Shown here: positions 1-64,000 of the stretch, piece by piece
Layout of the letters: the number at the start of each line of letters is the position of its first letter
Position numbering within the stretch: position 1 is the first letter of the stretch
From: Trissonchulus latispiculum
Lineage: Eukaryota; Nematoda; Enoplea; Enoplida; Ironidae
Direction of reading: 5' to 3'
Assembly: GCA_030248195.1 (NCBI GenBank)
Contig: JASAND010019932.1
Span: 1-64,000, forward strand
Length of the DNA: 64,000 bases
Program-made: the position numbers and the translations under genes
The notes under the pieces: generated by a model
What the model saw: only the letters and a program-made list of their open reading frames with translations
Database searches by the model: none
What the model was told of the DNA's origin: nothing

Positions 1-67
1 ATGCTCTGTGCAGATCTGGCCGAGAAGAGAGACAAACAAACTTTATATAAAATCAAATGAGATTTAT

Positions 68-69
68 TG

Positions 70-125
<56 letters not shown>
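68..125. repeat. (TA)n microsatellite
   Basis: Alternating TA/AT dinucleotides run with only minor interruptions. Two short open frames across it are simple-sequence artefacts rich in Tyr and Ile. Confidence 0.9.
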
Positions 126-131
<6 letters not shown>

Positions 132-407
132 GTTTTAGCACAAGGACTGTCGACCACAAATTGTTTAAACTGCATATACTTATTGTTGCTTTCTGTTGGT
201 CCTGCTAGCGGTTGTATGCATAAAATATTTACGGATCAGGTAGCTCAAAAAGAAACTAATCTAGCGCCACCCCTAGTCACCACGCAACCGGTACGGGAAA
301 TGTCATATTGAGCGCAATGCTTACGTTTGCAGTTCCTAACAGAGTAATTACCTATATATTTCCTCCCGAAAGACGATAAGTTCGCGCGAATAGGGCGGAA
401 GGAGGGA

Positions 408-563
408 ATTCCCTATTCGGCGACAAAGCTGGTTTCTTTCATTTTAGTCGCCGAGTAGATTCCCTATTCGGCGCACAAAGCTGGTTTCTTTCATTTTAGT
501 CGCCGAGTAGATTCCCTATTCGGCGCACAAAGCTGGTTTCTGTCATTTTAGTCGCTGAGAAAC
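408..563. repeat. 51-52-bp tandem repeat, about 3 copies
   Basis: The word CCCTATTCGGCG recurs at about 411, 462 and 514, each time followed by an AAAGCTGGTTTCT block and a TCATTTTAGTCGC block. The first copy lacks a base or two and the last one decays. It is a minisatellite inside presumed intron sequence. Confidence 0.9.
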
Positions 564-953
564 GGCATTTTTCCGCTTCAGCAGAATCTCAATTGTAACC
601 ATGCACCGTGTATTTAACATTCAAGTCTTTCCCTATTCTACCAAGTTGGTTGCCCGTCGAGGGCATTTTCCCCCCTAGTTTTTAGTTAATTCAGATTTTT
701 GAGGTTTTGCAAATGAATACAATTTTGTTGAAGCATTCTGACCAGACAACTAACCTTAGTTCTAACTTATCCTGTGCACGTCTTGCTTGCTCTGCATGAG
801 ACCTTACAGCAATGTCTTTTGAGAGGCACAACTTTTGAAAAACTGTTCATTATTTTGTTGGTAATTAAGTAAAATTGATTAGTTAGCATTTCTTAACCTC
901 TTTTCAAAATCAATCATCTTATTATGCCGACTGCTTATTTAACTTGCATTTAG

Positions 954-1221
954 GCCTAGCGATGCGATTAAAATCTACGATCTATCACGTACTGAGGACC
1001 ACATGTTTCTGGGCTACAAAGTCCTGGTCGAAATGGCCCCCCAGAATTTGGCCCCCGGAGACGTGGGGGGCGAGGATAATGAGAAGCGCCCTCTAGTGAA
1101 GGATTTTGACGAGCACCATCCCAATTCCAGCCGGACCCTCTACATCGGGAATCTGGAAAATCGGACCTCCCTCAACCCGGAGTATCTTCGGGACATGTTT
1201 GCCGTATTTGGAATTATTCTG
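954..1221 (+). CDS. spen: spen exon 1 (of window): end of RRM2 and start of RRM3
   Basis: The acceptor is ...TTGCATTTAG and the donor GTGAGA follows CTG at 1221. After one split-codon base it encodes residues 1-89. The opening PSDAIKIYDLSRTEDHMFLG fits the last helix of RRM2, followed by YKVLVEM. RRM3 begins with RNP2 LYIGNL at residues 62-67. No start codon belongs here; the ATG at 1003 is internal. Confidence 0.92.
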
Positions 1222-4200
1222 GTGAGATATTATCCTCATTTCCGGAACGATTGACAGTTTTTTGACAGAAAATGATTTATTCTTACCCTTTTCACACTTT
1301 TTTGTTATTCATGTCTGTTCTTTGATAGATTGTTCTGTTGTTTTTGTTTTAATTTTTGTAAATTTTTATATTTTTGTTTGTTTTATAGGATGTTGATATT
1401 AAAAATCAGAATACTCCGGCCCCGTTTGCCTTTGTCCAGTTTGCGGACATCTGTTCTGTGGTCAAGGCTATTCGCAAAATGGACGGCGAATACATGGGAA
1501 ATAATCGATTGAAGGTATGATTAAATGTGCTGGTTACATTTCTGTAGCTTTTTGAATAACGTAGTTAAAGTTAAATTTGATTTTCATTACTTTTGGTTTA
1601 GTGCTGAAAACCGTGCCTCTAATATTGTGTCAGCTCGTGGTGTGACGTCTGTATGATCGTATCGAAAGAAAACTAGCCAGTTGTTATGGAAGTGAAAAAA
1701 ACTATAGTAGTGTCTTGTGTGGGCGAACTTGGTTAAAAAACGGTCTCCGGTTATGCCGAAGAACTGGAAGATTCGAAAAACATGTCTCTTGCAGTCGTCG
1801 TCATTTAGACTTTTTTCCCTGGCTTTTCGTTTTCCTCCCCTTCCCATGGAATAGGCAAGCTATGTATATTCTTTTCATCATTCTTTTTCTCCGGATTTCT
1901 GTCTCCGTTCTTCACCGTTTCTGTTTCCTCTGTGTAATTCTAGCTTGGTTTCGGCAAATCCCTTCCCTCCCATGTGGTCTGGTTGGACGATCTGGACACC
2001 TACTGCAGCGAGTCGCATCTGTGTCGAAAGCTGTGCTTCTATGGGCTGGTGCATGACTGTGTCATTGACTCCGTCGCCAATCAAGCCCTGGTCTATTTCG
2101 AGTCGGTGGAGGTGGCCCAGAAAGCCGTGGCGGATATGAAGGGTCGCACGATCAGCGGTCGTAGAGTACAGGTCCGTCCACCGCCCTTTGTTGGGTTGTG
2201 CTGCTTTTTTTTGAGAAAAAATAATATTATGTACTAAAAAGGAGTTGGCTAATATTCTGTGTCTAGAATAACCGACTATATGTAGCTAAGAGTTTTGTTG
2301 GACACTGACCTATAGTTTTCTCCGTGTTTGGCCGCGAAAAAATTGCTTTTGTTCTTTGCTGCTGCTTGCCTACCTTGTTTTGTTTGCTTTTTGTAGATCG
2401 ATTTTGCCTCTCGAGAGCTGCAGGATCTATTTTTGGATCGCCTAGAAAATATCAGCAGTGTGCCGAAAACCCTCAACTATCTGGACGAGATTCAGGGCGG
2501 AGGCGCCGGGGCTCCACCCCCAGGGCCCGGTCCCCCACCCGGCCCCATTGATTCCTACTATATGGATCGATTGGATAGGTACGTGCGTATGTTAGGTTTA
2601 GGTGTATGTCAGGTGGAATTTGGGAATTTAGACTATTGATTGTGCTATTTGTGCTATGAATGTTGGGAGAGGGTGCCGTTTCTTTTTTCTTTTTTTTTGG
2701 TGTCATGATCTAAAAATTAGTTTGACTTTTGAATCTCGAATCTTGAAGTTTTGAAATTTAATTGAAATAAAAAAAAGGAAGTTAAAGTGAGAAAAAGATG
2801 AGAAAGGAAAAGATAGGAAGTGAGAACCGTGGAAAGTCTACTGATTGTTTATCCTAATCATCAGTAATGGTGTAAAATGTTCATTTAGATTTCTGCTGTG
2901 TGGTCCATGGCTTTTGTTTAATTTTTTTTAGAAAGTTTCTCCAGAAAACTATACGTATATACTTCTTTTCATGATTATTTTCAGGGAAATTTATGAACGT
3001 GAACAGATGCTGAAAGACTATGCCAATTCTGGTCGTGACGAGCGTCGAATGGGCGATTCTCATAGGAGGGATGGCCGGTAAGGCAATAAGATTTTAAGTT
3101 CGTTGCACGGGGGTGGATGTGGGGGGGTGGCAAAAATGTAATATTAGATTTTATTAATTTATCCGCAAAGTATATAGAGGTTGTCTATTTTCATGGGCGG
3201 GGATTTCTGCTGTTAATGTGCCCTGGATTGGCAGACAGACGAAGTTATTCGTGAAGGATTTCTTCAAGCATACCTTTTTTGTGCTTGGGGGTGGAAGGGG
3301 GGCATATTCTGCTCTCGCTCATTTGTGTTTTTGTATTGTGTTTTGTTGACCTGAATGTTTATGGGTTTTTTCTCAGTTTACTTTTACTTGTTATTCCTTG
3401 GCTTTTTGGATCCTAAGTGGTTTATTTTACTTACCTACTCAGATTTCTGCACGTATTATCATGTTTGGAGTAGTTGTTGAAGTTAGCGAAGGGAAGCCTC
3501 TATAGACTTACCTTCTGCAACATTTTCTTTTCCTTTTTGTTGTAGAGGAGGGGAGGATTATCCATCCTCAGATTTTGGGGATCGTGGTATGGACTATGAT
3601 GGATATCCTCGCGACAGTTCCAGGGATAAGTATTCGACGGAACAGGTGTGTAAATTTGTTGTTTTTGATCAACATTTATTAGGTTTTACAATAATCTTAA
3701 TGTTTGTATTAGAATGTAAAGTGTTATGGAATTGTAATGAACCATATGTTGTCGATGTTAACGGCTTCCACTTTACTCCACCCCTCTGCGGAAAATTGGT
3801 ACCCAGTTGAACGGTGGGTTAGGGGATTGCTGTCGAACGGTTACACGTTTATTGTTATTAGCAATCCCTACCACATACGTTGTAAAAAATATTGGTTATG
3901 CTTTTTTAGTTTAGTTACTTAACGGTATCTGGTCGTTCATTGTCTCCTGATGAATCCAACCTAATTAGGAAAAACTCCCTTAATTAGCTTTCGCTTTTTA
4001 AGCTGATTTTATAAAGCAGGAAAAGATAAGCATTTCCGTTCGTTATGTAAATCGTGTCTGGAGACATCCTATAGTCTGCATAGCTATATATGTATAGGTA
4101 GCTACGTTTGGATCAAGAAAGTGTCTGAGGTAAACGCGGGCTGGCAGTCCGTCCGCGCCTGACGTTTGTCTGACCAAGAGTAGATGATAGGAAGAGTATG

Positions 4201-7200
4201 ACACGGGATTCTTCCTAGTGTAATTGGCCTGTCAGATGCTCGGAACATTAAGGCCGAAATCTCGGGGGGGGGGTCACGGTTAACACAGTTAACCATGTGT
4301 TTATATGCGTTTGAACTCAAATGAATCTGATTGGCTAATCCCCTACCTTATGTCAAAATTACGTGTATAAGGTGACCCCCCCCCCCCCCCCGAGATCTCT
4401 GGCTTTCTCAGCTTAACGTTGTTAAGCGTGTGTTTATATGCGTTTGAACTGAAATGCATTTGATTGGCTGCTTAGCTGCTGCTATTGAAATGCACTGGTG
4501 AGGGCTACGATAGCTAAGTAACCAATCAAATGCATTTCAGTTCAAACGCGTATAAACACACGCTTAACAACGTTAAGCTGAGCCTCCCCGAGATCTCGGG
4601 GGGGTCACCTTATACACGTAATTTTGACATAAGGTAGGGGATTAGCCAATCAGATTCATTTTAGTTCAAACGCATATAAACACATGGTTAACTGTGTTAA
4701 CCGTGACCCCCCCCCCGAGATTTCGGCCTTAATGTTCCGAGCATATGACAGGCTAATTACACTAGCAAGGGTACGGTGTCGTACTCTTGCTATTATTAAC
4801 TCTTGGTCTGACCTATGTAAGAAAATTGACCGTGTAAATTCAGGGCGCACAAACAGAGAGTGTCTCTAGCCTGCTTCAAAGACACTCCGCTAAACACTTT
4901 CCTAAGTCAGCTTCTCTGTCGACGAATACTTTGATGGTTTTATTGAAATGCCAAACCCCCCTCCCCCCCCCCCCGCTCAGGTTTTCTGATAATGCGACTA
5001 TTACGAATTACGTCTGTTAATATTTCTATATTTTTGGTCTATTGTAGCCGCTGTCTCCCGGTGCGCCCCGGCCCAATCGGCCCAAGAGTCGACAGAACTG
5101 GATCACTCCCCCACATCCAGGAGTCATCGGGGATCAGGATCATGGAGGTCTGCCCATTCCTGAGGGCCCCCTACTGCCCCCGGCACCCCTGCCTCCGCTT
5201 CGCAACAGTTCTCGTCGATCCAGGTCACGTGATGAGCACGTGATGGGGGGCAGTGGAGGCTCGCCGCCCGCCAAACGTGAGCGGCGCAGTGATTGGTCCC
5301 ACCATCTTCGGGGGGCTCCGCCCAGCCTGCCCTTAGGGGGTCTGGTGGTGGGTGAAAATGGGGCGGATGCTGCCCTTCTTCAACTGCAGCAGCAAAGGAA
5401 GCGACCCCATGGCGGGGCTGGGGGCAAATCGTCTCCCCAGAGCTCCAAGGAGGGTAGTTCTTCCTCGGGTGAGGGCTCGGATTCCAGTTCCAGTGGATCC
5501 AGTTCTGGCGATTCGTCCTCTGGTGACAGTTCGGATAGTTCGGATGTAAGTTGGTGGTCCGGTGGTTTTATGACCTGAGTTTTTGTGGGACCCGAACGAA
5601 TTTCGGTTTCTGATGTGATTAGATTGGCTTTTGATGAGACTTGTGCAGACTGTGTCTGTGCTCGATACTTTTGACATAACCGTTGACTGCACGGGTTGTT
5701 TTGGACGATTTTCGTAAAACCAATTTTTTCCTAATATCCTTCCTTCACTGCTGAGTATGTGTAATGCCTATTTCTATTTTTGTCCTCTGCGAGAGTGGTT
5801 AATTGTAGTTTACGCAACCCATTTTTAAATTTATTATTTTGCTTCTCTGATGCTTTTTTTATATTTGTGTATTTTTGCTTAATTCTAGGAGGATGAGAAT
5901 GCCACCAAAAATGTAGCCGACCGATCCATGCCTGAACTGTTGAGGGAGAAGCAGCAGCTGCTACAGATGCTGGAACAGCTGGACGATGATGATGATTCGG
6001 GGGGCGGTGGAAATGGAGGGGGCGGCAGTTCGGGTGGCTCACTGTCGGGTGCCATGGAAGCCCTCCTATCAGCTTCGGGGGCCTCTGGGAGTGCTGCCGC
6101 CAAACTACAGGACGTTTTCGACCTGCGCTGGCAGAAGCAGAAATTGCGTGCTGCGCTGGCAGCACGCGACAGCGAAGGGAGCAGTGCTGCAGCAACTGCC
6201 ATGGCTCTCAGCTTGCTGGAAGAGACTGGCGGTGCTCGTTCTGGAGGGTCGTCAAACCTCCCACCCGCTTCAGGGGGTGGCGCCGGGTCCACTGCCCCCA
6301 CGGTTTTTTCTCCCGCCGTCTCAGCGGCTATTCAACAGGCTATGGCTAACCTGAAGGCGAGTGCAGGCGGCTTCTCGGCCCCTGCTCTGCTCAGCTCTAT
6401 CGCTGCCATGGCCAAGAAGCAACAGCCGCCGGAAGCGCCAGCTACAGGCGAAGCTCGTGGAAGTACCCCCAAACCGGTTCCACCCCCTGATTTGGGAGCC
6501 CTAGGGGTAACGGGGCCCCCTGCGGAAGATCAGGGGGGTGACAGCTCTCCCTCGCAGAGCGGCGGGGCTGGTGTGGGCGAAACGGAATTTCGAAAACGTC
6601 GTCGGCCTGCCATCAAAATGCTGAACGATGATGGGACGGCGGTGGAGCGGACCCGATCCGGATTTTCGGACTACGAACAGGAGTCTGAGGGTGCCATAGT
6701 GGTCAACTGTGCGGCTCCACCGCCCGCAACTGCGGCAGGGGCAGGGGCTGAGTCAAAATCAGTGAAACCGGCGGCTACCGGCCGGCCGCCCCCGGACAAG
6801 GGAAAACCGGGCACGCCAGCTAAACCGGGTCCAGTGGGCAAAATCTGCAAGACCATACCGTTGGATGTGGTCGTGGCTGAGAATGGAGCGGAACCGGCTG
6901 AAAGTGATCTACTCTCTGATCCGCGAAATCCGCCCTCCATGGAACCGATTAGTCCGGGCCAGGAACCGCCCGCCTGCCATCTGCCGCTGCCCAAGTTTGC
7001 CCTAAAGCTGAGACAGCCGCCGCAGTTGCAGCACAGAGCACCGCAGCAGCAGCAACAACAACAGCAACAGCAACAATCGCCAAATGATGCAGCAAAGACT
7101 GGAGGTGTCCCGCCTCCAGCACCAGTTTCAACTACCACCACAGCCACCAGTTCTGTTAGTAGTAGTAGTAGTAGCAGTAGTAGTAGTGCGAGTGATCATC

Positions 7201-10200
7201 GATCGCCAACAACAACAACAACAACAACGGCTGTAGTAGGTGCTGCCAGTGGCTGCACATCGGCTGGCAACTGTGGTGAACCGCAGCAACAGAACCACAG
7301 CACGACCGCAGCAACATCAACAACAGCACCACCGACCCCTGCTGATCCGATTGCCATCGTTGTCAAGTCGGGGGAAGGATTTGGGACCGGGGGATCTCCA
7401 GCAACCAACAATAGTCCACTTCTATCCCCCGGTCTCCATACCAGCCTTTCACCAGAAGTGGACCTGTCACCGCCGTCACCGCTGCGGACCCCTGCCCTGT
7501 CGGAGACGGGTGAGGACCCGTTTGGGGTTCTGGATCCCTGCGGATCCCCCAATCCCCTCCTAGGGGGCGCTGGGGGCGGCAATTCGCCGGGTCGTCCTTC
7601 CCTGGAGGAACGCATCAAGGCCCTCGATGAGAAGTTCAATGTGCTGGAAAAGGCGGTGAAAGCGGTCAACAAATCGACGATGGGTTCGACCAGTTTTGAG
7701 ACCAGCATCAGCCAGAATAAGCTGAGTCTGGGCGGTGGAATTACCAGTTCCGGAGGTCCCTCTGAAGTTTTGGGCAGCTTGGTGGGTGGTCCGTCGGCCG
7801 GCGGAAACGTCTTGGGTGGTCCGGCCACCACCAGTACGACTGCTAGCGGTAGTTCTGGCTCAGGGACTGTACACTGTAGCAGTACTCAACAGGTGGACTA
7901 TACCAAATATACCATCAAGAAACGATCCTTTACGGCCTCGACTGGCTCTTCGTTTGGAGGCACCAGTAGTGTCCTGCTTTCCGGGTCCAGTGGTGTTGGG
8001 GGACCGGTTGGCCCGTCTGCATCTGCCAGTAGTCCTAGTAATGGGGGTTCTGGTACATCCGGGGGTGCGGGGGCTCCCAGTACACCCACAGGTGGCGCCC
8101 CGACCCCGTCTGGGTTCACGGCTGCCGGCACCCTTCCCTTCAGCTCATCCCTGACGGCAAAATCCATCCTGAAATCCACCATTTTTGATCAGGATATTCA
8201 ACGCCTGGCGGGGATTGAGGCCAAATATACGCCGGGAGTCTATCAGGCGCCTCCCACCCATAATTCGGGCCCTCTAATTCCTGGTCCCTCCTCGCTTTCT
8301 GGCGGTTCTGGGGGTCCTGGGGGTCCGGATGACCCTTCGTCCACTCCGGGTGGTAGTTCTTCGGAAATGCCGGGTCTGTTGTCGGTACGAATTCCGTCCA
8401 GTGAAACGGGACCCCTGCCGACCCCGATTACCGGAGATTCGGAATGCGGTTTTCAGTCTTCGGGGTTTCAGCCGAAACGACCGGCTGCCCCGCCGCCGAG
8501 AACGGGTGCCAGTGCAGCGGCTTCTGGGAGACTTTCGGTAAATTTGATTTTGTTTAGAAAATTTGTATATTTTGATGTTTGAATTCTTCGGAATATTTGA
8601 TTATTTTGATGGTTTTTGTTTTCTGCTGGAGTTGCCGTGTGCGCTGAAAAAGTAGTGCTTACGTAATTTGAATTTAGTCTGAATTTGATCTTGAATAGTC
8701 ACGTTATCAAGCACGTTATCAAGGTGTTTACAGTTTGATTTAATCACGTTGACTCACGTTGACAATGGTACTTGTTTAGTCTTTTGAAACAGCCATTTTA
8801 ATCTGAAATCAAAGCTGACCAGCCGTATGGATAAAATTAGTTAACCTACAACATTGTGTCTAAAGTTGTAATTTTCTCGGGATATATATTTTTTGTTTTA
8901 CAATCTACATACGTCTATCATTCAAAAACATGGTTGCAGTTGGAATACACCCAGTCCGGAAGTCTGTTCTGGCAACGGCCGAGCTTAATTACTACAGTAG
9001 AACGTTTACTATCCTTGCTGGAAATAATTCTGCGATTGATAGCGATTTTATTTAAGAAACATCTAATTTTTATTTGTTTTTTTGGTACTTTTTAGACAGA
9101 CGAAGCTCCGGGCAGTTCCAGCGGGCTGGGTCATCCCAGCTGCGGCGAGCCTCCCACACCCCAGCCAGGAGGAGGCTCCCTTTCTGCCCTGGCTTCACCC
9201 CCACCCCCAGCACCCCTCCAGGGGATCCTGAAAAAGGGGGGCGGGGGCTCCGGCAGTAAGACCCCCTCAACCCCTGGCGCAGATGAGACGACGACACCTG
9301 GGGGTGGTGGATTTTTTCGATCCTCAACTTCCTCATCAGCCGCTCTATCTCCCCTGACTCCTCCGTCGTCACAGATCCAGCCCCCCTCGGACCCCCGGAC
9401 CCGAAAATCGGATCCCCCCTCCCTTCCCTCTGCTGGAGGTGGATTTTCGCTGAAAAGCCCCCCGGCCGGACCCTCAGCCGGGACAGGTACGGGTCGGCCG
9501 GCCATGCCCTATGATATGGTGAAACAGGATCCGAAATCGGCCCTCAAATATCCTCCTCCACCCACAGCGCCTACAGCTCCCACGGCTCCCAGTCCTGGTT
9601 CCGGGTCCGGATTTTCCGGATTTTCGTCGGGTGTTGGCCGAACCCAACCTCCTCCTCCTCCTCCTCCTCCTCCTTCAGCACCTTTGACCCCATCTGTTGC
9701 TGCTTCCGGTTCTGTAGGGTCATCTTCCTTGTCGAAATTTTCTCGGCAAAGTTCCGCCCCACTTTCAACGGTGGGACAACAGCCGGAAGAGCCGGCTCCA
9801 CAGCCGGCCACCTCGAGCAAGGAAAAGACCTTTGGACTGCGACATGATCGGATCCCCGGTTCGGGACCCGTCCAGCGTTCGGTCTCGCTGGTGTCCGGGT
9901 CCACCGGATCTACCGGGTCAGGGGACGGCGGTAAATCGACGGACCAGCCCCCATTGAAGGAGCTGAAAAATCGGGATTTAGAGGAACTTTTCAAGGGGGA
10001 AGAAAATAAATTGCCGGGTGGAGAATCGCTGAAATCCTCCAGTTTGCCGAAAATTAAAAAGAGGGACCAGACTACTGCCAAGAAGACAGACTCTGCGGAA
10101 AAGAATTCGGAGAAGCCGGAGAAATCAGAGAAAAAGGAGAAACTGAAAAATCGTGAAAATGAGAATCAGTCGTCAAAGACGAAGGATCCGAAGTCGTCGG

Positions 10201-13200
10201 TTAAGAAGAAGGAATCCGATGATTCGGCAGCGAAGAAAAAAGCGAAAGATGAGAAAAGAAAACCGGAAAAGCTGAGTAGCGGAGGAAAACAGAAATCGAC
10301 CGATGATGGGAAAGTGAAAAAAGAGGTGACCAAATTCTGATGACGACTTTGAGTGACTTGAGAATAGGAAAATAATCAAAACGTGGACACCCAGAAATCT
10401 AACCAACCCTAATCAGGGGACCGGTTTCGGAACCGACGTGGTCCCCTGATTAAAGGTTGGTTAGATTACTGGGTGTCCACGTTTTGATTATTTTCCTATT
10501 CTCATTGATATCTATGCAACCCCTGTGGATCCGTGGACTGGCGTCTGTTTTGACTCTTTATTATTCTGAAACTTTGAGTGACTTGATATACAGTTGAGAT
10601 TGCAGTTATTTGGACTTTCTGAAAGATATTGATAGAGAGCAGTCAAGATCACTTTCGGATAGGTTTTTTGGTGTAACTGGAAGCGTCTTTTTTACCCTCT
10701 ACGTGCAAAATATGCACTTGCCACTTAGTATCATAGGGGTCGCGGTAGCGACCCCTATAATATAAGTGAAAATGGTCGAATGACCGTGTAAAACAAGGCT
10801 GCGCAGAAGCTGCGCAGATTCCTGCGCAGATCCTGCGCAGATTATGTGCGCAAAAAATTGTACGTGTCGAGTTTAGTATGTGTGCGAAGTTTCATCCCCG
10901 TACCACTTTCCGTTAAAAAGTTATGCCAAAAATCGCTTACGAGAGTGATGTTTTTTTTTCCGGTTCTCCGCTTTGACGTTTGGTAAGGGGGTTTTGTAGC
11001 TTTAATAACAACAGATAGAAAAATTTTTGCCTATGAAAACCATATATATTCTTGGAGTACGCAACAAAAATAAGCCGATAGGCTAGTTTTTATGCCTCCC
11101 AGAGCCGGAAAAAATTTTTGGTGGGGGGCCAAAGTCGGCCAAAACGCTAAAATGACCAAAAAGTATGCTTCAATGTCACCTTAATAAGTCAGACTGGGCT
11201 ATATATATGGGGCAATACTGCCTATATGGCTGAATAGGACACATATCAGGGTCGTTCAATTGCTATATGATTTTCCGGCCGTGAGCGTAATTTTTGGGTA
11301 CTGGCATGCCAAAGTTGGTGAATTTTGGGTCCAACTTTGAACTTGGTTTTTTCGCTTATTTTGCGACCTGGAAGGCTCAAATCGTGCATACAAAGGTTTT
11401 TGCGGTCGGAGAATCGATTCCTGCTATTACTTTTGCTGCCCGACTGACCCAAGTTGCTGGGCTGGTTCCACTTTGCCGTCTGGAGGGTCATGTCGGCAAC
11501 CGCTACCTGGAGGCCCATACTAGGCTCTACTTGGCCTCTCAAAACTTTCTCTATAGGGGTTTTCTGGTGCGCCCAGCTTATTGCCGGTGTCCGTTTTGCC
11601 GTCCGACTCATCCATCTTGCTGGGCTGGTTCCACTTTGCCGTCTGGAGGGTCATGTCGGCAACCGTTTCCTGGAGGTCCATACTAGGCTCTACTTGGCCT
11701 CTCAAAACTTTCTCTATATGGGTTTTCTGGTGCGCCCAGCTCATTTCCGGTGTCCGTTTTGCTGTACAACGCACCCATTTTGCTGGGCTGGCTCCACTTG
11801 GCCGTCTGAGGGGTCAGGTCGGTAAGGGGTCAGGTGGTCCAAAATAAAATTTTTCAAAAGTGGTCAAATTTGGTACCAAATGAAAGCCCTAAGTGCGCTG
11901 AGCAACTTTTGTCATAGAACTGCATGCTCAAAGTGGCTGTAGAGTGCTGTGGTGGGGTGGGGTGGGGACTTAGGCGATTTTCGGTCAAAAATGAAATTTT
12001 TCAAAAGTGGTCAAATTTGGTACCAAATGAAAGCCCTAAGTGAGCTGAGCAACTTTTGTCATAGAATTGCATGCTCAAAGTGGCTGTAGAGTGCTGTGGT
12101 TTGGTGGGGTGGGGACTTAGGCGATTTTCGGTCAAAAATGAAATTTTTCAAAAGTGGTAAAATTTGGTACCAAATGAAAGCCCTAAGTGAGCTGAGCAAC
12201 TTTTGTCATAGAATTGCATGCTCAAAGTGGCTGTAGAGTGCTGTGGTGGGGTAGGGTGTGGGGACATAAGCGATTTTGAGTCAAATATGAAATTTTCCAA
12301 AAGTGTCAAAATAGTATCTGCTTGCGCATGGTGTTCGGAAATATATTATGTTGGTTCTTTTTTGCGCATACATATGTAAAAGAATGGAAAACAAGAACCA
12401 AAAATGCTCCTTCGTCGCATGTAAAATACATATGAGTACTCTCAGGCAGGTTATACAAACACGGAAACTAGCCTGTAAAATGCATATGAGTGGCGTTGAG
12501 GTTGTAAATTAAGGAAAACAAGTTGCAACGGCTTAACATATGAGCCTGTCCTACAACGAGGCTCATATTGGCGTCACAGTGCAGTCTTCTTAAAGATCAT
12601 CAGGCCATCATATTAAAGAAAAAACGAATGAATAGAAATAATATGTTAACATTGTGGCCTGAAAGAAATGGACTGAACGAAGTGAACTGCGACACCTCAA
12701 GTTGAACTGTATATACATGCAAGCTGATGTTTCCCGAAACACCATGGCACCTACTATTTCCGGAAGCACTATAGTACACCTACTGTATTCTCGGAACACT
12801 ATGGCACACTACTCTCACATACGTAATGCTTTCCCCACTTGGCTCTGAGTCAGAGCGCAGAGTGGCATGCCGTATAATGCGTATGCACAGTAAAATGTCT
12901 TAGCGACAAGATGTGTGAAGGACAATTTTGTAATGAAAAGCTTTACGTGCTATTTATATGAAGGTCAAATATCGACAAATTATATTATTATATACGCCAA
13001 TATGAGCCTCGTTGTAGGACAGGCTCATATGTTAAGCCGTTGCAACTTGTTTTCCTTAATTTACAACCTCAACGCCACTCATATGCATTTTACAGGCTAG
13101 TTTCCGTGTTTGTATAACCTGCCTGAGAGTACTCATATGTATTTTACATGCGACGAAGGAGCATTTTTGGTTCTTGTAAAATGTGGCAAAACTACATACG

Positions 13201-14712
13201 TACGTACGTAACATTACGTACTAACCGTGTTGCTTACTATAGCTGTCCAAAATTAAATTTGAAATTTGTAGTCCCATGCAGGTTTGATATGCTGAAATCA
13301 ACGATTATTGTACACTTCGTCTGTTATTATTATGATTATTATTATTATTATTGTGTTGCCCACCTTTCCAAAGGAAAAAAGGGCAACCATTTATACTGTC
13401 TGTTTATTCTTGTTGTTAGCACATGTTTGTACCCCCCTTTCAACTCGAGATTGGGAAGGGATACAGGGTGGTTCATACCTCATTTTGAAGAGCGTGAAAA
13501 GAAGGTGTGCATCTGTGAATTTCATCGCTCTACCCCCACCCAGTCGACCAGGGTAGGGAATTTAATTTTTTAAAATCGTAAGGGGGGACCAAGGCGATTC
13601 TCAAAATTGGTCAAAAACTTTTTGTCTCAGATTTGGTTGAAAAGTCGGTCCTAGGGTAATTCGGGGACGCAGATTCCAAATCTGCAATCGAAAGCTTTCT
13701 AGCTTTTGAGAATCTCGAGATATGGCCAAAAGTTACACTGTTGGAGTCCGCAAAAGTGAGCAAATTGCCCAGAGACACCTAATATCTGTATTTTTTGAAC
13801 TCGTTAGTCAAGTTTAGCTGGTGGGTTTGCTAGAACACGGTTTAGAATGGTATATCAAGAAACTTTTAGCGATATGTAGTTGAACATTGCCTATCCCAAC
13901 TGCCCTTTTATGGGCAACCATTTTCAGGCGAAGGTGTCAAAATGGTAAAAAATTTTTTGTCTCCGATTTGGTTGTAAAGTCGGTCGTAGGGTAACTCGGG
14001 GACGCAGATTCCAAATCTGCAAACGAAATTTTTCTATCGCTTTTGGATCTCGAGATATCGACTAAAGTTACACTGTTGGAGACCGCAAAAGTGAGCAAAC
14101 TGCTAAAAACGCCTATTATCAGTTATTTTTCGAACTCGGTGGTCCAGATAAGCTGGTGTATTTGCTAGAACACGGTTTAGAAGGATGTGTTAAGTAACTT
14201 CCAGCAATATTCAGTCGAAAATTCCTTATCCCAACTGCCCTTTTATGGGCAGCCATTTTAGAATAGGTGTCAAAAACGGTAAAAACGCTTTATCTCTAAT
14301 TTGGCTGAAAAGTTGGTTCTAGGATATCCCGGGATCTCAGATTCCAAATCTGTAATCAAAATTTAGTCAAAATATCACTTATCCCAACTGCCTTCTTAAG
14401 GGCAACCATTTGTATGAAGTAGTATATATTAACAAGGTATACTTGAAAAATCACTTATCCCAACTGCCTTCTTAAAGGCAACCATTTGTATGAAGTAGTG
14501 TTAACAAAGTGTAATATAAAAATCACTTATCCCAACTGCCCTTTTAAGGGCAACCATTTTAGGATAAAGGTGTCGTCATTATTGTATTCGAATAAAACCA
14601 ATCATATAACAGAAGAACCCATTTCTTGAACGAGAGGCTATCGAAGTCTTAGGAAATAAAGCTCTGACCCAAATGGAATTTGCAGGTGGGCAACACACTC
14701 TCGCAGTCGCTA

Positions 14713-14751
<39 letters not shown>

Positions 14752-17700
14752 TATTATTATTATTATTATTATGATTATGATTATCACATCTTCTTTTTGT
14801 GTGTTTTAGGAAAAATCGACCCGCGATTCGCAGCACCAGCACCACCAAAAGAAGCAGCGTCACCGTTCGGGTTCCGAGTCTGACTTGGGCGGTTCCGCCG
14901 CGTCCAGCTCTGCCCTGAGCGATTCTGACGAAGAGAATGATCGGAAACGGGCCAAAAGCTCTCTGAGTCGAGAATGGCAAGAGGTCCTGGCTGCCCTGGA
15001 CGATGAACCCGTCCTAGGCCTGTCCATGTATGATCGGGTCAAACGTCGGTCCAGCGCTCTGAAACCGGCGGATGAAAAGGGCGACCCCGGGCCAGGGCCC
15101 GGTCCGGATACGGGGCCGACCTCGGCTGGAACCCCCGCTCCTGCCAAGGAACGGGGCGGGGACAAGTTTTCGAAGCTGAAGGAATCTCGCAAGGAGCATC
15201 AATTGCACCACCAGTCGAAAGAAAAACCGAAACGGCGTCGAATTCAGGTGGATACCACCTCTTCCGAGGATGAGACTGAGAAGAAATCGTCGACGTCAGG
15301 GGTCGGGGTCGGCCCCCCTCCTCCCGACCCCCACCCCCACCCCCAGCCTCAGTCCAGTTCCGGGGGTGAGGATCGGAAATCGAGGCCGGACATTAAGTCG
15401 CCACCTCCATCAAGTTTGCCGTCCAAAAGACGAACCGTAGATGACATTTTTACGTCCGATTCTGAGCCAGAACAACAACAACAGCAACAGACGGGGACAA
15501 AAGTGGGACGGAAATTGGAACAGCAGCAGCCAGGGAAATTGGCGAAATCGAAATCCGGTTCGGGTGATGCGAAACGACGAAAACATTCGGAAAAACGTGG
15601 CGGCGGTGGCGGTTCGGCTGATTCTGGTGACGAGGAGGGAAGCAAGGTTACTAAACTGGTGAACGGAATGAAAAAGATGGGGTCGAAAAGTTCCCGGAAA
15701 AAGTTGGGCATTCGTCGAGGAAAATCGGCAACCGGAACCGGAACCGAACCGAAAGAAGGTGATGTGAAAAAGGAACCGGCGGGGGATGACACCACCCCCA
15801 CCCAACTGTCGGAAGATGGGACAAAGGAGAAATCGTCAAAATCGATGACTGCACCACGTCTACTGACCAAAGCGGCCATGAAAGCGGCCCCAGAAGACCA
15901 GGGCAAGACGGTAGCTAAGGGGCCGTCTCGAAAGAAACGGACGGCCACCGGCGGGGAAGCCTCCGAAACCCCCCGGTCACCGGAAGTGGCGAAATCGGCC
16001 AAATCAGATTCGGCAGGAGAGAAATCGGAGGACCCGACGACTGCGGCACCGGTCCCGGCGACGACGGAGCGACTGGAAAAGATTCCAACCGTGGACAATG
16101 CCATGGTTTCAGCGGATATTGTGGAGGCGCTGAAGCGCTCCGCGGCCGAAGACCCGCAGGAAGACGACAGTAGTATGATACTGATGGATCAGGTCCCGAT
16201 TGAGGTGTCGGTAGCGGAGGAGGTTGTGGTGTCCGGTGGGGGTGACCACCTGGTGGACCCAGAGGGTGATTTGGGAGAGGGGGTACGAGGCCTGAGCCCT
16301 CCCCCACCCCCAGAACCGGCTCCACCCCGTCTTGTGGACTGGTCTGTCCGAGTGGGCGAGGTCAAACCGTCTCTGAAGGTCGTAGCCAGCCAGAGTTCGG
16401 TGGAATTGTCCCAGAAGAAACCGACTCTAGAAGCGTCCTTTCAGACGGAAACGGAACTACTGGAAGAACCCGTAAACGCGCCGGAATCTCTGTCCCGGAA
16501 AAGCAGCCTGGCGGATCCTGTAGGTCCGGGCTATGTGGAAACGGACTACTCCCAGCTGCAGCAGGTGTCGGCAGTTGACCCGACCCAGTCCGCCGCGTCG
16601 AAATCGTCGTCGTCGTCGATGTTGTCCGACGAGGCCAGAATTGAGGATACGATTGCCAAGATTCGCCGGGATTCCGTTTCTCGGGAACAGCGGGCAACCG
16701 GAACCGGAACCGGTACTGGGAAAAGTCATGTGGACAAGGTCATCGATGATGTGGTTCATGGCTATGTGGAGATTGATCCTTCAGAGCTGATCCGCCTGTC
16801 CAAGGAAGCCCCCGCACCGGTAGCACTTCACGATGAGGGGGGCTCCGTAGGGGGCGTGCCCCAGCCTAGTACAGGGGTGGCAGCTGTCACTCAGAGTGCA
16901 GCACAACAGCGCCATCCAGTGGCGCCTACGGCTGAACGCGTTCAACAGGCTGCTGTAACCGCAACCTGTGCCGCCCCTGCAGTTAGTCATCATCATACGA
17001 GTACGCCTAGCAGTAGCGGCGTCGGCGGTGGTGGAGCCGTCAATGTCATTCATCCGGTGCCTATGGTGCCCTCCCTGCCCACACCCACCCCCTCAGCGCC
17101 ACATTCTGGAGGGGCTCTGCCCCCCTACTCCCAGGCGGCCTCTCAGACCCAGGCGAGTGAGTCAGCTGCCAGCTCGGCTGACTATCTGCGACAGCTGCGA
17201 GTTGAATCGAGTCGAGCCGCGGCCTTCCAGCTGGCGGCGAGCGCGGCTGCCTACTCCTCCAGTGGCCTGTTTGATTTCGGTGGAGGTATGTAAGACTTTT
17301 CCGGTGTTAATCTCTTGGCTGTAGTTTGGGGGCGATTACTTTTTGGATGTCTTTTTTGGACTTGGAAAGTGGTCTGAAAATGTGTAATGGTTTTCTACAT
17401 TGTGCTAACTGATTTGTCTGTAATGTCGATATCTTTTAGATTAGATAGATTAGAATAAACGTAATATATTGGGGGAGGGGGGTGACTGGAGAATATGTTC
17501 TAGTTCAATTACACATTTTGTAAAACAACAAGATGGGGAGAAAGGTTGGCATTGGCTATTGGCTGGGAATCGAGCCCACGGCCTTTGTGTTGAAAAGGCG
17601 GGGCGGCGGGCGGTCCACAGACACAGACATGTCTTGGTTTGCGTTTGACGCTTCTGCCTAGCTCAATTGACATGTCTTTTTTTGGTTTGTTTGTTTTAGG

Positions 17701-20700
17701 TTTAGCCAAAACCGTCAGCTCTGGACCATTGGATCCCTTTGGCGCCTCGGCTCTGGCCCCATCCGTTGCCGTCCCTGGAAATCCCTACTCTGGGGTGGGT
17801 GGCTCCGTCGTTGCGTCCTCCGGGGGAGCAGCCCTTCTGCGGCAAAGTCCCACACCCCTTACCCCGTCCCTGCCCCCTATCTCTACTGGGGGTCCTGGGG
17901 GCTCGGTTGGGGCGGCTGCTTTGGGTGCTGCCGCCCTCTATCCCTATCTGAGGGGGGCGGGTGGACCCCCGGGTCCAGATCCCACCGGGGGAGTGTTGGA
18001 TCCCCAGACAGCACGGACCCTCCTGTGGGTGTCCAATACCACCCCCGGAGCACCACCACATCCCTCTCATGCCTCGTCCTATCCCACCTCTCAACAGCTC
18101 TCTCATGCTTCCAAGACTCGACAGCCTGAGAATACGGCTTTTCAGGTAGGCAGAGGGGGTGGGTTGTTGGGGAGGTACAAATGGAAATACGGGAATGGAG
18201 GGCACAGATTTCTGGGGGGATTTTCCGAAAATGCTAAAAAATTGCTATTTTTTGCTGCTGAGCTAAAAATTATATGCTATTTTTAGCCTAATTTTAAGCT
18301 TAAAATAACTAAAAAAGGCCAAACACCCCGACGAAGCCCGAAAAATTTTTGAAAATTTATCCTCAAAACCTAATTTTTCTGTTGACTTTTGAAGTCTGGG
18401 GAGGATGGAAGATCCTAATCCTGGAGGGGGGGGCGACCCAAGTCTGGGATGAAACCGATTTCTGGGGAGCCCCTCCACCCCCCCCCTCCCCCCTGTAGGA
18501 AAAAGCCATGCAATTTAATGTCATTTGTTGGGGGTTTTTCTCGAAAACATAATATAACTGATCCACCGGGTGTCAGCAGTCTGCATATTATTGTGTCCTG
18601 CGAACATAAATTTTTGCCTAATTTGTCCTAACTAGTTGTACGGGTTGTATGTGTGAGGTGTCTGACACTTTATTCTTATTTAGATCCCCCCATCCAGTGG
18701 TGGTGGTGGTGGCGGTGGTCATCATCAGTCCTCCTCAGCCTTTGGTTCCTATCCTCCACCTGGCCCGCAGCCCACCTCAGTGGATGACGTCGGGTGCCGG
18801 CTGTCAGGAGGTGGGGCCGCCGCCGCACCCCCACAACCGCAACAGCACCACCTGCAGCACACCCCTTCCTCTGATGCTGTTACACAGCAACAGTTTAGAA
18901 ATATTGTTCAGGTATGTGCGCCCTCCAGATAAAGGGGGCTAGCTTTTTGGAACAGGGGGGGGGGGCGGGGGTTATCCCCCCCTTCCAGAAATCGGTCTCT
19001 CGCCCCACTGGGATTCGGTTTTTGGCCTACCCTCTCTACCACACAACCCGAAAGTGTAAACTGTAAACTAGGATGCTGAGAATAAAATATTTGAAAAACG
19101 TTTTCGTTTTTAGGTAATTTTTGGCAGTTTTAAGTTTAAATTTAAGTATAAAAGTGTTAAATTTTTCGCTCAATAGCAATTTTGTAAAACAGCAGGTTTT
19201 CAAGCACTTTTCAAGACGCCCCCAGACTTCCCTCAATTCCTCCCATATATTTTGCTTAAGAAAAAGCCAAACAGGTAGGGGTGGATGTGGGTAGTATAGT
19301 GATTGGGTTAAGTTTGTTCTGACAATTGCTTTGCATGATTTGGAAAATTTCGTCACTTTTCCTTGTGTAAACATTACACACAAATAAATCGGTAAAAGAA
19401 AGCTAAAGGTTAGTATTAATCTTTGGCAGATGTGACTCCAGAGTCCAGACAGACAGACAGACAGACAGACAGAACCCAGAACTTTTCAAAAATTCAGGGG
19501 GGGAAACAATTTTTTCCCGATTTTGAGGGTTACAGTTAACTGGGTTAACTAGCCCAGAAATTAGTTCATACTCAGTGAATTATGTAGTAAATAAAAATTT
19601 GCCTTTTTTTCTAGAAATATCCCATCATGTGGCAGGGTAATTTGGCGCTGAAGAATGACACAGCTCTGGTTCAGATGCACTTTGTGAGCGGCAATCGCCA
19701 ACTGCCCCTGGACTCTCTGCCCACTCAGTCGTCGGCCGCCGCCCCCCAGGCCCCCGCCCCCCAGCCAGACTCACCCCCAGATCCCATCCAGCCCCCCATT
19801 CTTCGCATCTCCCAACGGATGCGTCTGGAACCGCAACAGTTGGAGGGGGTGGCGCGACGAATTCAGGTACCCGATTCCCTGAATTTCTGATCTTTCTGAT
19901 CTTTCTGATCTATGCTTCGTTCGTTCTTCATCGAGAGATGGTTTACAGGATTGGCTCATTTTCTGGTCCACGGGAGCTGTTAAATTTGGGTCGTCATGTT
20001 TACGCACATGATTTCCCATGGGCGTCCGACAAATAAAGACTAGATAATAGGAACACTGCACACTGCATTGTAGGAAGGAAAAAGGTTTATTGTGAAAAAT
20101 TAGACTATGATTGTTAGTTTTTAATGTTTTTTATTTATATACCTGTTTTTTTTATTTGTTTATTTTTCAGCTGCCCTCAGAGCATGCCATCCTACTGGCC
20201 CTGCCCTGTGGTCGAGACCAGATGGACATCTACCAGCAGTCCGCCCAGCTACAGTCTGCCTTCATCAACTACCTGCAGCAGAAACAGGCCGCCGGCATAG
20301 TCAATGTGGTATCACCCTCCAATCAGGTGTGTTTTGCACATTTTTTATACAGTTAAGGAAGGTAGTAGTGAAAAATGCCTGCCCCCTGCAGCCGCTAACG
20401 CTGATTTCATAGTCCCAAGTAGACTCAAGCAGACGCGCGTCGACGCACGTATATAAGCGCCTACAGGCCTTCGTGAGCCTCAATTCGTTGCAATTGCCTT
20501 TTAAACGGCTAAAACGGCATCTGAGGCGTTTATGCACGTCGAGGCGCGTTACAAACTCTGCATTCGTGGCTATGAAGGCACCTAAAGGCAAAAGCGACCT
20601 CTCATAGTCCGAATGGCCATTAAAATGTAGTCAAATAAAAATTAAACCAATCAAAACGTGTACATACGTAATTTTGTTGTATGTCTACACTGGCACGGTA

Positions 20701-20991
20701 TGTTTGTCATGAATTCTAGTCATCTCAAAAAATGTCCATCCAAGTATGTTCATCCATCTTAAACCTTGTATAATACATTCACTATTTTATTTATTAGTTT
20801 TCAAATTTGTATATCCTTTCTCTATATTTTCTTTTTTCTTGTTGTTGTTTCAGCCCTCTCACGTGATCCACGTCTTTCCCCCCTGTCCCTTTGCCCAGCA
20901 AAGTCTGGGCGGATCCGCCCAGGATTTCTATCAGAGTGTTCAGGAACGGCAGACGCCCTATCTCTTTGTTATTGTGGCCACTGTCCAATAA
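954..20991 (+). CDS. spen: Split ends / SPEN (SHARP/MINT) homologue, 3' part of the gene, 15 exons
   Basis: Spen proteins are large nuclear RNA-binding transcriptional co-regulators. RRMs bind RNA and a C-terminal SPOC domain recruits SMRT/NCoR-type corepressors; known roles include Notch-target repression and, in mammals, Xist silencing. Fifteen in-frame exons give 3022 residues plus a stop: end of RRM2 (1-28), RRM3 (about 61-131), RRM4 (about 142-212), a disordered Ser/Gly/Pro/Gln-rich middle (about 330-2840) and SPOC (2842-3022). Telltale strings are LYIGNL, KAIRKMDGEYMGNNRLK, LGFGKS, IDFASRE, KYPIMWQG, LLALPCGRDQ and LQQKQAAGI. SPEN rather than its shorter paralogue RBM15 is indicated by the LALKNDT and QRMRLEPQQLEGVARRI blocks and by the length (human SPEN 3664 residues, fly Spen over 5000, as I recall). 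The 5' end with RRM1 is outside the window. Exon boundaries were chosen by frame and GT-AG consensus without transcript data. Confidence 0.95.
1389..1514 (+). CDS. spen: spen exon 2: core of RRM3
   Basis: Forty-two codons between TTTTATAG and GTATGA, phase 0 at both ends (residues 90-131). It encodes DVDIKNQ, the RNP1-like FAFVQFAD, and KAIRKMDGEYMGNNRLK, which is almost word for word the animal Spen RRM3 consensus. Confidence 0.95.
1515..1943 (+). other. spen intron 2
   Basis: A 429-bp intron from GTATGA to TGTGTAATTCTAG. I see no repeat or gene in it. Open frames on both strands here are unsupported. Confidence 0.85.
1944..2171 (+). CDS. spen: spen exon 3: RRM4
   Basis: Seventy-six codons, phase 0 (residues 132-207). 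LGFGKSLPSHVVWLDDL matches the Spen RRM3-RRM4 junction and RNP2 of RRM4. QALVYFESVEVAQKAVADMK is the RNP1 strand and second helix. The donor GTCCGT after CAG is weaker than the others. Confidence 0.95.
2397..2578 (+). CDS. spen: spen exon 4: end of RRM4 and linker
   Basis: It opens with IDFASRELQDLFLDRLE, the conserved final strand of RRM4 (V/I-DFA-R-E in Spen proteins), then a Gly/Pro-rich linker. The acceptor is TTTTTGTAG and the donor GTACGT; the exon ends two bases into a codon. Confidence 0.93.
2579..2984 (+). other. spen intron 4
   Basis: A 406-bp phase-2 intron running from GTACGT to TTATTTTCAG, with an A-rich middle. I recognise nothing in it. Confidence 0.85.
2985..3077 (+). CDS. spen: spen exon 5: charged linker
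   Basis: A 93-bp exon between TTATTTTCAG and GTAAGG, with 2/3-codon overhangs at both edges. It encodes an arginine/aspartate-rich segment (EIYEREQMLKDYANSGRDE) typical of the charged stretch that follows the Spen RRMs. Confidence 0.85.
3078..3545 (+). other. spen intron 5
   Basis: A 468-bp intron from GTAAGG to TTTTTGTTGTAG, T- and G-rich. No feature recognised. Confidence 0.85.
3546..3645 (+). CDS. spen: spen exon 6: Tyr/Asp-rich linker
   Basis: A 100-bp exon completing the split Arg codon and ending with CAG before GTGTGT. It encodes GGEDYPSSDFGDRGMDYDGY and a further short acidic/polar stretch. Frame continuity into exon 7 supports it. Confidence 0.85.
3646..5047 (+). other. spen intron 6, containing a foldback transposon
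   Basis: A 1402-bp phase-0 intron. About half is the palindromic element at 4175-4805. A C-rich tract lies near 4955-4975, ahead of the TTGGTCTATTGTAG acceptor. Open frames here belong to the transposon arms and are not exons. Confidence 0.85.
4168..4812. mobile_element. CAAGAGT-family foldback element with 7-bp target duplication (intron 6)
   Basis: The element proper is 4175-4805 (631 bp), flanked by GTCTGAC at 4168-4174 and 4806-4812. It is one long palindrome. Left-arm blocks (CAAGAGTAGATGATAGGAAG, the AGATGCTCGGAACATTAAGG block, a G9 run, CACGGTTAACACAGTTAACC, a TTATGTCAAAATTACGTG block) recur in reverse complement order on the right. Inside are C- and G-runs up to 14 nt and a second hairpin built on AACGTTGTTAAGCGTG. 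There is no coding capacity. A close relative lies at 63069-63695. It belongs to the superfamily also represented at 30199, 32525, 35695, 46904 and 56226. Confidence 0.85.
5048..5545 (+). CDS. spen: spen exon 7: Pro/Arg-rich to Ser-rich segment
   Basis: One hundred sixty-six codons, phase 0 (residues 333-498), between CTATTGTAG and GTAAGT. It has an SR-like basic patch (SSRRSRSRDEH) and a candidate nuclear signal AKRERR. A Ser/Gly/Asp-rich tail (SSSGEGSDSSSSGSSSGDSS) looks like a kinase-rich acidic-serine tract. It is predicted to be disordered. Confidence 0.9.
5546..5888 (+). other. spen intron 7
   Basis: A 343-bp intron, GTAAGT to TTAATTCTAG. Nothing recognised. Confidence 0.85.
5889..8537 (+). 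CDS. spen: spen exon 8: very long low-complexity central exon with a conserved Spen motif
   Basis: 883 codons without a stop, phase 0 (residues 499-1381), from GAGGATGAG after TTCTAG to TCG before GTAAAT. Features in order: a coiled-coil-like LREKQQLLQMLEQLDDDDD; Gly/Ser tracts; a basic patch FRKRRRPAIKMLNDDG; polyGln encoded by mixed CAG/CAA near 7043-7077; Thr and Ser runs from ACA and AGT codons near 7140-7230; SLEERIKALDEKFNVLEKAV, a probable helix; and KSTIFDQDIQRLAGIE at 8172-8219, which I recognise as the Spen-specific SIFEQDSKRLQHLE-type motif. Its length and frame retention despite many GC-rich repeats show it is under coding constraint. Long open frames on the opposite strand here are composition shadows. 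Confidence 0.92.
8538..9095 (+). other. spen intron 8
   Basis: A 558-bp phase-0 intron, GTAAAT to TACTTTTTAG. CACGTT recurs a few times near 8700-8760. Nothing else noted. Confidence 0.85.
9096..10325 (+). CDS. spen: spen exon 9: Pro-rich then Lys-rich segment
   Basis: 410 codons, phase 0 (residues 1382-1791). The first part is Pro/Gly/Ser-rich, with GILKK and a run of ten prolines near 9647-9676. The last ~90 residues are strongly Lys/Glu-rich (KKTDSAEKNSEKPEKSEKKE), like other nuclear Spen linkers. The donor GTGACC after GAG at 10325 was chosen because it is phase 0, matching exon 10. Without splicing the frame would stop at 10338-10340 after four more codons. Confidence 0.88.
10360..10503. 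mobile_element. Short near-perfect hairpin (MITE-like) 34 bp inside intron 9
   Basis: Arms of about 62 nt (starting GAGAATAGGAAAATAATC and ending GATTATTTTCCTATTCTC) flank a ~17-nt loop with only a couple of mismatches. The string ACTTTGAGTGACTTGA occurs just before it (about 10347) and again near 10570, a direct repeat bracketing ~200 bp that could reflect the insertion event. Family unknown. Confidence 0.7.
10798..10850. repeat. GCGCAGA short tandem/palindromic cluster
   Basis: GCGCAG recurs five times in about 50 bp (CTGCGCAGAAGCTGCGCAG and following), so the stretch can fold into several alternative hairpins. Confidence 0.7.
11390..11830. repeat. 163-bp tandem repeat, about 2.5 copies
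   Basis: GCTGGTTCCACTTTGCCGTC starts at 11461 and 11624, with a diverged third start at 11787: an exact 163-bp period. Because 163 is not a multiple of three, the open frames across it change frame at each unit, which argues against protein coding. Confidence 0.9.
11840..12310. repeat. 147-bp tandem repeat, about 3 copies
   Basis: TCAAAAGTGG starts at 11854, 12001 and 12148, with a diverged fourth near 12296. Each unit carries TTTGGTACCAAATGAAAGCC and a GGGGTGGGG tract. No coding potential. Confidence 0.9.
12392..13176. mobile_element. Foldback element with ~190-bp arms (CAAGAACC ends)
   Basis: The left arm runs from CAAGAACCAAAAATGCTCC to the CTCATATTGG block near 12570. Its reverse complement runs from about 13000 to GCATTTTTGGTTCTTG at 13176. 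The ~420-bp spacer is unique. ACTCATATG words recur in both arms. No convincing target duplication is seen and no coding capacity. Confidence 0.75.
13590..14360. repeat. ~334-bp tandem repeat, about 2.3 copies
   Basis: The block with ATTTGGTTGAAAAGTCGGTC, GGGGACGCAGATTCCAAATC, CTAGAACACGGTTTAGAA and TATCCCAACTGCCCTTTTA repeats at about 13631, 13966 and 14300. Sequence divergence of roughly 10-15% indicates an old array. Confidence 0.85.
14378..14570. repeat. ~75-bp tandem repeat, 3 copies
   Basis: CACTTATCCCAACTGCC, then TTAARGGCAACCATTT, starts near 14376, 14452 and 14524. It is the tail segment of the 334-bp unit amplified on its own. Confidence 0.85.
14716..14775. repeat. (ATT)n microsatellite upstream of exon 10 acceptor
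   Basis: A nearly pure TTA/ATT run ends about 35 bp before the splice acceptor. Another ATT run is at 13326-13352. Confidence 0.9.
14810..17285 (+). CDS. spen: spen exon 10: long charged/disordered exon with MYDRVKRRS
   Basis: 2476 bp, phase 0 in and phase 1 out (donor GTATGT); with exon 11 it covers residues 1792-2765. It begins His/Gln/Lys-rich, then an acidic-basic stretch and LGLSMYDRVKRRSSALK near residue 1864, a segment I associate from memory with Spen proteins. Many short Lys/Ser/Glu motifs follow. Two related motifs, GYVETDYSQL (16529-16558) and GYVEIDPSEL (16760-16789), suggest a duplicated linear motif. The end is Ala/His/Pro-rich. The ATG at 14885 is internal, because coding sequence continues upstream in frame to the acceptor at 14809. 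Confidence 0.9.
17286..17699 (+). other. spen intron 10
   Basis: A 414-bp phase-1 intron, GTATGT to TTTGTTTTAG. Its middle (about 17540-17630) resembles part of a tRNA-derived repeat on the minus strand; see the separate entry. Confidence 0.8.
17540..17630 (-). repeat. Possible tRNA-derived (SINE-like) fragment
   Basis: On the minus strand GGGCTCGATTCCC resembles a Pol III B box or T arm. The rest, including the expected A box, does not fold convincingly as a tRNA. A GC-rich insert (GCCCGCCGCCCCGCC) interrupts it. Confidence 0.3.
17700..18145 (+). CDS. spen: spen exon 11: Gly/Pro/Ala-rich
   Basis: 446 bp; the first two bases complete a Gly codon with exon 10. It encodes LAKTVSSGPLDPFGAS and low-complexity Gly/Ser/Pro sequence, ending NTAFQ before GTAGGC. 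Phase matching on both sides supports it. Confidence 0.88.
18146..18683 (+). other. spen intron 11
   Basis: A 538-bp intron. The stretch about 18290-18370, with CCGACGAAGCCCGAAAAATT, resembles the repeat copy at 33505-33915. G- and C-runs lie at about 18425 and 18475. Acceptor CTTATTTAG. Confidence 0.75.
18684..18911 (+). CDS. spen: spen exon 12: Gly/His/Gln-rich linker before SPOC
   Basis: Seventy-six codons, phase 0 (residues 2766-2841), ending FRNIVQ. Human SPEN has a similar VQLLK just before KYPIVWQG, which supports the join to exon 13. Confidence 0.9.
18912..19614 (+). other. spen intron 12
   Basis: A 703-bp intron with a G-run at 18955-18970 and an (AGAC)n microsatellite at 19448-19472. 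Acceptor is TTTTTTTCTAG. No coding signal. Confidence 0.85.
19448..19472. repeat. (AGAC)n microsatellite
   Basis: Six tandem AGAC tetramers. Confidence 0.9.
19615..19866 (+). CDS. spen: spen exon 13: SPOC domain, first part
   Basis: Eighty-four codons (residues 2842-2925). KYPIMWQGNLALKNDTALVQ and RISQRMRLEPQQLEGVARRI match the human SPEN SPOC almost residue for residue. The Lys of LALKNDT and the Arg pair of QRMRL correspond to the basic patch known from SHARP structures to bind the phosphorylated SMRT/NCoR tail. A Pro/Ala insert (about 25 residues) lies in the loop between them. Confidence 0.97.
20171..20326 (+). CDS. spen: spen exon 14: SPOC domain, middle
   Basis: Fifty-two codons (residues 2926-2977) with HAILLALPCGRDQMDIY and AFINYLQQKQAAGIVNV. 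The Tyr of INYLQ aligns with the corepressor-contacting Tyr of human SPOC. The acceptor is TATTTTTCAG and the donor GTGTGT. Confidence 0.97.
20327..20853 (+). other. spen intron 14 with a MITE
   Basis: A 527-bp intron carrying a short transposon-like element (20399-20583). The acceptor is TTGTTGTTGTTTCAG. Confidence 0.85.
20399..20583. mobile_element. MITE of the AAGGTGCNTTCATAG family (copy 1)
   Basis: It shares with 52254-52419 the block CGTGAGC-TCAATTCGTT and the string AAACGGCTAAAACGGCAT, GACGCGCGTCGACGC words, and the terminal GCTATGAAGGCACCT. The left end is degenerate (GATTTCATAGTCCC). No coding capacity. Confidence 0.75.
20854..20991 (+). CDS. spen: spen exon 15: end of SPOC domain and stop codon
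   Basis: Forty-five codons plus TAA at 20989-20991 (residues 2978-3022). It encodes HVIHVFPPCPFAQQSL and ends YLFVIVATVQ, matching the human SPEN C terminus, which also stops right after the last SPOC strand. Confidence 0.97.
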   Translation, partial: PSHVIHVFPPCPFAQQSLGGSAQDFYQSVQERQTPYLFVIVATVQ

Positions 20992-21852
20992 GGAGTCAAC
21001 TGACCCCTGACCCCCAATATTTGGGGGGGGGCGTCCCCCCACCCGTACCATCTTTGGGCCTGACCTCTGAAGATTATAGGATTTTGAAGTTGAATTTTAA
21101 GAAGATACTGTCATTATGGCAGAAACTATGTTTTCATGACATTTCTATGTCCTCTATGAAACTTGCATGCTTTTTTGGTGGTTTTGAGACAACTTTTTTG
21201 AAAGACTTGATAATGGACAATTGGTTGGATTGTTTTTCTGATGGTTATTGCATTAGTTTGGGCTAAGTTGTTTGCGCAACTGGGAATGTTATCTCTGATG
21301 TAGTTATTATTTAAAGAGTTTTATTTCTACTTTATTTGTGGAATTTGTTACCACCTGTTTGTGCTTTTATGCTGTGACTGTTTTGTTTACAGTAAAATCG
21401 TCGTTGTGTTCTGTTTTAAGTAAGTATAAGAAAAAGGTGTTTTGTTTAAAAGGTGCTGCCACATCAGAACAGCTCAGCATTCACATGGTGAACAGTTATC
21501 GACAGAATGAGAAAATTGCGTTTTGAGCAAAAATTGAAGTTTTTGTGTCCAATTTTTTGAATCAATTGTAAGGAGCCCGGAGACGCGAGTGGTACCAAAA
21601 TAATGATTAATATGCGTAGATTAGTTTTGTTTCAGTAACCGATTTTAGCTTCAGTTTCAGTCAGGAATACGAAATAGTTTCAGTATCTTTCGTATCTTTC
21701 GTCAATTGTTCAGAATAAGAAAGAGTACTGTAGTTCTTGTTTTTCAGGTCCAAAAAGCCTCTTCCAAAATTTCACCAAAATTCTGTCGTTCAATAGAATT
21801 GCACCAAAGTAACTCCCTGTACTCTACTATATGTCCTCAACTTGTGTCTAGC
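20992..21852 (+). other. spen 3' UTR and downstream flank
   Basis: Right after the stop is a small palindrome, CCCCCAATATTTGGGGG (21009-21025). I see no AATAAA or ATTAAA through about 21560. A variant hexamer is noted at 21391. The remainder shows no recognisable gene. Confidence 0.6.
21391..21396 (+). promoter_or_regulatory. Candidate poly(A) signal AGTAAA
   Basis: AGTAAA, a known weaker variant of AATAAA, lies 400 nt after the stop and is followed by a GT/T-rich stretch (TCGTCGTTGTGTTCTGTTTT) of the kind seen downstream of cleavage sites. It was chosen because no canonical hexamer is present nearby. Confidence 0.3.
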
Positions 21853-23992
21853 CAGGGTTTTTTGCGTCCAGGTGTGCGACTGGACGCAAAGTTTCTTATC
21901 TGGACGCAATGAAATTTTAGCGGGACGCAAGCTAGACGCAACATTATTTCGTGAGAAAATTCACTTTTATAAGAGTAAAAACTTTCAATGTTTTCAGCAC
22001 CAATATTTCCGTATTTTCCAAAAATTTCTTCGGTTTCTGGGGGCTCCGCCCCTAGACCCCTGGCATTTACCACTTTGTCATGGAATGCCAAGGTGTAAGG
22101 TGATGTCTCAATGTTATTTGTTGAGTTATCCACCTGTATCCATATCAGATCTTTTTGAACTCATAAATTTCACATCAGTAAGTAGAACTTTACTAGGTGC
22201 ATAATTGTTTTATCTTCAGTCGTCAGAATTTCATTAGTCAGAAACTAGCTTTTCAAACTTTCATTAGTCAGAATTTCATTAGTCAGAATTTCGTTTGTCA
22301 GAATTTTGCAAAAAAGCACTGTTCTTCTTGGCGCAAAGTGTAACAAGATGGCTGATCTTGATGATAATTTTATAAAATGATTTCTAGTCTACACAAATAT
22401 GTGTCTTGGCTCTACCATCAGCAACGAGCAAAACTTTCTTTTCAAAAGAGTTCCCCAACAACTGTGTTGGTTCCGCGTAGACAGGAAATGAAGATAGACT
22501 GTTTCCTTAGAATTCTAAAAGAATCAGAATGGCCAAGACTACGTAATAACTATTGGATTATTTACTCTTGGTATGGCGCAAATCATCCATGTTCTTTTTG
22601 GGGCAGTGTTAAAAGCTACAAAAGAGTTGATTTTAGCTCTGCTCTTCTCTACTCTCCCCTACTTTATCGGGAAAGGCCCTAAGACTGTGCAGCAACGTGC
22701 AAAATTTTGAAGAAACTAGAAAAATAAAATTCTGACTTACGAAATTCTGACTAATGAAATTCTGACTTACGAAATTCTGACAAATGATAGTTCAACCTAT
22801 ATTATTTCAAAATTTAAATTCTGACTAATGAAATTCTAACTAACGAAATTCTGACTAATGAAATTCTGGCTAATACGATTCTGACTGATGAAAGTAGACG
22901 CATTCAACAGGTCAGGCAGGATCAAGATTAGAAGTAAAGTTGTTATTAATTAACAAAATTTGTAACTAGTAGAATATCCAATATTTTGGTCCTTCTAAAA
23001 ACGTTTTTCGCAATAAGGATACACAAATGACAATTTGAAACGATGCATGACTACCATTTTTAAAAATTTTCAACTACAAAAGGTCTGTCTACGAGGAATT
23101 CACGATGAGTTTAGCTTTAATTAATCGTCACCAACGTTAATGGTATTTGCTAATGCTTCACGACTTTGCTTTTGAATAATGCTGTACTACGCATACATAC
23201 ACGCTTCTTTGTTTATTGATACTGATTTGACTTTATTCAAAATTCTAGAATTTATAGATGCAATTTACACACAAATGCATTAGCGTCAGATGCTTTAACT
23301 AGATGTAAGAAATGCCAAATTAATCTTTCTAAACATTTGCATTACGGTTTCATTACGTAATTGCAAAAATTCTCCAACGTCTGGGGGGGCTTTGCCTCCC
23401 AGACCAGACCCCCCCCCTCGTGTATACTGGACGCATTTGCCATCATCTTTTTAGGGTTCAGTAGGCCTCAGAGTTTTCGAAGCAGAATTTATGTTTTTAT
23501 ATTTACCATCTTACTTCCTAATAATATTCATCAATATTTTATTAATTTTTACTACTTTAATTAGTTTATATATAACATTGAAACATCGGAACGGAATAAT
23601 GTGTGTCAATAATATCGAAAATTACTCACGATATGCGTTAGATATGCAACAGATGTCAAATTAATCTTTTTAAACATTTCCATTACGGATTATTCTGTAA
23701 TTGCAAAAAATTCTTCAACTTCTGGGGGGCTCCGCCCCCCAGACCTTCCGTCGTGTGTATTGAGCGCATCTATATTCGATAGGTATCTTGTAGTCGTGCA
23801 TTACTATTAAGCAGTATCAAATTTCTAAATAGTTTTTCATAGGATTAAATCATATTACACATAAAGCAATTTTTTGCACAAAAACGCTAAAACAATATAT
23901 AATTCTACCTGGACGCAAAATTTCTTAACGGGACGCAACTTAAATTTGGTGGGACGCAAAGTTAACGCAAATCCGAAAACCAAAAAACCCTG
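21853..23992. mobile_element. hAT-like non-autonomous element with CAGGGTTTTTTG ends (copy 1)
   Basis: It starts CAGGGTTTTTTGCGTCC and ends CCAAAAAACCCTG, with GGACGCAA words clustered inside both ends. Two or three GGGGGCTCCGCCCC-type G/C palindromes lie inside (about 22040, 23385, 23720). The 8-bp flanks (TGTCTAGC and GTATAAAG) do not match, but the second copy at 55208-58531 has a perfect 8-bp duplication. An inserted element at about 22209-22898 accounts for ~690 bp, leaving ~1450 bp, the same core size as copy 2. No transposase. Confidence 0.8.
22209..22898. mobile_element. Element with inverted arrays of a GAATTTCATTAGTCA 15-mer, nested in the hAT-like copy
   Basis: The left end carries several copies of GAATTTCATTAGTCA and the right end many copies of its reverse complement. 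The interior (~22310-22720) is non-repeated. It contains a 101-codon open frame (22377-22682) without recognisable similarity, and chance is the default explanation. A lone right end of the same family is at 53790-53944, ending with the same GATTCTGACTGATGAAAGTA. Confidence 0.7.
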
Positions 23993-24697
23993 GTATAAAG
24001 TTGTAGCGCTACTTGTCGAGGTCACCTTTGAAGGGCTCTACAGAACGATGGAAGCAATACTACGCAAAACGCACTTGTCTTGTTTTGCGGACCCATTGGT
24101 AGTACAAAATATGTAAAAATGAGCAAAATCGGAGATGATCGAATAATCAGTCGAGTCGAAAGGCGACACCCTCCTTAAGGGCTACATGGGTCAAAAATTC
24201 GACCCTCTCTGATTTCGCTCAAATTGTGCCCTTTGATACTTCTAAGGTTCCTACACAAACCATTGAAATTTGAGGCTATTTCATCCAGGAACAAAAAAGT
24301 TACAGTCATTCAAAGTTTCCAATTTTTATTGAAAATGGTCCAAAATTGAAACTTTAGATTTTTCGCTTCTGGCAACGATAACCTACCCAAATCAAAACCG
24401 TTCGAAACTTTCTATAGCTCATTTTGTAGCTAATACAATATCTAAAACTTGTCGAAGAGGTTTTTTCAAATTTCGGTTTCTAACTGTTGTAGTAATCGTT
24501 TCTGCGAAGCAGTCCCAAAATTAGTCAAAACGTGATAGTTTCGAATTTTTTCGAAATTTACAACTATGCACAATATCTACATCAATCGATAGCTTTTCCA
24601 ATTCTAAACAACTCTTCTCTTTGGCGCAAACATCCATTTTGTAGCAGTTTCAAGTTATCGGTCGAAAACCGGGCCTCCCGCACGGTTTTGATTTGAG

Positions 24698-25322
24698 TAA
24701 AGCCCGCTTCACGATGGAAGTGCTTTGTGCTTTGTCTCCTGTGCTTTGTGCTTTCGTGTCTTGTGCTTTGTGCTTTGTTTGTGCCCAGGAGGAGACAGAA
24801 AACAAATGATTCATGATGAGAAAGCACAATATCAAAAGCACAGGTCACGGAAGCAAGTTTGGAGTGAATTCAAAAGTTTGATGTTTTAAAAACGTTAACC
24901 GGATGGATTAATTGACGTTTTAAATAATTTAATCTAATTTAATAATAATAACGATCATTAATAATAATTAAAAATACTTATTACAAATTAACCTAATTCA
25001 GTAAACTTTTTGCATGGAATCTTTATTTATTTACGATAGCTAACTTATAATAATTATTGAATACTTATGCTCTCATAAATTAAATTTTTAATTTTTATCC
25101 TGTCCAAATGAGTTTTAGTTCAACATTGGGAAAAACTGTAGCGATCATGTGACGTTCAGTTTCAGTTTTCGACCAATCCGCATAGAACAAGGCCTGTTGT
25201 GATTGGAAAGCACTGAAAGCACAACTCAAAATGTTTGGCATTGTCAAACATTTCCAAAGCACCCAAAAGCGCAAAAGCACAAAGCACAAAGCACAAACCA
25301 CACCATCGTAAACCGGGCTTAA
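24698..25322. mobile_element. Harbinger-like MITE with GTGCTTT arrays, TAA target duplication
   Basis: The element 24701-25319 is flanked by TAA on both sides. The termini AGCCCGCTTCACGATGG and CCATCGTAAACCGGGCT are inverted repeats with a few mismatches. Just inside each end is a cluster of TGCTTTG / CAAAGCA words. A 3-bp TWA duplication is the hallmark of PIF/Harbinger. The interior is AT-rich without coding frames of note. Confidence 0.7.
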
Positions 25323-26097
25323 GGTGCTGGTTTCCTTTCGGGTATTTTTGACTCATACAATTTTAATCCTTTACGTAAATACCTATAGGTAACTTACCAA
25401 ATAACCTATTTCCGTTCTCTTTAACATTCTCGGACCAGTCCCGGATTTTTAGGCCGAAAGATAAGAAACTTTTGGTTTTTGGCCTTAGGCTTCCAGTAAG
25501 TAGACCAGACACGGGATTGGTTGTTATGGCTGGAAAGAGGACACAAAAACGGACATTTTTGCTTTTACAACCTTTGAGCTATCGCCAATGGTTAAGTCGG
25601 TATAAGCGAAAACCTGTTTTTCGGGTCAAAAAATGGCCATTTTCAAGGAAATCAGTTTTTTCAAAATTACTGCCAAACCTTACGAACAATTTTGGTCCAA
25701 TTATACTCAATCGATACACCGGACTGTATTGCTTTCAGCTAGAGATTTGGCCGAAAAACCATTTTGGCAAAACTGCGGTTGTTTTCTTTTAAACATCGAT
25801 TTTTCAAAAACTACTCGACAGATTCCGGAGATTTTGGCCAGAATGGAAATTCGTATTACTGCAGAGGGACGTTTTTCTTGGTTTTGGCTAAAACGTTCCC
25901 AGTTTCCAGAAAATTTAGTGCATAGTTTAAAAACTTAGTGTCTCCGAACATTTTGCGAATTTTCTCAACCGTTAAGTGACACTGAGCGAAACCCGAAAAA
26001 ACGTCCCTAGGCCGATATGTCCTCTGTATGATTGCGCAAAAAGAGATTTTTTCTGGTTCCGCATTTTTGAAAAATCGATGTTCGAAAATTTTTGGGC
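25320..26097. repeat. Diverged repeat shared with 40310-41400
   Basis: It starts AAGGTGCTGGTTTCCTTTCG and contains ACAGAGGAAACC-like and CGAAAAACCATTTTGGC words. These reappear at 40310-40600 in the same orientation and near 41340-41400 in the opposite one. Several short open frames lie here but none is shared or recognisable. Confidence 0.55.
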
Positions 26098-26905
26098 TTC
26101 TGTGCCTCTCGTGGGGACCCAACAAAATTTAATCCTTAATGACTTTTCTTCCAGCGTTAAGTGGCTCCCTGCTGAGTTGAGTTGGACTCACTTAACAATA
26201 CAAAAGGTCAATTCAAGGTGAAATTTAACTCTGACTATTTAGGTCCCCACACTAGCACAAATGTACCGTAATCTAAAGGTGAACTTAATGCTATGTGGTG
26301 AAGAATATCATTATTTAGAGTTAAGAAGCCATCTTTACATCGAAATAGAGCTTACCATTTTCCGTTTTTGATGAATACAATGAAATGAAACTAATTTGGA
26401 TTTCCAAAAAATTAACTGATTTTTGAAGAAGTGCAATTTCTCAGATTTTTTGCAGACTGAAGTAAACTTTTTCGGGAGACATTGATTATATCATTCGATA
26501 CCTCTATCAAATACCAAGGTACCCTTTTTAGTTGTGATAAAACCGCTCTTGTATATAAATGATTTTTCTTGAATAAAGTTTTTAAAAGTGTTTTAAGATA
26601 AAGTTATGAAAGTTAAAGTTTTCACGTAGGCAAGCCGTGTTTCCTGCACCTACAAAAACTTTAGCAGTCAATAGGAAACTTATCAAGAATTATTCTTCAC
26701 TACATAGCATTAAATGCATATTCAGATTACGGTAACATTTGTGCTAGTGTGGGGACCTAAATAGTCAGAGTTCAATCTGACCTTGAATTGACCTTTTCTA
26801 TTGTTAAGTGGGTCCAACTCAACTCAGCAGGGAGCCACTTAACGCTGGAAGAAAAGTCATTAAGGATTAAATTTTGTTGGGTCCCCACGAGAGGCACAGA
26901 AGCCA
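26098..26905. mobile_element. Nested foldback element with ~200-bp arms
   Basis: The left end reads TTCTGTGCCTCTCGTGGGG and the right end CCCCACGAGAGGCACAGAA. Inner matches include GTTGAGTTGGACTCACTTAA against TTAAGTGGGTCCAACTCAAC, and GGTCCCCACACTAGCACAAA against its complement. A ~390-bp unique centre separates the arms. It sits inside the larger TTAA-flanked element. Confidence 0.75.
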
Positions 26906-27323
26906 ATTTTTGGTCTATATTTAGCCGTTATATCAGAAAATGTTTGCTAATCTTTTGCAAATTTTGCTAGTTTCATAAGCTCATGTGAATGTCCTCATTA
27001 TAATCTTTAAAACGATGTAAAAGCTCTTTCCAACTACAAAAATTGCGAAAGTTATATCGTTTTATAAAATCACCACAAAAGCACCGCACAAAAGGAAACC
27101 ACCACCTTAAGTTATCGTTGCCAGAAGTGAAGAATCTAAAGTTCCGATTTTGGACCATTTTCAATAGAAATAGGAAATTTTGAATGCCTGTAACTTTTTT
27201 GTTCCTGGCCGAAATCGCCTCAAATTTCAATGGTTCGTGTAAGACCCTAAGGAGTATATAAATTGGCACAATTTGAGCGAAATCGGGGAGATTCGAATTT
27301 TTGACCCAAGTAGCCCCCCTTAA

Positions 27324-27660
27324 GTGATAGAAAGGCCTTTATTTCGTTTTAATTTTAATTAATTTTAATTTTTAATTAATTAATTTCGTTAATTTCATTG
27401 AATTAAATTGAAATTAAAATATTCAGTTTGAAAATTGAAATTTCATTTAATTGAAATTCTCTAAATTTTCCACGTTAACCTGAATTTTGTAAGCTTTCCT
27501 TGCATACTTCCCTAGGAAAGATTTCACCATTGAGCTGTGGTTGAGCTCTGAGACTAAAATTTCCAGAATTTCAATTATGTTTTTAATTTTTAATTTTTTA
27601 CTTAGAAATATGATAACAGAAACCTAATAAGGTTAGAAGTTCGCACTGATTTAATTAAAC
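27324..27660. other. AT-rich spacer
   Basis: AATTTTAATT-type low-complexity sequence between two TTAA-flanked elements. No gene signal. Confidence 0.7.
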
Positions 27661-28388
27661 TTAAGGGGGGGGGGTCCAAATTTTGGTAATTTTTCCGACT
27701 TTCTCTGATCTCGCTGATTTTTACATATTTTATGGTCCAAACGGTATATTTTAATGAGTTTGTAAATTAAAGTTTTAAGTCCTACGGTTGTTGCGAAATT
27801 TCACCTCAAAGTTGAGGTCTCATGTGTTAAACATAGGAAACTTAAAAAGTTTCACTTTTTTGGAGTTGTGTCAAAAAATCTCGAAACTGGGCATTGCTAA
27901 CCAGCCTTGTCTGGTATCATTAGAAAGGCCTGGATAAGGTCTGTGATTTGTTGGAATTAGAATTTTGATTTAGGCTTTTAAAGTTGTTTAATCAATTTTT
28001 GAATATTTAAAATTTGATCCGCTTTTAGAATGGCTTCAAATTTTAAACGTTCAAAAACTAATAAAAAAATTTTAGAAGCCTAAATCAAAATTCTAATTCC
28101 AACAAATCACAGACCTCATCTAGGCCTTTTTAATGATACCAGTCTTGGCTGGTTGGCATTGCCCAGTTTCGAGATTTTTTGACACAACTCCAAAAAAGCG
28201 AAACTTTTTAAGTTTCCTATGTTTAACACATGAGACCTCAACTTTGAGGTGAAATTACGCAACAACCGTACGACTTACAACTCTAATTTAAAAACTCATT
28301 AAAATATACCGTTTGGACCATAAAATATGTAGAAATCAGCGAGATCGGAGAAAGTCGAAAAAATGATCAAAATTTGGACCCCCCTTAA
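27661..28388. mobile_element. Near-perfect 728-bp hairpin flanked by TTAA
   Basis: TTAAGGGGGG at the left and CCCCCCTTAA at the right frame two ~340-bp arms that are almost identical in inverted orientation. Examples: TATTTTATGGTCCAAACGG against CCGTTTGGACCATAAAATA, and GAGGTCTCATGTGTTAAAC against its complement. The loop at about 28010-28040 is only tens of bases. High arm identity suggests a recent origin or gene conversion. Same terminal class as 24175-27323. Confidence 0.8.
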
Positions 28389-28523
28389 GTTCTTTAGCCT
28401 TTATCGAATGCATTGATTGCTACCTATGATTGATTGTATATCTATTAAATAAACAAAAAATAAATTTTGATTTGAGTACCTTTTCCTGCTTAACGGTTTA
28501 GGCTCGGAGATAAAAGTTACCAT

Positions 28524-29133
28524 GCTTTAATGGGTCTCTTGCGCAATTCCCCCCCAGCCCTAACTTTTGATTTTTTGACCAATAACTTTGAAATTTCCTA
28601 TGGGTGCTCACTGGAGGCTGATGAATTCAAAATTTTTTTAAAATTTTAAAAAATTTTAAATTTTTGTTTGGTAAGGGGGGAGGGACCAAGGTGAACCGAA
28701 AAATTTTTTGAAAAACATTTTGCTGAAAAGTTGCATCCAGGGGTTTTCGGGGGCGCTGAGCATGAATCTGAAATTCGTTTTTCGATTCAGCTTTTCGTTA
28801 GCTCAGCATAAGCGTTAAGCTTACATCTTCAGCTTAGACTGAGCTAACGAAAACCTGAATCGAAAAACGGATTTCAGATTCATGCTCAGCGCCCCCGAAA
28901 ACCCCGGTATGCAAGTTTTTAGCAAAATTTTTTCAAAAAGGTTTTGTTCCCCTTGGTCCCCCCTTACCAAACAAAAATTTAGAATTTTTTAAAATTTTTT
29001 AAAATTTTTAAAATTTTTAAAATTTTTGAATTCTTCAGCCTCCAGTATGCAATGCACCCTTAGGAAGTTTCAAAGTTATTGGTCAAAAAATCAAAAGTTA
29101 GGGCTGGGGGGGAATTGCGCAAACCCGCTTTAA
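28524..29133. mobile_element. Foldback element with 7-bp target duplication GCTTTAA
   Basis: The element 28531-29126 lies between GCTTTAA at 28524-28530 and 29127-29133. The ends are TGGGTCTCTTGCGCAATTCC and GGAATTGCGCAAACCC. Inner arms include an A/T homopolymer block, a TTGGTAAGGGGGGAGGGACC block and AATCGAAAAACGGATTTCAG, meeting at a small hairpin near 28820. Fragments of the inner arm recur at 34448-34733 and 48469-48622. Confidence 0.75.
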
Positions 29134-30191
29134 TTTGTGCATATCTTTACTTCTATATAAAATCAGAAAATATTAGAAACCTAAGAAAATTAGAGTTGAT
29201 ATTTTTTAAGAATTTTCCTTAATTAAGATATATAAAATGTGAAAAAAGCAGTTGAATAAAACAATGATTTTACAAAGAGTACAAAATATCTGATTTGTCA
29301 AGAAATTTTATTCAATATATATTTCGATGTAATTTTGTATCTCAGACAAACTGAAATTATTATAACGAATAATTATTTTGGCGTATCATACTAATCGTAT
29401 TCCAACTTCAATGTATAATTAGTTGCTTCGATTATGAGCCAGACTCAATTTATTAACTGAAATCTGCATTATTTCTTGCATTGGTGCAGATTTTCCCCAA
29501 TTTGCATTCACACCGGTGCAATTTTTCCGGGGGGAAAATCCGCACCGGTGTAGTTTTTCCGGGGGGAAATTTTACACCGGGGGAAAATCTGCACCGTGAC
29601 AGCGACAATTGAAACCGCCTGTTCAAGTCATTGTAGTCAGTTTGGAAACCAGTTACCATGCAATTTTGATTGTATTAAACCAGACAGCATAACTTGTTAA
29701 ACTATTAATGGAAATCCTTTCCTTCTGGCATTGTAGGAAGTTTGGTACCTACGTGTTACGCTTTTGGTCTTCTGTACTGGCACATAATCTTGTTGTCTAT
29801 TAGAACTTAGTCCTTCCAATTAGTGCATTGTTTTTAAAATAATCTCTGAAATAAGCCCTGCCCTGCAAGAAGGAAGTTTTGGCCGCTGGCTACCAACGTC
29901 CTGCCCTGCCGAGGTTAGATGGAAATTATATGCTGAGGTTAATTTCAAATTTCAAATGTCATTAAAAATTACCGGTTAAATTTAAATTTTATCTTAAGTT
30001 GTTGCACCAGTGACACTACCTAACTTGGACAGGGCTCACTCACTGTCCGGGCACATAACGTGACCGGTAAAGTGATGCTTTTCGCAGACCGCAGTCAAGA
30101 GACGGAGAAGCGAAGATCAAGGAGAGAAACAAGATCCCAAGCAGAGCTACCATACGATTATTGGCACAAAAGCACCGCAGTCGCAGCCAGG
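29134..30191. other. Noncoding stretch with a palindrome cluster
   Basis: Apart from the CACCGGTG palindromes at 29505-29600, I see nothing recognisable in it. Confidence 0.6.
29505..29600. repeat. Alternating short palindromes (CACCGGTG and TTTTTCCGGGGGGAAA)
   Basis: CACCGGTG and TTTCCGGGGGGAAA-type palindromes alternate with a ~32-bp period for two and a half units. The stretch could extrude as several small hairpins. Its family is unknown. Confidence 0.7.
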
Positions 30192-30869
30192 GTAGTATCA
30201 AGAGTACATAATAAAGAGTATGAAACTCTTACACTAGCATGTACAAATCATGCTAGGTATGCTCGGTTCATTAACTCGGGACCCCCCCCCCCGTAACTTC
30301 CGGGGGGAGGTCCCACTTTGCACTAAATACACGCTTTCATATAAGCGTGTGTCTGCTCGCTGATTGGCCCACTAACCTAAGGCTTACTGTAAGTAATTTA
30401 TTAGTTATTTTAATTAATTAATTATAGCTTTAATTAGTTTAGTACAATCAAAAAACTAATTCGACAACGTTGTAGCATTTTTTCTGCTCTTTCCAATGAT
30501 ATAAAAATTGTTGCACAATACAAAAATTTGCAGGAATGTAGTGTGCAGCAATTTTTATATCATTGGAAAGAGCAGAAAAAATGCTACAAAGTTGTCGAAT
30601 TAGTTTTTTGATTGTACTAAACTAATTAAAGTTATAATTAATTAATTAAAATAACTAATAAATTACTTACAGTAAGCCTTAGGTTAGTGGGCCAATCAGC
30701 GAGCAGACACACGCTTATATGAAAGCGTGTATTTAGTGCAAAGTGGACCCCCCCCCCGGAAGTTACGGGGGGGGGGGGTCCCGAGTTAATGAACCGAGCA
30801 TACCTAGCATGATTTGTACATGCTAGTGTAAGAGTTTCATACTCTTATATTATGTACTCTTGGTAGTAC
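30192..30869. mobile_element. CAAGAGT-family foldback element (30199-30862)
   Basis: A full-length palindrome of 664 bp starting CAAGAGTACATAATAAAGAG and ending TATATTATGTACTCTTG. The flanks GTAGTAT and GTAGTAC match at 6 of 7 positions, consistent with a 7-bp target duplication. Each arm has CTAGCATGTACAAATCATGC, GGTATGCTCGGTTCATTAAC, a C8-G10 run next to CCGTAACTTCC, and GGCCCACTAACCTAAGGC. The loop is near 30520. No coding capacity. 46904-47564 is a sibling. Confidence 0.85.
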
Positions 30870-32524
30870 CTATAGTAGTCTGTCAACTGTCTGAGAAAAT
30901 AAATTTTGCCAGTAAGTTTTGCGACATAAAAGACTTCCGAGTCTATGATTACATCGGTTGGCTGTCACCTAAAGAAGAAACATGATGAGGAAAGCTTTTA
31001 CAGGAAAATAAAAGAACATTGGAAAACAGCGTGGGATTCAGTTTATTTTCTTCCGCGGATAAACAGTACTTTAATTTCAGATTATAATCAACCTACGTCA
31101 CCTACGGTTCCTCTAAGTTCTAACCTAATATTTTAGAGTGAGGGGGGGGAGAGGGCTACGCCTTGACAATGTTTTTCGCGAACTTTCTTGGCACTCCCCC
31201 CTTTTATCCTCATAAAATTAGTCTTAATCCTATGAATGGACCAAAAGTTGTACTTTACCTGAAAGTTGGATTTAGAGAGGTCTGGAAAAATAGGGTTGTT
31301 TATCAGGTTGGTAACTTCCAACCTTTGTGCCAGTTCAAAGTTTCCTACCGAAATAGAACTGTACGTTAGTAATTACTAACTCAATTTAATCACGTGTAGG
31401 GGTAGTCCTACCAGAACCGGTCCCCTTCCCCCCTTTGGGGGGGCAACAACAAATTAGATTGCAGCAAAATAGGGGGTATTCTTCTGTCATATCACTGGTT
31501 AGGGATTTAGGGATTCTTCTATCATTTCACGGATTCCAAATAGGGGGCCTCTACAATCGGAATAGTTATTGGCTATATTCCGTTCCTAACTGGGAGGGGG
31601 GAGCATGTTCCATGATTTTACTCGATGGCAAATAAATTCTGGGCTGGTTTCTTTCTTTTTTTCCCTTTAGGTCATATGTCTGGAAGTCGTGTGGTCAAAT
31701 TTCCGTTAACTAATAAACTTCTTACCTAGGATAGATTTCTTACATAAGAACCCTGTCGATATGAAGTTTGCATAACTTTCAGTTTTAATTAATAACTAAT
31801 TAATTTTGCGCCAAGTTTAAGTAGTGGTAATATTGCTGAAATCTAATGAATGTATATATTTTGTCCTTGTCGCTTACTCCCTGTGGCCGTATTAGCTGCA
31901 TGCTGACACTTGACAGTGCTACGAAGAAGGTAAGAAGTATTACTATAACACTTGGGTTATGTAACATCGGAAACTTTCAACTTTGGCAATCATTTTAATT
32001 GCCAAATTTATTTTTATTCTAAAGATGAATGATTGGTCTGTTGCTGGCCACGGATGCAGTAAAATTTTGGGTCGCGACGTTTCGCCCATTTTTTCTTATA
32101 GACTTTCAGACTGGTAGCCCTTAAAAGGACAGCTGGGATAAGACGTGGTCCGATATTTGATCCGTGACCGTACGCTCCTCCCCTGTCTATTACTATCAGT
32201 TACGCTATCAGGAACCCGACACACGTGCAGGAAAAGGTTATCCACGCATAGAAATGAAACGACGCCACACTTGTTCAAATCTTTTTATGTAGTTTGGCTC
32301 TTGAAAGAATTCAAATTCATCAATTCAATAGTCAGTGTTAGATGTGGAATTGTTGTTTTCACGTTTCTTTAACTTTTTCCAACTCCAATGGATCCTAAAG
32401 TTGTTGGAAAACGTTGACGTTACCTCATAAATAATAGCAAGCTCTGGTCAAAGTTGGCTTGTATTTCCCTGTTTACGTACAATTATTAAGTACTGTCATA
32501 CAATCATGCTATGCTTACAAATGG
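30870..32524. other. Noncoding stretch, nothing recognised
   Basis: A few open frames of 60-70 codons and G-runs near 31145 and 31435. No repeat family or gene identified by eye. Confidence 0.5.
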
Positions 32525-32701
32525 CAAGAGTGCATAATGGTAAGAGTGTGACACTCTTACACTAGCATGACCAAATCATGCTAGGTATGCTCGGTGCGTT
32601 AACTCGGGCCCGGGGGTCCCGAGTTAACGCACCGAGCATACCTAGCATGATTTGGTCATGCTAGTGTAAGAGTGTCACACTCTTACTATTATACACTCTT
32701 G
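32525..32701. mobile_element. Short CAAGAGT-family hairpin (177 bp)
   Basis: A near-perfect palindrome: CAAGAGTGCATAATGGTAAG against CTTACTATTATACACTCTTG, with a centre at CTCGGGCCCGGGGGTCCCGAG. It carries the same TAGCATGA..CAAATCATGC and GGTATGCTCGG blocks as the 664-bp members and looks like an internal-deletion derivative. Flanks CAAATGG and TTAATGG agree at only 5 of 7 bases. Confidence 0.85.
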
Positions 32702-33504
32702 TTAATGGGAAGTCTTTTGGTGAAGTCGTTGTAACTTGCTGACATTGACTTTTTTGTGAAAAAGGTTGATGTCAAGATTGAAAGACTTAAGCTTTAGTTG
32801 TAAGCTAAGATGTAAGCGAGTTTAACGATCTGATCTGCCACGACTGGAGGAAGCTAGCTCATTACAAGATAAGTTAAACAGGTTTTTTGGAATAAAATAA
32901 ATTTACCAAAAGACAATTCTTGGAATTTCTTTGAAAACCCGGTTTCCCTTAAAACTCTTCTGCGCCTCGTTTGCCTGATTTCTTGGTTACCAGATTGCAA
33001 AGATCCCATTACTAATTTATAGTCGCACACAAAATGACTTAATCGCGTCTAAAACTTCATAATCAAACTCTTGGAACTAAGATGCTCTTAACGAATTTTC
33101 ATTGCTTTTGGCATGCTCTAGTACATAAAAGGATATATTTGCTGCGACAGTAATTAATCACAAGTTGTTATGTTTCTTTATAGTAAATTGCATTGGTATA
33201 TTTCTTCAACGGGAAAACCAGGTTTTTCAATTCAACGGGATTGGCAAGCTTTCTTTTTTCTTTGATCACAGTTTTCTTGCACTAGAAGAAGTCCATCAAC
33301 AAAACATACATAAGTTTCCATGTTGTTTTTGAAACTTGAAGTTATGGAAATACCATTTCTACTATAAATATTGCCACATTAACTGAGTCAGCTAAATGCG
33401 TTTGGCTGTATATACTCTCTGAGGAGTACTTATCACCCCAAACTGTACATTGTACGAAATAGTTGTACTTAACTACTGTGTCTTTGTATTCTAAATACTT
33501 AAGA
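32702..33504. other. Noncoding stretch, nothing recognised
   Basis: AT-rich, no repeats or coding signal found. Confidence 0.5.
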
Positions 33505-33915
33505 GCATACATTAACATAGGGTCGGGTCCTGGGGGGCTTGTCCCCAAAAAATTTTGCGGGGGCTTGTACCTTGAGCAAAAATTTTCGGGGGGCTTGTAC
33601 CTCAAGAAAAAATTTGTAAAAGTTTTCGAAAAATTAACGCTAATTTTATTAAAATTAGCAAAATTTGCAAAAAATCTTCAATTTTTGGAAAAAATTTCAA
33701 AATTTTGCCCGATTTTCCCGAAAAATTAAACTTTTGAGCTAAAAAATTCCGACGAAGCCGGAAATTTTTTGAAAGTTTACTGTAAAAACTAATTTTTTCC
33801 GGCTGTTTTTGGTTACCCCTTGGCCATTTTTTCGTTACCCCTTGTCCCCGACGGCGATAGGGCTTGTACCTTGTCCGGGTTGGGGGGCTTGGACCCCCCC
33901 AGACCCCCCCCCGCG
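33505..33915. repeat. Repeat with GGGGGCTTGTACC motifs
   Basis: GGGGGCTTG(TACC) occurs several times. The block with CCGACGAAGCCGGAAATTTT resembles intron 11 sequence at about 18290-18370. C-runs lie near the right end. Nature unknown; the 88-codon open frame across it is A/T-rich and unsupported. Confidence 0.5.
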
Positions 33916-34447
33916 TTAACCTATGCTTAAGAGTTAAGTAAGACCATTCATTTAATGTGTATTTTAATGCTTATACGTAACAACCTCTCAGGAGTTTAAC
34001 AGCGTTTAAGATAGACCGACGTAGGATAATTGTTTGACTCAGGGCTTGGGGGTGAAAAAGGTCCCCTGGGTCCTTCAAACTAAAGAAGATTTTAAATTAT
34101 AAACTTTCGTGAGGGGACACCCTCCTGACAGACCGTATGTTTCCTACTATCCTGTCTTAATCTTAGTGCTCGCTATCCCACCGACTCCATTTCTGCATCC
34201 ACACTTTTCCCCCTTTTGCCTTTCGAGCGGGCTTTCAGTTTAGTTTTTCAGCCTACCTAGTTGCTATTGCCATGCGGGGGGCAGCTGCATTCGGAAAGAC
34301 GAATGTAGTTGCCTTGGGAGTGACCGAGATAACCGTACGGTAGCTTGCTTCTTGCTTCTCTCCGCCTCTTGACTGTGGTCTGCGGGGAGGACCACTTACA
34401 CTTAGCAATGCGTGCCTAATAGTGGTGGGCCACTTGCAAAAAAAATA
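33916..34447. other. Noncoding stretch, nothing recognised
   Basis: No gene or clear repeat seen. The 81-codon minus-strand frame at 34253-34498 has no recognisable similarity. Confidence 0.5.
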
Positions 34448-34733
34448 AGATGTAAGCGTATGCTGAGCTAACGAAAAGCTGAATCGAGAAACGAACATCA
34501 GTCTCGTGTGCTGCGGCCCAGAAAACCCTTATGTTTTCACACAACTTTTTAGCGAAATCAAAGTCAACAAATTTTCAGTTCTCCTTGTCCCCCCCCCTTG
34601 CAAATAGAAAAAAATTGAATTTCGCGAAATCGAAAAATTTTGCGGTATTTGAACTCAGTGTGGTCGAAAACATGCCCATCCCAAATTTTAGCTCAATTGA
34701 TCAGGTTTTAAGACTTCTGAGTGGGGGGGGGTA
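34448..34733. repeat. Repeat copy: unoccupied relative of the LINE target site
   Basis: It begins GATGTAAGCGTATGCTGAGC and includes ATTTGAACTCAGTGTGGTCG. The same repeat, interrupted by the LINE, is at 48469-48622 plus 50680-50800. Here the counterpart of the insertion point (AATAGAAAAAAATTG) carries no insert. Its first half resembles an arm of 28531-29126. Confidence 0.7.
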
Positions 34734-35687
34734 ATCGGGACATGACAGGTGTACAACGATATCCTGTTCGGCTGGAAATTGACTTTGACCAGATATCCTA
34801 CCATGAAAACTGTATGCTATTGCACTTGGCCAAGTGAGACTCGTTTATTACACTGATCTAAAAATTTCGAAGTGCTGTCCAGACACTTAACTCGCTTTCC
34901 AGCAAGCCTGTCCCAGTTGCGAATCAAGATTTGTAATTTCGCAAAATCTGAAAATTTCTTGATATTCTAAACTCCATGAAAGTAAGCCAATTTCGCAAAA
35001 AATTCCTTCACAATATGGTTGTTTTAATGTTTTCACCCCATACATTAGTTTTTTAGATCTGTATAGTGGATATAGACTATGAAAACAGTCCTCTGGCTTT
35101 ACAGGTAATATTACCTTACTTCAGAACCTTGTAACTGTTTGACTTCAAACAATTGTAGCCTAGCTTGCCTCAAGTTTGACTGTAAAAACAATTTCACAGC
35201 CCTCTGTACAACCCAGGGGATTCATTTGAAAGAATGATGTCAATATCAAGAGGTCTGTCGCTTTTGTAACTCCCCCGCTATACAGTACACAATGTGGGAC
35301 TATACAGTGTTTACATTAAAATGAATTGACTGTATGATTTCATGCAGAATATCTGTGCTAAATGATTCTACCAACGCCCACAGTCTAGTTTGAGTCTTAC
35401 TCAACGTATCCACTTTTTCACGGTCGGTGTCACTTTGTGTAAATTTGACTTTATCGGTTTCGTCAATGCTAGGCGAAAATGAACGAAATCTTTAATTTGC
35501 TTTAATGCTATGGCAATGAATAGCAGATGTTAGAGATATAAATCTAACATCTGGCTTCTGCTCTGGCGCTCTGTGCAGCAGGTGTTCGTTCCAAATACAG
35601 GAATTTGATTTAGCATAAACCGTACTGGAAGTGATGTTTCAGATTTGAGGTCCCCATCGGGTGCAATAGGTATTTAGAAAACTCTGC
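34734..35687. other. Noncoding stretch, nothing recognised
   Basis: No repeat or gene was identified by eye. Confidence 0.5.
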
Positions 35688-35779
35688 TTGCTACCAAGAG
35701 TACATAATAAATAAAAGTGTGACAAGCGTGATCATGTCCCCTGCCTTATTAGCTAGTTATTATGTGCTCTTGTTGCAAC
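35688..35779. mobile_element. Minimal CAAGAGT-family element (78 bp)
   Basis: The element 35695-35772 has ends CAAGAGTACATAATA and TATTATGTGCTCTTG. The flanks TTGCTAC and TTGCAAC match at 6 of 7. It is the shortest member seen, essentially termini only. Confidence 0.75.
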
Positions 35780-35894
35780 TAAAGAGCATCTTTGCTAAAT
35801 AAAAATAAAACAGTTGCACACTACCAAAAGCCAGAGGAAATCAGACTCCTAGCAGGATTCGAACCTCCTGGTCTTTAGTTTAACACGTGTAGAC

Positions 35895-38800
35895 GCTCTA
35901 ACTAGAGTTGTGCCGGGGCCTTGTATCGGGCCTCGGGCCGGTCACGGTCACGGCCCCGGGCCTCTTTTTCTGAGAGAGGCCCGGGCCCGGCCAGACGCTT
36001 CGGCCCGGCCCGATTCATGACCACCGGGCCTCCCGGGCCGGCCCGGGCCCGGTCAGGCCCGGGTGATGTTGGGCCTTCTAAAACGGATTTTTATTTTGTC
36101 TCAATGTTTGGCAGTGTTGAATTTACTATGGCGTTTGCGTATGTGATGTCTTATGAGGATGGTTTGTGATATAGAGAACAAGAAATGAGACATTTCATAA
36201 ACAAATTTTGCCTAAGGACCTGATTTGGTTCTGGCAAGTGTTAAAAATATTAACAGATTCGGCAATGAACTGCAGAGAATGGTAGGTTTAATGAACAGGT
36301 ATAGTCGACCGATTGGGTCTCATTAATTAATATGAATGTGGTTGGCTAGTTAAGAGATAGATAGGCTATCGCAGCGCTACCCAAAGGCTCAGAAGAATAA
36401 GTATGTTATATTGCAAACGCCTGTCTTAAAGTGGTGGTTTTTCAACTAATAAGACAGTACAATATTAAGTGACGTAATATTCTACCGAAAATGGCATGTC
36501 TAGGATTGAATCTGAAGGCCCGGGCTTTGTAACGGATCGGGCCCCAACGCCGAGAATAGAACCCGGGCCTTGTATCGGGCCTCCGGGCCGGCCCGGGTCA
36601 CGGTCACGATCGATGAAGTAGGCCCGGGTCACGGTCACGATCGATGAAGTAGGCCCGGGTCACGGTCACGATCGATGAAGTAGGCCCGGGTCACGGTCAC
36701 GATCGATGAAGTAGGCCCGGGTCACGGTCACGATCGATGAAGTAGGCCCGGGTCACGGTCACGATCGATGAAGTAGGCCCGGGTCACGGTCACGATCGAT
36801 GAAGTAGGCCCGGGTCACGGTCACGATCGATGAAGTAGGCCCGGGTCACGGTCACGATCGATGAAGTAGGCCCGGGTCACGGTCACGATCGATGAAGTAG
36901 GCCCGGGTCACGGTCACGATCGATGAAGTAGGCCCGGGTCACGGTCACGATCGATGAAGTAGGCCCGGGTCACGGTCACGATCGATGAAGTAGGCCCGGG
37001 TCACGGTCACGATCGATGAAGTAGGCCCGGGACACGGTCACGACCGATGAAGTAGGCCCGGGACACGGTCACGATCGATGAAGTAGGCCCGGGTCACGGT
37101 CACGATCGATGAAGTAGGCCCGGGTCACGGTCACGATCGATGAAGTAGGCCCGGGTCACGGTCACGATCGATGAAGTAGGCCCGGGTCACGGTCACGATC
37201 GATGAAGTAGGCCCGGGTCCCGGTCACGATCGATGAAGGAGGCCCGGGTCACGGTCACGATCGATGAAGTAGGCCCGGGTCACGGTCACGATCGATGAAG
37301 TAGGCCCGGGTCACGGTCACGATCGATGAAGTAGGACCGGGTCCCGGTCACGATCGATGAAGTAGGCGAGGGTCACGGTCACGATCGATGAAGTAGGCCC
37401 GGGTCACGGTCACGATCGATGAAGTAGGCCCTGCACACGGGAACCATCCATGAAGTAGGCGATGGTCACGGTCACGCTCGATGAAGTAGGCCCGGGTCAC
37501 GGTCACGATCGATGAAGTAGGCCCGGGTCACGGTCACGATCGATGAAGTAGGCCCGGGTCACGGTCACGATCCATCAAGTAGGCCCGGTTCACGGTCAAT
37601 ATCGATGTAGTGGCCCCGGGTCACGGTCACGATCGATGAAGTAGGCCCGGGTCACGGTCACGATCGATGAAGTAGGCCCGGGTCACGGTCACGATCGATG
37701 AAGTAGGCCCGGGTCACGGACACGATCGATGAAGTAGGCCCGGGTCACGGTCACGATCGATGAACTTGGCGCTGGTCACGGTCACGATCGATGAAGTAGG
37801 CCCGGGTCACGGTCACGATCGATGAAGTAGGCCCGGGTCACGGTCACGATCGATGAAGTAGGCCCGGGTCACGGTCACGTTCGATGCAGTTGGCCCGTGT
37901 CTCGGTCACGTTCGATGTAGTAGGCCCGGGTCACGGTCACGATCGATGAAGTAGGCCCGGGTCACGGTCACGATCGATGAAGTAGGCCCGGGTCACGGTC
38001 ACGATCGATGAAGTAGGCCCGGGTCACGGTCACGATCGATGAAGTAGGCCCGGGTCACGGTCACGATCGATGAAGTAGGCCCGGGTCACGGTCACGATCG
38101 ATGAAGTAGGCCCGGGTCACGGTCACGATCGATGAAGTAGGCCCGGGTCACGGTCACGATCGATGAAGTAGGCCCGGGTCACGGTCACGATCGATGAAGT
38201 AGGCCCGGGTCACGGTCACGATCGATGAAGTAGGCCAGGGACACGGTCACGATCGATGACGTAGGGCCGGGTCCCGGTCACGATCGATGAAGTAGGCCCG
38301 GGTCACGGTCACGATCGATGAAGTAGGCCCGGGTCACGGTCACGATCGATGAAGTAGGCCCGGGTCACGGTCACGATCGATGAAGTAGGCCCGGGTCACG
38401 GTCACGATCGATGAAGTAGGCCCGGGTCACGGTCACGATCGATGAAGTAGGCCCGGGTCACGGTCACGAGCGATGAAGTGGGCCCGGGGCACGCTCACGA
38501 CCGATGAAGTAGGCCCGGGTCACGGTCACGATCGATGAAGTAGGCCCGGGTCACGGTCACGATCGATGAAGTAGGCCCGGGTCACGGTCACGATCGATGA
38601 AGTAGGCCCGGGTCACGGTCACGATCGATGAAGTAGGCCCGGGTCACGGTCACGATCGATGAAGTAGGCCCGGGTCACGGTCACGATCGATGAAGTAGGC
38701 CCGGGTCACGGTCACGATCGATGAAGTAGGCCCGGGTCACGGTCACGATCGATGAAGTAGGCCCGGGTCACGGTCACGATCGATGACGTAGGCCCGGGTC

Positions 38801-39147
38801 ACGGTCACGATCGATGAAGTAGGCCCGGGTCACGGTCACGATCGATGAAGTAGGCCCGGGTCTCGGTCACGATCGATGAAGTAGGCCCGGGTCACGGTCA
38901 CGATCGATGAAGTAGGCCCGGGTCACGGTCACGATCGATGAAGTAGGCCCGGGTCACGGTCACGATCGATGAAGTAGGCCCGGGTCACGGTCACGATCGA
39001 TGAAGTAGGCCCGGGTCACGGTCACGATCGATGAAGTAGGCCCGGGTCACGGTCACGATCGATGAAGTAGGCCCGGGTCACGGTCACGATCGATGAAGTA
39101 GGCCCGGGCCCGGGTAAATCACTTAACGGCACAACCCTAGCTCTAAC
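35895..39147. mobile_element. hAT-like non-autonomous element filled with a 31-bp satellite
   Basis: The element 35903-39139 (3237 bp) is bracketed by perfect 8-bp duplications GCTCTAAC (35895-35902 and 39140-39147). Termini TAGAGTTGTGCCG and CGGCACAACCCTA are 13-bp inverted repeats with one mismatch, a pattern typical of hAT. The left interior is GC-rich GGCCCGGGCC words, then ~370 bp of unique AT-rich DNA (36080-36530). After that comes a second GGCCTTGTATCGGGCC block and the satellite. No transposase frame. The 82-codon frame at its left end is low-complexity. Confidence 0.85.
36590..39116. repeat. 31-bp tandem satellite, about 80 copies
   Basis: Each unit reads GATGAAGTAGGCCCGGG followed by TCACGGTCACGATC. 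It contains the palindromes CCCGGG and CGATCG and a doubled GGTCACG. Most units are identical. Variants cluster (about 37020-37060, 37200-37480, 37570-37620, 37880-37920, 38230-38270, 38470-38510). There are no unique spacers, so it is not a CRISPR-like array, and 31 bp cannot hold one reading frame. Confidence 0.97.
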
Positions 39148-39382
39148 CAACTAAGCCATACAAAGGAGCTTTAGCCATGGAATACGCAGAAATCTAATAT
39201 TTTCAATTTCATGCTCCCAATTGCATTCCTACACTGCAGCTAGTGGAGCGATAAAATCAATAGTTTATTGTTATTAACAAGAGTACATAATGATAAGAGT
39301 ATGACACTAAGCCTAGTCCCTGGTAATAATTTGAATGGTTAGTTAATCTAGGTAACAGAGGCTGCTGGTTAGCACAGGTTTC
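39148..39382. other. Noncoding, with a lone CAAGAGT-type end at 39278
   Basis: CAAGAGTACATAATGATAAG at 39278-39297 continues into a block matching the reverse complement of 46855-46902. It is either a solo end or one end of a larger element. Confidence 0.5.
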
Positions 39383-39776
39383 TAACCAGGGGCCAGTTTC
39401 ATAAAAATGTTCTCGAGTTTTCGAATCTAGTAGCTAAACTACGCTGGAAGTTTTCGAGATCCGCAAGCCGCATTGAAAGTCACGCTGAAAAAGTTCTCGA
39501 GTTCTCGAGTCAAGTTCTCTGGTCAATTTCGACCAGAGAAAATTTCGCCAACTTGAGACTTACTCGAGAAATTTATGAAAATCTAAATTTGTAAATTTTT
39601 CTTCCTCTTTCAATAACTGCTGTAATTGACTCAATAAATCACCATAAAATTTTCCGTAGATACTTTTACATATAATTTTTAATAGAGAAGAGGCTTTTCT
39701 CACTGAAAACAGACTACTCGAGAACTCGAGAACTTGAGAACTTGAGACGGTTTTTTATGAAACTGGCCCCTGGTTA
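39383..39776. mobile_element. MITE with AGGGGCCAGTTTCATAAA ends
   Basis: The inverted termini TAACCAGGGGCCAGTTTCAT and ATGAAACTGGCCCCTGGTTA are perfect for over 20 bp. Both flanking arms carry repeated TTCTCGAGTTCTCGAG-type words. The target duplication cannot be separated from the palindromic end. A Harbinger-type origin is a guess. Confidence 0.7.
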
Positions 39777-39826
39777 AAGGGGGCTCTCGGGCCGGAGCAT
39801 TATCTTGCAAAATGCGCAATAAAATC

Positions 39827-42357
39827 TAAGGGCCTTTTCATAAAAAGATTAAACGGATTAACTTAAACGGATTAACTTAGACAGATTAAATGGATTAAAA
39901 ACGTGTATTCATAAAATCACGGATTAAACTACTTAAACGGATTAAACTGAGCCACGACTTAAACGGATTAACTTAAACGGATTAAATTAAGTCGTTTAAG
40001 TAGTTTAATCCGTATTTTATGAATACACTTTTAATCCGTTTAAGTTAATCCGTTTAAGTTAATCCATTTAATCCGCCAGATTGATCCTGATTTTATGAAT
40101 ACAAATGAAGCTAACATATTTTAAAGCGTATCTATTCCATTAATGTTAATTTTTTGATTGAAACTACAATTGTTAATTTTAAGCAAATTTCAAACTATAG
40201 CTAACATCTATGTACAATACTATCGTCCATTGAACTATGTAACCATTTTACAACGATGAGTTTTTAGGCTTAGTTTTTGACGTGCTTGCTTAAGGTGGTT
40301 GTTTCCTTTTGTGCAAATTTGATCTCACAAGCTCGAATTCTTTAGGAAAGTAGATGAAACTTTACAGATGTAATATTTTGGTGCCCTTTAACATTCTGGG
40401 ACATCTGGGATGGATTGTTAGGTGAAAAGATAGGAATTTTTTGGTTTTTGCCATTATTCTCTCAGGGCGCACAGGGAATTGGTTGATATGGATATAAAGA
40501 GAATACCGAAACGAACATTTTTGCTATTACAACCTATGAGCCGTCTCTAGTAGGTAAGTCAGAATAAGCCAAAAATAATATTGGGATCGAAAAATGGCTT
40601 AATGCAACTTAAGGCACCGTCACCGCTCATTTGGCGAATTCTCTGGAGCGTAAAGTTAAGGTGCCTTCATAGTCGCGAACGCAGGTGTACGCGCGTCGAC
40701 GCGCGTCTACAAACGTCAATATCATTTTGCGCGCATCAACGCGCGTCGATGCGCGTAAACTGGCATGCTACGAATGGGCGCGTTGACGCGCGTCGACGCA
40801 CGTCTACGCGCGTCGACGCTTCCAGTGCTAGCATAGCGCCAGGACGTGATGTCACGTTTGGAGGCGTCGCCGCCTCCAAATGTAACATGGCAGTATAGCG
40901 CGTTGACGCGCTTCGACGCGCGTCACGTCGACGTGCGTCTACGCGCGTCTAGAGGCAACTGGAACTATGAAATCACCATTATAGTCAATACATTTACATG
41001 AGTTTACGAAACCAACAAAATTAGCAAAAACTAGCAAAAATTTTGTGAATACAGGCTGAATATAGTAGGCTTACCAATCTTTGAACATCGATTTTTTAAA
41101 GCTGTAGAATCGGCCAAATTTTTTGTGACATGAAGGCATGTGGTCCGAGGGCCATCTTTTTAGGTTGAGCTCAACATGTTTTAATGTTCCAGAAAATCAG
41201 CAAAATGTGCTGTGACATGAGATTTCGCAACTTCGCATTGAGTTTTCTCGCATCTGGTGAAGTTTTGCTCTAACCAAAAACTAGTCATACTTTTCATCCT
41301 GATAAAAATCACGCGAATAAATAGGTAAATTTTTGAGTAAACAATGCTCAATACAAAATAATCGCAGTTTCGCCAAAATGGTTTTTCGGCCAAGTCTCAG
41401 GTGTACCTAAAGCAACGAACTTCAGCAAATAGGCATTGATAAAATGTGCAATTTGACTGTGTATCGATTGAGTTCAAATAAACAAAAATTGTCCGTAGGA
41501 TCTGGCAGTAATTTTGAAAAAAATTAAATTAGATTAACTTAAATTGATTTTAATTAACATTAAATAGACTCAGCACAGGAGGAAACAAATACCTACTTTA
41601 GTCCTTTAAGTAGCTGCTGTTTTTATTTTGCAGCTTTCAGGCCAAAGTTGTTGCGTGAGAAAGATAAGAAAAGTAGACAGTTAGTATATATTCGGGTTGC
41701 GCAAACATAATAATATCTGATTTTACAGAACGAAGAACGATTTCATTTACCTAAGAACGATTTTCAGCTATTTGTAGAAGTATCGAGTAATAAACCCGAT
41801 GTACCACCAAAACGTTACGTCAGTCAGTAAAAAATCTGAAAGTTGTACTTGTTCTATAATTAGTTAAGAACATTCTAGGAAAATAAAATAAGTTTCATCG
41901 TTGCCATAAAACAGTCAAAATGTTAAGCTACATTTTGATGTAAAAATAATTGCCTAACTCCAAATAACGAATGAGCAATAAAGGTTTAAAGTTGATGTCT
42001 CCAAATGGAATCGGCACTATATTTGATGTTTAATCCGTTTAATCCCCACAAATAACAAGGATTAAACTATTGTGCTTTTGAACTGTATTTAAGTGACGGA
42101 TTAAACGGATTAGACATAATCATTTTATGAAAAGGCCGCGGATTAAAGTTTAATCCGCCAAGTTTTTAATCCGTCACGATTTTATGAATACGTCACGGAT
42201 TAAAGTTTAATCCGTCGGTATTTTATGAATACGATTTTGATCGGCGGATTAAACTAGTCCGTTTAAGTCACGGATTAAACTTTAATCCGTGAGCGTATTC
42301 ATAAAATGATTAAAGTTTAAGTTAATCCGTTTAATCCAATTTATGAAAAGGCCCTAA
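39827..42357. mobile_element. Harbinger-like non-autonomous element with ATTAAACGG arrays, TAA target duplication
   Basis: The element 39830-42354 (2525 bp) has perfect 15-bp inverted ends GGGCCTTTTCATAAA / TTTATGAAAAGGCCC and TAA on both sides. Subterminal regions of ~200 bp at each end are dense in ATTAAACGG/CCGTTTAAT words with ATTCATAAAAT spacers. The interior contains a repeat shared with 25320-26097 and a nested GCGCGTCGACGCGCGT-rich MITE (40658-40972). No transposase. Confidence 0.8.
40658..40972. mobile_element. MITE of the AAGGTGCNTTCATAG family (copy 2)
   Basis: It begins AAGGTGCCTTCATAGTCGCG and ends near GGAACTATGAAATCACC. Dense GCGCGTCGACGCGCGT words flank a central GGAGGCGTCGCCGCCTCC palindrome. 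The 105-codon frame through it is an artefact of the Arg/Val-coding repeats. Confidence 0.7.
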
Positions 42358-43089
42358 GAGATTAACTGCTAGATTACAAGATTTGAGTGCATGGAATGGA
42401 AATTAATCCAAGATTTTTGAACGCGTTTTGCAGGATAATGTTCCCTTTCTAGCACATAGAAAAAAGGATCATTGTAAACAGCTGGATATTCAGTGAGTCC
42501 TCATAATTTTCACCTGGACGATGCAGATTCTGTTTTCCACTTGTCTGGGCCAGTTACCCAGAGCGGTTTTGATCCGTCGAAGGAAAGCAGAGTCTCCAAC
42601 TGGAGACTCTTTCATAACAGATCAGTCGACTAGACTACGTACTGTAAGAAATGATGATCGTCCAAAATCCCTTCGTTTGTCGTATCACTCAAACTCATGT
42701 TAGCATTTTGACGTGTCCCTGTAATCAGTTGTAAGCGTTTTTGCTTTCCAGACTTATCCAGTGTGTTTGGAATTAAACTGTATAGAACTGTTGTTGTTAT
42801 TCTGGACTCTGAAGGGGGAGCTAGACCGACCCCGATAAGATCAATTGGCTCTTTTCCCCTCCCCACATGTTGGAAAACTTGAAATTCAATTTCCCAATTC
42901 AACAGCTACATTCCTTTTCTATTGCTGCTTCTATAGGGTCTTGTCTCATAAATACTTAAGTAATACTTAATTGATTAATTAATAACTAATAGTGATACTA
43001 AAATTCTGTATGGGCATGATTTCGCTAAGCTTACAAGTATTTCAAAATCTTTCGATTTCTTAGAATCGGAATTTTTGGGCTCTGTGCCT
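42358..43089. other. Noncoding stretch, nothing recognised
   Basis: Includes a small perfect hairpin AGAGTCTCCAACTGGAGACTCT at about 42590. No gene signal. Confidence 0.5.
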
Positions 43090-44868
43090 AAGAGATGAGG
43101 CCGGTTTCACTAGAAACGCTTGCAGCTGGAACCGAACCGAAAGGATTTTTAGAACCGGCACCGGAACCGAATCGGTAGGATTTGGAACCGGCCGCTTCCA
43201 GGCTTAAAAATTGGACTTGAACTAATTGTTTTGCATGAGTTTAAAATTTGCAAAAGCAGGATTTTGTTTTTGTGGTTGCCATTCACAGAGTTGCCATTCA
43301 CATTGTCTATTTCAAACTAGTGACTGAAATTGAAAGGAAAAATCTAGTTTGAGCTGAAACTGAGCAAATTTAGACCTGGAAGCGAAATATAGAGGATGAG
43401 ACTGGTAATAATTAAGAATTTCAGACTAAAAGTGGAATGAAGCTACTACAATCACTGGAATTGAAACTGAAGCTGAAACTGCATAGAATAAATTTAGAAC
43501 CTAAACTGGAAACGGAACAGCTTCAGCTTCCACTGAAGGTGAGACAAACTTCCCGCTTCCCCCTAAAGGATAATCGAGACATGTTTCAGCTTTCGATGAA
43601 GCTGAGGCTTGGTATTAAGAGGAATTTCAAATCTTTATTTGAATCAACATTAGGTAGGAACAGGAAGTGACATTATCCCTTCTATTTAGATAAAAATTAA
43701 GTTATAACATGCTTGAAAATTAGGAACATGTTTATTAAGAAAAAACTTCGAAATACATTATTCTGGAATTTCGCAATTTTTGTTTTTATGCTTCTGATTT
43801 TTCAAATTTTGCTAAGTTATTTTGCTTGTAGTACAAAATGCAGTTTTATGTATGTTTCAGTGAATTTCAACGAATTTTTAAAATTTTCTATTCTGAAATT
43901 CCAATTGGCAATTGAAGGAAGGCGGGCACTTTCGTTCAGACGAGAACGATAAAGCGACGAATAAAAATTTTAGCATATTCGAAGAATCTCATTAAAGAAA
44001 AGATTAGAGCCTGTTGAGATGTAGTCGGAAATTAGTTATCTTCGCAGAAAAATTATAAATGGAAGGTGGTGTTGTCAGGGCGCAAGATAGAAGCAATACT
44101 TTTATAAGAAAAAGCTAAATCTTACAGGAGTGGAAAACTTTGAAAGTTGAGTACTAATTTTCTTTTTTAAGCTATAGGACTTCTTCGGCATCTGAGACGA
44201 AACTCGATCAAAGGTCAAGTAACGAACCGTCTGTAGAGTAATCTGTTAGCTATTTTTGTGTAATCAAGCAGCTGCATATTTCCTCGTTAAATAAACATAA
44301 GCTTAATACATGAGTTCCTCTTTCCAATTTGGCCTTCATTTAGCTCTTAACTATTTTAACTGTATTTAAATTTTTTGGAAACTATTTACTTCTTTAGAGG
44401 CACTTTAGTCTTGTCAAAAAATATGAAATTTATTTCTTTGCACGTTTTGCATTTTTTAATTAAAGAAAATTTATTTCTTTATTCTCAGCACGTTTTGCTG
44501 TTGTCAAGATTCTGTTCAGAAGGCGCTGTCTTCCTTTATATATAATCGCACCGTAGAACAGTTTGCTCGTTTGACCAGACTAAAGACAAGTTAATAGTGT
44601 ATGCTATGCATATTGCAACAGCAGCCAAAAAACTTAAAATTCAAAGTAATAAAAAAGTTAAAGCCAATTGTTTATTATCGCTTTATTCCAATTGTTTTGC
44701 AATATTGCTTTGTTATTCTGATTGTATAAGCCTGGCAGGGGACCTGCATCAAATGCTAAATAAAGTTAAACTTGGAACCGTGAACCCGAAGCTAGAACCG
44801 AAGCTAGAACCGGAACTGGAACCGGAACCGGTTTTGAAAATTGGAACCGGCCCCAACATAGCCAGTAA
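43090..44868. mobile_element. Probable non-autonomous element bounded by GGAACCG clusters
   Basis: GGCCGGTTTC plus AACCGAACCG words at about 43100-43200 face GAACCGGAACC-type words and GGAACCGGCCCCAACAT at 44770-44868 in opposite orientation. This resembles the architecture of the other hAT-like elements. Exact ends and target duplication could not be fixed. The interior is AT-rich with two or three unsupported frames of about 80-125 codons. Confidence 0.45.
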
Positions 44869-46454
44869 TCCTGATTACTGGGGATGCGGGGGAATAAAAA
44901 TATTGTACAAACTTTTTTGCGAGTACCCTCCGAGACGCGGGGCGGGTTCCCACCTGGCACGACACTGGCTGTAGGCTGTTACTGTCATACAGCATTAGCA
45001 ATCGCAAAAACACAAACTAATCTCACTTTGTCTGTAACAATCCACTTCCAAACGCGCATCTCTTTCCATTATTTCCATCATTTATTTGCTCTCATCTGGG
45101 CAAAGCGTCCGACGTTCGTGTAACTTTCTACTAATTAAGACACCCTTAAGCATCTCCCTAACTTCTGAAAGTGTTCCACTGTGTGTCCAAGTGTCATTGT
45201 AGATTTTCAATTATCTGTTTTCTGCGTTTTTCCTTTCTGTCAATTCTACAGAAATCAAACGCCTCCATCGAGCCACTACTACAGTACATTAACGCCCACA
45301 CAGGGCGCCCCTACATTAGATTAATTATTTGACTCAGAAATGGAAAACAAGTCCAACTGGCAAAAGGGCAAACGCGGAGAAAATTAATACAATTCTCTAT
45401 GTTCCATAAGTTTTGCTACTTTGGTGCTGGTATGGTAACCTTTGTCTAATTAATTTGCGGTCAAGAAGGTATCACTTTAGCGGACTACGTGAAACCATTG
45501 TTTCAAAGTTTAATGCGAAATATCAGCGATTCGCGTGAACTCCGAAAAGTTTGAAAAGTCAGCATTATGAACTAGTCTCGCTGTCTTGGATTTTAGCATA
45601 ACTTGACTAACAAAATGGCCCTTTTTAAAAATGGAAACTTATACTTCCAAGTTAACACTAACACGTGGTTTGATTCTGTTCCGACTTTGACGAGGAGCAA
45701 GCCCCTTAAAAATTTCAAAAAGTTTAAGAGGTCTAACCTCAGAATTAGTAAAATTCTTATTTCTCCATTTTTCGCCAAAGTTTAGTAAACATGACGGCTT
45801 TTAGCGATATTCTTTGAAACGGTATCTGAAATTGGCTAAAAAATGTGCGATTTTTGCTGAAAAACACTGAGGGATATATCCTTTTTGCCTAAATAAAATG
45901 ATAAAATGTTTGCACATTTTTCCTGGCATCTACTTTCAGTTGGCAGAAAAGTCTGTCGGGGGAGGGAGAGTAGGGTCTCCCAAGTTGTGAATATTTTTGT
46001 TTTAATTTCTCCGTCGTAACCTACCATTTTAATTAAATAAGTAACTCTGTTTACATGACAGTAGTCTTGCTGTGATGTTGGGGAATAGGTGAAAGGTTCG
46101 AAAAGGCTAGGCTCAAGAGTAGTAGTATGAAGGAGGGGTGTTTTGCTCGTTGAGGTCCACTGGTTCTGTGGAGTGAGAGTTGACTTCAGTCACGGTTGAC
46201 ATTTTGAGCACATCCTGGTTTCTGGTCTGGTTGCCTGGCGAAGGGTAACCAGATTAGGTCAAACAGTGTTATCTTGCATGGTTCGCTGTGTTGTTAACTC
46301 AGCCTAATTTGCTGCTCAATTTTTTATCAGAACCGCTCCTGTTACATACCTAAACCTAACTGTGGGTGACCGTTTTAATTTTTTTCTTAAAAGGAACGAA
46401 GGTTTTCTAGTGTTTAAGTCTGGTTAGTTATGACTTTTGGCAAAATAATGCCAT
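44869..46454. other. Noncoding stretch, nothing recognised
   Basis: No repeat or gene was identified by eye. Confidence 0.5.
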
Positions 46455-46605
46455 TGCGAGGAGATTAATGCTATAGGAAAAGCAGGCACAAGAAATAGAT
46501 ACGTCTGATATGGAAGTTCAGCTGACGGTTCTGTGGTGTAGTGGTAAGCGCGTCTGACTACAGACCGGACGTGCTGTGGTTCGATCCCCGACCGGACGAA
46601 ATTGT
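46455..46605 (+). repeat. Diverged relative of the tRNA-like LTR (SINE-like)
   Basis: A leader (AGGAAAAGCAGGCACAAG, then GGAAGTTCAGCTGACGGT) is clearly related to the leader of the 59603-61371 LTR (AAGCAGGTATAGG, then GGGAGTTCAGCTGATGGT). A tRNA-like segment at 46526-46598 follows, with A box TGGTGTAGTGG and B box GGTTCGATCCC. The acceptor stem does not pair properly. It may be a decayed solo LTR or the SINE that founded the LTR. Confidence 0.6.
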
Positions 46606-46814
46606 TACAGTCAATTCTGTTCGATATTGAACTTCTGCCCTTTTTCAGGCACACTTCTTTTGAGGCCGTTTTCAATGGGTACTCGGGGCCTAACACCTCA
46701 CTGCTAATAGCAAGAGTCTCGCAACGGACGCACATTGAACCAACTGAGTTGTTATGTTTTCGTAGCGTAGCGCTTAAATTTATTTGAAGTGATGGGTCCA
46801 ATTTGTGGGCGGGG

Positions 46815-46902
46815 GGGGTCAGTCGTTAGCGAACAGAGCATAGTTTTGCTCTGATAACAGAGACTAGGTTTAGTGTCACACTCTTATCATTATGTACTCT
46901 TG
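46815..46902. mobile_element. CAAGAGT-type right end
   Basis: It ends ACTCTTATCATTATGTACTCTTG. About 43 of 47 bases match the inverted copy at 39278-39324. It abuts the next family member with one base between them. Confidence 0.6.
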
Positions 46903-46903
46903 G

Positions 46904-47564
46904 CAAGAGTACATAATAAAGAGTATGAAACTCTTACACTAGCATGTACAAATCATGCTAAGGTATGCTCGGTTCATTAACTCGGGACCCCCCCGTAACT
47001 TCCGGGGGGGGGGGGTCCCACTTTGCACTAATTGCACGCTTTCATATAAGCGTGTGTCTGCTCGCTGATTGGCCCACTAGCCTAAGGCTTACTGTAGGTA
47101 ATTTATTAGTTATTTTTAATTAATTAATTATAACTTTAATTAGGTTAATACAATCAAAAAACTAAGTCGACAACTTTGTAGCATTTTTTCTGCTCTTTGC
47201 AATGATATAAAAATTGTTGCACAATACATTCCCGCGAATTTTTGTATTGTGCAACAATTTTTATATCATTGGAAAGAGCAGAAAAAATGCTACAAAGTTG
47301 TTGAATTAGTTTTTTGATTGTATTAACCCAATTAAAGTTATAATTAATTAATTAAAAATAACTAATAAATTACCTACAGTAAGCCTTAGGCTAGTGGGCC
47401 AATCAGCGAGCAGACACACGCTTATATGAAAGCGTGCAATTAGTGCAAAGTGGGACCCCCCCCCGGAAGTTACGGGGGGGGTCCCGAGTTAATGAACCGA
47501 GCATACCTAGCATGATTTGTACATGCTAGTGTAAGAGTTTCATACTCTTTATTATGTACTCTTG
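46904..47564. mobile_element. CAAGAGT-family foldback element, sibling of 30199-30862
   Basis: A 661-bp full palindrome with the same block order as 30199-30862: CAAGAGTACATAATAAAG, AAATCATGC, TATGCTCGG, G/C runs, GCCTAAGGC and an AATTAATTAATTA block. The loop is near 47235. The arms match almost perfectly, and no coding frame is present. The immediate flanks (CTCTTGG and GTAATAG) do not match, so it may have inserted into or recombined with the element to its left. Confidence 0.85.
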
Positions 47565-48468
47565 GTAATAGTAATTGTCAGAAAACCTTTTCTGAAGTCA
47601 AATACAAACAAAGGTTTAGGCATTGTTTTCGGCTTAGAATTGTATGAACCTATAATTGATTTGGCTGTTACTTTGTTAAGGCCGTCAGCACACTGTTAAG
47701 TCTACCCTAACCCGATCGAATTAACCCGAACAACATTGTCACATGTGCACCAGGTCTGACACTTTAGCCGGAACTCCTCCAGTCGGTTTTGATTTTTGTC
47801 CTTATGATGGTCGGATTTGGACGTCAAATTGACGCAAAAACGATTGTTTATTTTGGCAAGAATTTATACCAGCAAATTATGTAGTTCATTTCTCACTGAG
47901 TTCCCTTTCCCACTACCAACTTAAAGCAGACAAGGAAATAGGCAATCAAATTGACGTGGACCAGTGAACTTTTGACGTACAATTAGGCAGCAAGGTCCAG
48001 TCGAAAACTTGGTTTGTTGTGCTTTGTTACGGTAAGCACGAAAGTTTAGTAAAAACCACCCCACCCCACCGAAAGGTATCTGTCAACTAATCTCTCGACT
48101 TTTTACCTCTAATTTACAATTTGGTTTACAGCCCGTGTTTGCCCCAATTTGTTTTTGGATTTTAAGTAATTTGTAATGAAGAATTACTAGGAATGTCACC
48201 ATATCTCATTCAAGTTTTTAATTTTAATTGTGTCAACTGTCGATAAATTTTAATTTCGGATTGTCAGTTAATAACTGCAGCGAATATCTTATGCTATGAC
48301 ATATCACTCTATACAATACAATAATACATACTTGTTAAGATTGATTACACCCTCAGTGCTTAAACATTTTGAAACTTGACCAATTGAGCCAAAATTTGGT
48401 ATTGCTCGCTGAGTTGAAATCTAGCAAACCCTTTTGATGTCAGAATAAGCTAGTCTTAAGCTTAAGAT
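47565..48468. other. Noncoding stretch, nothing recognised
   Basis: No repeat or gene was identified by eye. Confidence 0.5.
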
Positions 48469-48622
48469 GATGTAAGCTTATACTGAGCTAACGAAAGTCA
48501 GAATCGAAAGACAGGCTTCAGCGTGCATGTTCTGCCGTGGCTCAGACAGCCCCCGCACGCAACTTTTCAGCAAAATCGTGGACAGAAATATTTCGCACCC
48601 CCCTTTGAGAATGAAAAACTCT
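48469..48622. repeat. Left part of the repeat interrupted by the LINE
   Basis: Begins GATGTAAGCTTATACTGAGC and aligns with 34448 onwards. It ends in AATGAAAAACTCT, the LINE target duplication. The right part resumes at 50680. Confidence 0.75.
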
Positions 48623-50692
48623 TGACTTAAGGACTTACTTGACTTAAGGTCTTTGGAGCAAGACGTCAGACATCCGCTGTGGCCTGTCCCCGTATGATCT
48701 GTCGCCATTGCATCCGGTCCGCTGCCAGGTCAGAAATAATGTTGACGAAGTTATTACTCCACGTGATGGCACCATAGCTATTCTTGATATGGTCCAAATC
48801 TTTAACGACCAATGTATCCCAAGTATATACATTTGGCAGCATTTCTGACACATCGCCATTCTGGAGGCTTCACATTGCGCCAAATAGAATGGCACGCACG
48901 TGAACGGTCCATTCTGGCTACATGACCCAGCCAGCGCAGTCGATGTTTTCGAGTTGTGGCTTCCACTGTTGGCTGGTTGCTGCAGCATTCACGGATGGCA
49001 TTGTTAGATAGACGCTGCATCAAGTTGACGCCCAGAATACAGCGAAGTGACGACATTTGAAAGGTCTCCAGCTTGCGAACATCTGCTCTTGTTAGGGCCC
49101 ACGTTTCAGCTGCATACAGCAGGACCGATAAAACAGCGGCATTGTAGATCTTCATTTTCAGAGAGATTGATAAATCGTTTCTCCTAAACACATGCCTTCT
49201 CAGTTGTCCGAACGTGCCAGCTGCTTTTCCAATTCGGGCTACAATGTCGTCGGACGCAGAAACCCGCTCACTGGAGATGACTGAACCAAGGTACGTAAAA
49301 GAGCTTGTAACTTCAATAGGCTCTTGATCAATAAAAAGAGCAGGCGGCGCAGGCAAGTGAAAATAGATGGCTTTGGTTTTTGTAGGTTTAATGCGCAGCC
49401 CTAGTTTCGCCGCATTCTCCGATATTCGGTTCAGTAGCAATTGGCACGATAAGGAATCAGGCTGGAGGATCGCTATGTCGTCCGCATAATCAAGGTCTGC
49501 AATTCTGTCCATAACACTGCATTGGACGCCATCTAGGTCTAGCACAGACTTCCTCAGGATCCAATCAAGGACAAAATTGAACAGCATTGGAGACAAGACA
49601 CAGCCCTGTCTCACGCCCGTTGTAATTGGAAAAGGTTGCGATAGCCCCGAGTTACATCGGACACATGAAGTTGCTCCTTCGTACATGTCCTTGAGGATGT
49701 CTGTATATATGGCAGGAATGCCACATTTCTTCAGCACGCTCCACATAGACGGGCGATCGACGCTGTCAAAAGCTGCTGCAAAGTCGATGAAACAGATGAC
49801 CGTCGGTTGTCCGTGCCGGAGTCGACGCTCGATACACCGGCGTAGCGTGAAAATTTGATCCACGCAACCACGGCCGAGACGAAAGCCAGCCTGCTGATCT
49901 CTCATTTGACGTTCGTATAGTGCAAGGAGCCGAGACCGGATAATTATTGTTAGAATTTTCCCAGCAATGGAGAGCAGTGTTATTCCGCGGTAGTTAGCGC
50001 ATTCACATTTGCTGCCCTTTTTGTGCAACGGGACGATGACACCATTTTTGAAGTCTTCGGGTACTTTTCGTAAGGTCCACACTTGACGCAGCACCTCCAC
50101 AATGACTTCGATGTTCCGGTCGTCGAGGGCTTTCAAAGCCTCAGCGCTGATTCCACATGTGCCAACAGCTTTTCGCTTTTTCAAAGCCTTCACAGCCCTT
50201 CGAACTTCGATTGCGTCAGGAGGATGTTGGTGAACACAGGCCGCCTCGATTGGAAAGTCGCGATCCAGGTCCCCATCGTGGGTAGATGGAGCCGGCCTGT
50301 TATACAATTCCGAAAAGTACTCAGTCCATCTTGCGGGGTGGTCTGCGGCGCAGTTGATTGGATTTCCGAGTGAATCATTTAAAGTAGATGGAAGACCGCC
50401 ACTTTTAGACACAGACAAATCCTTTATCAGTTTGAACAAGGATGCCAGGTTTCCGTCGTCAGCCGCCCTCTGCATTTCCTCAGCACGCTGACTCAAGTAA
50501 GCCTTCTCGTCTGCTTTGAGAGATTTCTTGATACGACGAGACAGATAATTCCTGGCGGGTCTGTGGGAGGTAGCCCTGCGCTGCGCAACCAACAATAGGG
50601 TTTCCTGCGAAATCCATTTGTGGGTTCGGCTCCGTTTTACAGGACAGACCTTGGCTACCGCGGCGTTGATCGAGTCCCTAATGAAAAACTCT
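48610..50692 (-). mobile_element. 5'-truncated non-LTR retrotransposon (LINE) with 13-bp target duplication
   Basis: The minus-strand element 48623-50679 is flanked by perfect AATGAAAAACTCT repeats (48610-48622 and 50680-50692). Its 3' end is a short repetitive tail with CTTAAGTCA units, not poly(A). The 5' endonuclease region is missing, as expected for incomplete target-primed reverse transcription. The flanks together match the related copy at 34448-34733, which lacks the insert. The reverse-transcriptase frame is intact, so the insertion looks fairly recent. RTE-like by its RLRWLGHVARM C-terminal block and non-A tail, but the clade is uncertain. Confidence 0.92.
48802..50595 (-). CDS. LINE reverse transcriptase (partial ORF2, lacks endonuclease)
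   Basis: 597 codons counted from a TTG. The frame stays open about 33 codons further upstream to ~50697, so this start is not real. It would copy LINE RNA into cDNA at nicked target DNA. RT motifs: FKNGVIVPLHKKG and NYRGITLL (~183-208), motif A VICFIDFAAAFDSVD with Asp at ~271, motif B GVRQGCVLSPMLFN (~327-340), the catalytic YADD at ~370-373, LGLRIKPTKTKA (~398-409) and TYLGSVISS (~434-442). A C-terminal HRLRWLGHVARM (~551-562) follows. The frame ends soon after PPEW. A different frame (48666-48851) then continues with LAADRMQWRQI, the sort of ending such ORFs normally have, so a frameshift or deletion has cut off the native C terminus. Confidence 0.93.
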   Translation of the reverse strand: MLVAQRRATSHRPARNYLSRRIKKSLKADEKAYLSQRAEEMQRAADDGNLASLFKLIKDLSVSKSGGLPSTLNDSLGNPINCAADHPARWTEYFSELYNRPAPSTHDGDLDRDFPIEAACVHQHPPDAIEVRRAVKALKKRKAVGTCGISAEALKALDDRNIEVIVEVLRQVWTLRKVPEDFKNGVIVPLHKKGSKCECANYRGITLLSIAGKILTIIIRSRLLALYERQMRDQQAGFRLGRGCVDQIFTLRRCIERRLRHGQPTVICFIDFAAAFDSVDRPSMWSVLKKCGIPAIYTDILKDMYEGATSCVRCNSGLSQPFPITTGVRQGCVLSPMLFNFVLDWILRKSVLDLDGVQCSVMDRIADLDYADDIAILQPDSLSCQLLLNRISENAAKLGLRIKPTKTKAIYFHLPAPPALFIDQEPIEVTSSFTYLGSVISSERVSASDDIVARIGKAAGTFGQLRRHVFRRNDLSISLKMKIYNAAVLSVLLYAAETWALTRADVRKLETFQMSSLRCILGVNLMQRLSNNAIRECCSNQPTVEATTRKHRLRWLGHVARMDRSRACHSIWRNVKPPEWRCVRNAAKCIYLGYIGR

Positions 50693-50938
50693 AATTACGT
50701 GAAATCCAAAATTTTGTATCATTTGAACTCAACGTGGTCGAAAGCATACCCACATCAAACGTTAGCTTGGTTGGACTGGTCAAGTTTTATTCTAAGCACC
50801 GGGCGGATCAATCTGAACAAAATCCCATAATATATATACTAATATTTATGGTATACAGTAAAATATTGTACTAGTAGCAACTCTTGATATTACATACAAT
50901 ATTATTTACATTATTTACTATGTATATATATATGTATA
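50693..50938. other. Right part of the LINE target repeat, then TA-rich sequence
   Basis: ATTTGAACTCAACGTGGTCG at about 50720-50740 matches 34650-34670 and completes the interrupted repeat. TATATA-rich sequence follows. Confidence 0.6.
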
Positions 50939-51722
50939 CATGTCGTGGTCTTTTTGCGAAATTGGTCTTTTCGCGAAGAGACCAGCAATTTTGGTCTTTT
51001 CACGAAGTGCCCGGTCACATTAAGAAATTAGTTTAAACTACGCTCATTTCTGCTACCAGCCCGGTCGGCATTTCCGCGAAAAGACCAAGCGTGTTCGGCT
51101 TTTTGCGGAATAAGTCAAATCATATTTATGAAAGCTGATTCATTTATGATGCAAAATCAATGGTGGCTGTTCTGCACTAACAAACACTTAATTTTTTAAT
51201 GTTCCTGGTTGTTATCTACTAAATGGACAACCCGTATATACTAATGTACAAATTCACCAAGTTTCAAAATTGCAACAGCAAATTATTTTTATCCATTATG
51301 AAATTTGACACAAAAACCACTTTATCCATTGTTTTGGATTATCCATCAAAATTTTATCAAAGCTCCATAGAACCCATAGTTCAGTACTTATTAGAACTTT
51401 TGTCGTTCCTTCCTTCAGTTTATGTCGGTATAAAGCAACAATATTAACGGACTGTCAGTCAAGAATGACACTTTGTGTGTCACTAAAGCCACGAAAATTA
51501 GAATTTAAGAGGTTTGCTACTACAGAACAGGCCACACAGATTTTGCATCATAAATGAATCAGCTTTCATAAATAATTTGACTTATTTCGCAAAAAGCCCA
51601 AAACGCTTGGTCTTTTCGCGAAAAGACCGGGCTGGTAGCAGAAATGAGCATAGTGTAAACTAAATTCTCAATGCGACCGGGCACTTCGCGAAAAGACCAA
51701 TTCCGCAAAAAGATCATGATAT
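50939..51722. mobile_element. Foldback element built from the palindrome GGTCTTTTCGCGAAAAGACC
   Basis: Arms of ~220 bp carry repeated TTTTCGCGAA / GGTCTTTT words. They include CATTTCTGCTACCAGCCCGG against CCGGGCTGGTAGCAGAAATG, and TATGAAAGCTGATTCATTTA against its complement. A ~370-bp unique centre (51175-51540) holds a 74-codon frame without recognisable similarity. The ends lie in TATACATGTCG / GATCATGATATA sequence. Confidence 0.8.
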
Positions 51723-53789
51723 ATATGTATGTATGTATGTATATATGTATATATATTTATATATAAACACATATATAATATTTATTTAGTTGTACGTTAA
51801 AGCACGGATTCCAGAAACAATCTAGTAACGTCAGTCTGTGTTATTCGACCATACTGTAAACTATTTTCCAAGCGTGTGACGTAATTGTCATTCACAAGCC
51901 CTTCATGCGCTGATTATTATTGTGCTTCAGTCAGAAGTTAACAACAAATACAATACTATGTAGATATAATACAGTATTGAAAAGTGGAAGATTAAAGTTT
52001 GACGTTTGTAAATTGAATAGAAGACTTTGTAGTAGGAGTATATATCCATTGAGGCTTCCCATTGTTACCATGAGTTCACGCTGTAGTCGATAGATTAATT
52101 ATTGTATAGGCTTATTTGTTAGATTCGTGGAGAAGCATATCCCTGTATCATCGGTTAAGTAACGGATTATTGTCTAAGATTAGACTGCATCATCCTCTTG
52201 ATTCAACGATCCAACCAGTGTAAAGTTGTCGCGCTGCTGCCAGGAGTGCTCTCAAGGTGCATTCATAGTTCCTGTCGCAAGCAGACGCGCGTATGGAAGC
52301 GTCTGCATGCGTTCGTGAGCATCAATTCGTTACAACTGATTTTAAACGGTTAAAACGGCATGTTACAATCTGATGCGTCGACGCTCGTCTCAATGCGTTT
52401 GCGACTATGAATGCACCTTCAGAGATAGATTTCTATGCACACTAGCCGGCGAAGCTCCGACTGAAGCGAAGGAGTGCGCCAAGTCCGATTGGGAGTAATT
52501 ACTTACATTTGATGTGTAGATAAATGTTAACAAGTTAATTTTACAACAATTTCATCCCAATGTTAAGTACCCCTTACTACTGGTCACCTAGTTCTTTGCT
52601 TTACATTATAAAAGCTTTGTAGGTACATAAAGTTGCTAAGTTTTACCTTTTGCTTGAGAAAAACAGGACAAATACAAATTATTGCCTAATATGTGTGTAA
52701 TTAACCAATAAACTTGAATACCTTTTATTTAACCCGAAAATGGTTTGACATCAAGTTGTCTTGTCTGTGCACGTCTTCTCAAGTCAATCTTGAGTTAACT
52801 AATATCTAAGTTTATATACTGGTATAAATAGAAAACAACTTTTGTAATACTTTGTATTGTATCTTTTTGTAGTTTTGAAGTTAAATGTTTAGTTTATTAC
52901 AATTTGCTGTTACACATTACAATTTCAACCGCTAACTAGCTTTTAGCACTTTCTAAACTGGACGTCAGTCTATTATCATCCTACAAAGTTAGTTACGCCT
53001 TTCAGTATTAATATTATTCAAAATCGTTTCGCAAGCCGTTGCGGAACGAAATGCACCGAAATGCACGGTCACTGCCGTTTGGGGGCCCATGTCAAGCTAA
53101 CAGTCACTTTTTACTGAGCCTTGATACATTACTTGTTTCGATTTTATTATGAGGGTTCTAGGGGTTCTTAACTTTTCTGAGCGATTTGATCCTTAAGTAC
53201 CAAGATTTAATTTTTAATGGGGGTTCTTGTGGGCTTATTAGCTTTGATTCGTTATATGTAATTTTAGGCACAAATTTTAACACATATTCCCGTGGTTTCT
53301 AGGGTAGGGCTCTAGGCTTCTATACAAACCTCTGCACAAATTTTTGTCAAAATTTTAGAGAAAAGACCCCCCTCATAAGTAAACCCCAACTACGCCCTAG
53401 AAATGCATAATCATAAAACCATTGTTTGTTTGTTGGTGGTCGGTTAATTCGTTATTAAGACAAAGGAACTCCGGCATCCCTAACCCAAAAAGTAATACAT
53501 TAATTAGAGACAGTTATAGTCAGTTAAGCACGACTACATTTCTGTGACGTCTGCTTTTTAACGTGACATCATTGATCATTCCATGTGGTTGATACAATCG
53601 CGTGAAAAAGATGGATAACCTCCGTTTTCTGACGAGGATTCTACTTTTACCTCGGCATGGACCGAAATGGTACAGACAATTTCGTTAACTTATTTCGTTT
53701 GGTTTCAATTCTAACAAACGGTGTCAATATTACAACTCTTTGTTTATATGGTAAAGATTAAACGCATTAAACATTTGCATTTGCGGCAA
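51723..53789. other. Noncoding stretch with one MITE
   Basis: An ATGT/TATA-rich tract at 51717-51775, a MITE at 52254-52419, and nothing else recognisable. Confidence 0.5.
52254..52419. mobile_element. MITE of the AAGGTGCNTTCATAG family (copy 3, best ends)
   Basis: The inverted ends are AAGGTGCATTCATAGTTCC and GCGACTATGAATGCACCTT. Possible 3-bp TCA duplication if the terminal A and T are counted as flank. The interior shares CGTGAGC-TCAATTCGTT and AAACGGTTAAAACGGCAT with the copy in spen intron 14. Confidence 0.75.
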
Positions 53790-53944
53790 ACCATGAAATT
53801 CTGAGTTATGAAATTCTGACAAATGAAAGTTCAACTTATATTATTTCAAAATTAATTCTGACTAATGAAATTCTAACTAACGAAATTCTAACTTATGAAA
53901 TTCTGATTAATACGATTCTGACTGATGAAAGTAGACGTGTTTAA
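53790..53944. mobile_element. Solo end of the GAATTTCATTAGTCA family
   Basis: GAAATTCTGACTAATGAAATT-type words and AAAGTTCAACTTATATTATT align with 22728-22898, ending with the same GATTCTGACTGATGAAAGTA. No partner arm nearby. Confidence 0.7.
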
Positions 53945-53948
53945 ACTT

Positions 53949-54132
53949 ATGTATATGTCGCAGCAAGATAGTAAAAAAGCAATCTTGCTAAGAGTTTGGC
54001 AAGATGGTTATCTTGCTAAAATTTTAGCAAGATAGTTATCTTGCCACAAAATTTAGCAAGATTACTATCTTGCCAAAATTGCTGGCAAGATAGTAATCTT
54101 TCTAGAATTTAGTAAGATAGTCATCTTACCAG
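53949..54132. repeat. Cluster of GCAAGATAG palindromic words
   Basis: About nine copies of (A)GCAAGATAG / CTATCTTGC alternate in orientation, making overlapping ~18-bp palindromes such as GCAAGATTACTATCTTGC. It is preceded by TATATGTCG, the same opening as the foldback at 58547. Confidence 0.8.
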
Positions 54133-54889
54133 TTTCATTATGAAAGGTGTCTTCAATTTGGAAACAAAGACAGTCATTTAATGAGTTTGACGCAAGAGAG
54201 TTTAACGCAAGTTTTGCATAAGAGAATATATTTTATTTTAATATATTATTTCAAAGTTATCTGCGAAAAATAAAAAGTTGATAACAACTACTTTACCGAC
54301 AAAACCAACCTCACAAAATTAGTTCAATATGCACATAATTTTTCAGTCTTTTTAAGAAAATGTAAGTCTTTTAGTCTCATTTCAAGTCAGTAATTTTCAT
54401 AATCTTGTCTTATATATTTTTTATTATCTTCGCGATAATGCTTATAATATATAAGTACAATGCTTAATTAAACGCATGTATTCTTGTACGTGCGTATATA
54501 ATGAATAATTTGTTGCAGGGGCTTCTGTATTTCATTGATAATTTAGTTTTTTTTCTCTGGAAACATAATTTCATAATTTCCGCCTCTATAGCTAGCCTGC
54601 AACAGTGGGTGATTTGAGAATACTTAATCGGACCTTTTACCCTCAGGGCAAGTTAGATCAAACATTACCCATGTAGTAGGTTGAAACCGTAGGGTATAAA
54701 AATGGCAATGCTCCCAGGTCTTGAAGTGTCACCCTGTACTCAATGGAAAGTTCTCTTTAACTAGTTTACCTACCGTATCTAAAACTACGAACCAAAATAC
54801 AGGTACCTACCTGCGTCATAACAGCAGTAGTCAACTGTTGAAACAATTAATGCAGAAGCATTATGATAAGCAGATTGTATTCTATACAT
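54133..54889. other. AT-rich noncoding stretch, nothing recognised
   Basis: No repeat or gene was identified by eye. Confidence 0.5.
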
Positions 54890-56218
54890 ATATATAATAC
54901 TGTTGTTTTTGATTTTTGATTCGAATCGAATCAAAACACTTTTGATGCGACTTTTAATTTTTGATGCATCGAATCGAATCGAATCTGCAGTGCAGAAAAT
55001 CGAACTGCATCAAATCTCTGCTACTCTTTTCATGACAAAATCAAACTGCATCAAATCAAAAATATTTAGGTTGAATCGTTATTTTTGATTTTTGATTCAT
55101 TTTGATTCACATTTTGATTCAGGGGAAATAGGCAGCAGATTAAGAGAAACATGGAAAAATGTGTGAGGGTTTATGTGTGTATGTTTAGTGCCTGCATCTT
55201 TTCTGTGCAGGGTTTTTTTTGCGTCCAGAAGTGCGTGGACGCAAAGTTTCTTATCTTGACGCAACGAAATTTTAACGGGACGCAAGCTATGTAGACGCAA
55301 CATTATTTCGGGAGAAAATTCACTTTTGTAAAAGTGAAAACTTTAAATGTTTTCAGTACCAATGTTTCCATATTTTCCAAAAATTTTCTCAGTTTCTGGG
55401 AGGCTCCGCCCCCCAGACCCCCTGGTGTTTTCCACTATGTCATCGAATGCCAACGCTTTGTAATGTGTCGGTACTTGTTGAGTTATTAGTTGAGTTATCT
55501 ACCTGTATCGATACATAACAGATCAAAGCCCATTATTAATAAAATTTGTAGCCGTATAACCGAATATCCAAATTTTTGGAATCCTGTAATGTAATGAGGT
55601 TTATACAATTGCATTAGCACAGTTTTTAAAGTCTAAATTTTGTTCTTGACTGGATTTTCAAAACATTTTCAGCTTCTGGGGGTTAATCCCTTAATTACCA
55701 AAAGTCAACCAAATTTGTAGAGTATCCAATTTTTGGTTTGGTTCATCTAAAGCATTCTAGCGCAGTCATCGAAAAACGTTTGTCCTGAAGAAATTCAGGC
55801 ATTAAAGGGTTAATCAATCGTATTCGTAACCAACGTTAATATCTCACTGTTTTTGCCTTTGATTAACACTGCACTACGCATCGCATGCACGCTCTTTGTT
55901 TATTTGATACTGACTTCTCAAAATGAAAACAACTCAAAATTCTATAATTTACAAATGTAATTTACACAAAAAATGCATTAGGTATTTTAGTTAAATGTAT
56001 CTGATGACAAATTAATCTTTTTAATCATTTTCATTACGGATTTATCCGTAATTTCAAAAAATTTCTCCAACTTTTGGGGGGTCCGCCCCCCAGACCCCCC
56101 GCTGCTTGTTTGTCATAATGCTTTCGGGATTCATTAGTTCTCAGAGTTTTCGAAACAAGATTACTGCCTTTGTTCTAAATGATATTAATTTTATAGCCAT
56201 TTAACTAATTCTTAATTA

Positions 56219-56923
56219 GTTTAACCAAGAGTCCATGATTTTTTCTATATATTAGAAGAAGAGTAAGCCACTAGAGGGCTCCTCTTCTTGGCATTGCGTA
56301 ACGGTGCTCCGACCACAATACGCAAATGTTCCCCCGTTTGGGGGGGGGTCGCCAAATCATACCCCCTCCCCGTTTGGTGGGGGGGGGGGTAGGCAACAGC
56401 CAATCAGATTGCAGAAACCCCCTCCCCCTTTGGTGGGGGGGTAGGCAGGCTGATGCTGGTTTTTGAAAAAGGGTCCCCGTTTGGGGGGGGGGTCGACACA
56501 AGAGGTCCCCGTTTGGTGGGGGGATATGCAAAAGGGGTCCCCGTTTGGGGGGGGGTCACAAAAAGTGGTCCCCGTTTGGGGGGGGGGGTGCCCACAGCCA
56601 ATCAGAATGAGCAAAACTTAGCCTGCTTGAGCGACCCCCCCCCAAACGGGGACCCATTTTCGAATAGAACAAAAACTACCGTAATCCTCTGCTCTACCCC
56701 CCCCCCACCAAACGGAGGGGGGGTTTCTGCAATCTGATTGGCTTCCCCCCCCCCACCAAACGGAGGGGGGGTATGCGATGTCGATTTGGTCGACCCCCCC
56801 CCCAAACGGGGGAACATTCGCGTATTGTGGTCGGAGCACCGTTACGCAATGCAGTGAAGAGAAGCCCTCTAGTGGCTTACTCTTCTTCTTAATAATAGTG
56901 TAATTATGCACTCTTGGTTTAAC
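56219..56923. mobile_element. CAAGAGT-family foldback element rich in G-runs, perfect 7-bp duplication
   Basis: The element 56226-56916 (691 bp) lies between GTTTAAC repeats (56219-56225, 56917-56923). Its ends are CAAGAGTCCATGATT and TAATTATGCACTCTTG. Outer arms share AGTAAGCCACTAGAGGGCT and CGGTGCTCCGACCACAATAC with their complements. The left arm has seven ~35-45-bp repeats each holding CCCCGTTTGG followed by 7-11 G; the right arm has four complementary ones. Open frames here code Pro/Gly repeats and are artefacts. Confidence 0.9.
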
Positions 56924-57242
56924 TATAACATCAAAACATCTGAATAATGTGTGTCAATAATATCAAAAATTGGTCATGATATGTGTTAGATACAACAGAT
57001 GCGAATTAAAATCGTTTTGAACATTTGCATTACAGATTTTTCCGTAATCTCAAAAAATTTTCTCAACTTCTGGGAGGCTCCGCCCCCCAGACCCCCCGTC
57101 GTGTATATAAGGCATATTTCACATATTTTGTAATCGTGCATTACTGTTCAGTAGCATCACCGTTCTAAGTACTTTTTCATACGATTAAATTATGTTTCAC
57201 TAAAGAAATAATCGACGTTTTTATAAGGAATACAATTTTTGC

Positions 57243-58424
57243 ATATAAAATAGTGATGTGGATCGGATCGGCAAAATCGATCCGATCCGCGATCCGGAGG
57301 CCGGATCGGATCGGATCGGATCGGATCGGTAGGCCCGCTGGATCGGTCCGGATCGGATCGCTTGAGTCAGTCGGATCGGCGATCCGACTAACCACACTAA
57401 TTGTACTCATGTTTGCGACTGAACTTGACTTTTATCACTGCACTGTGTGGTGCTTAGTAAGATATTTCTTTCTACCAAACAAACTTTGTTGCTTTAGTGT
57501 TTCTTACCTCAAGGTTACCATTTATTATTTTAGTAAACAACTTATTACAACAACTCAATGCTTATATATAATCTGCATAAGTTTTATGCAATGCATCTGA
57601 CATTGTGGTATCAAAAGGGCACAAGCACAAGTACAAGCACAAGCAAACTGCTGTGTGTGTATTAAGCTGCGAAGCAAATGAAAATGTAAATAATAATAAT
57701 AATAATAATAATGATAATAATAAATTAATTTTGCACAACTCTAATTAGTGTTGCTTATTGCTACTTTTGTCAGAATTTCGGAATGAAATTTTATGATTGA
57801 GTCTTGCGGCTAAGATATCCAAAATCTGTACGAGTCAAATTCAGTTTCTTATAAAATTTACTACCCGCAAGGATTTTAGAGCTTTATAGTAGTCCATTCT
57901 ATTTTAGCTGTAAAGTTCAAGCATCAGTTTCCGACAAAAATTCAGTTAAATTTCTTGCGACGATCCTAAAATTTGATTTGATTTTTTGCTGTGCTCCAAA
58001 AGCTACATTTCAGTTATGGTGGCTGGAACAACACAAACTAACTTTTTGCTCCAAATTACGTTAAATTTGTGTTATCTTAAATTCGTAATGTTAAGTTTGT
58101 ATTTTGGGTGGGTGTATTAATTTCGTACTCTACTTAATCTGTATAATTTTGTACAATTATGCATTTGTATTTCGGAATGATAAAATAAAGAAACATTAAT
58201 GACACTAGTGTGGAAGATGTGTTTGACAATGCAAAAATCTACTTTAAATCCAGTTTCACTTTGCTTTTTGAATAAGTCATTTCGGATCGCCGGATCGGAT
58301 CGGATCGACCGATCCAGGACCTGGATCGGATCGGATCGGATCGGATCGACAAGTAATTTTGCTGGATCGGATCGGTTAAATTTTTAGCTGCCGATCCGAT
58401 CCGATCCACATCACTAATATAAAA
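57243..58424. mobile_element. Nested hAT-like element with GGATC arrays, perfect 8-bp duplication
   Basis: The element 57251-58416 (1166 bp) lies between ATATAAAA at 57243-57250 and 58417-58424. Its inverted ends are TAGTGATGTGGATCGGATCG and CGATCCGATCCACATCACTA. Each subterminal region has ~100 bp of GGATCGGATC repeats. The interior (57400-58270) is AT-rich with an ATA microsatellite at 57690-57722 and no transposase. Confidence 0.9.
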
Positions 58425-58546
58425 CACGCTAAAACAATAATTTTACCTGGACGCAAAATGTCTTAACGGGACGCAACTTAACATTAGCTGGACGCAAGGT
58501 TGACGCAAATCCGAAAACCAAAAAAACCCTGTTTCTGTGTGTTTGT

Positions 58547-59230
58547 ATATGTCGTTGTCAAATAGCAAAACGTGTCAGTTCGCGAAACTGACGAAACATT
58601 TTTGTCAGATTGCAATCTGACATGTCAGATAGCAGAACTCTATTAAACTAGCAGAGTTACGCCTATTTGACATGTCAGATCGTGAACTGACCAACCCAAA
58701 CGTGTCAGATTGCAATCTGCCAAATTTGACTTTGTCAGATTGTAAAATCTAGTTGTAGTATCCGCTAGATCTGTTTTCGAGGTTTTATTTATGTGTTAGA
58801 TAAATTATTTAATCTGTTAGATAATTAATAAAATTATTATTGAACAACTATTCATTTTCAACAACAATTATTTTTCCACTATTTAAAATTTGAATCTGCT
58901 AGTATTTTAAAAGTATGAAACTTTTTTGAAACAAAAAAAAATGCAAATTTTAATTCGGCTTTCAACCAATAATTTATCTAACACATAAATAAAACCTCGA
59001 AAATAGATCTAGCGTATACTACAACTAGATTTTACAATCTGACAAAGTCAAATTTGGCAGATTGCAATCTGACACGTTTGGGTTGGTCAGTTCACGATCT
59101 GACATGTCAAATAAGCGTAACTCTGCTAGTTTAACAGAGTTCTGCTATCTGACATGTCAGATTGCAATCTGACAAAAATGTTTGGTCAGTTCACGAACTG
59201 ACACGTTTTGCTATTTGACAACGACATATA
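58547..59230. mobile_element. Foldback element built from GTCAGATTGCAATCTGAC words
   Basis: Ends TATATGTCGTTGTCAAATAG and CTATTTGACAACGACATATA. Arms of ~260 bp contain CAGATTGCAATCTG, ACATGTCAGATCGTGAACTG and CTAGTTGTAGTATCCGCTAG-type blocks with complements on the other side. The loop at about 58840-58960 is AT-rich. No coding capacity. Confidence 0.85.
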
Positions 59231-59602
59231 CATAAATCAAGGTTCAGCAAAATGACCAAACAATGTACTCCCCCTAAGTTAGTTCCCTACTACAATAGTG
59301 CCCGTAATGTTGTGATCTGTTGCAGAAATAAAAAATCAAAAATCGAATCAAAAATCACTATTTTAGAAATCTGAATCGAATCGCAGATTGTTCAGAATGG
59401 GGAAAATCGAACTGCATCGAATCGTTTCTAATTTTAGTGGAAGTAAATCGAACTGAATCGAATCGTATATATCTGAGAAATAGAAAAACTGAACTGAATC
59501 GAATCGAACATAAAATAGCTGAATCAATACAACCCTAATACATAATTAAGATGATGCTAAAATGGTCAAATTAGCGCCACCAGACCGGAACGGAGTGCAA
59601 AC

Positions 59603-59888
59603 TGTAAGGGAAGCAGGTATAGGAAAGATTGATAAGCCTGCAATGGGAGTTCAGCTGATGGTCCCGTGGTGTAGTGGTTTAGCATGTCTGACTCTAGAGC
59701 AGAAGGGCCGTGGTTCGATCCCCGGCGGGACCAATTCTTTACTTTCAATGGTGAGTGAAAAGCTGAACCTCCCTCTTCCCTTCTCTCTTCTAGGTCCTGG
59801 TTTCGTGGGTACGAGGGTGCCTGACGCCTCCCGTTCGGGCTTGTCCTTGGTTTCTTCCTGATCCGCCAGCCCTGGTAGAAGCGCTACA
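59603..59888 (+). repeat. TRIM LTR 1
   Basis: 286 bp, TG..CA. It differs from LTRs 2-4 at a few sites (for example GTACGAGGG versus GTACTAGGG, and GATCCGCCAG versus GATCCACCAA). Confidence 0.75.
59660..59733 (+). tRNA. tRNA-like sequence in LTR 1 (likely pseudo-tRNA / Pol III promoter)
   Basis: 74 nt with a perfect 7-bp acceptor stem (GGTCCCG/CGGGACC), D stem GTGT/GCAT with wobble pairs and A box TGGTGTAGTGG. The anticodon stem is TCTGA/GCAGA with one mismatch, and the loop CTCTAGA gives anticodon CUA. B box GGTTCGATCCC is present. The T stem has two mismatches. It is probably tRNA-derived rather than a working tRNA. Confidence 0.45.
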
Positions 59889-60099
59889 TGTGGCGAGGCT
59901 GCCAGGAGGACCCGGATTGGACTCCTGTCTCCGGTCCCCCAGTAGTTGCTTCTGGTTGGTTGGATCCAAAGGGGCCTGGAACGTGTGTCGGGGGAGCACG
60001 GATCCCTTGGGCTCAGAATGCCCTGCGCTGGATGCGCTCTCGGTTCGATTCCGAGTTGAGTAAGCCGCGGGACGCGTCTTAATTGAAACCCGGGGGAGA
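59889..60099 (+). other. TRIM internal region 1
   Basis: 211 bp, no open frame of note. It has a PBS-like start, a second B-box-like GGTTCGATTCC near 60043, and the PPT-like GAAACCCGGGGGAGA at the end. It is 4 bp longer than the others (GGAGGACC and GGTTGGTTGG variants). Confidence 0.65.
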
Positions 60100-60385
60100 T
60101 GTAAGGGAAGCAGGTATAGGAAAGATTGATAAGCCTGCAATGGGAGTTCAGCTGATGGTCCCGTGGTGTAGTGGTTTAGCATGTCTGACTCTAGAGCAGA
60201 AGGGCCGTGGTTCGATCCCCGGCGGGACCAATTCTTTACTTTCAATGGTGAGTGAAAAGCTGAACCTCCCTCTTCCCTTCTCTCTTCTAGGTCCTGGTTT
60301 CGTGGGTACTAGGGTGCCTGACGCCTCCCGTTCGGGCTTGTCCTTGGTTTCTTCCTGATCCACCAACCCTGGTAGAAGCGCTACA
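60100..60385 (+). repeat. TRIM LTR 2
   Basis: 286 bp; appears identical to LTR 3 by eye. Confidence 0.75.
60157..60230 (+). tRNA. tRNA-like sequence in LTR 2
   Basis: Same 74-nt sequence as in LTR 1: intact A and B boxes, CUA in the anticodon position, imperfect T stem. Confidence 0.45.
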
Positions 60386-60592
60386 TGTGGCGAGGCTGCC
60401 TCAGGACCCGGATTGGACTCCTGTCTCCGGTCCCCCAGTAGTTGCTTCTTGGTTGGATCCAAAGGGGCCTGGAACGTGTGTCGGGGGAGCACGGATCCCT
60501 TGGGCTCAGAATGCCCTGCGCTGGATGCGCTCTCGGTTCGATTCCGAGTTGAGTAAGCCGCGGGACGCGTCTTAATTGAAACCCGGGGGAGA
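60386..60592 (+). other. TRIM internal region 2
   Basis: 207 bp between LTR 2 and LTR 3, with the same PBS-like and PPT-like ends. Confidence 0.65.
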
Positions 60593-60878
60593 TGTAAGGG
60601 AAGCAGGTATAGGAAAGATTGATAAGCCTGCAATGGGAGTTCAGCTGATGGTCCCGTGGTGTAGTGGTTTAGCATGTCTGACTCTAGAGCAGAAGGGCCG
60701 TGGTTCGATCCCCGGCGGGACCAATTCTTTACTTTCAATGGTGAGTGAAAAGCTGAACCTCCCTCTTCCCTTCTCTCTTCTAGGTCCTGGTTTCGTGGGT
60801 ACTAGGGTGCCTGACGCCTCCCGTTCGGGCTTGTCCTTGGTTTCTTCCTGATCCACCAACCCTGGTAGAAGCGCTACA
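60593..60878 (+). repeat. TRIM LTR 3
   Basis: 286 bp, TG..CA. Confidence 0.75.
60650..60723 (+). tRNA. tRNA-like sequence in LTR 3
   Basis: Same 74-nt tRNA-like block, starting 58 bp into the LTR as in every copy. Confidence 0.45.
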
Positions 60879-61085
60879 TGTGGCGAGGCTGCCTCAGGAC
60901 CCGGATTGGACTCCTGTCTCCGGTCCCCCAGTAGTTGCTTCTTGGTTGGATCCAAAGGGGCCTGGAACGTGTGTCGGGGGAGCACGGATCCCTTGGGCTC
61001 AGAATGCCCTGCGCTGGATGCGCTCTCGGTTCGATTCCGAGTTGAGTAAGCCGCGGGACGCGTCTTAATTGAAACCCGGGGGAGA
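60879..61085 (+). other. TRIM internal region 3
   Basis: 207 bp; appears identical to internal region 2. Confidence 0.65.
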
Positions 61086-61371
61086 TGTAAGGGAAGCAGG
61101 TATAGGAAAGATTGATAAGCCTGCAATGGGAGTTCAGCTGATGGTCCCGTGGTGTAGTGGTTTAGCATGTCTGACTCTAGAGCAGAAGGGCCGTGGTTCG
61201 ATCCCCGGCGGGACCAATTCTTTACTTTCAATGGTGAGTGAAAAGCTGAACCTCCCTCTTCCCTTCTCTCTTCTAGGTCCTGGTTTCGTGGGTACTAGGG
61301 TGCCTGACGCCTCCCGTTCGGGCTTGTCCTTGGTTTCTTCCTGATCCACCAACCCTGGTAGAAGCGCTACA
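61086..61371 (+). repeat. TRIM LTR 4 (3' end of array)
   Basis: 286 bp. The homology ends exactly at GCTACA, where host sequence AAACTAATG begins. Confidence 0.75.
61143..61216 (+). tRNA. tRNA-like sequence in LTR 4
   Basis: Same 74-nt block with A and B boxes intact. Confidence 0.45.
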
Positions 61372-61426
61372 AAACTAATGACTATTTATTGTCACTAATT
61401 TCCGTAAGATCGTAAGATCATCGTGG

Positions 61427-62325
61427 TCAAAAAATAGGTAGTGTCTCATTTGCGCGCACGAATACAAGATTTAATTTAGATCAGTCCCATTTGCGCGCAC
61501 AAGTGTTAAATGTGATAAGTCTAACTATATACTGAAGAGTCTCGTTTGCGAGCACGTCCCATTTGCGCGCAATTCTAATTTGGGTTTTATTGAATTATGT
61601 ATGAACATGAGATACTTCTTCAGAGATTAACAAACAATATGTGAATTTAACGTTAGACATTTATACACTTGCAACAATCAAATTAGATATACCTCTAAAA
61701 CCATTAAAACCATCAAAAAGTTAAACAGATACATATTCATTAACGCATTTAAACAAACAATCATTAATTAAACGCATGCTCATACAGCAATTATATACAT
61801 GTTTTGCATTAAACATTGCGGTTGCAAATTTTAAACAACTAGAACTTAAACTAGATCTTAGCCTAAGAAATGTTGAACATGGTCAAGATAAAGCAGAATT
61901 TCAGCGTCCATAAGCTTAGCAAAATTTAGCTGATTGATTAGTCTGTTTCGAAAATTTTCATTACAACGCTTGGCGCCTCAAAAGGGGGCGTGAAATTAGA
62001 ACACTAGTTTTATAATATGACCATTGAACTTTTTAAAGTGTTATGTAGTGTATGTAAGTGTTAATGCATTTTATCCGAAGAACCTTGTTTTCACAATTTA
62101 CCGTTTTCATTTTCATAGCTAGAAACTAACTAATATGAATTCACATTGAACTCTCCAGTACTGCGCGCAAACGAAACTGCCGTAAGGTCAAAAGAATAGT
62201 AGAGGTCAAATTGGTTTGCGCGCAAACGGGACTTGCGCGCAAATGGGACACATTGAAGTTTTGTAAAAATGCGTGCAATTGAAAGTTACTGCGCGCAAAT
62301 GGGAGTGAATCAAAAAATAGGTAGT
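61427..62325. mobile_element. Element with CATTTGCGCGCA arrays and a 16-bp flanking duplication
   Basis: TCAAAAAATAGGTAGT occurs at 61427-61442 and 62310-62325 in direct orientation. Between them 61443-62309 (867 bp) opens GTCTCATTTGCGCGCAC and closes GCGCGCAAATGGGAGTGAA. Several (C)CCATTTGCGCGCA words lie near the left end and inverted ones near the right. The AT-rich middle has no frames of note. A 16-bp duplication is too long for common cut-and-paste families, so the class is unknown. Confidence 0.7.
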
Positions 62326-62616
62326 ATACCTTGATGCACTGCGACAGATTGAATACTGAATATAATACAACAAAGTCTCAGAAATGCGCCCAGTTCCCGG
62401 AATTCACGAAAAATCCCCAGCAATGGTTAAATCCTGCTTTCATGAATTCCGGGAACTGGCATGGCAATATTGCTGGATGGAAGTTGGTTCTATTACAAGA
62501 TTTGTTAGGCTTATCAGGAACTTTCGGGGGATACCAAGACTATTGTGGGGTCTTGAAGGAAAACTGAAAATCCGTGAAATCGGTTTTTTATGATATCTTG
62601 GAATTGAGTGCACGTT
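62326..62616. other. Noncoding, with a small inverted repeat
   Basis: CCAGTTCCCGGAATTCA near 62390 is answered by TGAATTCCGGGAACTGG near 62442. Nothing else was recognised. Confidence 0.6.
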
Positions 62617-62784
62617 CAAGAGTGCACGTTCAATTATTATATGAAAGCGTGTATTTAGTGCAAAGTGGACCCCCCCGGAAGTTACGGGGGGGGGGGGGTC
62701 CCGAGTTAATGAACCGAGCATACCTAGCATGATTTGTACATGCTAGCGTAAGAGTTTCTTACTCTTATCTATTATGTACTCTTG
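62617..62784. mobile_element. Deleted CAAGAGT-family element (right arm only)
   Basis: It starts CAAGAGTGCA and then jumps into the right arm of the 30199/46904 subfamily (TTATATGAAAGCGTGTATTT, a C/G-run hairpin, CCGAGCATACCTAGCATG, ATTATGTACTCTTG). The left arm is lost. Flanks CACGTTC and GTAAGAG do not match. Confidence 0.7.
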
Positions 62785-62984
62785 GTAAGAGATTGCCTGA
62801 ATTGAACCATATGATTTCTATATCGTTAAAATGATCACGTTCTACGCAACATAATGACATAAAACTTATTGCTGTACGATTTTGCTAAGCTCAAGTTATA
62901 GTATTTAATTTCACAAACACGCCCGTTCTCGAAAAATGGCAGCGCTGTAGTAAGTTTACACACCCTGAGAAGCCCCCCGAGATT
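62785..62984. other. Noncoding spacer
   Basis: Nothing recognised. Confidence 0.5.
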
Positions 62985-63695
62985 TCGGCCTTAATGTTTG
63001 GAGCATATTGCAAGCTTACTCTATTAGGAATAGCTGAGTGACTTACTCTTCCTAACCCTTGCTATCATCAAGAGTAGATGATAGGAAGAGTATGACACGG
63101 GACTCTTCCTAGTGTAATTGGCCTGTCAGATGCTCGGCACATTAAGGCCGAAATCTCGGGGAGGGTCACTGTTAACACAATTAACCATGGTTTATATGCG
63201 TTTGAACTAAAATGAATCTGATTGGCTAATCCCCTACCTTATGTCAAAATTACGTGTATAAGGTGACCCCCCCGAGATCTCTGGGGGGTTCAGCTTAACG
63301 TTGTTAAGCGTGTGTTTATATGCGTTTGAACTGAAATGCATTTGATTGGCTGCTTAGCTGCTGCTATTGAAATGCACTGGTGAGGGCTACGATAGCTAAG
63401 TAACCAATCAAATGCATTTCAGTTCAAACGCATATAAACACACGCTTAACAACGTTAAGCTGAGCCCCCCCCCCCCCGAGATCTCGGGGGGGGGTCACCT
63501 TATACACGTAATTTTGACATAAGGTAGGGGATTAGCCAATCAGATTCATTTTAGTTCAAACGCATATAAACACATGGTAAACTGTGTTAACCGTGACCCC
63601 CCCCCGACATTTCTGCCTTAATGTTCCGAGCATATGACAGGCCAATTACACGAGCAAGGGTACGGTGTCGTACTCTTGCTATTATGTAACTCTAG
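62985..63695. mobile_element. CAAGAGT-family foldback, sibling of the intron-6 copy, next to a partial copy
   Basis: 63069-63695 repeats the structure of 4175-4805: CAAGAGTAGATGATAGGAAG, ACATTAAGGCCGAAATCTCG, TTATGTCAAAATTACGTG, inner AACGTTGTTAAGCGTG hairpin and mirrored right arm. The right terminus is decayed (GTAACTCTAG). Just left, 62985-63068 is the right arm of another copy (GAGATTTCGGCCTTAATG, then CTATCAT). Confidence 0.8.
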
Positions 63696-64000
63696 CTCGC
63701 AGGTATACTACAGTTCCATGACTACAGGGCATAAGGGAGAATTAATTAACTGATTAACAACGGTAATTCCATCTGAGCTTAGACACTGACACTTAATTCA
63801 GGCACTGTTATAGTTACATCAAACTTACAGTCATTTACGTGTGTTATGTAGTGGCTCATTTTAGGGATTAGCTATTTTCTTGAACAAAGTAGATAGGTAG
63901 TAATCCATCAACGAACTATTCATTCATTCTTTCGCTGATATTACGGAAGCAAATTGTCATTAACACTAGACGACCTATTCTATCGTGACACATTTAGATA
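63696..64000. other. Noncoding right edge of the window
   Basis: Nothing recognised. Confidence 0.5.

What the first reader, a model, noticed from the sequence alone, without database searches (positions are those of the whole stretch)
59603..61371. Miniature LTR retrotransposon whose LTR contains a tRNA-type Pol III promoter
Four 286-bp TG..CA repeats alternate with ~207-bp internal segments that have PBS-like and PPT-like ends. The whole is flanked by AAAC. Each LTR has, at offset 58, a 74-nt tRNA-like block with intact A (TGGTGTAGTGG) and B (GGTTCGATCCC) boxes. Plant Cassandra TRIMs carry a 5S rRNA promoter in their LTRs; an animal element with a tRNA promoter in its LTR would be a parallel solution. 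In this design Pol III, not Pol II, might drive the transcript from inside the LTR.
Basis: partly seen in the sequence, partly recalled or inferred. Interest (0 to 1): 0.88.

Follow-up and report, generated by a model that had tools for sequence, protein, structure and literature searches.

The report
Mini retrotransposon with tRNA-type promoter
This is a family of tiny retrotransposons without genes of their own, whose end repeats carry a tRNA-like promoter; such elements were described in 2024 under the name Helenus, so this is a well-documented new family of a known kind.

Summary
Window 59603-61371 is LTR-int-LTR-int-LTR-int-LTR: four 286-bp TG..CA LTRs, internals of 211, 207 and 207 bp, flanked by AAAC. 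Each LTR has a 74-nt Rfam tRNA match at offset 58. The first 25 bases of the LTR occur 1,585 times, control 0. The primer-binding site is complementary over 17 nt to host tRNA-Arg(ACG) 3' ends. Within the tRNA block, A and B boxes are better conserved than the rest; the cloverleaf shows no covariation beyond shuffles. It looks like a promoter, not a tRNA. But the "parallel to Cassandra" is in print: Helenus (TRIMp3), Kojima 2024, PMC10886601, with tRNA-like LTRs, 4-bp duplications in animals, Gypsy-type primer sites and tandem arrays. This is a new Helenus family, unless Repbase already lists it, which I could not check. Pol III transcription is inferred, not shown; the host species was not identified.

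The parts
59599..59602 (.). target site duplication AAAC, left copy
59603..59888 (+). LTR 1 (286 bp, TG..CA); differs from LTRs 2-4 at LTR positions 211, 263, 267
59660..59733 (+). tRNA-like block of LTR 1 (Rfam RF00005, 49.8 bits); A box 59667-59677, B box 59712-59722
59735..59740 (+). TTCTTT just after the tRNA block: possible weak Pol III terminator (inference; that such sites can act is recalled, not from a call)
   Evidence: sequence; no TTTT run in the unit
59889..60099 (+). internal domain 1 (211 bp)
59891..59907 (+). PBS TGGCGAGGCTGCCAGGA, complementary over 17 nt to host tRNA-Arg(ACG) 3' end plus CCA
60092..60099 (+). polypurine tract GGGGGAGA before LTR 2
60100..60385 (+). LTR 2; tRNA-like block 60157-60230
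60386..60592 (+). internal domain 2 (207 bp); PBS 60388-60400 (13-nt match), PPT 60585-60592
60593..60878 (+). LTR 3; tRNA-like block 60650-60723
60879..61085 (+). internal domain 3 (207 bp, identical to internal 2); PBS 60881-60893, PPT 61078-61085
61086..61371 (+). LTR 4; tRNA-like block 61143-61216
61372..61375 (.). target site duplication AAAC, right copy
46480..46699 (+). diverged relative of the LTR (76% over LTR positions 9-147), A and B boxes kept; right end not definable

Best explanation
A non-autonomous LTR retrotransposon without recognisable genes (TRIM), of the Helenus / TRIMp3 type. Shown here: it inserts with 4-bp target duplications; it has a PBS for host tRNA-Arg(ACG) and a GGGGGAGA polypurine tract; it forms solo LTRs and tandem arrays; its LTR carries a tRNA-derived block whose A and B boxes are better kept than the rest of that block. 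Inferred: RNA polymerase III binds the A/B boxes in one LTR, starts near LTR offset 58, reads through U5 and the internal domain, and stops in the next LTR, perhaps at the weak TTCTTT just past the tRNA block, giving an RNA whose R region is roughly the tRNA-like block. A Gypsy-type element supplies reverse transcriptase and integrase in trans. The four-LTR array grew by recombination (unequal exchange, or one-LTR circles joining the resident copy) after the AAAC insertion, since units 2-3 are identical while LTR1 plus internal 1 belong to another subtype.
For: 4-bp TSD in 31 of 45 end-complete copies against 18 of 1980 mismatched pairs: LTR-int-LTR 21 of 26, solo LTR 6 of 14, longer arrays 4 of 5. 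No 5-bp TSD in 37 rows, redundant rows included. PBS TGGCGAGGCTGCCAGGA is the reverse complement of TCCTGGCAGCCTCG + CCA; that 3' end is present in 4 of the 5 tRNA-Arg(ACG) genes that ARAGORN finds on C7315:1-3000. 40 of 40 internals end in CCCGGGGGAGA. LTR 5' end: 1,585 exact genomic copies, control 0. 51 distinct tRNA blocks: A box 0.964, B box 0.939, rest of block 0.866 mean column identity, column permutation p 0.003. AATAAA and ATTAAA are absent from 85 of 85 LTRs. No cloverleaf covariation beyond shuffles. Two 217-aa stop-free frames in the array have no Pfam match. The published class has the same set of traits.
Against: No transcript, ChIP or small-RNA data were available. U3 (0.922) and the 19 bp after the block (0.928) are about as conserved as the B box (0.938) in the 19 diverged LTRs, and among 66 windows of 11 columns in the block the A box ranks 3rd but the B box only 17th. 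Absence of TTTT in the unit is not significant (expected 1.5, P(0)=0.21), and 7 of 85 LTRs have such a run. A related solo LTR (L013) has several T-runs in U5. Absence of two hexamers from a 286-bp LTR is weak evidence. No autonomous partner was found. 14 of 45 copies lack an exact TSD; 5 of these (in L022 twice, L036, L088, L098) are pieces of larger arrays by their flanks.
Confidence: 0.85

Rival explanations
1. A Pol II-driven TRIM with an inert tRNA or SINE remnant in its LTR. The element is mobilised as above, but the tRNA block does nothing.
For: No RNA data. U3 is as conserved as the B box in diverged LTRs. T-runs in some relatives would stop Pol III early.
Against: A and B boxes are kept better than the rest of the block. 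AATAAA, ATTAAA and TATAAA are each absent from 85 of 85 LTRs, which is weak, since other Pol II signals were not examined.
Confidence: 0.12
2. A tandem repeat (satellite) that happens to contain a SINE or tRNA gene, with no LTR retrotransposition.
For: Four near-identical LTR units head to tail in the window.
Against: Single LTR-int-LTR copies and solo LTRs with 4-bp TSDs at other loci; PBS matching a host tRNA; fixed PPT.
Confidence: 0.01
3. A functional tRNA gene array, for instance an amber suppressor tRNA (anticodon CTA).
For: Rfam 49.8 bits, ARAGORN CTA. 88.2% of cells pair in the cloverleaf against 39-50% when partners are slid, which common descent alone would also give.
Against: The closing pair of the anticodon stem is unpaired in 46 of 49 distinct blocks with letters on both sides, acceptor pair 6 in 22 of 51, and no measure exceeds the shuffles clearly. 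Anticodons vary among copies: CTA, CGG and CCG by ARAGORN.
Confidence: 0.02

Closest known systems
Helenus (TRIMp3), Kojima 2024, PMC10886601
   Same: Short non-autonomous LTR element, tRNA-like sequence with A and B boxes in the LTR, PBS for a host tRNA 3' end (tRNA-Arg is among those reported in wasps), PPT, 4-bp TSD in animals, solo LTRs, tandem arrays reported for LTR-11_DR, mostly no functional tRNA (parts 1-5 of 6 read).
   Different: Not compared by sequence with the published families, because the supplements and Repbase were not open here. Host species not identified, so whether the animal phylum is new is open.
Cassandra (plant TRIM with 5S rRNA in the LTR)
   Same: Pol III-type promoter inside the LTR; tandem arrays of LTR and internal domain (PMC7215508, passages only).
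   Different: 5S rRNA-derived instead of tRNA-derived.
biv-TRIM (bivalves), PMC6934838
   Same: Animal TRIM, solo and tandem forms, PPT GGGGAGA (part 1 of 5 read).
   Different: 77-80 bp internal domain, 202-218 bp repeats, no PBS unambiguously identified; no tRNA-like block described in the part read.
ta-TRIM of taeniid cestodes, PMC4558846
   Same: Animal TRIM with LTR promoters (passages only).
   Different: Reported among polyadenylated RNAs; no tRNA block in the passages seen.

Membership tests
Helenus / TRIMp3 | tRNA-derived sequence with A and B boxes inside the LTR | tested here: met
   Rfam RF00005 at 49.8 bits in 4 of 4 window LTRs; A/B boxes across 51 distinct blocks
Helenus / TRIMp3 | two LTRs around a short non-coding internal domain (published total 311-1263 bp) | tested here: met
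   LTR-int-LTR about 780 bp. Stop-free frames of up to 217 aa exist in the array; the two of 217 aa have no Pfam match at E 0.1; the shorter ones were not searched.
Helenus / TRIMp3 | PBS complementary to a host tRNA next to the 5' LTR | tested here: met
   17 nt to tRNA-Arg(ACG) in 10 of 40 internals, including the first of the window; 13 nt in 18 of 40; 12 of 40 carry further changes
Helenus / TRIMp3 | PPT at the 3' end of the internal domain | tested here: met
   CCCGGGGGAGA in 40 of 40 internals
Helenus / TRIMp3 | 4-bp TSD (animal Helenus) | tested here: met
   31 of 45 exact, control 18 of 1980
Helenus / TRIMp3 | transcription by RNA polymerase III | not testable with these tools
   no RNA data; the paper itself says it is not validated for Helenus
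Helenus / TRIMp3 | mobilised by a Gypsy element with the same PBS | not tested
   the partner search with the internal domain did not complete
Functional tRNA gene | intact cloverleaf with compensatory changes | tested here: not met
   closing anticodon pair open in 46 of 49; covariation score 0.110 against 0.112 in shuffles; slid versions are lower, as descent alone would give
Cassandra | 5S rRNA sequence in the LTR | tested here: not met
   Rfam scans of the array give tRNA and no 5S rRNA

The most novel reading that the evidence does not exclude
The tRNA-like block itself is the R region: Pol III starts at its 5' edge in one LTR and stops at the weak TTCTTT just past it in the next LTR. If so, first-strand transfer runs on a tRNA-shaped repeat, and multi-LTR arrays like this one act as Pol III read-through units that can seed new copies of different length.
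Probability: 0.2. Interest if true: 0.5.

Novelty: new member of a known kind. Interest (0 to 1): 0.3.

Why it matters
It adds an abundant family, with many near-identical copies, to a class described in 2024 whose key claim, Pol III transcription of a tRNA-type LTR element, the describing paper says is not yet validated. Near-identical copies, solo LTRs and arrays in one genome make it a practical test case. It also warns that tRNA finders can report such LTRs as tRNA genes (here 'tRNA-Pyl', CTA).

Tried and rejected
Turnover of the tRNA block between the two LTRs of one element: suggested by L016 and L017, but over 21 TSD-verified LTR-int-LTR copies 28 of 79 substitutions fall in the block against 20.4 expected, and 19 of 70 against 18.1 without L017.

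Selection against TTTT as proof of Pol III: not significant (expected 1.5 by first-order Markov resampling, P(0)=0.21).

Second B-box-like motif in the internal domain: ranks only 180 of 200 windows in conservation; treated as incidental. Hairpin-loop inversion of the anticodon loop (note): more diverse copies also allow plain indels; not claimed.

Cloverleaf under selection: the pair of columns 3 and 73 (UA 26, CG 17) looked compensatory, but the whole structure does not beat shuffles. For that count I dropped 5 of the 56 distinct blocks: L011:2151, L062:1021, L089:1173, L086:1277 and L087:1034, as truncated, rearranged or deleted.

Host identity: the LINE protein search (120 of 1094 hits listed) gives unnamed metagenome hits first, then named ones from flatworms, snails, amphioxus and a nematode, and two labelled as bacterial MAGs; a search with part of a window gene gave nothing. 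The COX1 search did not complete. Viral-contig pattern scan: 18 loci, none with a blastn match to the LTR or internal.

Full report
What is there. Window 59603-61371 holds four direct repeats of 286 bp, each beginning TGTAAGG and ending GCGCTACA, separated by internal segments of 211, 207 and 207 bp. LTRs 2, 3 and 4 are identical; LTR 1 differs at three positions, and internal 1 is a slightly different subtype. AAAC stands directly on both sides. Each LTR contains at offset 58 a 74-nt match to the Rfam tRNA family at 49.8 bits, gathering score 29, read by ARAGORN as anticodon CTA. Stop-free frames in the array reach 217 aa; the two longest have no Pfam match. A LINE reverse transcriptase elsewhere in the window is most like unnamed metagenome sequences and then like named animal ones; the host is probably an animal (inference), but it was not identified.

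Is it a retrotransposon? The window lies in an assembly of 733.8 Mb in 21,732 contigs. A search with the LTR named 1,931 first-look candidates, of which 40 were scored, giving 41 matches; one with the diverged copy at 46470-46760 named 1,000, of which 40 were scored, giving 42 matches. The first 25 bases of the LTR occur exactly 1,585 times, against 0 for the reversed control; this counts LTRs, not elements, and the assembly probably holds some loci twice (L019 and L035). In the loci fetched I found solo LTRs, single LTR-int-LTR copies, and arrays with three, four and five LTRs. Among 45 distinct copies with both outer LTR ends inside a locus, 31 have an exact 4-bp duplication at the ends: 21 of 26 LTR-int-LTR, 6 of 14 solo LTRs, and 4 of 5 longer arrays. 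Pairing the left flank of one copy with the right flank of another gives 18 matches in 1,980. Of the 14 misses, 5 are pieces of larger arrays, in which a flank is the start of an internal domain (L022 twice, L036, L088, L098). No 5-bp duplication was seen in 37 rows. The loci are the best scorers of two searches, the first hits of one pattern scan and stretches taken from the first hit list, not a random sample; copies lacking an outer LTR end, or too close to a locus end, were left out before the count and not tallied.

Priming. The first internal domain starts TG-TGGCGAGGCTGCCAGGA. The reverse complement of the last 17 bases is TCCTGGCAGCCTCG plus CCA. TCCTGGCAGCCTCG occurs 235 times in the genome, control 0; 9 of the 10 loci fetched there contain an LTR of the family. 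On C7315:1-3000, ARAGORN finds five tRNA-Arg(ACG) genes, and four of the five carry exactly this 3' end. Among 40 internals, 10 have the 17-nt PBS, 18 a 13-nt match, and 12 further changes, 8 of them one and the same variant. All 40 end in CCCGGGGGAGA before the next LTR. Both ends are as expected for LTR-type reverse transcription.

What the tRNA block does. 51 distinct blocks (of 56 seen; 5 rearranged, truncated or deleted ones dropped) were aligned. The A box keeps 0.964 and the B box 0.939 mean column identity, against 0.866 for the rest of the block; a permutation of columns reaches this in 0.27% of trials. As single windows, the A box ranks 3rd and the B box 17th of 66. The cloverleaf is not supported as selected: 88.2% of cells pair (shuffles 89.1%), covariation 0.110 (shuffles 0.112); the slid controls are lower (39-50% paired), as common descent alone would give; the closing anticodon pair is open in 46 of 49. 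Anticodons differ among copies (CTA, CGG, CCG). Some relatives carry an arm like that of tRNA-Arg(CCG) (recalled resemblance; L017 is called Arg-CCG), so CTA in the window is most likely drift (inference). AATAAA, ATTAAA and TATAAA are absent from 85 of 85 LTRs. Together this favours a promoter role for Pol III over a tRNA role. It is not proof: U3 and the stretch after the block are as well kept as the B box in the 19 diverged LTRs, and lack of TTTT in the unit is not significant.

How it most likely works. Shown: insertion with 4-bp duplications, PBS, PPT, solo LTRs and arrays. Inferred: Pol III starts near LTR offset 58 and reads through to the next LTR; proteins of a Gypsy element do the rest; arrays grow by recombination after insertion. 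In the window array, two identical units sit beside a unit of another subtype inside one AAAC pair, which fits recombination rather than one insertion event. No autonomous partner was found, because that search did not complete.

What is known. Kojima 2024 (PMC10886601; parts 1-5 of 6 read) describes Helenus: short non-autonomous LTR elements of fungi, animals and one plant with a tRNA-like sequence in the LTR, PBS and PPT, 4-bp duplications in animals, Gypsy-like PBS in animals, solo LTRs, tandem arrays of the zebrafish family, and in most families no functional tRNA; with Cassandra and Ajax they are called TRIMp3. Each defining feature that I could test is met here. Two paper searches listed no later study of Helenus or TRIMp3 that I could recognise from titles and abstract starts. 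Whether this very family is in Repbase could not be checked.

Verdict. Observation confirmed, mechanism reading well supported except for the transcription step, novelty low: a new family of a known kind.

Noticed in passing
window 36590-39108: 31-bp satellite GGCCCGGGTCACGGTCACGATCGATGAAGTA, about 81 copies, 96% matches.
   Followed up: no
window 48802-50694, minus strand: 630-aa open frame with a reverse transcriptase domain (Pfam RVT_1); best hit 60% identical in an unnamed metagenome contig, named hits in flatworms, snails, amphioxus and a nematode.
   Followed up: partly
window 46480-46699: Old, diverged relative of the LTR with intact B box.
   Followed up: partly
L013 2252-2560, minus strand: Solo LTR of a related subfamily, flanked by CCAG on both sides (read by eye); LTR flanks close to the window LTR but the tRNA block more different, with T-runs in U5.
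   Followed up: partly
L017 1005-1290 and 1501-1786: The two LTRs of one TSD-flanked element differ at 9 positions, all inside the tRNA block; perhaps a conversion patch.
   Followed up: partly
L036 1845-3643: Head-to-head inverted dimer of the element: LTR-int-LTR-int, about 25 bp, then a reversed LTR-int-LTR, with CAAG at both outer flanks (flanks read by eye).
   Followed up: no
L099 (contig C7315) 350-2702: Cluster of five tRNA-Arg(ACG) genes in 3 kb.
   Followed up: partly
L019/L020 and L035: Contigs C6917 and C1129 hold an insertion with the same flanks: the assembly probably keeps two haplotypes of it.
   Followed up: no
window 60042, 60535, 61028: A second B-box-like T-arm (CTCGGTTCGATTCCGAG) in each internal domain; not specially conserved.
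   Followed up: yes
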